A stretch of 64,000 nucleotides of DNA from Neoarius graeffei (Eukaryota; Chordata; Actinopteri; Siluriformes; Ariidae): assembly GCF_027579695.1 (NCBI RefSeq), contig NC_083590.1, forward strand, positions 21,161,610 to 21,225,609. The letters run 5' to 3'. Numbering within the stretch: position 1 is the stretch's first letter; each line of letters begins with the position of its first letter. This document shows, piece after piece, positions 1 through 64,000 of the stretch. Position numbers and translations under genes: made by a program. The notes under the pieces were generated by a model that saw nothing but the letters and a program-made list of their open reading frames with translations, was not told where the DNA came from and ran no database searches.

Positions 1-119
1 CGCGCTAGCTCGGGCAGGCAAGGAGCGAGCGCGCTAGCTCCCAGGCTGCCCGAGCGCGCTAGCTCCCAGCCTGCCCGAGCGCGCTAGCTCCCAGCCTGCC
101 CGAGCGCGCTAGCTCAGTA
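1..119. repeat. 25-bp GC-rich tandem repeat
   Basis: The core CGCGCTAGCT recurs at 30, 55, 80 and 105 with exact 25-bp spacing, and once more at position 1 with irregular spacing. Each unit also holds CCTGCCCGAG. The array is cut by the left window edge, so its full length is unknown. It lies in what should be glcci1 intron 1 or sequence beyond. Confidence 0.85.
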
Positions 120-403
120 AACTAGTAAATACAGTAAAGGAAAAACTTGAGACTGAAAGGTTTTAACAGTCATCCAAATGACTGAATGTAAACATTGCTA
201 CAGTAACATACCAGCTACTATGTTGTTGACATTAGCTAGCTTGACCTTCAAAATGTTGGACACTGGGGCGTCACGTGACCTGTGACGTCACGTCGAAATC
301 CTCTCTCTATATATATTTTTTGCATTTAATTTTGTGCTGGAAAATGAAGCAAATGTTTGGAGCTCTAAAATATTTGTGTGTTGTTGAGTTGATAATGTAG
401 CAG

Positions 404-795
404 TCCATCCATCCATCCATCCATCCATCCATTATCTCTAGCTGCTTTATCCTGTTCTACAGGGTTGCAGGCAAGCTGGAGCCTATCCCAGCTGACTACG
501 GGCGAAAGGCGGGGTACACCCTGGACAAGTCGCCAGGTCATTACAGGGCTGACACATAGACACAGACAACCATTCACACTCACATTCACACCTACAGTCA
601 ATTTAGAGTCACCAGTTAACCTAACCTGCATGTCTTTGGACTGTGGGGAAACCGGAGCACCCGGAGGAAACCCACGCGGACACGGAGAGAACATGCAAAC
701 TCCACACAGAAAGGCCCTCGCCGGCCACGGGGCTCGAACCTGGACCTTCTTGCTGTGAGGCGACAGCGCTAACCACTACACCACCGTGCCACCCT
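404..795 (-). mobile_element. V-SINE (DANA/HE1/Mermaid type)
   Basis: On the minus strand this reads as a tRNA-derived head with A-box-like GTAGTGGTTAGCGC and B-box-like GGTTCGAGCC, then the conserved V-SINE centre (TGTGGAGTTTGCATGTTC, CAGTCCAAAGACATGCAGG) and a tail ending in a (GGAT)n run, seen on the plus strand as (CCAT)n at 404-431. I found no clear target-site duplication. Open frames read across it are not genes. Confidence 0.93.
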
Positions 796-1840
796 ATAGA
801 AAGTTTGTATGGGGAAAAAAAACCCCAATAGGGTGCTGAAGACTTTTGTACAGGACTGGATGAAACTCCACCATGCAGTCAGTGTTAGAGGATGAAGAAA
901 TGGATGCTTGAACAAGACACGAGCTGATCTCGCACAGTCTTAATAATGTCAGGCAACACATTAAGTGTTGGAAAGAAGGCATCAAGGAAGTGAAGAAGAA
1001 GAAGAAGAAGAAGAAGAAGAGGGATGCTTATTGTTACATAAACAGCATGCAGCCTATCTAGTGGTTTATTTTAGGACTTCACGACCGATGATGTCACACA
1101 CTTTCAGTTCACCTTTCACAGGAGCAAAGCACTGCATCATTAGGCAGCTTGCAAATGAAAGGGCCATGAAAAGAAAAGAAAAGAAAAGAAAAGAAAAGAA
1201 AAGAAAAGAAAAGAAAAGAAAAGAGTGACCTCTGATATTTTCAGCACAACACTGTTTGCTGCTATGGGAAACAATCCCACCTACATCAGGCCTTATTTAT
1301 TTATTTATTTATTTGCAGGAGGTTGCATGAAATGCAATATGCAGCACAGGCCCTGGTCTTTCATTCAGCTGGATCTCCTCTCAGATGAACCCTCATTCTG
1401 TGTGCAATCCTCGCTGAAATGCATTAGTGCGGCTCGGGTGCTTTTCATCTGTCGCCCTGTTTTGCAGTAATTACTCAGCACAAGTCTGGGAGACATGCTA
1501 ATGTTTACATGGCTAACGCTAAGCTAGCTTAGCAAGGCTCACGAACGGGGATTAAAGCCCACACAGCTCTCTCTCTCTCTCTCTCTCTCTGAGCTCACGC
1601 GTCATAATAATAGTATTAATAATAATAATAATAATAATAATAATGGTGATGCGCGAGCGTTCAAGCTTCATAGCTGCGTCTGCTGTGCGCGCGCTGTGTG
1701 TGTGTGGGGAACAAAACACAAACAAACAAACAAACAAACACATAATCCTTATAGCTATTATAAACACAGCAATGCTGTTTTGCACACAGTGGGATTCCAT
1801 GTAGGAAATGAAATGTGTGATGCATAAGGCGCATAAACAC

Positions 1841-1874
<34 letters not shown>

Positions 1875-1907
1875 GAACACTAACCGGAGCAATCAGTCGT
1901 GACGGAA
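796..1907. other. glcci1 intron 1, microsatellite-rich
   Basis: No gene is seen. The stretch holds simple repeats: (GAA)n at about 992-1020, (AAAAG)n at about 1168-1223, (TTTA)n near 1294-1313, (CT)n at about 1567-1591, (TAA)n at about 1611-1644 and 1842-1873, and (CAAA)n near 1720-1741. The rest is unremarkable. Confidence 0.7.
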
Positions 1908-2560
1908 ATGAGAGGAGAGGAGAAGAGAGGACAGGTTGGAAGAGAAGAGAAGAGAAGAGAAGAGAAGAGAAGAGAAGAGGAGAGCAGAGGTTGGAAGAGA
2001 GGAGAAGAGAGGAGAGGTTGGAAGAGAAGAGGATAGAGGAGAGGAGGAGAGGATAGAGGAGGAGAGAAGGGGATAGAGGAGAAGAGGAGGAGAGAGGAGG
2101 AGAGAAAAGGATAGAGGACGAGAGGAGGATAGAGGAGGAGAGAAAAGGATAGAGGACGAGAGGAGGAGAGAAAAGGATAGAGGAGGAGAGAAAAGGAGAG
2201 AGGAGGAGAGAAAAGGATAGAGGAGAGGAGGAGAGAAGAAGATAGAGGAGGAGAGAAAAGGATAGAGGAGGAGAGGAGAGAGGAGAGGAGGAGAGAAAAG
2301 GATAGAGAAGAGGAGGAGAGAAAAGGAGAGGAGGAGAGAAAAGGATAGAGGAGAGGAGGAGAGAAAAGGATAGAGGAGGAGAGGAGGAGAGAAAAGGATA
2401 AAGGAGGAGAGAAAAGGATAGAGGAGAGGAGGAGAGAAAAGGATAGAGGAGGAGAAGAGGAGAGAAAAGGATAGAGGAGGAGAAGAGGAGAGAAAAGGAT
2501 AGAGGAGAGAAAAGGATAGAGGAGGAGAGGATAGAGGAGAGAATTAGAGGAGAGGAAAGG
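1908..2560. repeat. GA-rich minisatellite next to glcci1 exon 1
   Basis: About 650 bp of almost pure purine on the plus strand, built from GAAGA, GGAGAGAAAAGGATAGA and similar units, with only scattered T and rare C. On the glcci1 sense strand it is a pyrimidine tract that begins about 6 nt after the exon 1 splice donor. Strand asymmetry of this kind can form triplex DNA or R-loops; that is inference. Confidence 0.9.
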
Positions 2561-2566
2561 TTGTAC

Positions 2567-3008
2567 CTCGGTAGGCAGGTGACTCAGGGCGCCGCTCCGG
2601 TGAATTCTTGCGGTCGGGCGGCGGGGAGCGCGCGATCAGAGCGGCGGCGGAGGCGCAGTCCGCGGTGCCGTGGCCGCTTCCGTTTCCAGGCGGGCGCGCG
2701 AGCGGCGTCACTACTCGCGTCGGGCTCGCGGCGGCGGCACCGGGAACTCTCAGTGCTGCGACGTCGCCCCCGGCTGACGCACACAAGGAGGAGGAGGAAG
2801 AGGAGGAAGGAGAGGAGCGGCGGCTCCCGCGCAGCAGCTGATACGGTACCGTGGCACGGACTGGCTGCAGCAACCGGCTCGCGCCGTTAACCACTGATGA
2901 TGATGATGATGATGATACGGTGGGGGATCCCGAGCTGCCTTTAGCTCTCTGCTGCTGATGAGTCGAGGTACATGATGATGAAGATGATGATGAAGAAGGT
3001 GATGACAT
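2567..3008 (-). CDS. glcci1: Glucocorticoid-induced transcript 1 protein, coding exon 1 (partial gene)
   Basis: Read on the minus strand from the ATG at 3008, the exon encodes 147 residues plus one base. A serine-rich start leads to RLLQPVRATVPYQLLRGS (about residues 45-62), which closely matches the conserved block I recall from vertebrate GLCCI1 exon 1. Further on, SPERRPESPAYR matches the end of that exon. The exon closes at CGAG|GTACAA, a phase-1 donor that fits an Ala codon in the next exon. An in-frame GTG upstream is not needed as a start. No later exon lies in the 2.5 kb to the left. The exon sits in a CpG-rich patch (about 2570-2900), as expected of a promoter-proximal exon. GLCCI1 is a low-complexity Ser/Pro/Ala-rich protein whose gene is glucocorticoid-responsive; its biochemistry is poorly defined. 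Poly-Ser runs come from (ATG/ATC)n-like triplets and may vary in length. Confidence 0.9.
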
Positions 3009-3935
3009 GATGGGATCCTGCACTTTCAGTTCCGCTTGGAAATAAATAAATATATATAAAATAAATATCGGCTCTAAACCTGAAAAAAAAAAAAAAAAAC
3101 TCGACCTGAAGACCTTGTGGTGTTTGTTTGTTTGTTTGTTAATGCAACATTAAACTTTTTTTTCTCCAGAGATGAAGCTCGTGTAGTTATTAAAAGATCC
3201 CTGAGAAATATTAGGAGTAAAAAAAAATAATAATAAAATAAAATAAAAGCAGCTTAAAAAAACCCTGAAGGCTCACGTGCATATTTCTCCTCCTGAAACC
3301 TGACCGTTTCCTCTTTCTTTACTGCTGCCTAGAACAACATTTGCTAAGAAGTTATAAATGATATTACAAGTTCCTAAAGTTCCCAGTGCGAGCTTGATGA
3401 GATGGAAAAAAATTAAAAAAAAAAAAAAAAAAAGCTGGCATAGAAATAAATCTCTCAGGGTCGACTTGCTTCTAGCAACTAAGTTGCTGCAAGTGACAGA
3501 AACTACAGCGGCAACTACAAACAGTGCTGAGAGCCGGTGGGCGGGGCGTTGCCATATAGAGAGCGAGTGGGCGGGGTATTTAGAATGATCAAAGAAAGGT
3601 TAAGTTCATTTCAGGATCTTTACTTCAGGAGGGTTTTTCTTCAGTCGAGCTGCAAATAGTAATGGGAATTATGGATCTTTTCAGTGAGTCAAATCATTTG
3701 ACTCAGCTCAGTAATAAGAGTCGAGTCTTTCGGCTCTCAAATTGCTATTTAAAATGAATGAATGAATGAATGAATGAATGAATAAGAAATAACCCGAGCT
3801 TCTCAGTGACAATAACATCATTCACTCATTCATTACATTTTATAAAATCTATTTCAGCATGTGTAGGAATCCGTGCATTAATGTTACCCGGCTTCATTAA
3901 GAAGAGTCATTTCTCTTTATCCTGGAAACTGATCA
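3009..3935. promoter_or_regulatory. glcci1 upstream region
   Basis: This is the minus-strand 5' flank and probable 5' UTR or promoter of glcci1. A TATATATA run lies about 40 bp before the ATG, too close to be read confidently as a TATA box. Other contents are A-runs at 3084-3100 and about 3410-3433, (TTTG)n near 3121-3139, and a (TGAA)n run at about 3755-3783. The transcription start cannot be placed from sequence. Confidence 0.45.
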
Positions 3936-4317
3936 GGGCGGCATGGTGGTGTAGTGGTTAGCACTGTCGCCTCACAGCAAGAAGGTCCTGCTGGGTTCGA
4001 GCCCAGTGGCCGTCGAGGGCCTTTCTGTGTGGAGTTTGCATGTTCTCCCCGTGTCCGCATAGGTTTCTTTCCAGGTGCTCCGGTTTCTCCTACAGTCCAA
4101 AGACATGCAGGTTTGGCTAATTGGTGGCTGTAAATTGACCGTAGGTGTGAATGTGAGTGTGAATGGTTGTTTGTCTATGCATCAGCCCTGCGACGACCTG
4201 GTGACTTGTCCAGGGTGTACCCCGCCTCTCACCCAGTCAGCTGGGATAGGCTCCAGCTTGCTTAAGACCCTGTAGAACAGGATAAAGTGGCTACAGATAA
4301 TGAATGGATGGATGGAT
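3936..4317 (+). mobile_element. V-SINE with target-site duplication
   Basis: Complete V-SINE with tRNA-like head (GTAGTGGTTAGCACTG, GGTTCGAGCC), V-SINE core and GGAT-rich tail. The 8-bp flank ACTGATCA occurs at 3928-3935 and again at 4318-4325, marking the insertion. A short CTG insertion precedes the B box, and divergence is higher than in the other copies, so this is an older insertion. Confidence 0.93.
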
Positions 4318-4429
4318 ACTGATCACCTCTGTTACAAAAGTGTTTTGATGCAAAAGTAATGGTGTTGCTTACAGCTACAAATTTTGGTTCATGTAGGTGA
4401 TTTGCTTTCGACTCTCACCTAAGAGCCGA

Positions 4430-4610
4430 CTCATCCTGAAACAAGGGCAATCAGTAGAGTGTATACTCCACCTAGCCACATGTTATCAACATCCAAATCA
4501 AATCATATGAACCTTGGATAATACTAAAGCTATCCACCAAATTTCATCCAAATCCGTTCACTACTTTTTGAGTTACGTTGGGAACAGGCTAAAAAAATCT
4601 GGGATCTGCA
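4430..4610 (+). repeat. LINE/SINE 3'-end-like repeat, left part
   Basis: Contains ATTTCATCCAAATCCGTTCA and GAGTTACGTTGGGAACAG, a motif pair typical of the 3' ends of dispersed retroelements in fish. A similar block (TTTCATCAAAATCTGTTCAC, GAGTTACATTGGGAACAG) follows the Tc1 at about 6270-6330. The Tc1 therefore lies in or between copies of this repeat. The family name is not known to me. Confidence 0.5.
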
Positions 4611-4612
4611 TA

Positions 4613-6222
4613 CAGTGGTGCTTGAAATTTTGTGAACCCTTTAGAATTTTCTATATTTCTGCATAAATATGACCTAAAATATCATCAGATTTTGACACAA
4701 GTCCTAAAAGTAGATAAAGAGAACCCAGTTAAACAAATGAGACAAAAAATATTATACTTGGTCATTTATTTATTGAGGAAAATGATCCAATATGACATAT
4801 CTGTGAGTTGCAAAAGTATGTGAACATCTAGGCTTAGCAGTTAATTTGAAGGTGAAATTAGAGTCAGGTGTTTTCAATCAATGGGATGACAATCAGGTGT
4901 GAGTGGGCACCCTGTTTTATTTAAAGAACAGGGATCTATCAAAGTCTGATCTTCACAATACATGTTTGTGGAAGTGTATCATGGCACGAGCAAAGGAGAT
5001 TTCTGAGAACCTCAGAAAAAGTGTTGTTGATGCTCATCAGGCTGGAAAAGGTTACAAAACCATCTCTAAAGAGTTTGGACTCCACCAATCCACAGTCAGA
5101 CAGATTGTGTGCAAATGGTGGAAATTCAAGACCATTGTTACCCTCCCCAGGAATGGTCGACCAACAAAGATCACTCCAAGAGCAAGGCGTGTAATAGTCG
5201 GAGAGGTCACAAAGGACCCCAGGGTAACTTCTAAGCAACTGAAGGCCTCTCTCACATTGGCTAATGTTAATGTTCATGAGTCCACCATCAGGAGAACATT
5301 GAACAACAAATGGTGTGCATGGCAGGGTTGCAAGGAGAAAGCCACTGCTCTCCAAAAAGAACATTGCTGCTCATCTGCAGTTTGCTAAAGATCACGTGGA
5401 GAAGCCAGAAGGCTATTGGGAAAATGTTTTGTGGATGGATGAGACCAAAATAGAACTTTTTTGGTTTAAACAAGAAGCATTATGTTTGGAGAAAGGAAAA
5501 CACTGCATTCCAGCATAAGAACCTTATCCCATTTGTGAAACATGGTGGTGGTAGTATCATGGTTTGGGCCTGTTTTGCTGCATCTGGGCCAGGACGGCTT
5601 GCCATCATTGATGGAACAATGAATTCTGAATTATACCAGCGAATCCTAAAGGAAAATGTCAGGACATCTGTCCATGAACTAAGTCTCAAGAGAAGGTGGG
5701 TCATGCAGAAAGACAACGACCCTAAGCACACAAGTCGTTCTACCAAAGAATGATTAAAGAAGAATAAAGTTAATGTTCTGGAATGGCCAAGTCAAAGTCC
5801 TGACTTTAATCCAATCGAAATGTTGTGGAAGGACCTGAAGCGAGCAGTTCATGCGAGGAAACCCACCAACATCCCAGAGTTGAAGCTGTTCTGTACGGAG
5901 GAACGGGCTAAAATTCCTCCAAGCCGGTGTGCAGGACTGATCAACAGTTACCGGAAACGTTTAGTTGCAGTTATTGCTGCACAAGGGAGTCACACCAGAT
6001 ACTGAAAGCAAAGGTTCACATACTTTTGCCACTCACAGATATGTAATATTGGCTCATTTTCCTCAATAAATAAATGACCAAGTATAATATTTTTGTCTCA
6101 TTTGTTTAACTGGGTTCTCTTTATCTACTTTTAGGACTTGTGTGATAATCTGATGTTTTAGGTCATATTTATGCAGAAATATAGAAAATTATAAAGGGTT
6201 CACAAACTTTCAAGCTTCACTA
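4613..6222 (+). mobile_element. Tc1-like transposon, full length, inactive
   Basis: Terminal inverted repeats of about 210 bp (left 4613-4825, right about 6010-6222) start with CAGTGGTGCTTGAAATTTTG and are flanked by TA at 4611-4612 and 6223-6224, the Tc1/mariner target. Long repeats of this kind are known from the IR/DR group of fish Tc1 elements. The right end reads ...TTCACTA, a one-base change from a perfect end. It holds the broken transposase described separately. Confidence 0.93.
4981..6005 (+). pseudogene. Tc1 transposase pseudogene (DD34E)
   Basis: The open start MARAKEISENLRKSVVDAHQ is the usual Tc1 paired-like helix-turn-helix beginning. The DDE triad is visible: D in WMDETKIELF (5438-5440), D in DNDPKHTSR (about 5711-5730), and E in PIEMLW 34 residues later. 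The frame changes twice: once around 5315-5390 and again near 5518-5535. An in-frame TGA at 5751-5753 stands where a Trp is usual. At about 340 residues in total the length is normal for Tc1, so this is point decay and not deletion. The protein would cut and paste the element at TA sites, but no intact product can be made here. Confidence 0.92.
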
Positions 6223-6224
6223 TA

Positions 6225-7088
6225 CATATCTGGATTTGCATCAAAATCTCAATTGTTCCTTGGTCCACTTTTACTCAAAATTTCATCAAAATCTGTTCAC
6301 TACTTTGAGTTACATTGGGAACAGCCAAACAGAGGCAAAAATATAACCACCTCCAACAAAGTTGGTGAAACTAACTGGGTTTTGTCACTGTATGAAATGT
6401 AGCAACAAATGTACACAGCTAAATATTGTAGTTTTAATTCCCCAATGTAATTGTAAATATTTACACATTAGTATAATTGACAGTTGGTTTCGGGATGTAC
6501 GTGTTGACATTTATTTTGTTTACTTGCCGATTGTTTGCACTTTGCACATGTATTTAATCAAATCACCAAAATCCATCAATCCATCCTCCAAGTTATAAAG
6601 GTTAGTCTAGTCAACAGTTTTAAACAAAACACAATAGCTCAGCTTTTCCCTGGAAATAACATTAAAATCGTTCAACTCTTTCCATTCAGAAATGAGTTTA
6701 AAATATTGTACAAGACATTCATAGTATGCCTCGGTTTCTTAAACTCCGTAACTGGTGCTATTTTGAATGTTACCTTTTCCCACAGCACTATAAATTTACA
6801 TAAATTTTCGATAGCCATGTTTTAGTTTACTGCCCTATGCAATAAACGTCTTTCATTACTGTAAGTGTTCAGAGTGTAACGAGAAACCAGTGAGGATATT
6901 CATTTTAAAACCATGTAGATGGTGCAACGTCATTATCAGTTTTATCAGTTGGCTGCAGAGAAAATTTGGCCTTGTGTGAACATCTTTATCAGCATCAGTG
7001 AGAAATGAGGTGGAGAAACACGCGCATGCACATTTTAGAAAATGATACGCTTAAAAGGTGCTGACTGCAAAGTCATCTGAAATTTAAA

Positions 7089-7094
<6 letters not shown>
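6225..7094. other. Intergenic, no gene seen
   Basis: The first 150 bp continue the retroelement 3'-end-like repeat. The rest is AT-rich single-copy-looking sequence with no convincing coding frame or known repeat. It ends in an A-run and a (TA)n microsatellite at about 7097-7128. Confidence 0.55.
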
Positions 7095-7131
<37 letters not shown>

Positions 7132-7499
7132 GGGCGGCACGGTGGTGTAGTGGTTAGCGCTGTCGCCTCACAGCAAGAAGGTCCTGGGTTCGAGCCCCGT
7201 GGCCGGCGAGGGCCTTTCTGTGCGGAGTTTGCATGTTCTCCCCGTGGCCGCGTGGGTTTCCTCCGGGTGCTCCGGTTTCCCCCACAGTCCAAAGACATGC
7301 AGGTTAGGTTAACTGGTGACTCTAAATTGACCGTAGGTGTGAATGTGAGTGTGAATGGTTGTCTGTGTCTATGTGTCAGCCCTGTGATGACCTGGCGACT
7401 TGTCCAGGGTGTACCCCGCCTTTCGCCCGTAGTCAGCTGGGATAGGCTCCAGCTTGCCTGCGACCCTGTAGAAGGATAAAGCGGCTAGAGATAATGAGA

Positions 7500-7500
<1 letters not shown>
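7132..7500 (+). mobile_element. V-SINE inserted in a (TA)n microsatellite
   Basis: A near-consensus V-SINE lies between two (TA)n runs, each ending in ATTGTG (left about 7097-7131, right about 7501-7539). The duplicated flank thus appears to include the microsatellite itself. The tail ends in the GATAATGAGATGA motif shared by the young copies in this window. Confidence 0.93.
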
Positions 7501-7540
<40 letters not shown>

Positions 7541-7804
7541 GTATGGCATTTTCCTGTCTCACAAGAACAATGTCATGCGGACGAGATGTGATTGTTTTGA
7601 TGTCCTGAGGGTCGCTTTTCTCCGTTTTGGGATTGTCCCTCTTGAGGTAAATGGCACGGCCCTACAGAAACAGCCGAATGTAAGGAGCTTTAACTAATGA
7701 GTATAACTCTGGAATTGCGTCACACCAAGATGGCGACATGCGGAAAACATTGTGGAGGCAGCTTGTAGTGCTTCATTCAGCCAAGTTAGTAGTTGTTGAT
7801 CAGA

Positions 7805-8796
7805 ATGGGAAGGTTTTACTGCGTTTTTGGATGTGTAAATCATTCTGAACGAAACAAAGACATCAGATTTTTTTTTTTTTAATTTACCAGAGGGGGGAAA
7901 AAAACTAGAGAGATTTCTAAGGCCCTGTCCACACGGCAACGGATTCAGGTGAACCCGATAAAATTTATCGTTTCGGCCTGGCGTCCACACAGCACCGGCG
8001 TTTTGGGTGCCCCAAAACGATATTTTTTGAGAACGGGTTCCAGAGTGGAAAAATCTGGCAACGGCGCCATTGCGAAGTCGTCTGGATGAGTAGAACGGAT
8101 TTGTTTACGATGACGTCACAACCACATGACTAGAACAAGCAGCACTCTCGCGCGCATCATTCGCAACAACAACAGAAGAAGGGGTTTATGCGCATGCGTC
8201 CTACTTCTTCTATTGTTCTGGTGTCTCCGATGGGACCGTCTTACAGCGCACGTAGAGGTGTGGCATGTGTATTGCATCGTTTTCAGCAAGCGTTGCGTTG
8301 CCATATGTACCTGATATTTTACTGATCCGTTGCCCATGTGGACGCGATATTTTTTTTACCTGCTAAAAAAAAAAAATCTCGTTGCCGTGTGGATGTAGCC
8401 TAAATGTAGAAGGGAAAAATGCCTCGCAAACATTCGGCGGGACTCAGTGTTGAACGGAGAAGTCGTCAAAAACCCTATGGTATGCTCACTTCATTTCCAC
8501 AAAGGTAAGAATTAAAAATAAATACATTTGTTTAATTTCAGGACTTATGCTTTTCAAACTTCCTACATTGATAATTTTTGGTTTTATTTGTCCAGGAAAA
8601 CCTGCAACCGTCAATGAAGAAACCCATCCAGACTGGGCACCTACGATTGCAATGGGACACTCACTCATCGAGCTCTGTGTCTCAGCCTTCGAAATGATCT
8701 TCTCTCAAGAGACATCAACAAAGAAAAGACTGTGCCTGGAGGGAAAAAATATATATCGAAGTGCAAGATGGCAGCAAAGAAAACCTTCCTGAAACC
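7805..8796 (+). pseudogene. THAP-domain gene remnant, interrupted by a MITE
   Basis: The start MGRFYCVFGCVNHSERNKDI (ATG at 7805) is a typical THAP N-terminus, with the first two Cys of the C2CH zinc site at residues 6 and 10. A T-run at 7868-7880 then breaks the frame. After the MITE at 7921-8400 comes PRKHSAGLSVERRSRQKPYG, a possible donor near 8504, and after a TTTGTCCAG acceptor the segment GKPATVNEETHPDWAPTIAM (8596 on), which matches the end of a THAP domain (HF.SGKPA....HPDWAPT). Proteins like this are often transposon-derived DNA-binding factors. The MITE, the T-run and the missing C-x2-H block make it non-functional. It is not clear whether it was a host gene or a transposon gene. 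Confidence 0.75.
7921..8400. mobile_element. MITE with TAA duplication (PIF/Harbinger-like)
   Basis: Inverted ends GGCCCTGTCCACACGGCAAC and its partner ending GTTGCCGTGTGGATGTAGCC are flanked by TAA at 7918-7920 and 8401-8403. A 3-bp TWA duplication is the mark of the PIF/Harbinger superfamily. No transposase is present in the 480 bp. Confidence 0.85.
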
Positions 8797-8799
8797 GAC

Positions 8800-11395
8800 A
8801 AGGCACAACACCACGAGTCGTCTGACGAATTATCCAGCATCTTCTTAAGCTCGATACACTGGAACACAGTAAAAGCTCATTTCTGTTGGACCACAAACTG
8901 ATATGACTTTAATGGATATGGAAATACTTGAAAATAAAGCAAAATTCTAGTGTTGGAAGGCTTTCGTAGGCCTTGATTTGATCTTTCGTGTAAAGACTTG
9001 TAGAGAACAGCAAGTAGGTCACAATGTCAGGGAATCCCACATCAGGCCACATTTCCAAAAATAGGATTCGTGACATTGTAGGGATCAATATTACTGATGA
9101 ACTCCAGGTTTTAATTGTAATTTTTACGCTCTTCAGAATCTAAAGAATCCCGATATTTCGTCAGAAAAAGCACGCGTTCGGTCTCTCTTGCCGCCATTTT
9201 GTTTTAACCTGCCTCCTGCTGTCATGGCGGCGTAGTTACCGTTGCTATGGGGGGTGTCATGTGACATTGCAAAGCCTCTATACATGGTGTGTGTCGCAGT
9301 ACAACATCTCGAAACTCCAACAGCAATCAAAATATGACATTTTACCCAGAATTCAATTTTGCAGTCAACTTTAAGTCTAACAGTAAGACAATTCCACAAT
9401 GTTTCAAATATCAAAACATCTTTAATCAAATCAAGTTCAATTAAATACAGAATTATTGGCACCCTCCGATAATCCTCAAAGAAAGAAGCTTAAATAATGG
9501 ACAGAATTGCGCACACATGATACGATTTCAACATGCAAATCATAATTTCTTTCATTAAAAAGTGGGTTTTCAAGTTTAACCTTTTACAGGTATAGTTCAC
9601 CCAAGGTTTAAAAAAAAAAAAACTTGTACAATTTTCCTTTAAACCTAAATGTAGCCGATGAGCAAAGACATATTTGGTGTCTAACGTTTGCTTCTTTAGT
9701 TTTGCTGATACAGCTAAGGAAAGGAAGCCTTGCTACAGTACCAGTTTAGCATTGTGCAAACTGCATGACTTGTTCAGTCTCTCTCTCTCACACACGACAA
9801 AGTGGATGTCGCAGATTCAGAGCTTTAAACAAGCAAATAAACTCAAACAAACAACGCAGCCACTTGAAGTTGGACGTATTTCCTATGACAATATTTGTAA
9901 AATAAAACTATGATCGCTGGTGTTACAGAGCCAAACGGTCATTTGAGGTAACGATGATTTAGCTTGTTGGCTACATTCACCAAACAAAAGAAGCAAACTT
10001 TAGATACTGGCTTAAGTGGAAAATTCATTGTCAAACTTTTTTATTTATTTATTTATTATTATTTTGGGCTAAACGTTTCTCATCTCATCTCATTATCTGT
10101 AGCCACTTTATCCTGTTCTACAGGGTCGCAGGCAAGCTGGAGCCTATCCCAGCTGACTACGGGCGAAAGGCGGGGTACACCCTGGACAAGTCGCCAGGTC
10201 ATCACAGGGCTGACACATAGACACAGACAACCATTCACACTCCCATTCACACCTACGCTCAATTTAGAGTCACCAGTTAACCTAACCTGCATGTCTTTGG
10301 ACTGTGGGGGAAACTGGAGCACCCGGAGGAAACCCACGCGGACACGGGGAGAACATGCAAACTCCGCACAGAAAGGCCCTCGCCGGCCACGGGGCTCGAA
10401 CCCGGACCTTCTTGCTGTGAGGCGACAGCGCTAACCACTACACCACCGTGCCGCCTAAACGTTTCTTTAAAAGGCAAAAAAAACCCACATCAACCAAGAT
10501 CTTTCTTCATGCAACAAAGAGAAACATTCTGGAAGACGAATATAAAAAGTACCAGGGACTCAAGTTTCTTTCAAACCACAAAGCAAAAGGCACATACAGG
10601 ATGATAAATAAGAAACAAAAACACAACAAACCAAAACCAGGAACCAATTACATCGTGACCCATGTAACGTTCGAGACTTTTCTACAAGTGCAGCGTGTAA
10701 ATAGCAGCAGGTGGTTTGCTGAAATGCCATTGTTAAACGTATACAAAAAAAAAAGCTACGGAAATTACAAAACGCTCAAGGAGGGGGGGGGGAACCCTCG
10801 TAAAAATTCAAAACTGCATTAGCAAAACCTGCTACAGCCGGCTAAAACAGTCTCACAGCAACCATCTGGCCAAAACCTGTATAAAGAAAATAAATACAGC
10901 ATGTTTTAAATTAAAACCTGGACATTAAATATGTTTTTAAGTCCTTAATATGTGGATTTTCTTTCCACAGACATCAACAGTTCAAATTCATTTAACAGGA
11001 TTAAGAATTTCTTTCCCTGGATATCTGAGATTAGGACCATTAAAGAAAAGGTTCAAGATGTGCAAAGTTCTGTGAGCTGGAAAGAAGAGAAGAAAAAAAA
11101 TTTGACACGAAGGCATGGAAAAGTTATATCGAGCAGAACAAGCACGTTACAGTATCATGTGTTGAAATCCATAAAGTTAAAAATCCTACAGTGTTGCTAC
11201 AAATGACAGAAATGCAAACAAATATAGATTCTGATATCATTTCATTGAATTCTTGAAAGAACAATTTCACTCCAGACTTCGTGCTACAAAACATCCTGAG
11301 AAATACACCAGCGACTCCGTTACCACTTGGCGATCTTCTATACCTGCCATGTAAACTCTGATGTTTTGGGGCTGATCAGGGTCAAGGGTCGGAGG
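8800..11395. other. umad1 3' flank and possible 3' UTR
   Basis: Between the THAP remnant and the umad1 stop codon (11396-11398) there is no further gene. The 3' UTR must run leftward from 11396. Minus-strand AATAAA signals overlap in the TTTATT repeats at about 10040-10055, about 1.35 kb after the stop; this is a candidate only. A V-SINE occupies 10081-10455. The AGAATTATTGGCACCCTC stretch near 9450-9467 resembles a Tc1 end. Confidence 0.4.
10081..10455 (-). mobile_element. V-SINE with target-site duplication
   Basis: Complete near-consensus copy in reverse orientation, flanked by TAAACGTTTCT at 10070-10080 and 10456-10466. It lies within 1.4 kb of the umad1 stop and may be carried in its 3' UTR. 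Confidence 0.95.
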
Positions 11396-11779
<384 letters not shown>

Positions 11780-12040
11780 TTAACATAGCGGTCCATGTTG
11801 GCTTTTGAATGCTCACAGAAGACTTTAAGATCGTTCAAAAACTGGAAGAGAGTTGCTAACGACGTTAACAAAAAACAGGCAAAGTGTGAAAAAATTATTT
11901 TTACCACAAAACACTAGCGTATATACAGTTGTGCTCATAAGTTTACATACCCTGGTGGAATTTTTGCTTTCTTGGCCTTTTTTCAGAGAATATGAATGAT
12001 AACACAAACTTTTTTCCCCACTCATGGTTAGTGGTTGGGT

Positions 12041-12891
12041 CAGTGGCGTAAGCACATAAGGGCAACAGTGGGCCGGTGCCACTATGATTGACGGCTGGCC
12101 CACCCTATCGGAGGTGTCCAACTTGATTGACAGCTGGCTTGCCCACCATAGAGGAGGTGTTTTTAACGTGAAATTCAATGAACAGCAGGATAACAATAAT
12201 GTAACACGAAACAAAACACTTTGAATTAAGTATAATGTTACAACTATTTACAGAAATTATATTTTTGTCAGTGTTTTTTTTCTATATAATCATTTTGATT
12301 GGCTAATGTCCGCGTTTTTGATAAGCGGCAAGAAGCAAACATCCGTTGCTATGCCAAAAAACGGAAGTCATCGCTGACCTAGAATGCTAGTTTAGCTGCG
12401 CTAACTTAAACAGAAAATGTCTAAACAGACATCGCTGTCCTCTTTCTTTAATAAGCCAAAAAGATCGAAATCAGAAGAAACAGATGTGGACAATGATGAT
12501 AATGCCGTTACAAAACAATAGCGAAGAAAGACCTGTTGTCTATAATGTAGGTTTGTTTGTTTTTTTTTAAAGTAAGCAAAATAGGGGGGTGAAAGGGTAG
12601 GGTTGTCAACTGTCCCTTACAATACGGAATCGTCCTGTATTTCAAAACAAAAGATCTGACCTGCTCTGAGCTGAAACTTGACACAATTCTTAATCTTGCC
12701 ATTAATCAGAGGGCTGTGAATCAGATGGGATTTGCTAATATATTCACCCTAAAATTGGTTAGAATGCAGGAAATTGCATCTAAGAAATACAATTTTCTTC
12801 TGGGGGAGGACCCCCAGACCCCCCGCTTACAATGGGGTCCACTCTATTTCATAGAAGTCCACAGTATTACAAATTTCTGCCTACGCCCCTG
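12041..12891 (+). mobile_element. Non-autonomous hAT element
   Basis: The perfect 8-bp duplication GGTTGGGT (12033-12040 and 12892-12899) flanks short inverted ends CAGTGGCGTA and TACGCCCCTG, both hallmarks of hAT. The 851 bp keep only the beginning of an open frame and some GC-rich terminal sequence (GGACCCCCAGACCCCCCGC, near 12810), so it must depend on a transposase made elsewhere. Confidence 0.9.
12417..12521 (+). pseudogene. hAT transposase N-terminal fragment
   Basis: A 34-codon frame begins MSKQTSLSSFFNKPKRSKSE and stops at TAG 12519-12521. The segment QTSLSSFF fits the PCNA-interacting (PIP) box pattern Q-x-x-[ILM]-x-x-[FY]-[FY], followed by a basic stretch. Starts of this kind are common in hAT proteins of the ZMYM/TTF-finger group. 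The remainder of the transposase is absent, so this is a residue of the parent element and not a working gene. Confidence 0.65.
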
Positions 12892-12998
12892 GGTTGGGTG
12901 AAGCCATTTATTGATAAACTGTGTTTTCTATTTTTAAATCATAATGACAACAAAAAACATCCAAATGACCCTGATCAAAAGTTTACATACCCCAGTTC

Positions 12999-13815
12999 TT
13001 AATACCGTGTATTGCCCCCTCTAACATCAATGACAGCCTGAAGTCTTTTGTGGTAGTTGTGGATGAGGCTCTTTATTTTCTCAGATGGTAAAGCTGCCCA
13101 TTCTTCTTGGCAAAAAGCCTCCAGTTCCTGTAAATTCCTGGGCTGTCTTGCATGAACTGCGCGCTTGAGATCTCCCCAGAGTGGCTCAATGATATTGAGG
13201 TTAGGAGACTGAGATGGCCACTCCAGAACCTTCACTTTGTTCTGCTGTAGCCAATGACAGGTCGACTTGGCCTTGTGTTTTGGATCGTGGTCATGTTGGA
13301 ACGTCCAAGTATGTCCCATGCGCAGCTTCCGGGCTGGTGAGTGCAAATTTGCCTGCAGTATTTGCTGATAACGTCCTGCATTCATCTTTCCTTCAACTTT
13401 GAGCAAGTTTCCTGTGCCTTTGTAGCTCTCACATCCCCAAAACATCAGCGATCCACCTCCGTGCTTTACAGTAGGAATGGTGTTCCTTTCATCATAGGCC
13501 TTGTTGACGCCTCTCCAAATGTAACGTTTATGGTTGTGGCCAAAAAGTTCAATTTTGGTCTCATCACTCCAAATGACCTTGTTCCAGAAGTTTTGAGGCT
13601 CGTCTCTGTGCTGTTTGGCGTATTGTAGGCGAGATACTTTGTGGCATTTGCTTGGTTTTAACAGAGCCCCTGATTTTCCATTTGTTAATCACAGTTTGAA
13701 CACTGCTGACTGGCATCATCAATTCCTTGGATATCTTTTTGTATCCCTTTCCTGTTTTATACAGTTCAACTACCTTTTCCCGTAGATCCATTGACAATTC
13801 TTTTGCTTTCCCCAT
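12999..13815 (-). pseudogene. Tc1 transposase pseudogene with internal deletion
   Basis: The minus-strand start MGKAKELSMDLREKVVELYK (13815) is the N-terminal helix-turn-helix. The frame shifts near 13640. From WSDETKIELFGHN (first Asp codon at 13565-13563) it is open to the end: D in HDHDPKHKAKS, then E in IIEPLW, then the usual GGNTRY C-terminus at 12999. About 70 residues between the DNA-binding part and the first catalytic Asp are missing compared with a complete Tc1 protein, so the copy is dead despite an intact catalytic half. It would be expected to act only on elements with the same ends. Confidence 0.9.
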
Positions 13816-14509
13816 GACTCAGAATCCAGAAACGTCAGTGGCTGGATGAAAGATGCAGGAGTCTGTCTGGATCCCAGAAACACACTCAGCTTTTATGCAC
13901 ACACACTGATTACAAGCAAACAGATCACAGGTGAGGACGTTACCTTTAGTAGCCATTCAAGCCCATTTGTGTCAACTTCTGTGCATGTTATCAGGCCAAA
14001 ATCACCAGGGTATGTGAACTTTTGATCAGGGTCATTTGGGTAGTTTCTGTTGTCGTTATGATTTAAAAAGAGAAAACACAGTCGTTTGACAATAAATGGT
14101 TTCACCCAACCACTAAGCATGAGTGGAAAAGATGTTTTTGTGTTATCATTCATATTCTCTGAAAAATGGTCAAAGAATCATAGATTCTGCCAGGGTATGT
14201 AAACTTATGAGCACAACTGTAGATGGCTAAACAGCAATCCCCCCCCCCAGATGTGCGTCAAAGATGCCAACATTGACAAATGAAAAAAAGAGTAGCATCT
14301 CCAAGCGAAGTAAGGCTTCTTATTAGGCTGTGGGGTCTGGGGGCCACCGAGGCCCCCCAAAACCAAATTTCAGGGAAGCAATCAAAGCCACGTTGAGCTA
14401 CATTTTGAGGAAAATAAATGCAGGGTTTGCTGTACAGTATAAGCTCAATTATCCAAACTCTCTGGAGAAAACATTTGGCTAACGAAGAGGATGTTCAGAT
14501 AACTGAGCT

Positions 14510-15822
14510 TGTTTACATACAGTGACATGAATGTCATCTTGGATATGAATGTCATGGCAATATTTGGGCTTTCAGTAATTTCTCTGAACTGTTCTTTTTC
14601 TGTGGCAGAATGATTTTACAGCATACAGCTTTAACAAAAAACAAACAAACCCCACACTAGAATTTGGTGCACAAGTTTTAATTTTCTTTGGGTTTCCTGA
14701 AATCAACACAGGGTCAAAATTATACATATGCTCACTTGGATTATTAATTCAGAGGTGCTGAAACTTCCAAAATGTCTCTCATCTTGCCAAGGCCGAGGTC
14801 TCTTAATTTCCTGTTAGTGATCATGATTGACTCCAGCTGGTAGCTTCTCTGTGCCTTCATAAAAAGGGTTTGTTTACAGCACTCATTTGGATTGACCAAT
14901 ACACAGTAAAATCGGAAAGTCCAAGGAGCTCAGTGCAGATCTGAGAAAGAGGATCGCAGATATACGCAATTCTGGAATGTCTGTTCGAGCCATTTCTAAA
15001 TAACTGCAGCTCCCCAGATCAGTTCAAACAATTGTATGCAAGTTATTGTGAGGTGGAGTCACTTTGCCAAGTCACTCTGCTTCAAGAAAACCCAAACTGT
15101 CACCCTCAGCTGAAAGGAAATTGGTTTGGATGGCCAGGAACAACCCAGGAACCACCATGGCACAGCCCTGCCATGAACTGGAAGCTGATGGATCACTGTC
15201 TACAGTTCAGATCACCATGGACTAAGAGGCTGCTCTCCAAGAAATATCCCTCTGCTCCAAAACTGACACCTTCAAGCTTAACTAAAGTTTGAAGCTGACC
15301 ACAGGGACAAAGAAAAAAGCCTTCTGGAGGAAAGCTGTATGGTCAGATGAGACAAAGATTGAGTTGTTTGGCCACAATGACCACCATGTACAGAGGGACA
15401 CTCTACCAGCTGGTGGTGGTGATAGGCTCATCATGCTCTGGGGCTGGTTTGCTGCCATTGGAACTGGCTCATTGCACAAAGTGGATTGAATGATGAAGGA
15501 GGAGGACTACCTCAGAATTCTTCAGCATAAACTATCAGAAACTTGAACACGACTTGGGAGTTACAACAGGACAATGAACCCAAGCACGCATCAGAGCTGG
15601 TTGTGGAGGATAAAGCAGGCTAACATTAAGCTTAAAACAAGTCCTGACTTCAACCCTATTGAAAATATATGGACAGCATTTATGAGTGGAGTCCATGCCA
15701 AGAAAAAAAAAATAAATTTAATTGAACTCTACCATGAAGAGTCATAAAATATCCAACCAGAATTCTGCCAGAAACTTGTTCATGGTAAACAAAAATGTTT
15801 TGTCAAGGTGGGGGGGGGCATC
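14510..15822 (+). mobile_element. Tc1-like transposon fossil
   Basis: A decayed Tc1 of the same subfamily as 18965-19990, which matches it in reverse. The best preserved part is AFWRKAVWSDETKIELFGHN (first Asp codon at 15346-15348). NPIENIW gives the last acid (15661-15663). In-frame stops and indels occur throughout. The right end is lost at or near the THAP-carrying element that starts at 15828. Confidence 0.85.
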
Positions 15823-15827
15823 TTTAA

Positions 15828-16508
15828 AGTACATATCCTGGACCAATTTCATTTTTTTTTTTTAATATGAAAGTATGTCCCTTTACACACTCATCCAGAA
15901 GGGTAATTTTGCACAAGGCCATCTGTCTACAGCAGAAAAAAATAAAATAACATAACGCATCTGGAAAAATCCCAAGGGAGTCTGGAGCCAGATTCGTGAC
16001 GTCACCTGCGGAAGCGCCAGCAGGCTGCGCGAGCTTTGCACGGTTTCAGTGCACAGCCTGTGTAGACCAAGCGCTCCCATTTCTCTCTCATTGTCCGGTC
16101 TTTTGGAAAACGATGAGTACTAATCCCATCATGATTGGTGTTGCTACACCCTCCTACGATACATCTGTTAACCATTTTAATAATTACGTGATAACGTTGA
16201 AGAAATGTGCAGAAAACCACCAGGTCGTTTTCTCATAAACAAACCAGCGCTGACGTAGGATTCAGAAGGAGGCGTCCTGCACGCGACGTCACGAAAATCA
16301 GTGCTTCCCGGGAAATCCAAATGCAGAGTTTTTTCAGAGGCGGACCAATTCGCCTCAAATGGCTTGATTTTTTCTGAATTTTTCTGGTATTGCGCAAGGT
16401 TAAAAAAATTGCAGAGAATGTAGAATGTGACAGATATTTGACCAAAGTTTAATATAAAATAGGAGAATTACATTGATCTTGCTCCTGAATTTACCCGTGA
16501 TACGCACT
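15828..16508 (-). mobile_element. TTAA-flanked element with THAP remnant (Kolobok-like), short form
   Basis: Flanked by TTAA at 15824-15827 and 16509-16512, with short inverted ends (AGTGCATATC-type; here AGTACATATCC and the partner GATACGCACT). Minus-strand M at 16175 opens MVNRCIVGGCSNTNHDGIST, the start of a THAP zinc domain, which soon runs through a deletion junction into non-coding sequence. TTAA targets together with THAP proteins suggest the Kolobok superfamily; piggyBac also uses TTAA. The short form shares its internal deletion with the copy at 34875-35547. Confidence 0.85.
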
Positions 16509-16512
16509 TTAA

Positions 16513-17072
16513 GACCTTGGTTTGGGATTATTTTGCTTCATGCACATCTTCAGGTGATATACCGCAACTGTGTAAAGTTTCATCAAAATCCATCAAACCG
16601 TTTAGAAGGAGTTGCGCTTACAAGACACACACACAGACAGCCCCCCCAAACTTTGTTTGCAGGGGGATATAAAGACAAAAGATTTATGTATAGGTCTTTC
16701 AAGAACAACAAAATGAATACTGTATTTACTTCCTGAACTGGGCACCAGTCTAATACTGGACTTGACTTTATTAAGTCAATACTGAAAGATGCCCATCCAT
16801 ACAACATTTAATTAAACTGAGCATGCTGAAGAAGTTACTGAGATAATTTGTTGCATAGAGCCCTCTGGAGAAGAAACCAGTCACTGTTTTTGTTGTCTCG
16901 ACAGCTGATTTGTCAGAATTGTGCTTGGTGGTTTTTGGATGGCGGTACACGTCGCTCCCCCATGTCGCCCTCTGAATTCGCATCTACGCAGAGTACAGTC
17001 GGCATGGTGATTATCCAGTTTCGACTGTACAATACACAGCCGCGTATTCAGCTAGAAATTGCTCTTCACATA
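16513..17072. other. Intron, retroelement-like 3' end
   Basis: Near 16580-16640 there is AAAGTTTCATCAAAATCCAT followed by a CA-rich and C-run stretch, similar to the retroelement 3'-end motif at 4430-4610. No coding frame is convincing in the rest. Confidence 0.45.
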
Positions 17073-17073
17073 C

Positions 17074-17728
17074 GCTACGTTCACACTGCAAGGCTTAATG
17101 CTCAATTCCGATTTTTTTGTGAAATCCGATTTTTTTGTGAGGTCGTTCACATTAACAAATATATGCGACTTGTATGTGATCCTCAGTATGAACGAAAAGC
17201 GACCTAAAAGTGTTCCGCATGCGCATTGCAGGATACGACGACGTCACACGCAGTGAGCATGGCCAGTGTTTACGGAAGTAAAACCGCCCGGTTGCGGTAT
17301 GACCCATCCAATCTAGCTTGAATAGCTGCATCCCCCCAAATGGAAATCAGCTCCCTAACCTCTGCGTCCTTCCATTGAGAAGATTCAGAACCTTCACAGC
17401 CCGAAGCGTCCCTCGCATTGATGTCATGCGCCATGTTGTTGTAACTTTTTTTGAGAGACCCGCCGCCTACTTCAGCGCAGAATAGTGACGTTTGTGGCTT
17501 GTTGATGACGTGAAAGTCGGATGAATGCGACCTGGCGGTTCAGACTGAAGTCGCATATGAAAAGAGCGGATAGGAATCGGAATTAGGACCACATATCCAA
17601 ACGGCCTGGGTCGGATTTGAAAAAATCGGATCGGTGTCGTTCATATTGTCAATAAAAGATCGGATACAGGTCACATATGGGCGAAAAGATCGGATTTGAG
17701 TCACTTCAGCCTGCAGTGTGAACGTAGC
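17074..17728. mobile_element. MITE with GCTACGTTCACACTGC ends
   Basis: Inverted ends GCTACGTTCACACTGC (17074) and GCAGTGTGAACGTAGC (ending 17728), with repeated GATCGGAT-type motifs inside. Both flanks carry CATA, so the target duplication may be 3-4 bp, but I cannot fix it. No transposase is present. Such ends are common in fish hAT or Harbinger MITEs; the superfamily is uncertain. Confidence 0.8.
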
Positions 17729-17734
17729 CATAGC

Positions 17735-18960
17735 CTCCTCTTTTTAGGCGGAGACGCCATCATTCACAATCCATGGTCTGTCTTCACTTCACTTCACACC
17801 TGACACTAATTTGTGAGAGAAAACGAAAGTTTTCATTCTGGAACACGACCCACGAAGACCGTTTGCTTCCAGGAACACGACTACGCATCACTACTGCACG
17901 TTTCTGAGCACTGCAATTGGCCGAGAGCATGAATTGGGTCACCTTTCGGCCAATCACAGCGCGGCTAACATAGATATGAAAATTCCTAGAATTATCCGAA
18001 TCGGTGTAAACGACACGTGGAACAGTCCGAATGGCGAAAATATGTCGATCTGATCGATACACGGGTAAAACCGGTTGAAAAATGTATTATTTGCAGGTCT
18101 ACGCGCAGCACCGTAATTGTGCTTCAAATCCATAGCTGCTACGCCCAAATCGTGCATGTTGGCATCTCTGCGTCAAGCAATGGGAAGAAAAGGGTGACAA
18201 CCTGCCGCAAACCCACGACCCAAAGTGTTTTATTCCTCTTACACCACAGAAATTTGCCAGATTCCTTTTAAACACTTTTAAAAATAATTTTAATATAAAT
18301 ATTATCCAACATGTCTTTTTTCAAATTAAATGTTCTTGAAGAACATCTGTATTTCGATAAGAATGAATAATACACCACATTTTTAATAAAAATATAAAAA
18401 TACTTGGGACTTTCCCTGCAGAGATAGGAACATATGTTCAACTACAATTTTATTTAATTCCTTAAAATTTGTTTTTTTTTTTTAAACTATTTACTGTTCA
18501 ACAGTGTTTTGAAATTCATAAACTTATGATAGGCATGTTTTACAATTTCTACTTAAGTCTGCTGCACATTACTGTACACACTGCTCGAGCAATAACAGAG
18601 AGGTTAATAAAGACTGTCCATAAAACAAATCTTATCCGGTGAATCTGTTCATTTTTGTGCTCTCGAGATGTTAAATCTTGCTGGGCAGTCAGCCAGTTAT
18701 TGGCTCTGTTCCAATATTTTATTAAACATTCCCTCATCCGGTTCCCTTTCCCCCCCACCATTCCAATGTTTTATTAACTTAAGTGGAATTAGACGAGTTC
18801 TTGGTCTTGGAGGATCAACATATCAAGCGAACATGGCCGTAACACTCCTGGACATAACCGAAGGTTCTGTGATAGTTTTTTTTTTTCCCCCCTTTGAGAA
18901 AACTGCCAATTGTGTTCAAAAAAAATTATAAAACAATAAAATGGTTATTATTACTAAAGT
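17735..18960. other. Intron, nothing recognised
   Basis: The first 500 bp are moderately GC-rich with TCGGCCAATCACAGCGCGGC and similar sequence, which may be an unrecognised repeat. The remainder is AT-rich. No frame longer than about 90 codons and no known protein motif is seen. Confidence 0.5.
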
Positions 18961-18964
18961 ATAA

Positions 18965-19990
18965 TGTGATTGAATGAATTTATCCTCCACAACCAGCTGT
19001 GATGTGTTTGGGGTCATTGTCCTGTTAGAACACCCAGTTGTGTCCAAGTTTCTGATGGTTTGAGGTTATGCTGAAGAATCCTGAGGTAGTCTTCCTCCTT
19101 CTTTATTCCATCTACTTTGTGCAATGCACAAGTTCTACTGGCAGAAAAACAGCCCCGGAGCATGATGCTACCACCACCATGCTTCACAGCTGGTAAAGTG
19201 TTCTTCTGTACCTCTTGTTATTGTGGCCAAATAACTCAATCTTTGTCTCATCTGAACATTAAACTTTCCTCCAGAAGACTTTTTTCTTTGTCCATGTGGT
19301 CAGCTTGAAATGTTGATTTTGGAGAAGGGCTTCTTTCTCAGTCCATGGTGATGTAAAACTCACTTGACTGTAGATGGTGTTCTGGCAGCTTCCAGTTCAT
19401 GGCAGTGCGCATGTTGTTCCTGACCATTCAAACTCATTTCCTCTCAGCTGAGGACAGTTTGGGTCTTTTTCCAGCAAAGTGGCTTCACCTCCCAATAACT
19501 TATTTACATACAATTGCTCAAACTGATGATCTTCAGATCTGCAGTTGTTTGGAAATGGCTCCAACAGACATTCCTGTGTTGCGTAAATCTATGATCCTTT
19601 TTCTCAGATCTGCACTGAGCGCCTTGGACTTTCCCATTGTACTGTGTTGGTCAATCCAATGTGGGCTGTCAAACAAACCCTTTTTATGTTGTGCACAGAG
19701 AAGCTACCAGCTGGAGTCAATCATCACTAACAGGAATTTAAGAGGCCTTGGTCTTGACAAGTTAAGACATTTTGGAAATTTGGCGCATGTCCATTTTTGA
19801 CCCTGTACGTATAACTTTGACCCTGTGTTGATTTCAGACGGCTCAAAATAAGTTTTCTCTATTAAAGATGCATGTTGTACAATCATTCTGCCACAGAAGA
19901 AGAATAGTTCAAAGGAATCAGTCAAAGCCCAAATATTAGCATGACATTCATGACCATTACATGAGGGCGTGTGTAAATTTCTGACCAACA
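18965..19990 (-). mobile_element. Tc1-like transposon fossil
   Basis: Reverse-oriented relative of 14510-15822. Matching blocks include the N-terminal region read from about 19640 down and the WSDETKIE-type region near 19240-19260. Multiple indels and stops; the 5' end region (19840-19990) carries the TTCTGCCACAGAA motif shared with 14600-14615. It cannot encode transposase. Confidence 0.82.
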
Positions 19991-20109
19991 GTATGAAGCA
20001 TATTGCACATACATAAGGTGTAGTTCGACATGCTTTAAAAAAGTAGGCAAATTAAAAGCAGCTTCATAAAATGTAGAATGTTGCAATAACAAGAATAATA
20101 ATAAACAAC

Positions 20110-20710
20110 GAGACCGTCAATGACGGCGTAGCTCACTCCAGCCCCGTCTAGTCCAGAAGGAACGATCTAAAGTGTGCAATAAATGTTGCAAGCTATATAC
20201 AAGCTATATAGAGAAGCTATATCCGCCCTAGGAATACCGACCTATTCGCCAGAAAGAATCCAAAACGGCGACCGAGAAGAAGCGATTTTTGTTGAACTGC
20301 TAATTAAGGCTTAATTAGTCCATAACTTCATTAATAATTGGAATGAAGCAAATCTGGGTAGAAGTTCTATGCACCCTAGGTCCCCCTACCTTCATGCCAG
20401 AAAGAATCAAAATCGGTGAAGAATTCAGGGAGAAGAAGCGATTTGTGTGGAAACTGCTCGTTAGGGATTGATTGATTAATTACTCCATATCTTCATTATT
20501 AATTGTAATTATGCAAATTTGGCTAGAAGCTATAGTACATGCACCCCAGGCAGACCGACCTTCCTGCCAAAAAGAATAAAAATCGATGAAGAATTGAGAG
20601 AGAAGAAGCGATTTTTGTAAAATGTGGACGACGCCGGACAACACGAGAGTATAAACTCATCACCTGTCGGACGGATGAGCTAATAATAATAATAATAATA
20701 ATAATAATCA
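20110..20710 (+). repeat. Degenerate ~155-bp repeats ending in a hairpin and (TAA)n
   Basis: Three degenerate units each contain GCCAGAAAGAAT (or close), a GATGAAGAATTGAGAGAGAA-like block and AAGAAGCGATTTTTGT. They are followed by an inverted repeat ACTCATC...GATGAGCT (about 20656-20682) and then (TAA)n. The layout (internal repeats, 3' hairpin, TAA tail) recalls the larger composite repeats at 25.7-43.1 kb, although the sequences differ. Confidence 0.7.
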
Positions 20711-21975
20711 GCAGAGGATTCAATGTTTGAAATAAAAGTCACCCTGAAGGATTTAACTGCTCTCAGACTAAGAGGGTGAGCTGATCATTTGACGTAGGTA
20801 AAGAAAAGAAATGCAGCTCTGATTATTTTTCCTCTTACTTGCCTTTATGTGGCACATACAATCTGTTCTGGTTAGTGCCATGCTGCCAAGCAACCACACA
20901 CACACACACACCTGCTCTGCAGCATCTTGGCTGCCATTAAAACCTTATAATTTGCACAATCCAGACAAAACCCCCTGCAGTATAAAAGCACAAAGCGTGT
21001 GACTGGCTGTTTTACATCAGCCATATGGCCTTTGGCATGGAGCGGTGAAAAAGGTGCCATGTGACTCCTGCTGATTTCAGGTCTGTAACTGGGCACCTGC
21101 TGCCCACACAGCAGAACCAACACAGCCCTTTCTCTCGCTTAACTTTCAGAGTGCACTTTATCAAGCGTGTGTACAGACCTGAGCTGTTACGACCAGTTCT
21201 ACAGACTGAACTCATTTCTCTTTTCCTGTTTTTTAAATAATCTCATCAGATGAAATATGTGGCTTCCAGAGGAACGCTGTATCCTGCTTGGTGAATAAGT
21301 TTATTCAGCATTAACAGTGCTCATGCACGGCGCTCCGATAATATATTCAGGTCAGAGGTCAGGGCTTTGCCTCTTCGTCAACAAAAGCGTTCAGTCGCGT
21401 GTTGAGAACAGATTATTTATAGCCATTAAAGCTATTTTTATTTGTGAAAAGCTACCTTAAGGCATTATACCGGGTTCAGTACAAGGCTGAACAATGGCCC
21501 AGGTCTTCCGAATGTTTGAAAGAAGGAATTTTGTTCCATTCATGAATGACACAAAGGAACGCTACAGTGCATGTGCATCTCGCCATTCAAACCGTTTCCA
21601 TTTACCACTGAATTAAAAGATCCTGATGGACGTTACGAGTGGGCGAAATTAGCAAATTGATAATTTTTTTTATATTAGCATAATAGCAATACTAGGGGCT
21701 ACGAAACTTAAAATTATAAACACTTTGTTAGCTGGGTATTATTGTTGAGTATGCCTGCTAGGTCTAGTAGTACTACAGGATCTCGTCTGTATTTTACAGT
21801 TTCAATCTCCCTTTTTTATAACCATTTCGAAACCTTATCAGTAAGATTTGTTCATCATGACTAATTAGATACTTATTAACATCCATCCAGATACATAGGG
21901 GTTAATTATTTATCAACAGGGTTGGTCAAGTTACCAGGAAGAGTAATTGGTTACTTTTACAAACAACACTCTGTT
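20711..21975. other. Intron, nothing recognised
   Basis: A short (CA)n at about 20895-20912 and an A-run at 21977-21998 close by. No coding frame, known repeat or RNA gene is seen. Confidence 0.5.
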
Positions 21976-21997
21976 TAAAAAAAAAAAAAAAAAAAAG

Positions 21998-22502
21998 GTT
22001 TCTGCACATATTAAAACTGCATGGCTCTGTAGTAAGAGAGTCCAGGTGCTAAACTGGCCTGCCTGCAGTCCAGACCTGTCTCCTATTTAAAACATTTGGT
22101 GCATTATGAAGCAAAATACGACAAAGAAGACCCGAACTGTTGAGCAACTGAAACTGTATATCAGGCAAGAATGGGACAACATTTCTCTTTCAAAACTACA
22201 GTTTTGAAAGACTGTACAAAACTACAGTCTCCTCAGTTCCCAAACGTTTACAGAGTGTTGTTAAAAGTAGAGGTGATGCAACAGTGGTAAACGTGCCCGT
22301 TTTGAAACGTGTTGCTGATGTCAAATTCAAAATGAGCATATGTTTTTCAAAAAACAATAACATTTCTCAGTTTCAACATTTGATTTGTTGCCTTTGTACT
22401 ATTTTCAATTAAATACAGGGTTTCCATGATTTGCAAATTATCGCATTGTGTTTTTATTTACAGTTTACACAGCATCCCAACTTTTTTTTGGAATTGGGCT
22501 TG
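21998..22502 (+). mobile_element. Tc1 3' half, fossil
   Basis: Decayed plus-strand remains of the C-terminal part of a transposase and the right inverted end of the same family as 31994-33597. GCATCCCAACTTTTTTTTGG and AATTGGG near 22473-22498 match that family's end. The reading frame is destroyed and the left half is absent. Confidence 0.82.
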
Positions 22503-22952
22503 GACAAATACCTGATCCTTTTCATCTGCAACAATCTAGAAACCCTCGGAACATTATGAACACGAAACATTTTAAACCCTTCATGAATTTTGCATGGAGA
22601 AAGAAATCAAATTAAATGAGAGATTTTTAGATATTGTAGTCCTATATTAAACCAGTCCTTAAAAGAGATCATTACTGAAATCAAGACATTTTGATTTACA
22701 GAAAAAAAAACACCCATGAAAAACTAATTTAAAGATTTCACACTTTCGTTAAATACATTTATTCAACATTTGAGCTTGAGATGTCCTGAAAAAAGTGACA
22801 TATGGCTTGTATGGTACAATATTGTTTAGAGACGATGATAAAAGCTCAAAAGAAGCTAGGGTCCAATGGATTAATAAATATTTCACGAGCGGGAAATATT
22901 TAGTTATCACAGCAATTCATTGCCGTTGAACTTACAAACGTACCCGACTCAC

Positions 22953-23038
22953 CTTTGACGGCTGTATGATGACATTGGTGGCGAATTGTGCCGTGCTTCT
23001 GGACTGCCGTTTTGCTCCCTGGTCCTCTGCCGTCTCTC
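22953..23038 (-). CDS. umad1: UMA-domain protein 1, coding exon 2
   Basis: An 86-nt exon on the minus strand between the acceptor TTGTTCTCCAG (ending at 23039) and the donor AAAG|GTGAGT (GT at 22952-22951). It begins in phase 1, completing the Gly split at the end of exon 1, and ends in phase 0, fitting exon 3. It encodes GETAEDQGAKRQSRSTAQF and then ATNVIIQPSK, a polar linker. Human UMAD1 has GDTTDEQR at the same place. Too short for ORF callers, it is recognised by phase, splice sites and position between exons 1 and 3. About 30.5 kb of repeats separates it from exon 1. Confidence 0.88.
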
Positions 23039-24085
23039 CTGGAGAACAAGAGATTGTTAGTAAAGTAAGATCAAGTAAAAATGTCAGAAGTAAAAATCCA
23101 GCAGTTCTCTTTTAGGTCATGTTGAAGTTCATGTCTTTATGTGTGGCGCTCTTTTCTTGTAGAACACTACCAAACTCCTTGCTTCTTGCTAGCGTCAAGT
23201 CGGCCTTCCATCGCTACCATTGCTAGCCATCACTCGCAGCACTCTACTACATTCCTGCGCTTTGTAGTTCGTCCTCTTGCTGCCTTGCAGGTCTGTGGCT
23301 ATGTGCTGCTAGCATCTTTAGTAACGCCACATGAAGACAGCGGTATCAGAATACAGGAGAAAAGTGCTATCTGCCCTCTTCTGTATATATGAGCTCACAG
23401 ACAATGCTAAATAAGGCCTGTGATTGGCTAGGGTCACTTTGATGATGTCATCCCTCTTATGGCCAGTTATGTTCCGTCGCGGGACGCCATGGCCTAATGG
23501 TTAGAGAAGCAGCTTTGGGACCAAAAGGTTGCTGTTTCAATTCCCTAGAACAGCAGGAATGGTTGAAGTGCCCTACGTACAGGACACTTTTTCGATGGAA
23601 TAAAAACGTGTTCTATTCCCTTCGGGTTTCATAGCATGCAGTATTGTTAGCATATCGCTTATCCAACGTGTCTTACATCACTCTACCCAATGGAGAACGA
23701 GTGTGCAATATTGCTACGATATTGCATGTTGTCAACACAACATGACGTCACACGAATATCCAATGAGAAACTTTTCTGCTGCGTATGCGCACAATCATTT
23801 CTTTGTTCGCCAGGAAAGAGAAAGACGTGCTGAACACCCGAAAGGCTACCAAACTTCATTATATTCTTCACACATATTTACAAGAGAAAAACATACCAAC
23901 AGACATTGAAAAACTGGAAGAGAGACACATCGGAGATGGAAAACTTCCGCGCTAGCGAGTGACTGACAATTTGTAAACAGACATGGCCACCAGGTTTACT
24001 TTGTTAAACATGGAAGATTTTGAAAGAATGCTGGCTGCCAGGTTGCTCCGTGGTGTGTAGCTCTCGATGTTGATTTTACAAGTAA
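23039..24085. other. umad1 intron 1, 3' end, with SINE fragment
   Basis: No exon is evident here. At about 23485-23640 lies a tRNA-derived SINE fragment, described separately. The frame read at 23141-23392 has no recognisable domain. Confidence 0.5.
23485..23640 (+). mobile_element. tRNA-derived SINE fragment
   Basis: GCCATGGCCTAATGGTTAGA (A box) and TTTCAATTCCCTAGAACAG (B-box region) match the better copy at 38550-38765. The 3' part is lost. Confidence 0.7.
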
Positions 24086-24089
24086 CTAA

Positions 24090-25352
24090 TGCCGCTTTTC
24101 CACTACAAACGCGGCTGAGCCGTGCCGTGCCGTGCCGAGTCGAGCTGAGTCGGGCTGAGCGGGGCTGTTGGAGTTGCATTTCGACTACAACCGCGCTGAA
24201 CCGTGCTGGCTGGAAGTGGGTGGACACATTGGGTGGAGTTAGCGAAAGTGGGTGGACGTCATGTGATGTCGTTAAGCAGCGCAAACAGTGACATCAGTGA
24301 CAGTGGCGGGACAAGTCAGAGCCGGGCCGGGGGCGGGGCAAATGACCGGACCCTTTATTAAAGCTTATCATAACATCATTTTAGGCTACAAAATGTCCGC
24401 AACTGCGGTGTTTACCAATTTCAACACTACCGGGTGCAACTATGTTATTTAGTACATCAAGTCCTTCAAACGAACATGTAACTCAGAAACAAAAAACATT
24501 AGGATACTGTACATGGCTCATAATAAAACATCAATAGCCTATACTGCGCACATTATTTGAAGGGCATACGAATGAGCGCTCAGAGGTTGCAACAGTGACA
24601 GGAAGAGTCAGAAATAAAAGGAGGGCGGTGCAAACCTCACTGAATGCACTGTGTTTACCAATTTCAACACTACGGGGTGCAACTATGTTATTTTGTACAT
24701 TAAGTCCTTCAAACGAACATGTAACTCAGAAACAAAAAAACATTCGGCGACATACTGTACATGGCTCATAATAAAACATCAATAGCCTACTGCGCGCATT
24801 ATTTGAAGGGCATACGGCGAGCCTTGCGCTCCGCGAACTCGTCCACGATGCTCTGTATGTCACTGATTCAGTGAGCTTTTAAGCGGTAGTCTCACGACCC
24901 GAATAGTAAACAATAAACATGGAGGACATGGAGTCGTTAGTGTTGCTGGTCTTGGTGCTGTGGCTTGACAACGCCAACAGATACTGGCAAGAGCGTATAG
25001 ATGAGGCGAGGCGCATAAGGCTTCAGAAATTCTCGTAATTCGTAATTCTTCTTCTTCCGGGTTTGCGGTGTTTACAGATCCCAGCGCGCTCGCGGGGCGT
25101 GTGTGGGCATGTGAGGACACGCCTCCTCACCAATCAGTGCACAGGGGAGTGTCTGCTCACGCCCCCAGCCTCAGTCAGCACGGTTTGGCTCGCTTCAGCC
25201 CTACCCCAAAACGGTGCGAGTTTTAGGGGCTAAGCAGGGCTGAAACGAGCTGAGTCGTGCTGGTTTTCGGTAGTCGAAACGCGAGCCGTGTCGGGCTGAA
25301 GTGAGCTGAAGCGAGCTGAAGTGAGCTGAAAAAGGGTAGTGGAAAAGGGCCA
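24090..25352 (+). mobile_element. PIF/Harbinger-like element, deleted
   Basis: Ends TGCCGCTTTTCCACTAC and GTAGTGGAAAAGGGCCA are flanked by TAA at 24087-24089 and 25353-25355. Subterminal CGAGCTGAG / GCTGAAGCGAGCTGA repeats lie inside each end. A direct repeat of about 160 bp occurs at about 24415-24570 and 24658-24818. It keeps only the first codons of a gene. A related copy with TTA flanks lies at 52003-53180. Confidence 0.87.
24919..25038 (+). pseudogene. Harbinger-like element ORF, N-terminal fragment
   Basis: A 39-residue frame starting MEDMESLVLLVLVLWL and ending RRIRLQKFS with a TAA stop. The related copy (start at 52253, resumed after its nested MITE) has DNADRYWQERIDESRRIRLQ at the corresponding position. 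It is the start of the parental element's protein, probably the nuclease, but the conserved DDE part is missing, so the assignment rests on the element's ends. Confidence 0.55.
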
Positions 25353-25355
25353 TAA

Positions 25356-25657
25356 GTAAATTATAGGGGGAAATGAAGACTTAAGCCTGAGTGAAAAATA
25401 CTGTAGTGAGCGTGCAGCGTAGAAGAAGAGTCTGGAGACAGAAATCTTAGTTTCTCGGTCATTAGCCTGTGATACTCGCTCTCGATAGCACTGCTTTATT
25501 AGCATTCGCTAACGCTACTGATGAACGCTACACCGGCTGGAAGGTGACTGCACTGCCGTGCTGACAGCGCTAACTCGCAGGTAAACTAGTGTTGGCCTTC
25601 GAGAATGCTGATATGAGAAGAGTGTGTGTACATATAATAATAATAATAATAATAATT
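25356..25657. other. Intron and (TAA)n landing site
   Basis: Unremarkable sequence ending in (ATA)n at about 25634-25656, into which the first composite repeat appears to be inserted. Confidence 0.5.
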
Positions 25658-28092
25658 AAAGCCGCAAGCGGCCTCGACGGGCCCTCGCGCCAGCGGCCAA
25701 GGGGGGCGGGGGCATGCGTCCCCGCGAAATACCTTCCACAGCTTCTTCGGCAAGAGACAATACTCCCGCAATGGCGACAAAGAACAGAATTGGACACATG
25801 GCAACGATAGGGTCTCGCACTGTACGGTGCTCGGGCCCTAATAATAATAGCGCACTAATAGGGGTCTTGTAAAGAGTTTGCTTGCCAAGTTTGACAAATC
25901 AGAAGCTGCAATATCATTTTTGCCATAACCAGCACCACCAGGGGCGAAAGTGCACAAAATTAGGCGTACATGTCAGGTGAGCTATGAAGAGTTTGCGTAT
26001 GAAGTTTGATGACAATTGAGTAAATAGAAGATGAGATATAGATTTTTGAAGAATAATATTTTTGGTTTTTCCCATGTCAGTAGGTGGCGCTATGCTGTAC
26101 ATGAGCGATTATGAGTTGGAAAAATAAGTGTCTACAACAGCAACGCACTATTACAAGGTAGTGGTGTGAAGGAAAAGCATTATGGAATTATTTACCAAAA
26201 ACCCGTTATGGAGCAATTGCGTCGGCCAAAAACAGCGCCCCCCATGGACGAAAATTCCCAAAATGTGGTATACATGACATGGGAGGTAGGAAGAGGGTGG
26301 CCGTGAAGTTTGACCAAATTTGAGGAAAGACTGGAATTTTTGCCCAAAAATAGCGCCCCCAGTGGCGAAATATCACAGAAAGTGGGTAACATGTCAGAAG
26401 CCCAATGAGTGATCTGCGTGTGAAGTATGAGCAGTTTTGAGCAAGTAGAAGATTTGTTATGAATTTTTAAGCATGTAAAATGTTGCATTGAAAATTGATT
26501 GACGTATAACTTCTGAATGGTTTATGCTACGTGAAACCTATTTAGTAACTTTTGTCAGCCATGTCTGTAGATGATGTGTATCAATTTTGGTGACATTCCT
26601 ATGAAGGGTCTAGGAGGAGTTGCGCCGTCTTCGTGGCCATGCATTTCGCACAAAAGTGAAATTACCTCACTTCCTGTTGGGCGTGGCTAATGCATTGGCA
26701 TTACATTTTTGTCCGGCTTAGTGAGATACATTTGCGTACCAAATGGCATGCCACTACTACAAACTACATGGCAACCAGGCACCTTAAAGCGGGAGGCCAA
26801 AATCACAACGAGTTAGGGGGCGCTATAGAGGCCCTGAGGCCTGCCTGGATCTGGGCTTCTGGTTCTCAGTAGCGGTGGCAGTCTAAGAAAAAGGAGCCAA
26901 ATTTCGTGCGTTGTCGACCATGGCAAGAGCCCCAATAAGGGTCTTGTAAAGAGTTTGCTTGGCAAGTTTGACAAATCAGAAGCTGCAATATCATTTTTGC
27001 CATAACCAGCACCCCCAGGGGCGAAAGTGCACAAAATTTGGCGTAGACGTCAGGTGAGCTATGAAGAGTTTGCGTATGAAGTTTGATGACAATTGAGTAA
27101 ATAGAAGATGAGATATAGATTTATGAAGAATAAATTTTTTGGTTTTTCCCATGTCAGTAGGTGGCGCTATGCTGTACATGAGCGATTATGAGTTGGAAAA
27201 ATAAGTGTCTACAACAGCAACGTACTATCACAAGGAAGTGGTGTGAAGGAAAAGCATTATGGAATTATTTACCAAAAACCCGTTTTGGAGCAAATGCGTC
27301 GGCCAAAAACAGCACCCCCCATGGACGAAAATTTCCAAAACGTGGTATACATGACATGGGGGGTAGTAAGAGGGTGGCCGTGAAGTTTGACCAAAATTGA
27401 GGAAAGATTGGAATTTTTGCCCAAAAATAGCGCCCCCAGTGGCGAAATATCACAGAAATTGGGTAACATGTCAGAAGCCCAATGCGTGATTTGCGTGTGA
27501 AGTATGAGCACTGGTGAGCAATCAGAAGATTTGTTATGAATTTTTAAGCATGTAAAATTTTGCATCGAAAATTGATTGACGTATAACTTCTGAACGGTTA
27601 ATCCTACGTGAAACGTATTTAGTAACTTTTGTCAGCCATGTCTGTAGATGATGTGTATCAATTTTGGTGACATTCCTATGAACGGTCTAGGAGGAGTTGC
27701 GCCGTCTTCGTGGCCATGCATTTCGCACAAAAGTGAAATTACCTCACTTCCTGTTGGGCGTGGCTAATGCATTGGCATTACATTTTTGTCCAGCTTAGTG
27801 AGATACATATGCGTACCAAATTGCATGCCACCACTACAAACTATATGGCAACCAGGCACCTTAATGCGGGAGGCCAAAATCACAACGACTTAGGGGGCGC
27901 TATGGAGGCCCTGAGCCCCGGCCAAGTTTGGGCTTCTGGTTCTGAGTAGCGGTGGCAATTCTCGGAACTGGTGCCAAATTTCGTGCGTTTTCGCCCATGG
28001 CAAGCGCCCCGAAAATGGCCCAACAGCGGAGAAAAATAAAGAAGAAGAAGAAGACGGAAGAAGAAGAAGAAGAAGAAGAAGAAGACGGAAGA
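25658..28092 (+). repeat. Hairpin-ended composite repeat, copy 1
   Basis: Starts AAAGCCGCAAGCGGCCTCGA after a TAA run. The leader is shortened: at about 25840 it jumps to GGGCCCTAATAATAATAG and then straight into the first core. Two 1077-bp cores follow (landmark TGCATTGGCATTACA at about 26689 and 27766). It ends in a (GAA)n run without the usual 3' palindrome and passes directly into copy 2. Frames read through it are not conserved genes. Confidence 0.85.
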
Positions 28093-28098
28093 ATAATT

Positions 28099-30836
28099 AA
28101 AGCCGCAAGCGGCCTCGACGGGCCCTCGCGCCAGCGGCCAAGGGGGGCGGGGGCATGCGTCCCCGCGAAATACCTTCCACAGCTTCTTCGGCAAGAGACA
28201 TTACTCCCACAATGGCGACAAAGCACAGAATTGGACACAGAGTACACGGTGCGCTGAGATGTTGTCATGGACTGAACATTTAATGCCATGGCTTCCCAAC
28301 CAAATTAATGTATTTACCTCATCAGTCACCAAGCTATAGCTACATAGGATTGTCTTCTGTTAGACATCTATTAGTCTGTATGTAACGCTACAACACTTGC
28401 TCCCGACTGCCTACCCATCCCCCACAAGTCATGTGTGTTTAAGGCAACCAAAAGAACATACTCCTGGTGCCTCATGATTGTAAACACCTCTCCTGCAACT
28501 GCTACAGCGCAATGAGCGCCCCCAGTGGTGAAAGTTCACCAAATTTGGTATACATGTCAAGGGACCTATGAGGAGTTATTGTGTCAAGTTTGATCAAGTT
28601 TGACCAATCAGAAGCCGAGATATAAATTGTTGCCTGAAAACAGCGCCCCCAGTGGCAAAAGTTCACAAAATTTGGGAGATATGTCAGGTGACCTGTTAAG
28701 AGTGTGCTTATCAAGTTTGATCAAGATTGAGTAAATAGAAGACGAGATATTGATTTTTGAAGAATAAATGTTTTGGTTTTTCCCATGTCAGTAGGTGGCG
28801 CTATGCTGTACATGAGCGATTATGAGTTGGAAAAATAAGTGTCTACAACAGCAACGTACTATCACAAGGTAGTGGTGTGAAGGAAAAGCATTATGGAATT
28901 ATTTACCAAAAACCCGTTTTGGAGCAATTGCGTCGGCCAAAAACAGCGGCCCACATGGACGAAAATTCCCAAAATGTGGTATACATGACATGGGAGGTAG
29001 TAAGAGGGTGGCCGTGAAGTTTGACCAAATTTGAGGAAAGACTGGAATTTTTGCCCAAAAATAGCGCCCCCAGTGGCGAAATATCACAGAAATTGGGTAA
29101 CATGTCAGAACCCCAATCAGTGATTTGCGTGTGAAGTATGAGCAGTTATGAGCAAATAGAAGATTTGTTACGAATTTTTAAGCATGTAAAATTCTGCATT
29201 GAAAATTGATTGACGTATAACTTCTGAACGGTTTACCCTACGTGAAACCTATGTAGCAACTTTTGTCAGCCATGTCTGTAGATGATGTGTATCAATTTTG
29301 GTGAGGTTCCTATGAACGGTCTAGGAGGAGTTGCGCCGTTTTCGTGGCCATGCATTTCGCACAAAAGTGAAATTACCTCACTTCCTGTTGGGCGTGGCAA
29401 ATGCATTGGCATTACATTTTTGTCCGGCTTAGTGAGATACATATGCGTACCAAATGGCATGCCACTACTACAAACTACATGGCAACCAGGCACCTTAATG
29501 CGGGAGGCCAAAATCACAACGAGTTAGGGGGCGCTATAGAGGCCCTGAGGCCCGCCTGGATCTGGGCTTCTGGTTATCAGTAGCGGTGGCAGTCTAAGAA
29601 AAAGGAGCCAAATTTCGTGCGATGTCGACCATGGCAAGCGCCCCAAAAAGGGTCTTGTAAAGAGTTTGCTTGCCAAGTTTGACAAATCAGAAGCTGCAAT
29701 ATCATTTTTGCCATAACCAGCACCCCCAGTGGCGAAAGTGCACAAAATTTGGCGTATATGTCAGGTGAGCTATGAAGAGTTTGCGTATGAAGTTTGATGA
29801 CAATTGAGTAAATAGAAGATGAGACATAGATTTTTGAAGAATAAATTTTTTGGTTTTTCCCATGTCAGTAGGTGGCGCTATGCTGTACATGAGCGATTAT
29901 GAGATGGAAAAATAAGTGTCCACAACAGCAACGTACTATCACAAGGTAGTGGTGTGAAGGAAAAGCATTATGGAATTATTTACCAAAAACCCCTTTTGGA
30001 GAAATTGCGTCGGCCAAAAACAGCGCCCCCCATGGACGAAAATTCCCAAAATGTGGTATACATGACATGGGAGGTAGTAAGAGGGTGGCCGTGAAGTTTG
30101 ACCAAATTTGAGGAAAGATTGGATTTTTTGCCCCAAAATAGCGCCCCCAGTGGCGAAATATCACAGAAATTGGGTAACATGTCAGAAGCCCAATGAGTGA
30201 TTTGCGTGTGAAGTATGAGCAGTTTTGAGCAATTAGAAGATTTGTTATGAATTTTTTAGCATGTAAAATTTTGAAGTGCAAATTGATTGACGTATAACTT
30301 CTGACCAGTTCATCCTACGTGAAACGTATTTAGTAACTTTTGTCAGCCATGTCTGTAGATGATGTGTATCAATTTTGGTGACATTCATATGAACGGTCTA
30401 GGAGGAGTTGCGCCGTCTTCGTGGCCATGCATTTCGCACAAAAGTGAAATTTCCTCACTTCCTGTTGGGCGTGGCTAATGCATTGGCATTACATTTTTGT
30501 CTGGCTTAGTGAGACACATATGCAAACCAAATGGCATGCCACGACCACAAACTATATGGCAACCAGGCACCTTAAAGCGGGAGGCCAAAATCACAACGAC
30601 TTAGGGGGCGCTATAGAGGCCCTGAGCCCCGGCCAAGTTTGGGCTTTTGGTTCTGAGTAGCGGTGGCAATTCTCGGAACTGGTGCCAAATTTCGTGCGTT
30701 TTCGCCCATGGGAAGCGCCCCGAAAATGGCCCAACAGCGGAGAAAAATAAAGAAGAAGAAGACGACGACGGAAGAATAATAATAGTGAACTCTTACAAGA
30801 ACAATAGGGCCTTCGCCCTATAGGGCTCGGGCCCTA
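28099..30836 (+). repeat. Hairpin-ended composite repeat, copy 2 (complete)
   Basis: Complete copy of 2738 bp. Order: GCCGCAAGCGGC hairpin; leader of about 400 bp; smaller repeats carrying GCGCCCCCAGTGGCGAAA; two 1077-bp cores (landmarks about 29400 and 30477) with GTAGGTGGCGCTATG and GGGGGCGCTATAGAGGCC; a GAAGAAG/GACGACG stretch; then a 30-nt near-palindrome from AGGGCCTTCGCCCTATAGGG to GGGCCCT and a TAA tail. A second partial 3' end (about 30840-30895) follows. Class unknown. Confidence 0.88.
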
Positions 30837-31407
30837 ATAATAGTGAACTCTTACAAGAACAATAGGGCCTTCGCCCATAGGGCTCGGGCCCTAATAATAA
30901 TAATAATAATAATAGCTGGGGTTTTTTCATAGTATATCATATATTCCATTCGTCTACTCGTCTTCGACTTGTTCGATATCATGCTAGCTGAATGGAATAT
31001 ATCTGATGGACTACGAAAAAAGCCAGGCAATATTATTTAAATGTTGATTTCTGAACATGGATGGGTATGACATCACTGGGATTCAAACTCACAAATCAAC
31101 TGATGATACAACGAATGCGCTTCTGTTACTCCACTCAGGAGTCTGACCAAATCCAAAATGAAACAAAGCAAAACTATAAATTGTAACATGACGCTTGAAC
31201 GCATGTTTCGGAGAAGTGATGCTTTGGGGAGTTTTTCTATGCTATTGGTTTTATACTACAGGTAATCCTTACATACGCGCTATAGTCATGTGACCTACAA
31301 AAGCTCAAACTTACGCGGCGACAAACCTGACAATAACACGACAACTCGCATCAAAGAACAAAACATTCAACTTTGAATTAAAGTGGGATGTATATAGTCT
31401 GTATGTA
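30837..31407. other. Duplicated 3' end, imperfect hairpin, intron
   Basis: Positions 30840-30895 repeat the composite repeat's 3' end, ending GGGCTCGGGCCCTAATAATA. At about 30925-31022 the stretches TTTTTCATAGTATATCATAT and ATTCCATTC pair imperfectly with GAATGGAATATATC and CTACGAAAAAA, a possible decayed foldback. The rest is unrecognised. Confidence 0.5.
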
Positions 31408-31993
31408 CAGTACTGTGCAAAAGTCTTAGCCCCTTTATTTTGTGGCTACTGCCTCATATACCGGTAGAGGTGTAGCCATGATGTCATCGTGTTGTAAGAA
31501 TGTGTGTGTAACAGTGCACTGTGCATGCGCATACTAGTAAAATGACTAGCGAGTGTATACAATTCCGTTCACTGTTCGAAATAAAATGGACTAAAGAAAT
31601 CGCTTTCAGGTTTCATGTTTATGCTTATTACCGAGGAAAAGCGTGTTCCTATTTTAAAATATACTCCAGGTCGTCCCCCTTTTCCTCGCCTTCTTCGGAC
31701 AGTGGTCCCACGTGTGATGTCGATGTGACGCTCTTCCGAGTTGTTACAGGAAGTTTTCAAAAAGAGTACTGAGCCCACTGAGCTCTAGCGCCGGGCCATT
31801 TCCGGGAAATAAGAGCTTGGGTCATGGCGACAGCGTGTGTATGTCAGCCTTGGTTCGGAGGTTTCAGTTTCGAAAACTGTAAGAGGTAAGAGTAGAAAAA
31901 ATATAAGGAGTACAGACACATGGTATATTTGATTTCTGTGATTTTTAAATTGTTCATTTTTGTAGCTACTGCCTTATAGAGTAAATATATATA

Positions 31994-33597
31994 CAACCCC
32001 GATTCCAAAAAAGTTGGGACAAAGTACAAATTGTAAATAAAAACGGAATGCAATGATGTGGAAGTTTCAAAATTCCATATTTTATTCAGAATAGAACATA
32101 GATGACATATCAAATGTTTAAACTGAGAAAATGTAGCATTTAAAGAGAAAAATTAGGTGATTTTAAATTTCATGACAACACATCTCAAAAAAGTTGGGAC
32201 AAGGCCATGTTTCCCACTGTGAGACATCCCCTTTTCTCTTTACAACAGTCTGTAAACGTCTGGGGACTGAGGAGACAAGTTGCTCAAGTTTAGGGATAGG
32301 AATGTTAACCCATTCTTGTCTAATGTAGGATTCTAGTTGCTCAACTGTCTTAGGTCTTTTTTGTCGTAGCTTCCGTTTTATGATGCGCCAAATGTTTTCT
32401 ATGGGTGAAAGATCTGGACTGCAGGCTGGCCAGTTCAGTACCCGGACCCTTCTTCTACGCAGCCATGATGCTGTAATTGATGCAGTATGTGGTTTGGCAT
32501 TGTCATGTTGGAAAATGCAAGGTCTTCCCTGAAAGAGACGTCGTCTGGATGGGAGCATATGTTGCTCTAGAACCTGGATATACCTTTCAGCATTGATGGT
32601 GTCTTTCCAGATGTGTAAGCTGCCCATGCCACACACACACTAATGCAACCCCATACCATCAGAGATGCAGGCTTCTGAACTGAGCGCTGATAACAACTTG
32701 GGTCGTCCTTCTCCTCTTTAGTCCGAATGACATGGCGTCCCTGATTTCCATAAAGAACTTCAAATTTTGATTCGTCTGACCACAGAACAGTTTTCCACTT
32801 TGCCACAGTCCATTTTAAATGAGCCTTGGCCCAGAGAAGACGTCTGCGCTTCTGGATCATGTTTAGATACGGCTTCTTCTTTGAACTATAGAGTTTTAGC
32901 TGGCGACGGCGGATGGCATGGTGAATTGTGTTCACAGATAATGTTCTCTGGAAATATTCCTGAGCCCATTTTGTGATTTCCAATACAGAAGCATGCCTGT
33001 ATGTGATGCAGTGCCATCTAAGGGCCCGAAGATCACGGGCACCCAGTATGGTTTTCCGGCCTTGACCCTTACGCACAGAGATTCTTCCAGATTCTCTGAA
33101 TCTTTTGATAATATTATGCACTGTAGATGATGATATGTTCAAACTCTTTGCAATTTTACACTGTCGAACTCCTTTCTGATATTGCTCCACTATTTGTCAG
33201 CGCAGAATTAGGGGGATTGGTGATCCTCTTCCCATCTTTACTTCTGAGAGCCGCTGCCACTCCAAGATGCTCTTTTTATACCCAGTCATGTTAATGACCT
33301 ATTGCCAATTGACCTAATGAGTTGCAATTTGGTCCTCCAGCTGTTCCTTTTTTGTACCTTTAACTTTTCCAGCCTCTTATTGCCCCTGTCCCAACTTTTT
33401 TGAGATGTGTTGCTGTCATGAAATTTCAAATGAGCCAATATTTGGCATGAAATTTCAAAATGTCTCACTTTTGACATTTGATATGTTGTCTATGTTCTAT
33501 TGTGAATACAATATCAGTTTTTGAGATTTGTAAATTATTGCATTCCGTTTTTATTTATAATTTGTACTTTGTCCCAACTTTTTTGGAATCGGGGTTG
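31994..33597 (-). mobile_element. Tc1-like transposon, nearly intact, nested
   Basis: Inverted ends CAACCCCGATTCCAAAAAAG (31994) and CTTTTTTGGAATCGGGGTTG-type partner (to 33597), flanked by TA at 31992-31993 and 33598-33599. The repeats extend about 90 bp or more (to GGAATGCAATGATG on the left). It is inserted inside the outer element 31408-34126, so it is the younger insertion. Confidence 0.95.
32163..33235 (-). pseudogene. Tc1 transposase, one stop and one frameshift
   Basis: The minus-strand ATG at 33235 opens MGRGSPIPLILR; a TGA (33199-33197) follows at codon 13, then the frame is open through [19 protein letters not shown] (helix-turn-helix) and the first Asp in [11 protein letters not shown]. 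At about 32630 a GT-dinucleotide run has slipped, moving the rest to another frame, which continues [12 protein letters not shown] in FQHDNAKPHT, and E in PIENIW exactly 34 residues on, to the C-terminus at 32163. Only two lesions separate this copy from a continuous frame, so the family was active relatively recently. The enzyme family moves its element between TA sites. Confidence 0.93.
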
Positions 33598-34128
33598 TAT
33601 GTGCTATATTTACTGTATGGACATGGGATCAGAAAACTATTTTATTTATAAGCAGTAGCCACATGGACCCATAGGGTGCCTATTTTTTTTTTTCCTCCTC
33701 ATACCGACTTTGTTCTAAATTTCTATTTTGTGACTTCTACGTTATCGAGTCAGTATGAAAACATTTTAGAGTTCCAAATGTACGTTTCATTTTCCAGGAC
33801 AAAATTAAGTTTGTATCTGAGCAGCGTATTCCATAAGAGAGCACTTTCCAGATTAAAAAAGAAAACATAATGAAGGCTGCTGGGTTTTGGTGCAAAATGA
33901 AGACGCGAGTGTGACAGTCAAAGTGTCCAGAAGAACTGTGGCTGGTTCTGGAAGACGCTCAGTAAAACCTACAGCTCATTTCCGCATAAAACTGCACTCA
34001 CTGGACCTGAGACTACTATTTATTTTTTCTTTAAATCAAAAGGATCGTCTCACACCAAATACTGACTTTGTTTCGTTTATGACTCACTGCTTATAGTGTT
34101 TTTGATAAGACTTTTGCGCAGTACTGTA

Positions 34129-34870
34129 TGCACCTAGCTCTGATTTATCGAGATGGTTTATCCTGTGCAAATCGATCCTAATTACTCCAGACGTATTTCA
34201 TTTCTTACCAAAAAGTTCAAATTAAGTTTGGAAACCTTATCCTGTAGAAAGAAGAACAGCAGCAGCAGCAGCAGCTTTCCCATGAGAGAAAGTTTACGGC
34301 ATGACAAATTATGCACCACATGTACGTCCGCACAATCCTCGAGCGATCGCTGTAACGTTTCCATATGTGTTATGGTGGAATGCAATGCAATGCAACGCAC
34401 TCAATAAATCTGCTGTAGGCTTTCAGAAACAGCCCATTATGTGAAGCTATGAATGGAGAGTCTCTACTACTTGGGCTTTGAGCGTTTTATTGTGCTGTTC
34501 TTATTTTTCGGCTCGGCTTTTCCCAGACAAACTTCGTCCTCTAGAGCCTTCACACACACACACACCGACTCACAAACCCACCACAATTATCCCAGCGTTT
34601 GATCTCAGCACAAGCGCTTCACAGCGACAATCTCACGAGACTCTGGTGTCCATGGCTGCAGAAATGGACGAAAAGCTCTGCGGAGGAAACACACACCCAC
34701 GTGTCTCCCATGAGCACGGGACAAGCGCTTAACAGAGCTGCAAACTGAAGCTGAGGATTTTTAACTTGGTGTCAAATAGGTGTTTAAAAAAAAAAAAAAA
34801 GACGTAAATGGACAAGTAAATGTAAAATGTCGTAAATGAGTAAAAACATACCTGAAGATTATCATAAGTA
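34129..34870. other. Intron, nothing recognised
   Basis: A short (CAG)n at about 34257-34274, (CA)n at about 34550-34564 and an A-run at 34785-34800. No supported gene. Confidence 0.5.
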
Positions 34871-34874
34871 TTAA

Positions 34875-35547
34875 AGTGCATATCACGGGTAAATTCAGGA
34901 GCAAGATCAGTGTAATTCTCCTATTTTATATTAAACTTTGGTCAAATATCTGTAACATTCTGCGCAATTTTTTTTACCTTGCGCAATACCAGAAAAATTC
35001 AGTTGAAATCAAGCCATTTGAGGCGAATTGGTCCGCCTCTGAAAAAACTCTGCATTTGGATTTCCTGGGAAACACTGATTTTCGTGACGTCGCGTGCGGG
35101 ACGCCTCCTTCTGAATCCTACGTCAGCGCTGGTTTGTTTATGAGAAAACGACCTGGTGGTTTTCTGCAAATTTCTTCAACGTTATCGCGTAATTATTAAA
35201 ATGGTTAACAGATGTATCGTAGGAGGGTGTAGAAACACCAATCTTGATGGGATTAGTACTCATCGTTTTCCAAAAGACCGGACAACGAGAGAGAAATGGG
35301 AGCGCTTGGTCTACACAGGCTGTGCACTGAAACCGTGCAAAGCTCGCGCAGCCTGCTGGCGCTTCCGCAGGTGACGTCACGAATCTGGCTCCAGACTCCC
35401 TTGGGATTTTTCCAGACGCGTTTTGTTATTTTATTTATTTTTTTCTGCTGTAGACAGATGGCCTTGTGCAAAATTACCCTTCTGGACGAGTGTGTAAAGG
35501 GACATACTTTCATAGAAAAAAAACAAAATTGGTCCAGAATATGCACT
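34875..35547 (+). mobile_element. TTAA-flanked element with THAP remnant (Kolobok-like), short form
   Basis: TTAA at 34871-34874 and 35548-35551; ends AGTGCATATCACGGG and the partner GAATATGCACT. The plus-strand ATG at 35201 opens MVNRCIVGGCRNTNLDGIST and continues HRFPKDRTTREKW, the first half of a THAP domain. At the codons after REKWER the sequence jumps to the non-coding 3' part that in the long copy starts at about 55855. The same junction occurs in the copy at 15828-16508, so this short form multiplied as such. Confidence 0.88.
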
Positions 35548-35551
35548 TTAA

Positions 35552-35791
35552 AATCATAAATCCAAATGACATTATATTATGTACACCGAGTTGTTTTTTT
35601 TAAACCCCCCTCAAGTCTTGATGTTTTTCTCAAAATAGTTCACATGAAGAAATTTATTTATATTCAAAATGAATGCATTCCTTTTTTATTTTTCACAACA
35701 TGGAAGTCTTTAACTTTTGCTAGCTGCACTGGTGCAAATTGTTCCTCTCGCTCACGATCCTTCTACTTTTTTTATGATAATAATAATAATT
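35552..35791. other. Intron with fragment of TAA-tailed repeat
   Basis: From about 35715, CTAGCTGCACTGGTGCAAAT and TTGTTCCTCTCGCTCACGAT match the 3' end of the TAA-tailed repeat at 38770-39150. Its (TAA)n tail at 35777-35791 hosts composite repeat copy 3. Confidence 0.6.
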
Positions 35792-38530
35792 AAAGCCGCA
35801 AGCGGCCTCGACGGGCCCTCGCGCCAGCGGCCAAGGGGGGCGGGGGCATGCGTCCCCGCGAAATACCTTCCACAGCTTCTTCGGCAAGAAACATTACTCC
35901 CACAATGGCGACAAAGCACAGAATCGGACACAGAGTACACGGTGCGCTGAGATGTTGTCATGGACAGAAAATTTTATGCCATGGTTTCCCAACCAAATTA
36001 ATGTATTTACCGCATCAGTCACCAAGCTATAGCTACCTAGGATTGTCTTCTGTTAGACATCTATTAGTCTGTATGTAACGCTACAACACTTGCTCCCGAC
36101 TGCCTACCCATTCCCCACAAGTCATGTGTGTTTAAGGCAACCAAAACAACATACACCTGGTGCCTCATGATTGTAAACACCTCTCCTGCAACTGATACAT
36201 CGCAATGAGCGCCCCCAGTGGTGAAAGTTCACCAAAGTTGGTATACATGTCAAGGGACCTATGAAGAGTTGTTGTGTCAAGTTTGATCAAGTTTGACCAA
36301 TCAGAAGCCGAGATATAAAATGTTGCCTGAAAACAGCGCCCCCAGTGGCAAAAGTTTACAAAATTTGGGAGATATGTCAGGTGACCTGTTAAGAGTGTGC
36401 GTATCAAGTTTGATCAAGATTGAGTAAATAGAAGATGAGATATTGATTTTTGAAGAAAAAATGTTTTGGTTTTTCCCATGTCAGTAGGTGGCGCTATGCT
36501 GTACATGAGCGATTATGAGTTGGAAAGATAAGTGTCTACAACAGCAACGTACGATCACAAGGTAGTGGTGTGAAGGAAAAGCATTAAGGAATTATTTAAC
36601 AAAAACCCGTTTTGGAGCAATTGCGTCGGCCAAAAACAGCGCCCCCCATGGACGAAAATTCCCAAAATGGGGTATGCATGACATGGGAGGTAGTAAGAGG
36701 GTGGCCGTGAAGTTTGACCAAATTTGAGGAAAGATTGGATTTTTTGCCCAAAAATAGCGCCCCCAGTGGCGAAATATCACAGAATTTGGGTAGCATGTCA
36801 GAAGCCCAATGAGTGATTTGCGTGTGAAGTATGAGCAGTTTTGAGCAATTAGAAGATTTGTTATGAATTTTTAAGCATGTAAAATTTTGCATTGAAAATT
36901 GATTGACGTATAACTTCTGAACGGCTTATCCTACGTGAAACCTGTTTAGGAACTTTTGTCAGCCATGTCTGTAGATGATGTCTATCAATTTTGGTGACAT
37001 TCCTATGAACGGCCTAGGAGGAGTTGCGCCGTCTTCGTGGCCATGCATTTCGCACAAAAGTGAAATTACCTCACTTCCTGTTGGGCGTGGCTAATGCATT
37101 GGCATTACATTTTTGTCCGGCTTAGTGAGATACATATGCGTACCAAATGGCATGCCACTACTACAAACTACATGGCAACCAGGCACCTTTATGCGGGAGG
37201 CCAAAATCACAATGACTTAGGGGGCGCTAAAGAGGCCCTGAGGCCCGCCTGGATCTGGGCTTCTGGTTCTCAGTAGCGGTGGCAGTCTAAGAAAAAGGAG
37301 CCAAATTTCGTGCGTTGTCGACCATGGCAAGCGCCCCAAAAAGGGTCTTGTAAACAGTTTGCTTGCCAAGTTTGACAAATCAGAAGCTGCAATATCATTT
37401 TTGCCATAACCAGCACCCCCAGCGGCGAAAGTGCACAAAATTTGGCGTATTTGTCAGGCGAGCTATGAAGAGTTTGCCTATGAAGTTTGATGACAATTGA
37501 GTAAATAGAAGATGAGATATAGATTTTTGAAGAATAAATTTTTTCGTTTTTCCCATGTCAGTAGGTGGCGCTATGCTGTACATGAGCGATTATGAGTTGG
37601 AAAAATAAGTGTCTACAACAGCAACGTACTATCACAAGGTAGTGGTGTGAAGGGAAAGCATTATGGAATAATTTACCAAAAACCCGTTTTGGAGCAATTG
37701 CGTCGGCCAAAAACAGCGCCCCCCATGGACGAAAATTCCCAAAATGTGGTATACATGACATGGGAGGTAGTAAGAGGGTGGCCGTGAAGTTTGACCAAAT
37801 TTGAGGAAAGATTGGATTTTTTGCCCAAAAATAGCGCCCCCAGTGGCGAAATATCACAGAAATTGGGTAACATGTCAGAAGCCCAATGAGTGATTTGCGT
37901 GTGAAGTATGAGCAGTTTTGAGCAACTAGAAGATTTGTTATGAATTTGTAAGCATGTAAAATTTTGCATCGAAAATTGATTGACGTATAACTTCTGAACG
38001 GTTTATGCTACGTGAAACGTATTTAGTAACTTTTGTCAGCCATGTCTGTAGATGATGTGTATCAATTTTGGTGACATTCCTATGAACGGTCTAGGAGGAG
38101 TTGCGCCGTCTTCGTGGCCATGCATTTCGCACAAAAGTGAAATTACCTCACTTCCTGTTGGGCGTGGCTAATGCATTGGCATTACATTTTTGTCCGGCTT
38201 AGTGAGATACATACGCGTACCAAATGGCATGCCACTACTACAAACTACATGGCAACCAGGCACCTTAATGCGGGAGACCAAAATCACAACGACTTAGGGG
38301 GCGCTATAGAGGCCCTGAGCCCCGGCCAAATTTGGGCTTTTGGTTCTGAGTAGCGGTGGCAATTCTCGGAACTGGCGCCAAATTTCGTGCGTTTTCGCCC
38401 ATGGCAAGTGCCCCGAAAATGGCCCAACAGCGGAGAAAAATAAAGAAGAAGAAGAAGAAGACGGAAGAATAATAATAGTGAACTCTTACAAGAACAATAG
38501 GGCCTTCGCCCTATAGGGCTCGGGCCCTAA
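35792..38530 (+). repeat. Hairpin-ended composite repeat, copy 3 (complete)
   Basis: 2739 bp, the same organisation and length as copy 2: AAAGCCGCAAGCGGC start, leader, two 1077-bp cores (landmarks about 37093 and 38170), GAAGAAG stretch, CCCTATAGGG-centred palindrome and end at GGGCCCTAA, then TTATTATT. Core 1 ends with the GTCGACCATGG variant and core 2 with TTTCGCCCATGG, as in copy 2, so the two cores are distinct and in fixed order. Confidence 0.88.
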
Positions 38531-38547
38531 TTATTATTATTATTATG

Positions 38548-38765
38548 ATGGAAGCTACGGCCTAATGGTTAGAGAAACAGCTTTGGAACCAAAAGGTTGC
38601 TGGCTCGATTCCCTGGACCAGCAGGACTGGTTTAAGTGCCCTTGAGCAAGGCACCTAACCCCCAACCACTCCGGCAAGAGCGGTGGCGTACCTTGTGTCT
38701 GATTAGCCAATGAAAAACTGATGTGATTATCAGTCCGGGCACTGAACCCGACTGACTGACTGATG
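38548..38765 (+). mobile_element. tRNA-derived SINE
   Basis: Head GCTACGGCCTAATGGTTAGA (A box) and GGCTCGATTCC (B box), body TTGAGCAAGGCACCTAACCC, and TGACTGACTGATGATT tail in a TAA/ATT setting. It is unrelated to the V-SINEs and is the same family as the fragment at 23485-23640. Confidence 0.8.
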
Positions 38766-39108
38766 ATTATTATTATCCTTACTTTTTTAGGACACCATTT
38801 CTCTGTCAGTTTTCAGCCAATCAGCAAATTTCACATGAAGAATCCCTCTGGGCTGAATTACAATGCTGTGACTTTTGGTGCTGATCTGGATCACTGATCT
38901 GGAATGATCCATGAAAAATGGGATATTTTTTCCCCCTTCACTAAACGTCATTCTCTATCTGTTACCGTTCCGGATCTGAAGGGTACGGTGACCAGACGTC
39001 TTGGTTTGTAAGAGCTAGCGCAAATCACTGTGACTTTAGTCACAGTCTATATCTAGTTATTAAATTTGCGCTAGCACAAATTGTTCCTTTCAGTCAGGAT
39101 CTTTCTAC

Positions 39109-39149
<41 letters not shown>

Positions 39150-39150
39150 T
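38766..39150 (+). repeat. ~345-bp TAA-tailed repeat, copy a
   Basis: Contains TTTCAGCCAATCAGCAAATT, ATCTGGATCACTGATCTGGA, the perfect inverted repeat CTGTGACTTTAGTCACAG and the end TTCAGTCAGGATCTTTCTAC followed by a long (TAA)n. Other copies lie at 43132-43550 and 43551-43870, with a fragment before 35791. Composite repeats 3 and 4 begin inside the TAA tails of such copies. Confidence 0.8.
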
Positions 39151-40806
39151 AAAGCCGCAAGCGGCCTCGACGGGCCCTCGCGCCAGCGGCCAAGGGGGGC
39201 GGGGGCATGCGTCCCTGCGAAAAACCTTCCACAGCTTCTTCGGCAAGAGACATTACTTCCACAATGGCGACAAAGCACAGAATTGGACACAGAGTACACG
39301 GTGCGCTGAGATGTTGTCATGGACAGAACATTTTATGCCATGGCTTCCCAACCAAATTAATGTATTTACCTCATCAGTCACCAAGCTATAGCTACATAGG
39401 ATTGTCTTCTGTTAGACATCTATTAGTCTGTATGTAACGCTACAACACTTGCTCCCGACTGCCTACCCATCCCCCACAAGTCATGTGTGTTAAAGGCAAC
39501 CAAAACAACATACTCCTGGTGCCTCATGATTGTAAACACCTCTCCTGCAACTGCTACAGCGCAATGAGCGCCCCCAGTGGTGAAAGTTCACCAAATTTGG
39601 TATACATGTCAAGGGACCTATGAAGAGTTGTTGTGTCAAGTTTGATCAAGTTTGACCAATCAGAAGCCGAGATATAAATTGTTGCCTGAAAACAGCGCCC
39701 CCAGTGGCAAAAGGTCACAAAAGTTGGGAGATATGTCAGGTGACCTGTTAAGAGTGTGCGTATCAAGTTTGATCAAGATTGAGTAAATAGAAGATGAGAT
39801 ATTGATTTTTGAAGAATAAATTTTATGGTTTTTCCCATGTCAGTAGGTGGCGCTATGCTGTACATGAGCGATTATGAGTTGGAAAAATAAGTGTCTACAA
39901 CAGCAACGTACTATCACAAGGTAGTGGTGTGAAGGGAAAGCATTATGGAATTATTGACCAAAAACCCGTTTTGGAGCAATTGCGTCGGCCAAAAACAGCA
40001 CCCCCCATGGACGAAAATTCCCAAAATGTGGTATACATGACATGGGGGGTAGTAAGAGGGTGGCCGTGAAGTTTGACCAAATTTGAGGAAAGATTGGATT
40101 TTTTGCCCAAAAATAGCGCCCCCAGTGGCAAAAAATCACAGAAATTGGGTAACATGTCAGAAGCCCAATGATTGATTTGCGTGTGAAGTATGAGCAGTTT
40201 TGAGCAATCAGAAGATTTGTTATGAATTTTTAAGCATGTAAAATTTTGCATCGAAAATTGATTGACGTATAACTTCTGAACGGTTTATCCTACGTGAAAC
40301 GTATTTAGTAACTTTTGTCAGCCATGTCTGTAGATGATGTCTATCAATTTTGGTGACATTCCTATGAACGGTCTAGGAGGAGTTGCGCCGTCTTCGTGGC
40401 CATGCATTTCGCACAAAAGTGAAATTACCTCACTTCCTGTTGGGCATGGCTAATGCATTGGCATTACATTTTTGTCCGGATTAGTGAGATACATAAGCGT
40501 ACCAAATGGCATGCCACTACTACAAACTACATGGCACCCAGGCACCTTAATGCGGGAGGCCAAAATCACAACGACTTAGGGGGCGCTATAGAGGCCCTGA
40601 GCCCCGGCCAAGTTTGGGCTTTTGGTTCTGAGTAGCGGTGGCAATTCTCGGAACTGGTGCCAAATTTCGTGCGTTTTCGCCCATGGCAAGTGCCCCGAAA
40701 ATGGCCCAACAGCGGAGAAAAATAAAGAAGAAGACGGAAGAAGAATAATAATAGTGAACTCTTACAAGAACAATAGGGCCTTCGCCCTATAGGGCTCGGG
40801 CCCTAA
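39151..40806 (+). repeat. Hairpin-ended composite repeat, copy 4 (single core)
   Basis: 1656 bp: complete leader and 3' palindrome but only one 1077-bp core (landmark about 40452), of the type that closes the two-core copies. Its length is about 1.08 kb less than copies 2 and 3, as expected for loss or non-gain of one core. It abuts copy 5 without a spacer. Confidence 0.88.
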
Positions 40807-43131
40807 CAAGCGGCCTCGACGGGCCCTCGCGCCAGCGGCCAGGGGGGGCGGGGGCATGCGTCCCCGCGAAATATCGTAAAGAGTTTGCTTGCCAAGTTTG
40901 ACAAATCAGAAGCTGCAATATCATTTGTGCCATAACCAGCACCCCCAGGGGCGAAAGTGCACAAAATTTGGCGTATATGTCAGGTGAGCTATGAAGAGTT
41001 TGCGTATGAAGTTTGATGACAATTGAGTAAACAGAAGATGAGATATAGATTTTTGAAGAATAAATTTTTTGGTTTTTCCCATGTCAGTAGGTGGCGCTAT
41101 GCTGTACATGAGCGATTATGAGTTGGAGAAATAAGTGTCTACAACAGCAACGCGCTATCACAAGGTAGTGGTGTGAAGGAAAAGCATTATGGAATTATTT
41201 ACCAAAAACCCGTTTTGGAGCAATTGTGTCGGCCAAAAACAGCGCCCCCCCATGGACGAAAATTCCCAAAATGTGGTATACATGACATGGGAGGTAGTAA
41301 GAGGGTGGCCGTGAAGTTTGACCAAATTTGAGGAAAGATTGGATTTTTTGCCCAAAAATAGCGCCCCCAGTGGCGAAATATCACAGAAATTGGGTAGCAT
41401 GTCAGAAGCCCAATGAGGGATTTGCTTGTGAAGTATGAGCAGTTTTGAGCAATTAGAAGATTTCTTATGAATTTTTAAGCATGTAAAATTTTGCATTGAA
41501 AATTGATTGACGTATAACTTCTGAACGGTTTACGCTACGTGAAACTTATTTAGAAACTTTTGTCAGCCATGTCTGTAGATCATGTGTATCAATTTTGGTG
41601 ACATTCCTATGAACGGTCTAGGAGGAGTTGCGCCGTCTTTGTGGCCATGCATTTCGCACAAAAGTGAAATTACCTCACTTCCTGTTGGGCGTGGCTAATG
41701 CATTGGCATTACATTTTTGTCCGGCTTAGTGAGATACATATGCGTACCAAATGGCATGCCACTACTACAAACTACATGGCAACCAGGCACCTTAAAGCGG
41801 GAGGCCAAAATCACAACGAGTTAGGGGGCGCTATAGAGGCCCTGAGGCCCGCCTGGATCAGGGCTTTTGGTTCTCAGGAGCGGTGGCAGTCTAAGAAAAA
41901 GGAGCCAAATTTCGTGCGTTGTCGACCATGGCAAGCGCCCCAATAAGGGTCTTGAAAAGAGTTTGCTTGCCAAGTTTGACAAATCAGAAGCTGCAATATC
42001 ATTTCCGCCATAACCAGCACCCCCAGGGGCAAAAGTGCACAAAATTTGGCGTACATGTCAGGTGAGCTATGAAGAGTTTGCGTATGAAGTTTGATGACAA
42101 TTGAGTAAATAGAAGATGAGATATAGATTTTTGAAGAATAAATTTTTTGGTTTTTCCCATGTCAGAAGGTGGCGCTATGCTGTACATGAGCGATTATGAG
42201 TTGGAAAAATAAGTGTCTACAACAGGAACGCACTGTCACAAGGTAGTGGTGTGAAGGAAAAGCATAATGGAATTATTTACCAAAAACCCGTTTTGGAGCA
42301 ATTGCGTCGGCCAAAAACAGCGCCCCCCATGGACGAAAATTCCCAAAATGCGGTATACATGACATGGGAGGTAGTAAGAGGGTGGCCGTGAAGTTTGACC
42401 AAATTTGAGGAAAGATTGGATTTTTTGCCCAAAAATAGCGCCCCCAGTGGCGAAATATCACAGAAATTGGGTAACATGTCAGAAGCCCAATGAGTGATTT
42501 GCGTGTGAAGTATGACCAGTTTGGAGCAATTAGAAGATTTGTTATGAATTTTTTAGCATGTAAAATTTTGAAGTGAAAATTGATTGACGTATAACTTCTG
42601 AACGGTTTATCCTACGTGAAATGTATTTAGTAACTTTTGTCAGCCATGTCTGTAGATGATGTGTATCAATTTTGGTGACATTCCCATGAACGGTCTAGGA
42701 GGAGTTGCGCCGTCTTCGTGGCCATGCATTTCGCACAAAAGTGAAATTACCTCACTTCCTGTTGGGCGTGGCTAATGCATTGGCATTACATTTTTGTCCG
42801 GCTTCGTGAGATACATATGCATACCAAATGGCATGCCACTACTACAAACTACATGGCAACCAGGCACCTTAATGCGGGAGACCAAAATCACAACGACTTA
42901 GGGGGCGCTATAGAGGCCCTGAGCCCCGGCCAAGTTTGGGCTTTTGGGTCTGAGTAGCGGTGGCAATTCTCGGAACTGGTGCCAAATTTCGTGCGTTTTC
43001 GCCCATGGCAAGCGCCCCGAAAATGGCCCAACAGCGGAGAAAAATAAAGAAGAAGAAGAAGACGGAAGAATAATAATAGTGAACTCTTACAAGAACAATA
43101 GGGCCTTCGCCCTATAGGGCTCGGGCCCTAA
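40807..43131 (+). repeat. Hairpin-ended composite repeat, copy 5 (short leader)
   Basis: Starts at CAAGCGGCCTCGACGGGCCC, lacking the first AAAGCCG. After GTCCCCGCGAAATA it jumps to the first core (TCGTAAAGAGTTTGC). Two cores follow (landmarks about 41697 and 42774) and the usual 3' palindrome, ending GGGCCCTAA at 43131. Confidence 0.86.
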
Positions 43132-43479
43132 TAATATTATACTCCTTGCATTGTTAAGATGCTATTTCTCCGTCAGTTTTCAGCCAATAAGCAAATTTCA
43201 CATGAAGAATCCCTCTGGGCTGAATTACAATGCTGTGACTTTTGGTGCTGATCTGGATCACTGATCTGGAATGATCCATGCAAAATGGGATATTTTTTCC
43301 CCCTTCACTAAACGTCATTCTCTATCTGTTACCGTTCCGGATCTGAAAAGTACGGTGACCAGACGTCTTGGTTTGTAAGAGCTAGCGCAAATCACTGTGA
43401 CTTTAGTCACAGTCTATATCTAGTTATTATTAAATTTGCGCTAGCACAAATTGTTCCTTTCAGTCAGGATCTTTCTACT

Positions 43480-43540
<61 letters not shown>

Positions 43541-43550
43541 TAATATTATT
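43132..43550 (+). repeat. ~345-bp TAA-tailed repeat, copy b
   Basis: Same family as 38766-39150, including CTGTGACTTTAGTCACAG at about 43396-43413 and a long (TAA)n tail at about 43481-43550. Confidence 0.82.
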
Positions 43551-43870
43551 ATTATTATACTCCTTGCATTGTTAAGATGCTATTTCTCTGTCAGTTTTCA
43601 GCCAATCAGCAAATTTCACATGAAGAATCCCTCTGGGCTGAATTACAATGCTGTGACTTTTGGTGCTGATCTGGATCACTGATCTGGAATGATCCACGAA
43701 AAACAGGATTTTTTTTTCAAATCACTTATAACTGTCAATTTTCATGATTTTTTTTTCCCCCAATCAGTTTTTTTTTTTAATTTTGTTCACGGCGCAACTT
43801 GTCCTTGACCTTCAATTGACAAAGGTCAGCTAGCACAAATTACTGTGACTTTAGTCACAGTCTCTATCTA
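43551..43870 (+). repeat. ~345-bp TAA-tailed repeat, copy c (diverged 3' half)
   Basis: Starts ATTATTATTATACTCCTTGC as copy b does, and keeps ATGAAGAATCCCTCTGGGCT and CTGTGACTTTAGTCACAG (about 43844-43861). The middle is replaced by T-rich sequence and the TAA tail is missing. Confidence 0.75.
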
Positions 43871-44080
43871 GTTTATATTTTAATTTTATAAACTCAAGAG
43901 TGATGTGTATGAATGTTTCATTTGTTTCGATTTTGTCCACTGAGGCAGCGCCGTAAGCCTGAGAGCACAAAGAAAGCGAACTAAAGCAGATAAAACCTGA
44001 GAAGAAGCACAGCTGCTCGTGACTTGAGATGCACAGTATGGTCATGAGAGTGTCTGCTCTTAAAAATGTCAGCTCCAGAC

Positions 44081-44137
<57 letters not shown>

Positions 44138-45967
44138 CTCTCTAAACGCCTTGATTTTATAAAGAGCATTTTCTCCGAATTCTGCTCATCTTTCCTCCGT
44201 CAGCTCACATTTCCTCTCCATGGCCGAGCGTAAAGGCTCCAGGAGTCGGTTTCAAGGGCATCTGTTACGTCCAACATCCTGCGTATGTAAAACATGCCTC
44301 GGTTTAAGCTCTAAAATACCTCGGATAATCCCGTAACAGGATTTCACATTACAGCTGTTCGGTGAAACTGGTGGGAAAGCCGGTGTGAAGAAACACGTCA
44401 TACACTGACTCAGACACATCTTACATCATCGTGCCTGAAAGTACGACAGACAAAAAAAAAAAGACGCCCCAGATTTCTGCTGTGTATTACTTGCCTGTCG
44501 TATCCTTCAGCTTGATCGATGCAACAGAGAACGATGCAGCAGAACCCATGTCATGAAATGTTCTCCTGTCCAGAGCCCGTGGTACCAACGAGAATTAAAA
44601 AAAAAAAAAAATCCCCAAAAATATTTTATTAATTTGTACTACACTAATACATGCGCCATCACGCAGACCTGTATTCTATTCTGAATTATTTTAAAAACTA
44701 TTCCCTCGTCATATTCTATTCTAATAAAATTATATTCTGGTAAAAACACTCATCTGTTCTCTGCTGTATTCTGTTTTATTCGAATAAAACTATTGTCTCG
44801 GATTTCTTTTCTGTTCTGAGATTATATTCTATTTTGAGAAAGCAAACCCCATTCTGTTCGACTGCCTTCTTCTGTACTCTATTCTGACAGAACACTTTTA
44901 TTCTCATTAATCGTGCTCGTGTATGATTCCATTTACCATATAATTAGTCGATTCTGATAGAAACCCAGTACATTCTGTTCTGACAAAAAAAAAAAAAAAA
45001 AACTCATTATAAAATTCTATTCTGATTTCTCATAGAGCTCAGCTGTATTTTGATTAAACTCTCCTATTCTGATGAAACTGCTTCTCTTCTATTCTGAGGT
45101 CAGGTACTCTATCAGAGGGCGAGGACGTTTTCCACCTGAAACACGACATGGACTTGCTGTGGAAACACGCTCGCCCCAGGAGTAAGGCGCAGCCTGGAGA
45201 GACACGTCTCCAGACTCTTTGTGCACAAAGTCAGCATGAAGATAAAACCGGCGACTGTGAATCCGTGCCATCACCAAGACTACGATCTAATCCCCGTCTG
45301 ATTCATGCATGGAATTTCAGACTAAAAGTGAGGGATCGCTCTCAGAGCGAACACAGTGGAGTGAAATCCGAGCCTCACTTTGAAGACGTGACTCAGAGCT
45401 TTGGCTTTCAGAGAAACGGCCGTCTTCACTTTCATTTCAACAGTGTGGCGACACGACATGAAGGAAAAAAAATACATAAGAACTTTTTTTTTTCCCCAGA
45501 AACACAACGAAGGAAAGAAGGAAATCTGGGCTAGCTGCATATTGCATGAAAACAGGCTCTTCAAGTGCAGAAACAATAGAAATGTAACGTATCGTATTTC
45601 ACGTCAAACGTTTCGACAACAAAAGGAAAGCACAAAGCACTGCTGTGTTGCCCTCGGATGGTAAATCATTGGCTTACAACCAAATCTGTCCCTTTCCAAT
45701 GTGGTGGATTTGTTCATGTATAACACCGGCTAGCAAAGCTGGCTAATACTGGGGGTTCTACTGCTGTCTAAACGCGAACGAGACACCACAATCGTGTCAA
45801 TAAACGATTTGGAGGTGCAAAATTCCTTCATTATTATAAAGCACGAGCACAAAACATAAAAACAGGAGCATGGACTGCACGCTTGGAAATATGTTGTGGA
45901 AAGTTAGCGACGACAACAGCATGTCTGAAAGTTCTCAGTCATCCAGGTTATCGTAAACCGTAAGTGC
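43871..45967. other. Intron with (CA)n and degenerate ATTCTATTCTG repeats
   Basis: (CA)n at about 44086-44134. From about 44670 to 45110 ATTCTATTCTGA-like words recur as a decayed minisatellite. A-runs lie at 44452-44462, 44598-44611 and 44986-45002. The 128-codon frame at 45148-45534 shows no domain, codon bias or splice context that would support a gene. Confidence 0.55.
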
Positions 45968-46019
45968 TAAGGGGTTATCCATAATTTTCATCATTATCAC
46001 GAGCATACAAACCGTATGC

Positions 46020-46052
<33 letters not shown>

Positions 46053-46100
46053 ACCAGGCGTACACTTTTTAAAAATGAAAAAATGATGATCTGTCAATTA

Positions 46101-46613
46101 CCCCTTTTCCACCAAATCAGTTCCAGGGCTGGTTCGGGGCTGGTGCTGGTTCACAACTCGTTCAACTTGCAAGCCAGCTGAGAACCAGTTTGCTTTTCCA
46201 TAGCTCACGGTGCTAAGGGAAGCCATGTCATTACGTCGCTGTATACGTCAGTTACGTCGCTACGTTTGCATAAACCTTGGCGCGAATATCGAACCAAAAA
46301 CAACGCGGAAGAAGCAGCAGCAGCAGCAACAACAATAATAATAATGGATGACTTCGCGTTTGTACAGCTGCTGCTTCTCGTCGCTTAAAAATGGCGATCT
46401 TTCGCGGTCTTGCTATTGTTGTCGGTCTTAACAACTCCGCCCCCCCGCTGACGTAAGCGGTTCTTTCCTCTGGCCCAGCAGAGAGTTGGTGCTAGCCTGG
46501 AACCGGTTTTTCTGGCCCCAGAGCCAGTTCTTTGTCAGTGGAAACAGGAAACCCGGTTCCAAACTAAGCACTGGCCCCGAACCAGCCCTGGAACTGCTTT
46601 GGTGGAAAAGGGG
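46101..46613. mobile_element. MITE with CCCCTTTTCCACCAAA ends
   Basis: Inverted ends of about 40 bp starting CCCCTTTTCCACCAAA and continuing CAGTTCCAGGGCTGGTTCGG on both sides. The flanks (TTA and CAA) do not match, so the duplication is unresolved. A (CAG/CAA)n and (TAA)n run sits near 46315-46344. No coding capacity. Confidence 0.85.
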
Positions 46614-46706
46614 CAAATGTGCGAATTGGCGGCCGCCATGTTAAAAATTTCACGCCACGTCGGTGTTGCCAGCTAGCTCTACACGCTTTCTTTCTTCAAT
46701 ACAACA

Positions 46707-47465
46707 ATGCCTGACCCAGATTTTGACCGCATTTACAAATTTGTGAATAGCAGAAATACCGTTATTCACAAGACTCCTTCAAACGAGTACGAGCAGTTTT
46801 CAAACGTTTATTGTTTCCTGCATTCATCTGAGAAGCGGCAGGAGGCGGTTAGGGCGGGACAGGCTGCTTGGAAAGAATCAAAAACAAACGTTTCAAAGGA
46901 AGCTGAACTGTGCCGGCAAGTGATCATCTGGATGGAAAAAGTCAAGTCGACTTTTACAATTCGGGATTATTTCTCTCGTAAAACGGTACGTAGGATATCA
47001 TATGAGGCGAGGTGGCCAAGTGGTTAGAGCGCTTGACCGCCAAGCGAACGGTCCCCGGTTCGAACCTCGCCTCGGACGGTGATCTGGGGCTCGCCTCCTG
47101 TCCACCCAGCAGTGAATGGGGACCTGGTGGAAACACTGGGGAAGTTAAAGGCGGCGAGGAAAGGAACTGGCCACCCTACCTCACCATGCCGACGGCCTAG
47201 ACAGAGTGTGCTCTCTAACAGGCACTCCCCAACGTACGTACGAAAACGTATATGGGACTCTTTGACTTTGAGGATATCATATGGGTATTTTGTACTTGCG
47301 TCAGCAGTCAGTTGAATTTTATACAGTCGGTCTTCTTTTCTTCCATTTCAGAATGAAAGTCCTGCACGACCAGCCCCAGCTCCAAAACTGGATTTCCTAC
47401 TGTTCATGAGGAGCCAAAAGGCAACAGCTCCCCTTAAAAAGACGGTCCTTGATTTTCAAAAATGA
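46707..47465 (+). CDS. Two-exon gene of unknown function in a transposon
   Basis: Exon 1 (46707-46985) runs from MPDPDFDRIYKFVNSRNTVI to TIRDYFSRKT and ends at ACG|GTACGT. Exon 2 (47352-47465) follows the acceptor TTCCATTTCAG and reads NESPARPAPAPKLDFLLFMR to KKTVLDFQK, then TGA. Both junctions are phase 0 and the frame stays open, giving 130 residues. AATAAA lies at 47556-47561, and AACATGGCGGCC-type sequence (reverse of 46627-46638) resembling a YY1 site lies upstream. I do not recognise the family. Exon 1 is mixed helix-like and charged; FTIRDYF followed by SRK is PIP-box-like but lacks the leading Gln. The gene has no stops or frameshifts, unlike every other transposon frame here. The intron has taken in a SINE without disturbing the splice sites. 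It could be an accessory protein of the element or a captured host fragment. Confidence 0.6.
47005..47270 (+). mobile_element. tRNA-derived SINE with 13-bp duplication
   Basis: Head GAGGCGAGGTGGCCAAGTGG, A-box TGGTTAGAGCGC, B-box GGTTCGAACC, then an unrelated body. The flank AGGATATCATATG occurs at 46992-47004 and 47271-47283. The first nine bases pair with CCTCGCCTC after the B box, so it is tRNA-like but not a proper tRNA gene. Confidence 0.9.
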
Positions 47466-47555
47466 ATCGCCTGCTTTCTATGAAAACTTCTGGAACCGTC
47501 TTACGTCTTCTTTTCTTCTCTTGTGAATCTTTGTATTGTCCCGTCATCCGATTTT

Positions 47556-47561
47556 AATAAA
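47556..47561 (+). terminator. Polyadenylation signal AATAAA
   Basis: About 90 bp after the stop codon of the two-exon gene, and inside the same transposon, in a TTTTAATAAAAAG context. Confidence 0.6.
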
Positions 47562-47721
47562 AAGTAATACAAGACATGGTTTTATTTTGAATTCCTATTC
47601 CACGTAGATCCATCATCATTTTTTTGTCCGCTAATGTACACTTTTGGGGGGGAGGGGGGTTGCTCAAAAGTCTACTCTTTGTAGACTCATGATAATGATG
47701 AAAATTATGGATGACCCCTAA

Positions 47722-48419
47722 AGAAGGCGACTGGACTTGCTGGAAACACATTAGACCCAGGCAAGTAAGTCCAGTTGCCTTCTTTAGCGCCTACGGTTTA
47801 GCGACAACAACAAAACCGCGACGAAGCGTCAAAGGGGACCTTAAATAGCCCGAGTTAACGGTGCGAAACAAGGTGCAGGTGAAGTGACTACGGTTCGGTC
47901 TGTACAAAAAGACCGAGGTGTGATATTTTCCCGTAAAGACTGAGCAAGCAAGGCTAATAAGGAGTTTATTATACGTCTTATTTCTAATATTAAAACAGAC
48001 GGTCATTATAATGAAGCATGACGCTGCTTTCAGTCACGTCAGGTTTGTAATGTAGTTGAGTCATGCATGCGGAATAAACGGCTCGTGGTTTTAAAACTAA
48101 ACTTCTGTTTGAGGTTAGTGGTTTCTGAATCCTCTTCACTGATCATTTCCTGAATTACTCACTGACTTGTTTGTCTTTTGGCCGATTTTGATTTCCAATT
48201 CATCTCCCCCCCCATATTCAGTGTTCTCCACTTTTCAAAAATAAAAAGGTGGCGGCAGAAGGTTGGGGGGCGGGGTTCTTACTGTACATATCTTTGTCGT
48301 CAATATGAGACTCGTTTGACATTTCAGTTGAGACTGATGCGCATCCCTGAATTAATTATATTTTTTTTCTGTGTGTGAAAAATAAATGAACTTCCATGCA
48401 TAAACAAAATACCCAATTA
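47722..48419. other. Intron, nothing recognised
   Basis: A partial inverted match, CTGGACTTGCTGGAAACACA...GTAAGTCCAGTTGCCTTCTT, forms a short hairpin near 47728-47788. No gene is supported. Confidence 0.45.
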
Positions 48420-48427
48420 CAATAAAT

Positions 48428-49554
48428 TAGGGATGGTGAAAACTAAAAAAAATCTTGACCGACCACCGAGCCTCATTAGCCGGTTAAAGTCGGTTAACCT
48501 ATGAGTTTAAAATTCTAGAATTGGAATTATTACAGGGATGTAAACGGCGCGCCTTTTGGCGGATGCTGCCCTCTCCACGGCTGAATTGCACAGATCCGAC
48601 CTTCCTTTCCCAAGGGGGGGCGCTGGAGCGTCCGACCACAACTTCATCAAAGCAAATTCTGCATATAAGCAAATGCCGCCACAGTCCACGAAACACAGGA
48701 AGTACAAGCACGAGAAGAAAACAGCAAATCAGAAAGCCGCACACGCCCGCGCCGAAGCCGCGCAAAATTTAATGTACAGTTTAATAAACTGATTGCGCAG
48801 CTTCCGCGCAAACGCGCGCAGCCCCCCGATCCACTGCCCTCCTCCCACACCCCCCACACCTCATGGACTGCAACGGCACCTGCCTATTTAGTAATTTTAA
48901 TACAGAATCCACCTTGAAATTACAATCAGACACTCCAACGCACCCCCCCCCTCAAAAAAAAAAAACGGATCTGCGCGATTCAAAAAAAAAAAGTCGGCGT
49001 CTGCGCCTTTAGTTTATGTGGAGAGATATGATCTGCAATAACATGCATTGTTGGCTACAGACCGAAACATACTTTCAGAATGCACTGGCCAAGGCAGGAC
49101 TAAACTCCATGTGCCTTCTAATAATAATTAAAAAAAAAAAAAAACAGAATAGTAATTTGTAAGCTAAAAAGCCTGTGTCTACACTTTTCTTTCGCCGAGT
49201 GGCAGCTGGGCGGGACATGACTGAATGGGTGTTTCTGATTTGTCAGCTGTCTTTAACTGGGGCGGGAGGGCGGGACATGACTGAATGGGTGTTTCTGATT
49301 TGTCAGCTGTCTTTAACTGGGGCGGGAGGGCGGGACATGACTGAATGGGTGTTTCTGATTTGTCACCTGTCGTCCTTACACCGTATGGCATGCCCCAAGC
49401 GTTTACAACACGGAATTCCAGGTTCTCTGCTCCAAAATCGGCAGCTTCAAAACGATTTATTTATTTATTTTTTAACCGACAACCAAAAAAAAATTAACCG
49501 GTTGACGTTGATTCGGTCAACCATCGGTCAAACGGTCATCGGTTAACATCCCTA
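48428..49554. mobile_element. Non-autonomous hAT element
   Basis: The perfect 8-bp duplication CAATAAAT (48420-48427 and 49555-49562) flanks inverted ends TAGGGATG and CATCCCTA, with GGTTAACC / AACCGGTT-rich subterminal sequence on both sides. The interior has a CpG-rich part (48540-48850) without a complete transposase, and a 60-bp tandem repeat. 1127 bp. Confidence 0.9.
49207..49372. repeat. 60-bp tandem repeat inside the hAT element
   Basis: Nearly three copies with exact 60-bp spacing, each with GGGCGGGACATGACTGAATG and TTTCTGATTTGTCAGCTGTC. Being a multiple of 3, it produces repetitive open frames on both strands that are not genes. Confidence 0.95.
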
Positions 49555-49562
49555 CAATAAAT

Positions 49563-50169
49563 GCATACATTTTTTACAATACACAAAATTAATTGGGTGA
49601 AACCACTCCAATCCATGCACGAGGTGGTGCGCGTGCCCGAGACTGGCACTACAAAGCCACCCCGGCCTCCGTAGTTCGGGTCCTTTGACCCAGGAACCTG
49701 GAAGTCCTGCAGTAAACAAACAGTGAAGCAACAGGAAAATGCAGCTCTCGCCTACACGATCACAGATACGTAAAATAAAACACCTGAACTTAACTAATGT
49801 GTGTGTGTGTGCGCTGTTATACGATTACTGTAACAGTGTATGGTCAGAAAAGACGTAGATAAGCGTAACCGTTGCACAATAACGCTACAAACACGCGCAA
49901 AGTTATTTAGCTGCTGGCTAGCTGCAGCTTCCAGCGTTACTACGCGTCAGTATAGTGTAATGTGGTGCGGTGTAGTGTAACGCAGGGATAGACCTCAATC
50001 TGCAGAGCTCTGGGTCACAATCTGTATGCAACCGGTCGGATGTTTTTCAATTGCAATCGCGTGGCCACTTCAGGTAGCCTGTATGCATTCGTTTAATGGT
50101 CTTCTGTGTGTTAAATAGTCACAAAATTATAATAAAGCAAATATTTTACAATTTATTTGGTGTGTACTG
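49563..50169. other. Intron, nothing recognised
   Basis: Short (GT)n at about 49798-49811. No repeat family or gene is recognised. Confidence 0.5.
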
Positions 50170-50199
50170 ATGCCGTTATGGGGTTTTTTTTTTCAGCCA

Positions 50200-51945
50200 A
50201 GGGAAGGGTGGCGGGCCAGAATTATAACGTGGTGGCGCGCCACTTTAAAAGCGCCTGTGGAGAACACTGATATTGAAAGCCGACACCTTGGAAGGAAAGT
50301 CCAGAATCGCCCACGGGCATTACAGGAAAATACTGCCCGCCAAGGAACCAATCAGAGCGCACGATTTTACTGCACGAATTATAACCTGGCGGTGCACCAC
50401 TTTAAAAGCACCCATGGAGAACACTGAAAAAATATTGAAAGCCGACACCTTGGAAAGAAAGTCCAGAATCGCCCACGGGTATTACGAGAAAATGGTGCCC
50501 GCCAAGGAACCAATCAGAGCACACGATTTTACTGCACGAATTATAACGTGGCAGCGCGCCACTTTAAAAGCGCCCGTGGAAAACACTGATATCAAAAGCC
50601 GACACCTTGGAAGGAAAGTCCAGAATCACCCACGGGCTTTACAAGAAAATACTGCCCGCCAAGGAACCAATCAGAGCGCACAATTTTACCACACGAATTA
50701 TAACGTGGTGGCGCGCCACTTTAAAAGCGCCCGTGGAGAACACTGAAAAAATATCGAAAGCCGACACCTTGGAAAGAAAGTCCAGAATCGCCCACGGGTA
50801 TTACGAGAAAATGGTGCCCGCCAAGGAACCAATCAGAGCACACGATTTTACTGCACGAATTATAACGTGGCAGCGCGCCACTAAAAGCGCCCGTGGAAAA
50901 CACTGATATCAAAAGCCGACACCTTGGAAGGAAAGTCCAGAATCACCCACGGGCTTTACAAGAAAATACTGCCCGCCAAGGAACCAATCAGAGCGCACAA
51001 TTTTACCACACGAATTATAACGTGGTGGCGCGCCACTTTAAAAGCGCCCGTGGAGAACACTGAAAAAATATCGAAAGCCGACACCTTGGAAAGAAAGTCC
51101 AGAATCGCCCACAGGCTTTACAAGAAAATACTGCCCACCAAGGAACCAATCACAGCGCACGATTTTACCACACAAATTATAACGTGGTGGTGCACCACTT
51201 TAAAAGCACCCGTGGAGAACACTGAAAAAATATCGAAAGCCGACACCTTGGAAAGAAAGTCCAGAATCGCCCACGGGTATTACGAGAAAATGCTGCCCGC
51301 CAAGGAACCAATCAGAGCACACGATTTTACTGCACGAATTATAACGTGGCAGCGCGCCACTTTAAAAGCGCCCGTGGAAAACACTGATATCAAAAGCCGA
51401 CACCTTGGAAGGAAAGTCCAGAATCACCCACGGGCTTTATGAGAAAATACTGCCCGCCAAGGAACCAATCAGAGCGCACAATTTTACCGCACGAATTATA
51501 ACGTGGTGGTGCACCACTTTAAAAGCGCCCGTGGAGAACACTGAAAAAATATCGAAAGCCGACACCTTGGAAAGAAAGTCCAGAATCGCCCACAGGCTTT
51601 ACGAGAAAATACTGCCCGCCAAGGAACCAATCAGAGCGCACGATTTTACCACACAAATTACTTTAAAAGCGCCCATGGAGAACACTGATATTGAAAGCTG
51701 ACACCTTGGAAAGACAGTCCAGAATCGCCCATGGGCATTACGGGAAAATACTACCTGCCAAGGAACCAATCAGAGTGCACGAGTTTATCGCACGAATTAT
51801 AACGTGGTGGCGTGCCACTTTAAAAGCGCCCGTGGAGAACACTGATATTGAAAACCGACACCTTGGAAAGAAAGTTACAGGAAAATACTGCCCGCCAAGG
51901 AACCAATCAGAGCGCACGATTTTACAAGAAGTAGCTCATGCCATA
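50200..51945 (+). repeat. ~159-bp satellite with CCAAT and palindrome motifs
   Basis: Eleven units marked by GACACCTTGG at about 50281, 50442, 50601, 50762, 50918, 51078, 51240, 51398, 51560, 51700 and 51857. Each has AACCAATCAGAGCGCAC, ATTATAACGTGG, a GTGGCGCGCCAC-type palindrome, CTTTAAAAGCGCCC and CCCGCCAAGGAACC. Unit types alternate: GAACACTGAAAAAATAT versus AACACTGATATCAAAA. One late unit (near 51655) lacks the palindrome part. In-frame runs of up to 172 codons arise because the unit length is divisible by 3; each unit type carries stops in other phases, so coding is not supported. Confidence 0.92.
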
Positions 51946-52002
51946 TAATTAAAAAAAAAAACCTCTTAGATTATATACGTTCACACTTTTTTGTATCGCT
52001 TA

Positions 52003-53180
52003 TGCCGCTTTTCCACTACAAACGCGGCTGAGTCGGGCTGAGCCGTGCCGTGCTGAGTCGAGCTGAGTGGGGCTGTTGGAGTTGCATTTCGACTACAACC
52101 GCGCTGAACCGTGCTGGCTGGAAGTGGGTGGACACATTGGGTGGAGTTAGCGAAAGTGGGTGGACGTCAGGTGATGTCGTTAAGCAGCGCAAACAGTGAC
52201 ATCAGTGAGCTTTTAAGCGGTAGTCTCACAACCCGAATAGTAAACAATAAACATGGAGGACATGGAGTCGTCATGCTGCGTTCACGTGCTATGGGAATTA
52301 TGGTAAATACCAAACGCCGACATGGAAAGCACACATGAACGCCCCCTCTTGTGGTATTTTCCACTGGGCAACTCGTAGAAAATTTTGATACACGAGTTGC
52401 CGAGATGAGATGAACTTTAACCTTTTCAACATGGCGGCGAGCGGTACAAGACACTTGAATGTTAAGCACTGTACGCTACTAAAGTTTTTTTTTACTAGTA
52501 CTAGTGGGTAGTTTGTGTCTATGCAATGTTGCATCATTAACAAGTGTAATATAATACGTTAGAAATCCGTTTCCTTTAAAAATATGTGTTATGGTTTGTT
52601 TTTACCTATCCAGAGCAGACGCTATTGCTAATGATAGCTAACTAACTATTGCTAACTTGAATCTGGTCCACCATCTTTAATTTGTCAACAACAACAAAAG
52701 CATGTGAACACAACACACTGGTAAATACCACTTCCCAACTGGAAAATATCATCTTCCCATAGCACATGAATGCAGCATTAGTGTTGCTGGTCTTGGTGCT
52801 GTGGCTTGTTGTCACCGACAACGCGGACAGATACTGGCAAGAGCGTATAGATGAGTCGAGGCGCATAAGGCTTCAGAAATTCTTGTAATTCGTAATTATT
52901 CTCCTTCCGGGTTTGCGGTGTTTACAGATCCCAGCACGCTCGCGGGGTGTGTGGGCATGTGAGGACACTCCTCCTCACCAATCAGTGCACAGGGGAGTGT
53001 CTGCTCACGCCCCCAACCTCACTCAGCTCGGTTTGGCTCGCTTCAGCCCCACTCCAAAACGGTGCGAGTTTTAGGGGCTAAGCAGGGCTGAAGCGAGCTG
53101 AGTCGTGCCGGTTTTTGGTAGTCGAAACGTGAGCCGTGTCGGGCTGAAGTGAGCTGAAAAAGGGTAGTGGAAAAGGGCCA
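52003..53180 (+). mobile_element. PIF/Harbinger-like element with nested MITE
   Basis: Same family as 24090-25352: ends TGCCGCTTTTCCACTAC and GTAGTGGAAAAGGGCCA, flanked by TTA at 52000-52002 and 53181-53183. The start MEDMES at 52253 is interrupted after about six codons by the MITE at 52274-52787 and resumes as SLVLLVLVLWLVVTDNADRY. It lacks the 160-bp direct repeat of the other copy. Confidence 0.88.
52274..52787. mobile_element. MITE nested in the Harbinger-like element
   Basis: Ends TGCTGCGTTCACGTGCTATG and the partner CATAGCACATGAATGCAGCA are flanked by TCA (52271-52273) and TTA (52788-52790). The uninterrupted relative at 24935-24940 shows the target was TTA, so one base of the left copy has changed. 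This fits a TWA-target MITE. Confidence 0.82.
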
Positions 53181-53183
53181 TTA

Positions 53184-53551
53184 GACAGACACCAACTACA
53201 GGAACCAAATTCCTTGTGTGTGGGTCAACAAACATGATTCTGAAAACTATTCAGATCTGATAAAACTCTATTCTGTTTTCTTTCCACAAGTCTCCTTCTC
53301 CACGATTCAAATCGATGACGTGTTCACACGTGATATGAATATGCAAATTCGTTATGACGTCATCTGGTGACAACGACTTTTAGAGAATGCATAAGCTACT
53401 TTCCCCTGAAAAGGCTCAAAAACACTGCTTATAAAGCCTCTCAAAATGATTACAAGCACACAGATGCAGTAAATGCAGACGTTTTGCTCGAAAAAGCATC
53501 AAAAACGTTTTATTAAGTGTTTTTTCTTTTCTTTTTCCCCCTTTTACTCAC
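53184..53551. other. umad1 intron 1, 5' end
   Basis: Ordinary sequence after the exon 1 donor ACC|GTGAGT-type site (GT at 53551-53550), with a T/C-rich stretch. No repeat is recognised. Confidence 0.5.
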
Positions 53552-53633
53552 CAACAATGACAAACCCATCCGTCTCTCTCTCGGCTGGTGGCGACTTTTT
53601 CGCGTCCTTCCGAAGTCCAAAGAAACTAAGCAT
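53552..53633 (-). CDS. umad1: UMA-domain protein 1, first coding exon
   Basis: The minus-strand ATG at 53633 encodes MLSFFGLRKDAKKSPPAERE followed by TDGFVIV and one base of a split Gly, then the donor G|GTGAGT. This matches the start of human UMAD1 as I recall it (MFHFFRKP..KK, then DGFVLLGD). The bases just before the ATG (TTTTTGTTTCGATACAG|AAAG) look like a splice acceptor, so a 5' non-coding exon further right is likely. Together with the exons at 22953-23038 and 11396-11674 it gives a continuous 148-codon frame with all phases agreeing. The gene therefore spans at least 42 kb, nearly all of it mobile DNA. The short basic N-terminus has no signal peptide. Confidence 0.92.
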
Positions 53634-54060
53634 CTTTCTGTATCGAAACAAAAACCTTACTGAAAACAAGACATGTTTAGACAACAATTAACTGTAATGT
53701 TAAATCCGACTAACTCGCTAAACAAACGGGGCGGTGACGTCATATATGGCCAGTTAGCCATATTTTAGCCTTATGCTAACTTACCGTGACTTTGTTTTTT
53801 TTACAATTTATACCAAACTCCAAAAAAGCGCCACAAATAACATGTGCTCTAAATTAAATTAACTTAATCAACTCGTCCTTTCTTCATGTTTTGTCGATTG
53901 TCACTTTGATAGCTCAAGTTTTTGTTTACAAATGTCACGCTGAATAACACTGCGCATGCGCAAACCTAATCGCGTGTAGTATTTTTACAGTCCGGGTAAA
54001 AACGAAAGCGATGCAACGACGGTTCCGGTCGAGCTAGGAATTACTGTAAACGTTAGCACA
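53634..54060 (-). promoter_or_regulatory. Probable umad1 promoter region
   Basis: Within 420 bp upstream of the umad1 ATG are a GC box GGGGCGG (53728-53734), a perfect CRE TGACGTCA (53735-53742) and a perfect NRF1 palindrome TGCGCATGCGCA (53951-53962). These are typical of housekeeping promoters without a TATA box. The start site cannot be placed; the likely non-coding first exon should lie near or right of the NRF1 site. Confidence 0.55.
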
Positions 54061-54486
54061 TACATTTTGAATGTTTATTTTATAATTTAGTATAATATAT
54101 ATTTCATTGATATTCAGTTTATTGAGGAAGCTTTAGTCAATTATGCCTGTTTATAACCACTGGTTTTATGTCGTAGCTTTTAAAAACAATAATAAACAAT
54201 CACTTTCTGTATGAATCAAATATAAAATAAACACGTTATGTGACATTATTATTGTTAAAATGGTCTCATAGATGTTTGCTGAAAGAAAGTAGGGCTTTTA
54301 GTGTGTCGTGCCTGTGTTGTGCCTGTGATGTGTCGTTTATGAACGAGTCGGTTCTTTGATTCAGCTCTTTTAGGTGAAAGTTGAGAGTCGACTCGCAGAC
54401 ATAGTCTGACTGTATTTATTTTTTATTTTAAAGATGTAGGAAATGCCTTCACTGTTGTAGTGTAATTAAATCAAAATGCCTTCATG
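54061..54486. other. Intergenic, nothing recognised
   Basis: AT-rich sequence between umad1 and the GT minisatellite; no gene or repeat is recognised. Confidence 0.5.
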
Positions 54487-54866
54487 GTGTGTGTGTGTGT
54501 GTGTGTTTGGTTGACTCTCAGGTTTGTGGTTGACTCAGGTGTGTGTGTTTGGTTGACTCAGGTGTGTGTGTATATTTGGTTGACTCAGGTGTGTGTGTAT
54601 ATATTTGGTTGACTCAGGTGTGTGTGTATATATTTGGTTGACTCAGGTGTGTGTGTTTGGTTGACTCAGGTGTGTGTGTGTGTGTTTGGTTGGTTGGTTG
54701 GTTGACTCAGGTTTCTGGTTGACTCAGGTGTGTGTGTGTGTTTGGTTAGTTGATTCTCAGGTGTGTGTGTGTGTTTGGTTGGTTGATTCTCAGGTGTGTG
54801 TGTTTGGTTGGTTGATTCTCAGGTGTGTGTGTGTGTTTGGTTGGTTGACTCTCAGGCTTTTCAGTT
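54487..54866 (+). repeat. GT/TTTGGTTGACTCAG minisatellite
   Basis: About a dozen irregular units of (GT)n TTGGTTGACTCAG or TTGGTTGGTTGATTCTCAG. Unit size varies with the GT run. Open frames such as VCVCVWLVDSQ are products of the repeat. Confidence 0.92.
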
Positions 54867-54976
54867 TGAATTAAATCCTGGATGGTATTTATTTATTGAT
54901 TGCTCTTCTTTCTTTCTTACATGGTATATTAAAGATACTGTATCCTTGCGGGGCGGCACAGTAGTGCAGTGGTTAA

Positions 54977-56102
54977 AGTGCATATCACGGGTAAATTCAG
55001 GAGCAAGATCACTGTAATTCTCCTATTTTATATTAAACTTTGGTCAAATATCGGTCACATATTGCATTTTGTGCAATTTTTTTTTACCTTGCACAATACC
55101 AGAAAAATTCAGTTGAAATCAAACCATTTAAAGCGAATTGGTCCGCCTCTGAAAAAACTTGGCATTTGGATTTCCCGGCAAACATTGATTTTCGTGATGT
55201 CGCGTGCGGGATGCCTCCTTCTGAATCCTACGTCAGCGCTGGTTTGTTTATGAGAAAACAACCTGGTGTTTTTCTGCAAATTTCTTCAATGTTATCATGT
55301 AATTATTAAAATGGTTAACAGATGTATCGTAGGAGGGTGTAGCAACACCAGTCTTGATGGGATTAGTACTCATCGTTTCCCAAAAGACCGGACAATGAGA
55401 GAGAAATGGGAGCTCTTCGTGCGAGGCACCCGGAAAAACTGGCTACATGCTAAAGACTACAGCATTATTTGCGGTGCTCACTTCACAAGGCCCGACGACT
55501 TTGAGAACTATTTGCAGTGGGAAATGGGCTTCGTGAGACAACTTGATCTGAAAAAAGACACAGTTCCATCTATCAGAATGCCCAAAGCAACACCGTCTCC
55601 ATCTGTGTCAGCGTCACCAAAGGAGCCAGCTGTGTTCGTCTCCCCTGACAGAAGGTGAAGTGCTGCATCCACTGAGGCCCTCGAAGCCAAGGACCAAGCA
55701 GAGCCAAGAAAAAGACGAAGAAAATCAGCAATTCGCAAGTTGACTGTTGCCAGAGTAAGAAATAATTCTGGCATCTCATTATATTCTTCATGCAAAGGTG
55801 AAGTAACATTGCGCTCAGGTGACAATTCCATATTTCAATGCAAAATCGCTAGCTGCTAAACTTGGTCTACACAGGCTGTGCACTGAAACCGTGCAAGCTC
55901 GCGCAGCCTGCTGGCGCTTCCGCAGGTGACGTCATGAATCTGGCTCCAGACTCCCTTGGGACTTTTCCAGACATGTTTTGTTATTTTTTTTTTTCTGCTG
56001 TAGACAGATGGCCTTGTGCAAAATTACCCTTCTGGATGAGTGTGTAAAGGGACAGACTTTCATATAAAAAAACAAAACTGAAACTGGTCCAGGATATGCA
56101 CT
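54977..56102 (+). mobile_element. TTAA-flanked THAP element (Kolobok-like), long form
   Basis: 1126 bp between TTAA at 54973-54976 and 56103-56106; ends AGTGCATATCACGGG and the partner CAGGATATGCACT. The uninterrupted V-SINE around it shows directly that TTAA was duplicated. It keeps a complete THAP domain (next entry) and shares both end regions with the short forms at 15828-16508 and 34875-35547. Confidence 0.93.
55311..55858 (+). pseudogene. THAP-domain transposon protein, truncated
   Basis: The ATG at 55311 opens MVNRCIVGGCSNTSLDGIST, HRFPKDRTMREKW, ICGAHF and DTVPSI. This gives a full C2CH THAP zinc domain (Cys5, Cys10, Cys and His of CGAHF, conserved Trp and Pro, AVPTIF-like box) in about 90 residues. 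The frame stops at 55656-55658 after 115 residues. In the next frame the sequence continues SAASTEALEAKDQAEPRKRR, a basic nuclear-localisation-like stretch, to a stop at about 55856-55858, so a frameshift lies near 55655. THAP domains bind DNA and serve as the DNA-binding part of P and Kolobok transposases. The catalytic part is missing, so no transposase can be made; a DNA-binding fragment is conceivable. Confidence 0.82.
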
Positions 56103-56395
56103 TTAACACTGCTGCTGCACAGTAAGAAGGTTCTGGGTTTGAACCTCACAGCCTTTCTGTGTGGAGTTTGCATGTTCTCTGCATGGGTTTCCTCCCACAG
56201 TACAAAGACATGCACACTAGATAAAATCCCCAGCTACTGAGGTTGCACAAGCCAGTATATACTTAGTGCAGGTCCCAAGCCCAGATAGGTTTCGGGAGGG
56301 TTGTGTCAGGAAGGGCATCCAGTATAAAACCTATACCAAATCAAATCAGTGGAACAGATCCTCTATGGCGACCCCTAACACATACTTGCCAACCC

Positions 56396-56773
56396 TCCCG
56401 ATTTCAGCGGGAGGCTCCCGATTTTAGCCTCTGCCTCCCGATCGTATTTGTTAAAAACTGGATAATCTCCTGGTTTTGGGAAATCCCTCCCTGCCAAATT
56501 AAAAATACTCCCGATTATGTCCAATCAGAATCGTATGAGAAACACTGCTGACGTCAACTGATGTTTAACCAATCAATGAACAGAACGACAGTCATTTCCG
56601 TAATGTCGGATTCACCCAGGCTGTCCAACATTTTTTACAAGCAGTCATTCATCATGGCCACTAAACCCAATACCAAACGGCAAAAATACGAATGCAAATA
56701 CCAGGCTGCATGGGAGAATGAATTCCCATGGATAAGCAAATGTTCGACCAGCCAGTTACACATTTTAAGTTAA
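56396..56773 (+). pseudogene. hAT-like transposase N-terminal fragment
   Basis: The ATG at 56654 opens MATKPNTKRQKYECKYQAAW and continues ENEFPWISKCS before losing similarity; this is the usual start of a hAT protein of the group with a BED/TTF-type finger. Upstream, CTTGCCAACCCTCCCGATTT and the repeated CTCCCGAT motif (56395-56520) resemble the terminal region of such an element. A right end and duplication were not found. Confidence 0.6.
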
Positions 56774-57888
56774 AGATACCTTAAATCAGAATATAATGGA
56801 CATTTGAGTGTGAAATTAAACTAGTCTTCCCTACCATTTCAGAAACAAACTGTACAACTTCTAAAGTGTTTAGTGAAATGTTGCATGACAGAGGATTTGT
56901 TTGGTGAGTGTATTTGAATAGTGCGGTAGTGTCTTAATGCTATTTTGAATTTATGTTTGAAAGTTTGAAGTGAAAGTTTGCAAGTGAATTATCTGGAAAG
57001 TGATTGATTTTGATGGAGTTTTGAGGTTTTAAGTGAAAGATTACTAGTGAGTGTATTTGGGTAGGACTAAAATTTTGCATTCGAGTGAATTTCTTTGTGG
57101 AGTATATTTTGATAGTATGGTAGTATTTATAGCGCCATTTTTACATTTTGCTCGAAAACTTTCAAAGTTTGCAAATGAGCAAATTCCTTTGCTGCATTGC
57201 GATAGGATTTGGATAGGATTTCTAGTGCTTTTTAAAAATTCTGTTGGAAAGTGTTTAGTGAGAGAGATGCATTTTAGTCGTACTAAGACAGTGCAGTATT
57301 TATTTAATTGAGTTGTTACTATTTTGGTTAAATCTTATTAAAATGTAATTTATGTATGATATTATAGTTCTGTGTATTTTTACATGAGCTTACAGAAGGA
57401 AAACACATTTGATGCAATCCAATAATACTTTCATTCACTGTGACTATTTTAAGAAACGATAAACATTCTTCTAAAGCATCACTCGTGTTATTTTCTGTGG
57501 GTCTCTGTATGCATACAATATTCAGGCATGAGATTTTTCAGCTAAAAATCTGATTTAAGACTTCCCATTCAGTGTTATTATATTAAAATTCAAGACAAGA
57601 GTATTATTTCAGATTTTTCACTCTGAGCTCTCTCAGGCCTGATACATGAATCCCATAACCTATAGTAACTGATAGAACAATATCAACAATTCAAAAACTC
57701 TTTAATTGTATAAATTTCCAATGGTTTGCAATTAATTGGGATCCACTGTTTTTATCATTTCAGCCGCACATCAGACCCTCAGCCAGCTGAAAATGTCGTT
57801 CACGCACTTTTCTTCCAGGAGAGTTTTGAAAGGTTGGCCAGTCTGCTAACGGGAGCAGTGAAAGAAGTTGTTAATGGTTTTGTATCCC
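56774..57888. other. Intergenic, AT-rich
   Basis: No gene is convincing. From about 57764, after TTTATCATTTCAG, a frame reads RTSDPQPAENVVHALFFQES and FERLASLLTGAVKEVVNGFV up to the SINE. It might be an exon fragment of a transposon or gene; I do not recognise it. Confidence 0.4.
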
Positions 57889-57900
57889 AATATTGTAATC

Positions 57901-58275
57901 GGCGGCACGGTGGTGTAGTGGTTAGCGCTGTCGCCTCACAGCAAGAAGGTCCTGGGTTCGAGCCCCGGGGCCGGCGAGGGCCTTTCTGTGTGGAGTTTGC
58001 ATGTTCTCCCCGTGTGCGCGTGGGTTTCCTCCGGGTGCTCCGGTTTCCCCCACAGTCCAAAGACATGCAGGTTAGGTTAACTGGTGACTCTAAATTGAGC
58101 GTAGGTGTGAATGTGAGTGTGAATGGTTGTCTGTGTCTATGTGTCAGCCCTGTGATGACCTGGCGACTTGTCCAGGGTGTACCCCGCCTTTCGCCCGTAG
58201 TCAGCTGGGATAGGCTTCAGCTTGCCTGCAACCCTGTAGAAGGATAAAGCGGCTAGAGATAATGAGAGAGATGAG
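57901..58275 (+). mobile_element. V-SINE with 12-bp duplication
   Basis: Near-consensus copy flanked by AATATTGTAATC at 57889-57900 and 58276-58287. 375 bp. The crisp duplication and high similarity to the copies at 7132, 58867 and 60113 suggest a young insertion. Confidence 0.96.
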
Positions 58276-58452
58276 AATATTGTAATCTCTGTGATCTATT
58301 TTTTTTGTCTCTGGTTATCTGTCTGTTTCAAGCTATAACTAGTTGTGGAACTAGAAACGTGGTTTTAGTTTATGACGGAGGTTAAAAGTTGATGGACAAT
58401 GCGGAAATGGACACCACAATCAAAAAGGAAATACGTCAGAGTACATTTCCGC

Positions 58453-59753
58453 AAGATGTATTAAGTGGTAAATGTGGCATTGGAATTTATATTCCAGAAT
58501 TTAAAAAAAACATATGGCTATAAACTGAATAATTTCCTATCAGTTTACTCAACTGAAATGGCTGGAATTCTTTCTGCATTAAGATGGATTGAAGAAATCA
58601 AACCACTCAAGTCAGTTATATGTACAGATTCAATGTAGTTTTACAAAGTTTTTTATCAGGTAACTCAACAAGGGAAGACTTAGTAATTGAAGTTAAACAT
58701 CTCTTAGCTCACATAAGGAATATGGGACTTATTATTGAGTTTTGTTGGATACCAGCCCATATAGGAATTAAAGGTAATGAAATAGCAGACCACATAGCCA
58801 AAGAATCCATTGATAAAGAACAGATTTATTAAGCTTTAATTAAAACAGAGATTATGAAAAGATGGCGGGCGGCACGGTGGTGTAGTGGTTAGCGCTGTCG
58901 CCTCACAGCAAGAAGGTCCGGGTTCGAGCCCCGTGGCCAGCGAGGGCCTTTCTGTGTGGAGTTTGCATGTTCTCCCCGTGTCCGCGTGGGTTTCCTCCGG
59001 GTGCTCCGGTTTCCCCCACAGTCCAAAGACATGCAGGTTAGGTTAACTGGTGACTCTAAATTGACCGTAGGTGTGAATGTGAGTGTGAATGGTTGTCTGT
59101 GTCTATGTGTCAGCCCTGTGATAACCTGGCGACTTGTCCAGGGTGTACCCCGCCTTTCGCCCGTAGTCAGCTGGGATAGGCTCCAGCTCGCCTGCGACCC
59201 TGTAGAAGGATAAAGCGGCTACATATAATGAGATGACATGAGATGAAAAGATGGCAAAAAGAGTGGGAAACAGAACCCAAAGGTAGACAATACTTTAATA
59301 TGCAGAGTCAGGAATGGGGGAAAAGAATAACATCAATGGGATTTAACAGAAATGAGGAGGTAGTATATACAATTTTAAGACTGGGACACACAGGTCTTAA
59401 TGCAACATTACAGATATTAGGTAAAAGTGATGGTCTTTGTCAAGGATGTAGAGTTAAGGAAGATGTTGAGCATGTTTTATTCCATTGTAGTAAATACAGT
59501 TCTCAAAGACAGAAATGGTTGGAGCTTGAAGCAGGTTCAGACATTCACAACATACTAAAGGAAGAAGGAATACAGCGAAATAGAATTAAAGCACTAATCA
59601 TTTATCTTAATGATACAGGTCTAATGAAAAGAATATAATTTTTGTTTTGTAGCCTAGTAATCTGACATAGAATCTGTCCAGTCCCTTCACACACACCTGT
59701 ACAGTAGGTGGTGGTATACACAGATTGTGATAATCTGCCATTGAAGAAGAAGA
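58453..59753 (+). mobile_element. I-type LINE 3' fragment (inner), with 13-bp duplication
   Basis: 5'-truncated insertion flanked by AGTACATTTCCGC at 58440-58452 and 59754-59766. It encodes part of RNase H (CGIGIYIPEF, ICTDSM, FCWIPAHIGIKGNEIADHIA) and, after the SINE at 58867-59242, the C-terminal segment LRLGHTGLNATLQI, CQGCRVKEDVEHVLFHC (a CCHC-like Cys/His cluster) ending at 59638. The 3' part GTAGGTGGTGGTATACACAG leads to (GAA)n. Stop codons interrupt the RNase H part. Confidence 0.88.
58867..59242 (+). mobile_element. V-SINE with 13-bp duplication, inside the inner LINE
   Basis: Flanked by ATGAAAAGATGGC at 58854-58866 and 59243-59255. Removing it joins the LINE frame ...KTEIMKRW to QKEWETEPKG. 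376 bp. Confidence 0.96.
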
Positions 59754-60112
59754 AGTACATTTCCGCGCGCGTTACCAATGATCTTGCAGTATACACAGCA
59801 GAACTAGTAGCCATCCTCACTGCATAATCCTGGATAGAGGGATATAGTCCTAAGGGTGGAGTGCTTATTGCTTCAGATTTTGCTTCTGCGCTGATGAGTA
59901 TTCAGAATACTATGTCAGAGTCCAGACAAGACTTGGTGTTGGAAATTGCGCAAATGGTTAGTGGAATTATAAACTCAGGTACAGATGTAACTTTCTTATG
60001 GATCCCAGCACATATTGGGATAAGAGGGAATGAGTTGGCAGACATGAATGCCAAAAAAGCATGTGTGACCCCTGAGGTCACCTTAGAAATTGCCTATAGT
60101 AAGACTGAGGTA

Positions 60113-60490
60113 GGGCGGCACGGTGGTGTAGTGGTTAGCGCTGTCACCTCACAGCAAGAAGGTCCTGGGTTCGAGCCCCGGGGCCGGCGAGGGCCTTTCT
60201 GTGTGGAGTTTGCATGTTCTCCCCGTGTCCGTGTGGGTTTCCTCCGGGTGCTCCGGTTTCCCCCACAGTCCAAAGACATGCAGGTTAGGTTAACTGGTGA
60301 CTCTAAATTGACCGTAGGTGTGAATGTGAGTGTGAATGGTTGTCTGTGTCTATGTGTCAGCCCTGTGATGACCTGGCGACTTGTCCAGGGTGTACCCCGC
60401 CTTTCGCCCGTAGTCAGCTGGGATAGGCTCCAGCTTGCCTGCGACCCTGTAGAAGGATAAAGCGGCTACAGATAATGAGATGAGATGAGA
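60113..60490 (+). mobile_element. V-SINE inside the outer LINE
   Basis: Near-consensus copy following ...AYSKTEV of the RNase H frame. No clear duplication was found, possibly because the downstream LINE sequence was lost on insertion. Confidence 0.93.
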
Positions 60491-60619
60491 TATTTTTATT
60501 TAATTATTATTTTGTTTATAGTAGAGGTAGTTTGCACCCAGACTCACACTCCATGTCGGTAGGTGGCGGTAATGCTTCCAAAAAGTTGTTTGCCAACCGC
60601 CAATTAAAAGAAGAAGATT

Positions 60620-60702
60620 TCCGCGCGGTTCTTTTTCACTGCTTATGTTCTGCACCAGGACAGTTTCAGAGCAAGCCAAGTTTAGAGAGGAAAGCGTGTA
60701 AA
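60620..60702 (+). promoter_or_regulatory. rpa3 5' UTR and proximal promoter
   Basis: Only about 84 bp separate the LINE tail from the rpa3 ATG. The stretch begins TTTCCGCGCGGTTC, an E2F-like GC-rich motif, though not an exact consensus. Such motifs suit a replication gene. The start site must lie here or within the LINE. Confidence 0.45.
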
Positions 60703-60801
60703 ATGACGGGTGTGTTCGAGTCTCCGAAGACCAGAATAAACGCGTCGATGCTCCCGCAGTTCGTGTCCCGGGCCGTGTGCTTCACAGGAAGTGTGGAGAA
60801 G
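60703..60801 (+). CDS. rpa3: Replication protein A 14-kDa subunit, first coding exon
   Basis: The exon encodes 33 residues, MTGVFESPKTRINASMLPQF followed by VSRAVCFTGSVEK, ending phase 0 at GAGAAG|GTAAAG. It aligns with the start of human RPA3 as I recall it (SRINAGMLAQF, then PVCFVGRLEK). RPA3 is the smallest subunit of the single-stranded-DNA-binding RPA trimer, a single OB fold used in replication and repair. These residues form the N-terminal strand region of that fold. No further exon is found in the 3.2 kb to the window edge, which is tandem repeat and MITEs. The gene is divergent from umad1, its neighbour in other vertebrates. Confidence 0.93.
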
Positions 60802-61942
60802 GTAAAGGAACTCTGAAGCAGCGCGTGTGCTCGGTGTCTCAGTGTTCAGCTCCGGGCCGTTAAACTGTTCTTCAGTTACACAAACTGTGGGCTTTAAACC
60901 CTCACCAAACTGTGGGCCTTAAACCCTCACCAAACTGTGGGCTTTAAGCCCTCACCAAACTGTGTCGCTAATGCCAAGGGGATGCTTTAGGAAATATAAC
61001 CAGACCTAGTTCTATTACTGACAAAAACAAGGAATTGACAGAAATGTTTGTTTGTAAGCTGCTGAAACTTCATTTCTTTAATAGTTTATTTATCCTTTTT
61101 TGGTTACATTTTTGCCAAAGTCCTCAATGGACTCCATTAGATTAGATAGAACTTTATTGATCCTTTTGGGAGGGTTCCCTCAGGGAACTCAAAATATTCT
61201 TCAGTTACACTGAGAGTCAAACTGTGGGCCTTAAACCCTCACCAAACTGTGGGCTTTAAGCCCTCACCAAACTGTGTCGCTAATACCAAGGGGATGCTTT
61301 AGGAAATATAACCAGACCTAGTTCTATTACTGACAAAAACAAGGAATTGACAGAAATGTTTGTTTGTTTGTTTGTAAGCTGCTGAAACTTCATTTCTTTA
61401 ATAGTTTATTTATCCTTTTTTGGTTACATTTTTGCCAAAGTCCTCAATGGACTCCATTAGATTAGATTAGATAGAACTTTATTGATCCTTTTGGGAGGGT
61501 TCCCTCAGGGAACTCAAAATATTCTTCAGTTACACTGAGAGTCAAACTGTGGGCCTTAAGCCCTCACCAAACTGTGGGCCTTAAGCCCTCACCAAACTGT
61601 GGGCCTTAAGCCCTCACCAAACTGTGGGCCTTAAGCCCTCACCAAACTGTGTCGCTAATGCCAAGGGGATGCTTTAGGAAATATAACCAGACCTAGTTCT
61701 ATTACTGACAAAAACAAGGAATTGACAGAAATGTTTGTTTGTTTGTTTGTTTGTTTGTAAGCTGCTGAAACTTCATTTCTTTAATAGTTTATTTATCCTT
61801 TTTTGGCTACATTTTTGCCAAAGTCCTCAATGGACTCCATTAGATTAGATTAGATAGAACTTTATTGATCCTTTTGGGAGGGTTCCCTCAGGGAACTCAA
61901 AATATTCTTCAGTTACACTGAGAGTCAAACTGTGGGCTTTAA

Positions 61943-62643
61943 AGGAACAGTCCACCGTACTTCCATAATGAAATATGCTCTTATCTGAATTGAGACGAGC
62001 TGCTCCGTACCTCTCCGAGCTTTGCGCGACCTCCCAGTCAGTCAGACGCGCTGTCACTCCTGTTAGCAATGTAGCTAGGCTCAGCATGGCCAATGGTATT
62101 TTTTGGTGCTGTAGTTAGATGCGATCAAACTCTTCCGCGTTTTTCCTGTTTACATAGGTTTATATGACCAGTGATATGAAACAAGTTCAGTTACACAAAT
62201 TGAAACGTGGCGATTTTCTATGCTATGGAAAGTGCGCACTATAATGACAGGCGTACTAACACCTTCGGCAGCGCTTCGACAGCGCATTGATATCTGAGCT
62301 CCGTATCAATGCGCTGCCGAAGGTGTTAGTACGCCTGTCATTATAGTGCGGACTTTCCATAGCATAGAAAATCGCCACGTTTCAATTTGTGTAACTGAAC
62401 TTGTTTCATATCACTGGTCATATAAACCTATGTAAACAGGAAAAACGCGGAAGAGTTTGGTCGCATCTAACTACAGCCCCAAAAAATACCATTGGCCATA
62501 CTGAGCCTAGCTACATTGCTAACAGGAGTGACAGCGCGTCTGACTGACTGGGAGGTCGCGCAAAGCTCGGAGAGGTACGGAGCAGCTCGTCTCAATTCAG
62601 ATAAGAGCATATTTCATTATGGAAATACGGTGGACTGTTCCTT
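61943..62643. mobile_element. Foldback MITE with ~340-bp arms, TTAA target
   Basis: Ends AGGAACAGTCCACCGTA and TACGGTGGACTGTTCCT next to TTAA (61939-61942 and 62644-62647). The two arms are nearly perfect inverted repeats over their whole length, meeting near 62290-62300 (ATATCTGAGCTCCGTAT). The left arm has about 11 extra bases (GCGCTTCGACA). The TTAAAGGAA terminus matches the TTAAAGGRR consensus known for T2/Kolobok MITEs. Confidence 0.93.
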
Positions 62644-62672
62644 TTAAGCCCTCACCAAACTGTGGGCTTTAA

Positions 62673-63484
62673 AGGTGGGGTATGAGATTTTTTTCAGGAG
62701 TATTTTTTACCATATTGTTCGAAAAGCTCCTCACACCCATGTTGCAAGCGGTACAATAGAAAGTTTGACCCAAAAACGAAATATTTTAATCCAGTCTACA
62801 GTGTAAAATAAAGGAAAAACGTCATCCAATCCTATCGAGGTACCACCTCAAAATGATTGGATACTGACACGTCAATCAGACTGAAGCCCGTGAGCAGCCC
62901 GTCCCTTCTGTGTGTGTGTGTGTGTGAGAGAGCGAGCAGCCCCTCCCCAACCCGCGCGCTGAGCAGGGAGAGACAGAAATGCATAGAAAAAGGTCCCTCT
63001 AAACAATGGGGATTTACACGAAAACGGAAGGAGATAGCCACAATTATTTCACCGTGAGTGCCACAAGGCTCTCCTGAACACACTGATGCAATTTTTTGTC
63101 TGTAGTGTAAAAAATGAGGTCACTAGAGTGAGTTAAAATCGAGTGACTTTTCTGCCAAGTTTACAATGGCAGTCTATGGGGCTGCGCGCCTGTCCTCTCC
63201 TCACTTTCAGGATTCTCATTCAAAAACTGCAAGTCCTATCGTGTAGGTAGACACATTGTGTGAATCAGGACAAGTGTGGCTACTACTTTTGAGAAATTTG
63301 TGTGTGTGGAGTGAAAATTGGGGCTGAAAACACAGTTTAAATGAGAACGTTTGAGCTATTTTTCCAAGCTCTCTACACTCTAACTTAATGAGACGCGGGG
63401 GGTGGGAGCATGGCGAGGGCGGGCTTGTTTCTTTTCAAAATATGGCTTGCGGGAACCGTTATTCCAAAATCTCGTACTCCACCT
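62673..63484. mobile_element. MITE with AGGTGGGGTATGAGATTTT ends, TTAA target
   Basis: Inverted ends AGGTGGGGTATGAGATTTT and AAAATCTCGTACTCCACCT, flanked by TTAA (62669-62672 and 63485-63488). No coding content; (GT)n near 62912-62926. TTAA target and AGG start suggest the Kolobok group again. Confidence 0.88.
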
Positions 63485-63831
63485 TTAAGCCCTCACCAAA
63501 CTGTCACTAATGCCAAGGGGATGCTTTAGGAAATATAAGCAGGCCTAGTTCTATTACTGACAAAAACAAGGAATTGACAGAAATGCTGTTTGTCTGTAAG
63601 CTGCTGAAACTTCATTTCTTTCATAGTTTGTTTATTGCTTTAAACTGTGGGCTTTAAACCCTCACCAAACTGTCACTAATGCCAAGGGGATGCTTCAGGA
63701 AAGATAACCGGGCCTAGTTCTATTACTGACAAAAACAAGGAATTGACATGCTGGTTTGTTTGTTTGTTTATCCTTTTTTTTTGGTTACATTTTTGCCAAA
63801 GTCCTCAATGGACTCCATTAGATCGATAGAT

Positions 63832-64000
63832 AGTTGGAGAAGGATTTCGGGAGTCATTTGTGATAGGAAAGTCCCAGCAAAAGTGAAAGGTAAGATGTAT
63901 AAGACAGTAGTGAGACCAGCTGTGATGTATGGATTGGAGACCGTACACTTAATGAAGAGACAGGAGGCAAAGTTGGAGGTGGCGGAGTTGAGGATGTTAA
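63832..64000 (+). pseudogene. LINE reverse-transcriptase C-terminal fragment (RTE-like), cut by window end
   Basis: A 56-codon frame, open to the edge, reads SWRRISGVICDRKVPAKVKG, KMYKTVVRPAVMYGLETVHL and MKRQEAKLEVAELRML. The K.Y.TVVRPA..YG.ET and L.V.E.R.L motifs are those found at the end of the reverse transcriptase in RTE-type LINEs. The preceding GATCGATAGATAG suggests 5' truncation at about 63830. Confidence 0.82.

Follow-up and report, generated by a model that had tools for sequence, protein, structure and literature searches.

A spliced two-exon frame in Neoarius graeffei is most probably debris of a Zator-like transposase on a non-autonomous transposon

A stretch of 64,000 nucleotides of Neoarius graeffei DNA (contig NC_083590.1, positions 21,161,610 to 21,225,609; hereafter the window) contains a spliced, two-exon reading frame lying on a transposon. 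Is this frame a gene in its own right? An earlier note had read it as one, of unknown family, and perhaps an accessory protein of the element or a co-opted gene. Exon 1, which corresponds to the N-terminal head of a transposase described below, has 93 codons from its ATG (46707-46985, plus strand). It is followed by a phase-0 intron (46986-47351, plus strand), with the donor GT at 46986 and the acceptor AG at 47350-47351, and by exon 2 (47352-47465), whose 37 codons and TGA complete a joined frame of 130 aa. An AATAAA polyadenylation signal is found at 47556-47561 on the same strand, in a 3′ stretch common to the longer elements of the family. These features had already been noticed and were reconfirmed, as was the lack of a DDE motif in the 130-aa frame. 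The chance of 130 open codons arising at random is about 0.0004, given this base composition and taking any one frame by itself. Among 70 aligned copies, the donor GT is present in 50 of the 51 having letters there and the acceptor AG in 44 of 44. An open two-exon frame is also kept in four other sampled copies (L006, L009, L023 and L024), in two of them with in-frame gaps.

The element carrying the frame spans 45968-47721 and is bounded by TAA target-site duplications at 45968-45970 and 47719-47721 (neither with a strand), which bears out the TAA-target carrier proposed earlier. Its terminal inverted repeats are about 41 bp long and 90% matching; the left one begins with GGGGTTATCCATAATTTTCATCATTATCA (45971-46011, plus strand) and the right one lies at 47678-47718 on the minus strand. 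The whole element sits within another palindromic repeat, the second arm of which represents the unoccupied site. Two further sequences have inserted into it. The first is a separate MITE with CCCCTTTTCC termini located upstream of the frame (46099-46615, no strand assigned); its bounds follow from comparison with the empty site of L004, L009, L012, L016 and L018, from which it is missing. The second is a SINE of 267 bp in the intron (47005-47271, plus strand), flanked by perfect 12-bp duplications (GGATATCATATG) at 46993-47004 and 47272-47283 and missing from the paralogue L009, pointing to a later insertion. The SINE or tRNA-like label was assigned by eye, and neither ARAGORN nor Rfam gave a match to this segment. 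As previously remarked, the frame is still open after this event. The window intron measures 366 bp because of the SINE; minus the SINE and one duplication it is 87 bp, the same size as in L009. Just upstream of the frame, at 46632, lies GCCGCCATGTT, a YY1-like string that is also present in L004, L009, L012, L016 and L018.

Searches with the 130-aa protein itself were of little help. Pfam returned one match, below cut-off (E 0.057), PDB returned none, and no relative of the protein or of the terminus was found among viral and prokaryote contigs. AlphaFold models of the head show helices throughout at low confidence, with a mean pLDDT of 54.9 from the single sequence and 54.2 from an 8-row alignment, which is too poor for a fold search.

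The host genome (2.34 Gb, 38 contigs) contains other copies. At least 156 matches to the 130-aa protein were obtained, a lower bound, as the best candidates alone were scored; a few of the matches overlap. Loci were taken from these matches in sets of 30, then 20 larger, 20 more and 8; L036 and L037 duplicate places already sampled, and L031-L035 show L005, L013, L030, L029 and L010 in a wider view. Exon 1 and the intron recur in L032 and L033, where they continue into open frames of 776 and 721 codons, respectively; these frames pass through NESPARPAPAP(AP)KL or NESPAQPAPAPKL at the very point where the window exon 2 starts. Indeed, the first 13 codons of the window exon 2 (47352-47390, plus strand; NESPARPAPAPKL) are common to the transposase exon 2 of the long copies. 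The 776-codon frame carries, in this continuation of exon 2, a DDE triad assigned by motif (D475, D592 and E636, with 43 residues between D592 and E636). Since exon 1 and the intron of the longer copies lead into DDE frames, the supposed gene is, judging from these alignments, the first ~106 residues of a probably Zator-like transposase joined to a 24-residue tail; a gene of unknown family is no longer needed to account for it. The parent gene would consist of exon 1 with the 93-aa head and, beyond the intron, a long catalytic exon; its last exon would end in what appears by eye to be a C2H2-like motif.

At least six genomic places (C3, C4, C8, C10, C24 and C29) retain the bulk of the catalytic exon, and three further ones retain part of it (C21, C16 and C4:116.2 Mb). 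None of the six long places looks intact. Five show stops or split frames; in L032 the start codon is not the usual one, and the sequence retrieved did not reveal a right terminus. Three of the 7 copies counted as long (L002, L021 and L029) are themselves shortened. Among 43 distinct places checked, both termini were located in 28, and in 27 of these the TWA duplications are identical (17 TAA, 10 TTA), L046 being the one with unmatched duplications. Two long copies, L033 and L035, have both termini and matching TWA duplications.

The catalytic frames were compared with profile libraries. The sole NCBIfam match is the ISAzo13 transposase, with E values of 3.7e-5 (L032), 3.9e-4 (L033) and 4.5e-3 (L035), and Pfam PF07592 follows, under its cut-off, with 0.0022, 0.035 and 0.17, respectively; two unrelated DUFs are also matched by L035 in Pfam at comparable values (E 0.15 and 0.2). 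The 776-aa frame has no match in PDB, and tblastn against plasmids gave nothing better than E 1. According to passages in the literature, Zator resembles ISAzo13, both making 3-bp duplications (PMC10045372), has been linked to TP36 (PMC7386202), is treated, like TP36, as a separate clade near IS630 (PMC8533490), and is annotated in other fish, including a seahorse (PMC9851323). The present family shares with Zator/ISAzo13 (TP36) the 3-bp target duplication and a catalytic region whose only significant match is ISAzo13; it differs in that its head falls in no Pfam family above cut-off and in that the likeness passes through the ISAzo13 profile, not through a Zator protein. Because the ISAzo13 scores fall far short of the thresholds set by curation (22.9 of 200 bits; 17.5 of 26.9), the Zator name, although likely, is probable at most. 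The main text of a fish mobile-element review (PMC7599744) makes no mention of Zator, and our literature search found nothing on Zator with DD43E. The long relatives make up a Zator-like family whose head domain is named by none of the libraries searched.

A distant relative shows that this head is not confined to one family. L071 (C22; 1291-1581, minus strand) is a divergent, broken relative of the transposase head plus exon 2. Its head exon is 43% identical to the family head (tblastn, E 6e-14), its donor lies at the same place and in the same phase, the acceptor reads TTTCAG, and its exon 2 resembles the transposase exon 2 (29%, E 5e-12). Since L071 keeps the head, the intron position and a transposase-like exon 2, the head is tied to transposase genes beyond a single family.

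How did the short copies lose the catalytic part? When compared with the short paralogue L009 (932 bp), the long copies L031, L033 and L035 match it from position 1 to 498-608 and again over the last ~163 bases. The segment between, L009 609-769 (161 bp, encoding the tail and the first part of the 3′ UTR), was not found on the plus strand in any of the seven loci examined for it, all of them long or derived from long copies, which indicates that the tail (47391-47465 in the window with its stop, plus strand) came with the rearrangement. In a window-type short copy, the stretch from exon 2 codon 14 to shortly before the polyA signal would have been swapped for ~160 bp of other sequence, and what is left would be a frame that can still be spliced, made up of 106 residues from the transposase and a 24-residue tail. 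The tail string KKTVLDFQK resembles, by eye alone, KKTIVDLFQK of L071. KP of the P element and Ds are non-autonomous deletion derivatives of this kind, in which the termini and a 5′ part of the gene are kept and the catalytic part is lost. As with KP/Ds, the short copies retain termini and the 5′ gene part, lack the catalytic part and are many for each long copy; here, however, the stretch after exon 2 codon 13 is replaced by ~160 bp that supplies a new short tail.

Further variants occur among the copies. A fold-back insert in exon 2 is common to 19 of 71 loci. In 12 of the 71 (L038, L046, L047, L050, L065, L070, L072-L076 and L078) the head breaks off near codon 64 and is joined to the tail, after which comes a further MITE starting with CAGACCCTCCAGG. 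Frame-breaking changes found in several copies include a +8 insertion (4 copies), a +1 in an A run (7) and a stop at codon 58 (4). A tree built from the copies gave no clear order for these kinds.

Overall, 45968-47721 is very probably a non-autonomous, internally rearranged deletion derivative of a Zator-like (ISAzo13-related) DDE transposon, with a frame that is debris and is not kept. The short element has the termini and duplications of the long coding copies L033 and L035 and is missing the catalytic exon. Short copies would be mobilised in trans by the long-copy transposase acting on the common termini. Any head peptide that is produced would be devoid of the catalytic part and not needed.

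Whether the frame is kept can be judged from the substitutions. For this purpose 75 copies were aligned to L009 and 5 duplicates were dropped, leaving 70 distinct copies, of which 43 short copies, each retaining no fewer than 255 of the 279 bases of exon 1, form the main set. The neutral N/S of 2.58, to which the ratios below refer, was calculated on non-coding sequence of these copies, with CpG, transition and transversion classes. In the main set, private changes amount to 59 N, 24 S and 4 stops (ratio 0.95, 0.58-1.60), changes common to at least 3 copies to 20 N and 8 S (0.97, 0.41-2.54), and all cells to 170 N, 71 S and 6 stops (0.93, 0.70-1.24). The terminal branches of the seven long or long-derived copies drift too, as their private N:S of 23:9 gives a ratio of 0.99. 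Exon 1 is open in 23 of the 52 copies whose exon 1 3′ end is uncut, small gaps being allowed. The ranking of the genome matches by protein similarity favours open, conserved copies and therefore works against finding neutrality. No purifying selection was detected on the frame in the 43 short copies or in the window copy alone. Relatives with stops and frameshifts and an N:S near neutral are largely what was found, an outcome that the earlier note had itself named, together with a missing spliced transcript, as speaking against a gene.

That the window copy is open most likely reflects how little it has drifted so far (3.2% from the family majority over 931 bases), and not retention. When the sister copies of a young transposon copy drift, an open spliced frame on it, even with clean splice sites and a polyA signal, is no evidence of function. 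What stands of the earlier interpretation is a spliced frame, with no DDE of its own, on a TAA-target transposon; the candidate new gene is removed from consideration and explained as transposase debris.

The truncated KP protein blocks the full transposase of P elements, and by analogy the head-only peptide could be a working trans-acting regulator that retains the N-terminal domain of the transposase and blocks the full enzyme. We consider this unlikely. Such a role would be consistent with the large excess of short copies over the six long places (both counts being lower bounds), with the conservation of the head in L071 and with the presence of splice signals and AATAAA. In addition, over codons 1-64 of 20 other copies, the all-cell count of 40 N to 27 S lies under the neutral expectation (ratio 0.58, 0.35-0.98; p 0.029), and it is on account of this ratio that the regulator is rated no lower. 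However, all-cell counts enter inherited changes once per copy, and for this reason the ratio is given little weight; in the same 20 copies private changes stand at 21 N to 6 S (ratio 1.36) and shared ones at 4 N, 4 S and 1 stop. The neutral pattern of the 43 short copies, which extends to variants carried by at least 3 of them, also argues against a regulator, as do the frame-broken versions that several copies have in common. Finally, about half of the 156 matches listed, counted by hand, end at residue 64-66, and in those that were read the head is fused to the tail in another frame.

A more elaborate version deserves mention, although we hold it to be decidedly improbable: the transposase of a Zator-like lineage would possess an undescribed N-terminal head, probably helical and with a clamp-binding-like TIxDxF motif at its end, and head-only peptides from the many deletion copies would damp transposition in trans, perhaps via PCNA.

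The PIP-like string pointed out earlier is real as far as TIRDYF is concerned, T84, I85, D87 and F89 being kept in L071 (T-I-x-D-x-F), but it is a feature of the transposase head. PIP boxes have been reported in pogo-type transposases (pogo, Tigger), according to a passage of PMC5371812. The TIxDxF string resembles these by eye; it has no Q at position 1 and lies at the end of exon 1. By analogy, clamp binding by the parent transposase is conceivable.

It is very improbable that the element belongs to PIF/Harbinger and that its accessory protein went unrecognised. The TWA target duplications and the short, G-starting inverted termini fit this superfamily as characterised in PMC4482050, but neither the 130-aa frame nor the catalytic frames of L032, L033 and L035 show any Myb/SANT or Harbinger DDE match, and the frame runs on into an ISAzo13-like catalytic exon. 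Our literature search found nothing joining Harbinger to PCNA or the PIP box, or to an accessory protein together with PCNA.

Co-option of the window copy alone as a host gene is hardly credible: its 130-aa frame is open despite two insertions into the element, but both fall outside the frame, 8 of the 12 exon 1 substitutions separating it from the short-copy majority are protein-changing (ratio 0.78, 0.21-3.52) with no sign of constraint, and L006, L009, L023 and L024 have open two-exon frames as well.

The window contains other repeats. The earlier statement that all other transposon frames in it are broken does not hold, as an element with a TTAA duplication and AGTGCATATC termini, which we take to be a Kolobok, lies inside a SINE-like repeat at 54973-56106 and carries an open THAP-domain frame (ATG at 55311, stop at 55656-55658; Pfam THAP, E 8.5e-13). 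A second THAP-like frame, starting MVNRCIVGGC, is located at 35201 and meets a stop after 57 codons. Finally, a tandem array of about 9 copies of a ~162-bp unit occupies 50219-51875, with one frame open for 165 and 185 codons.
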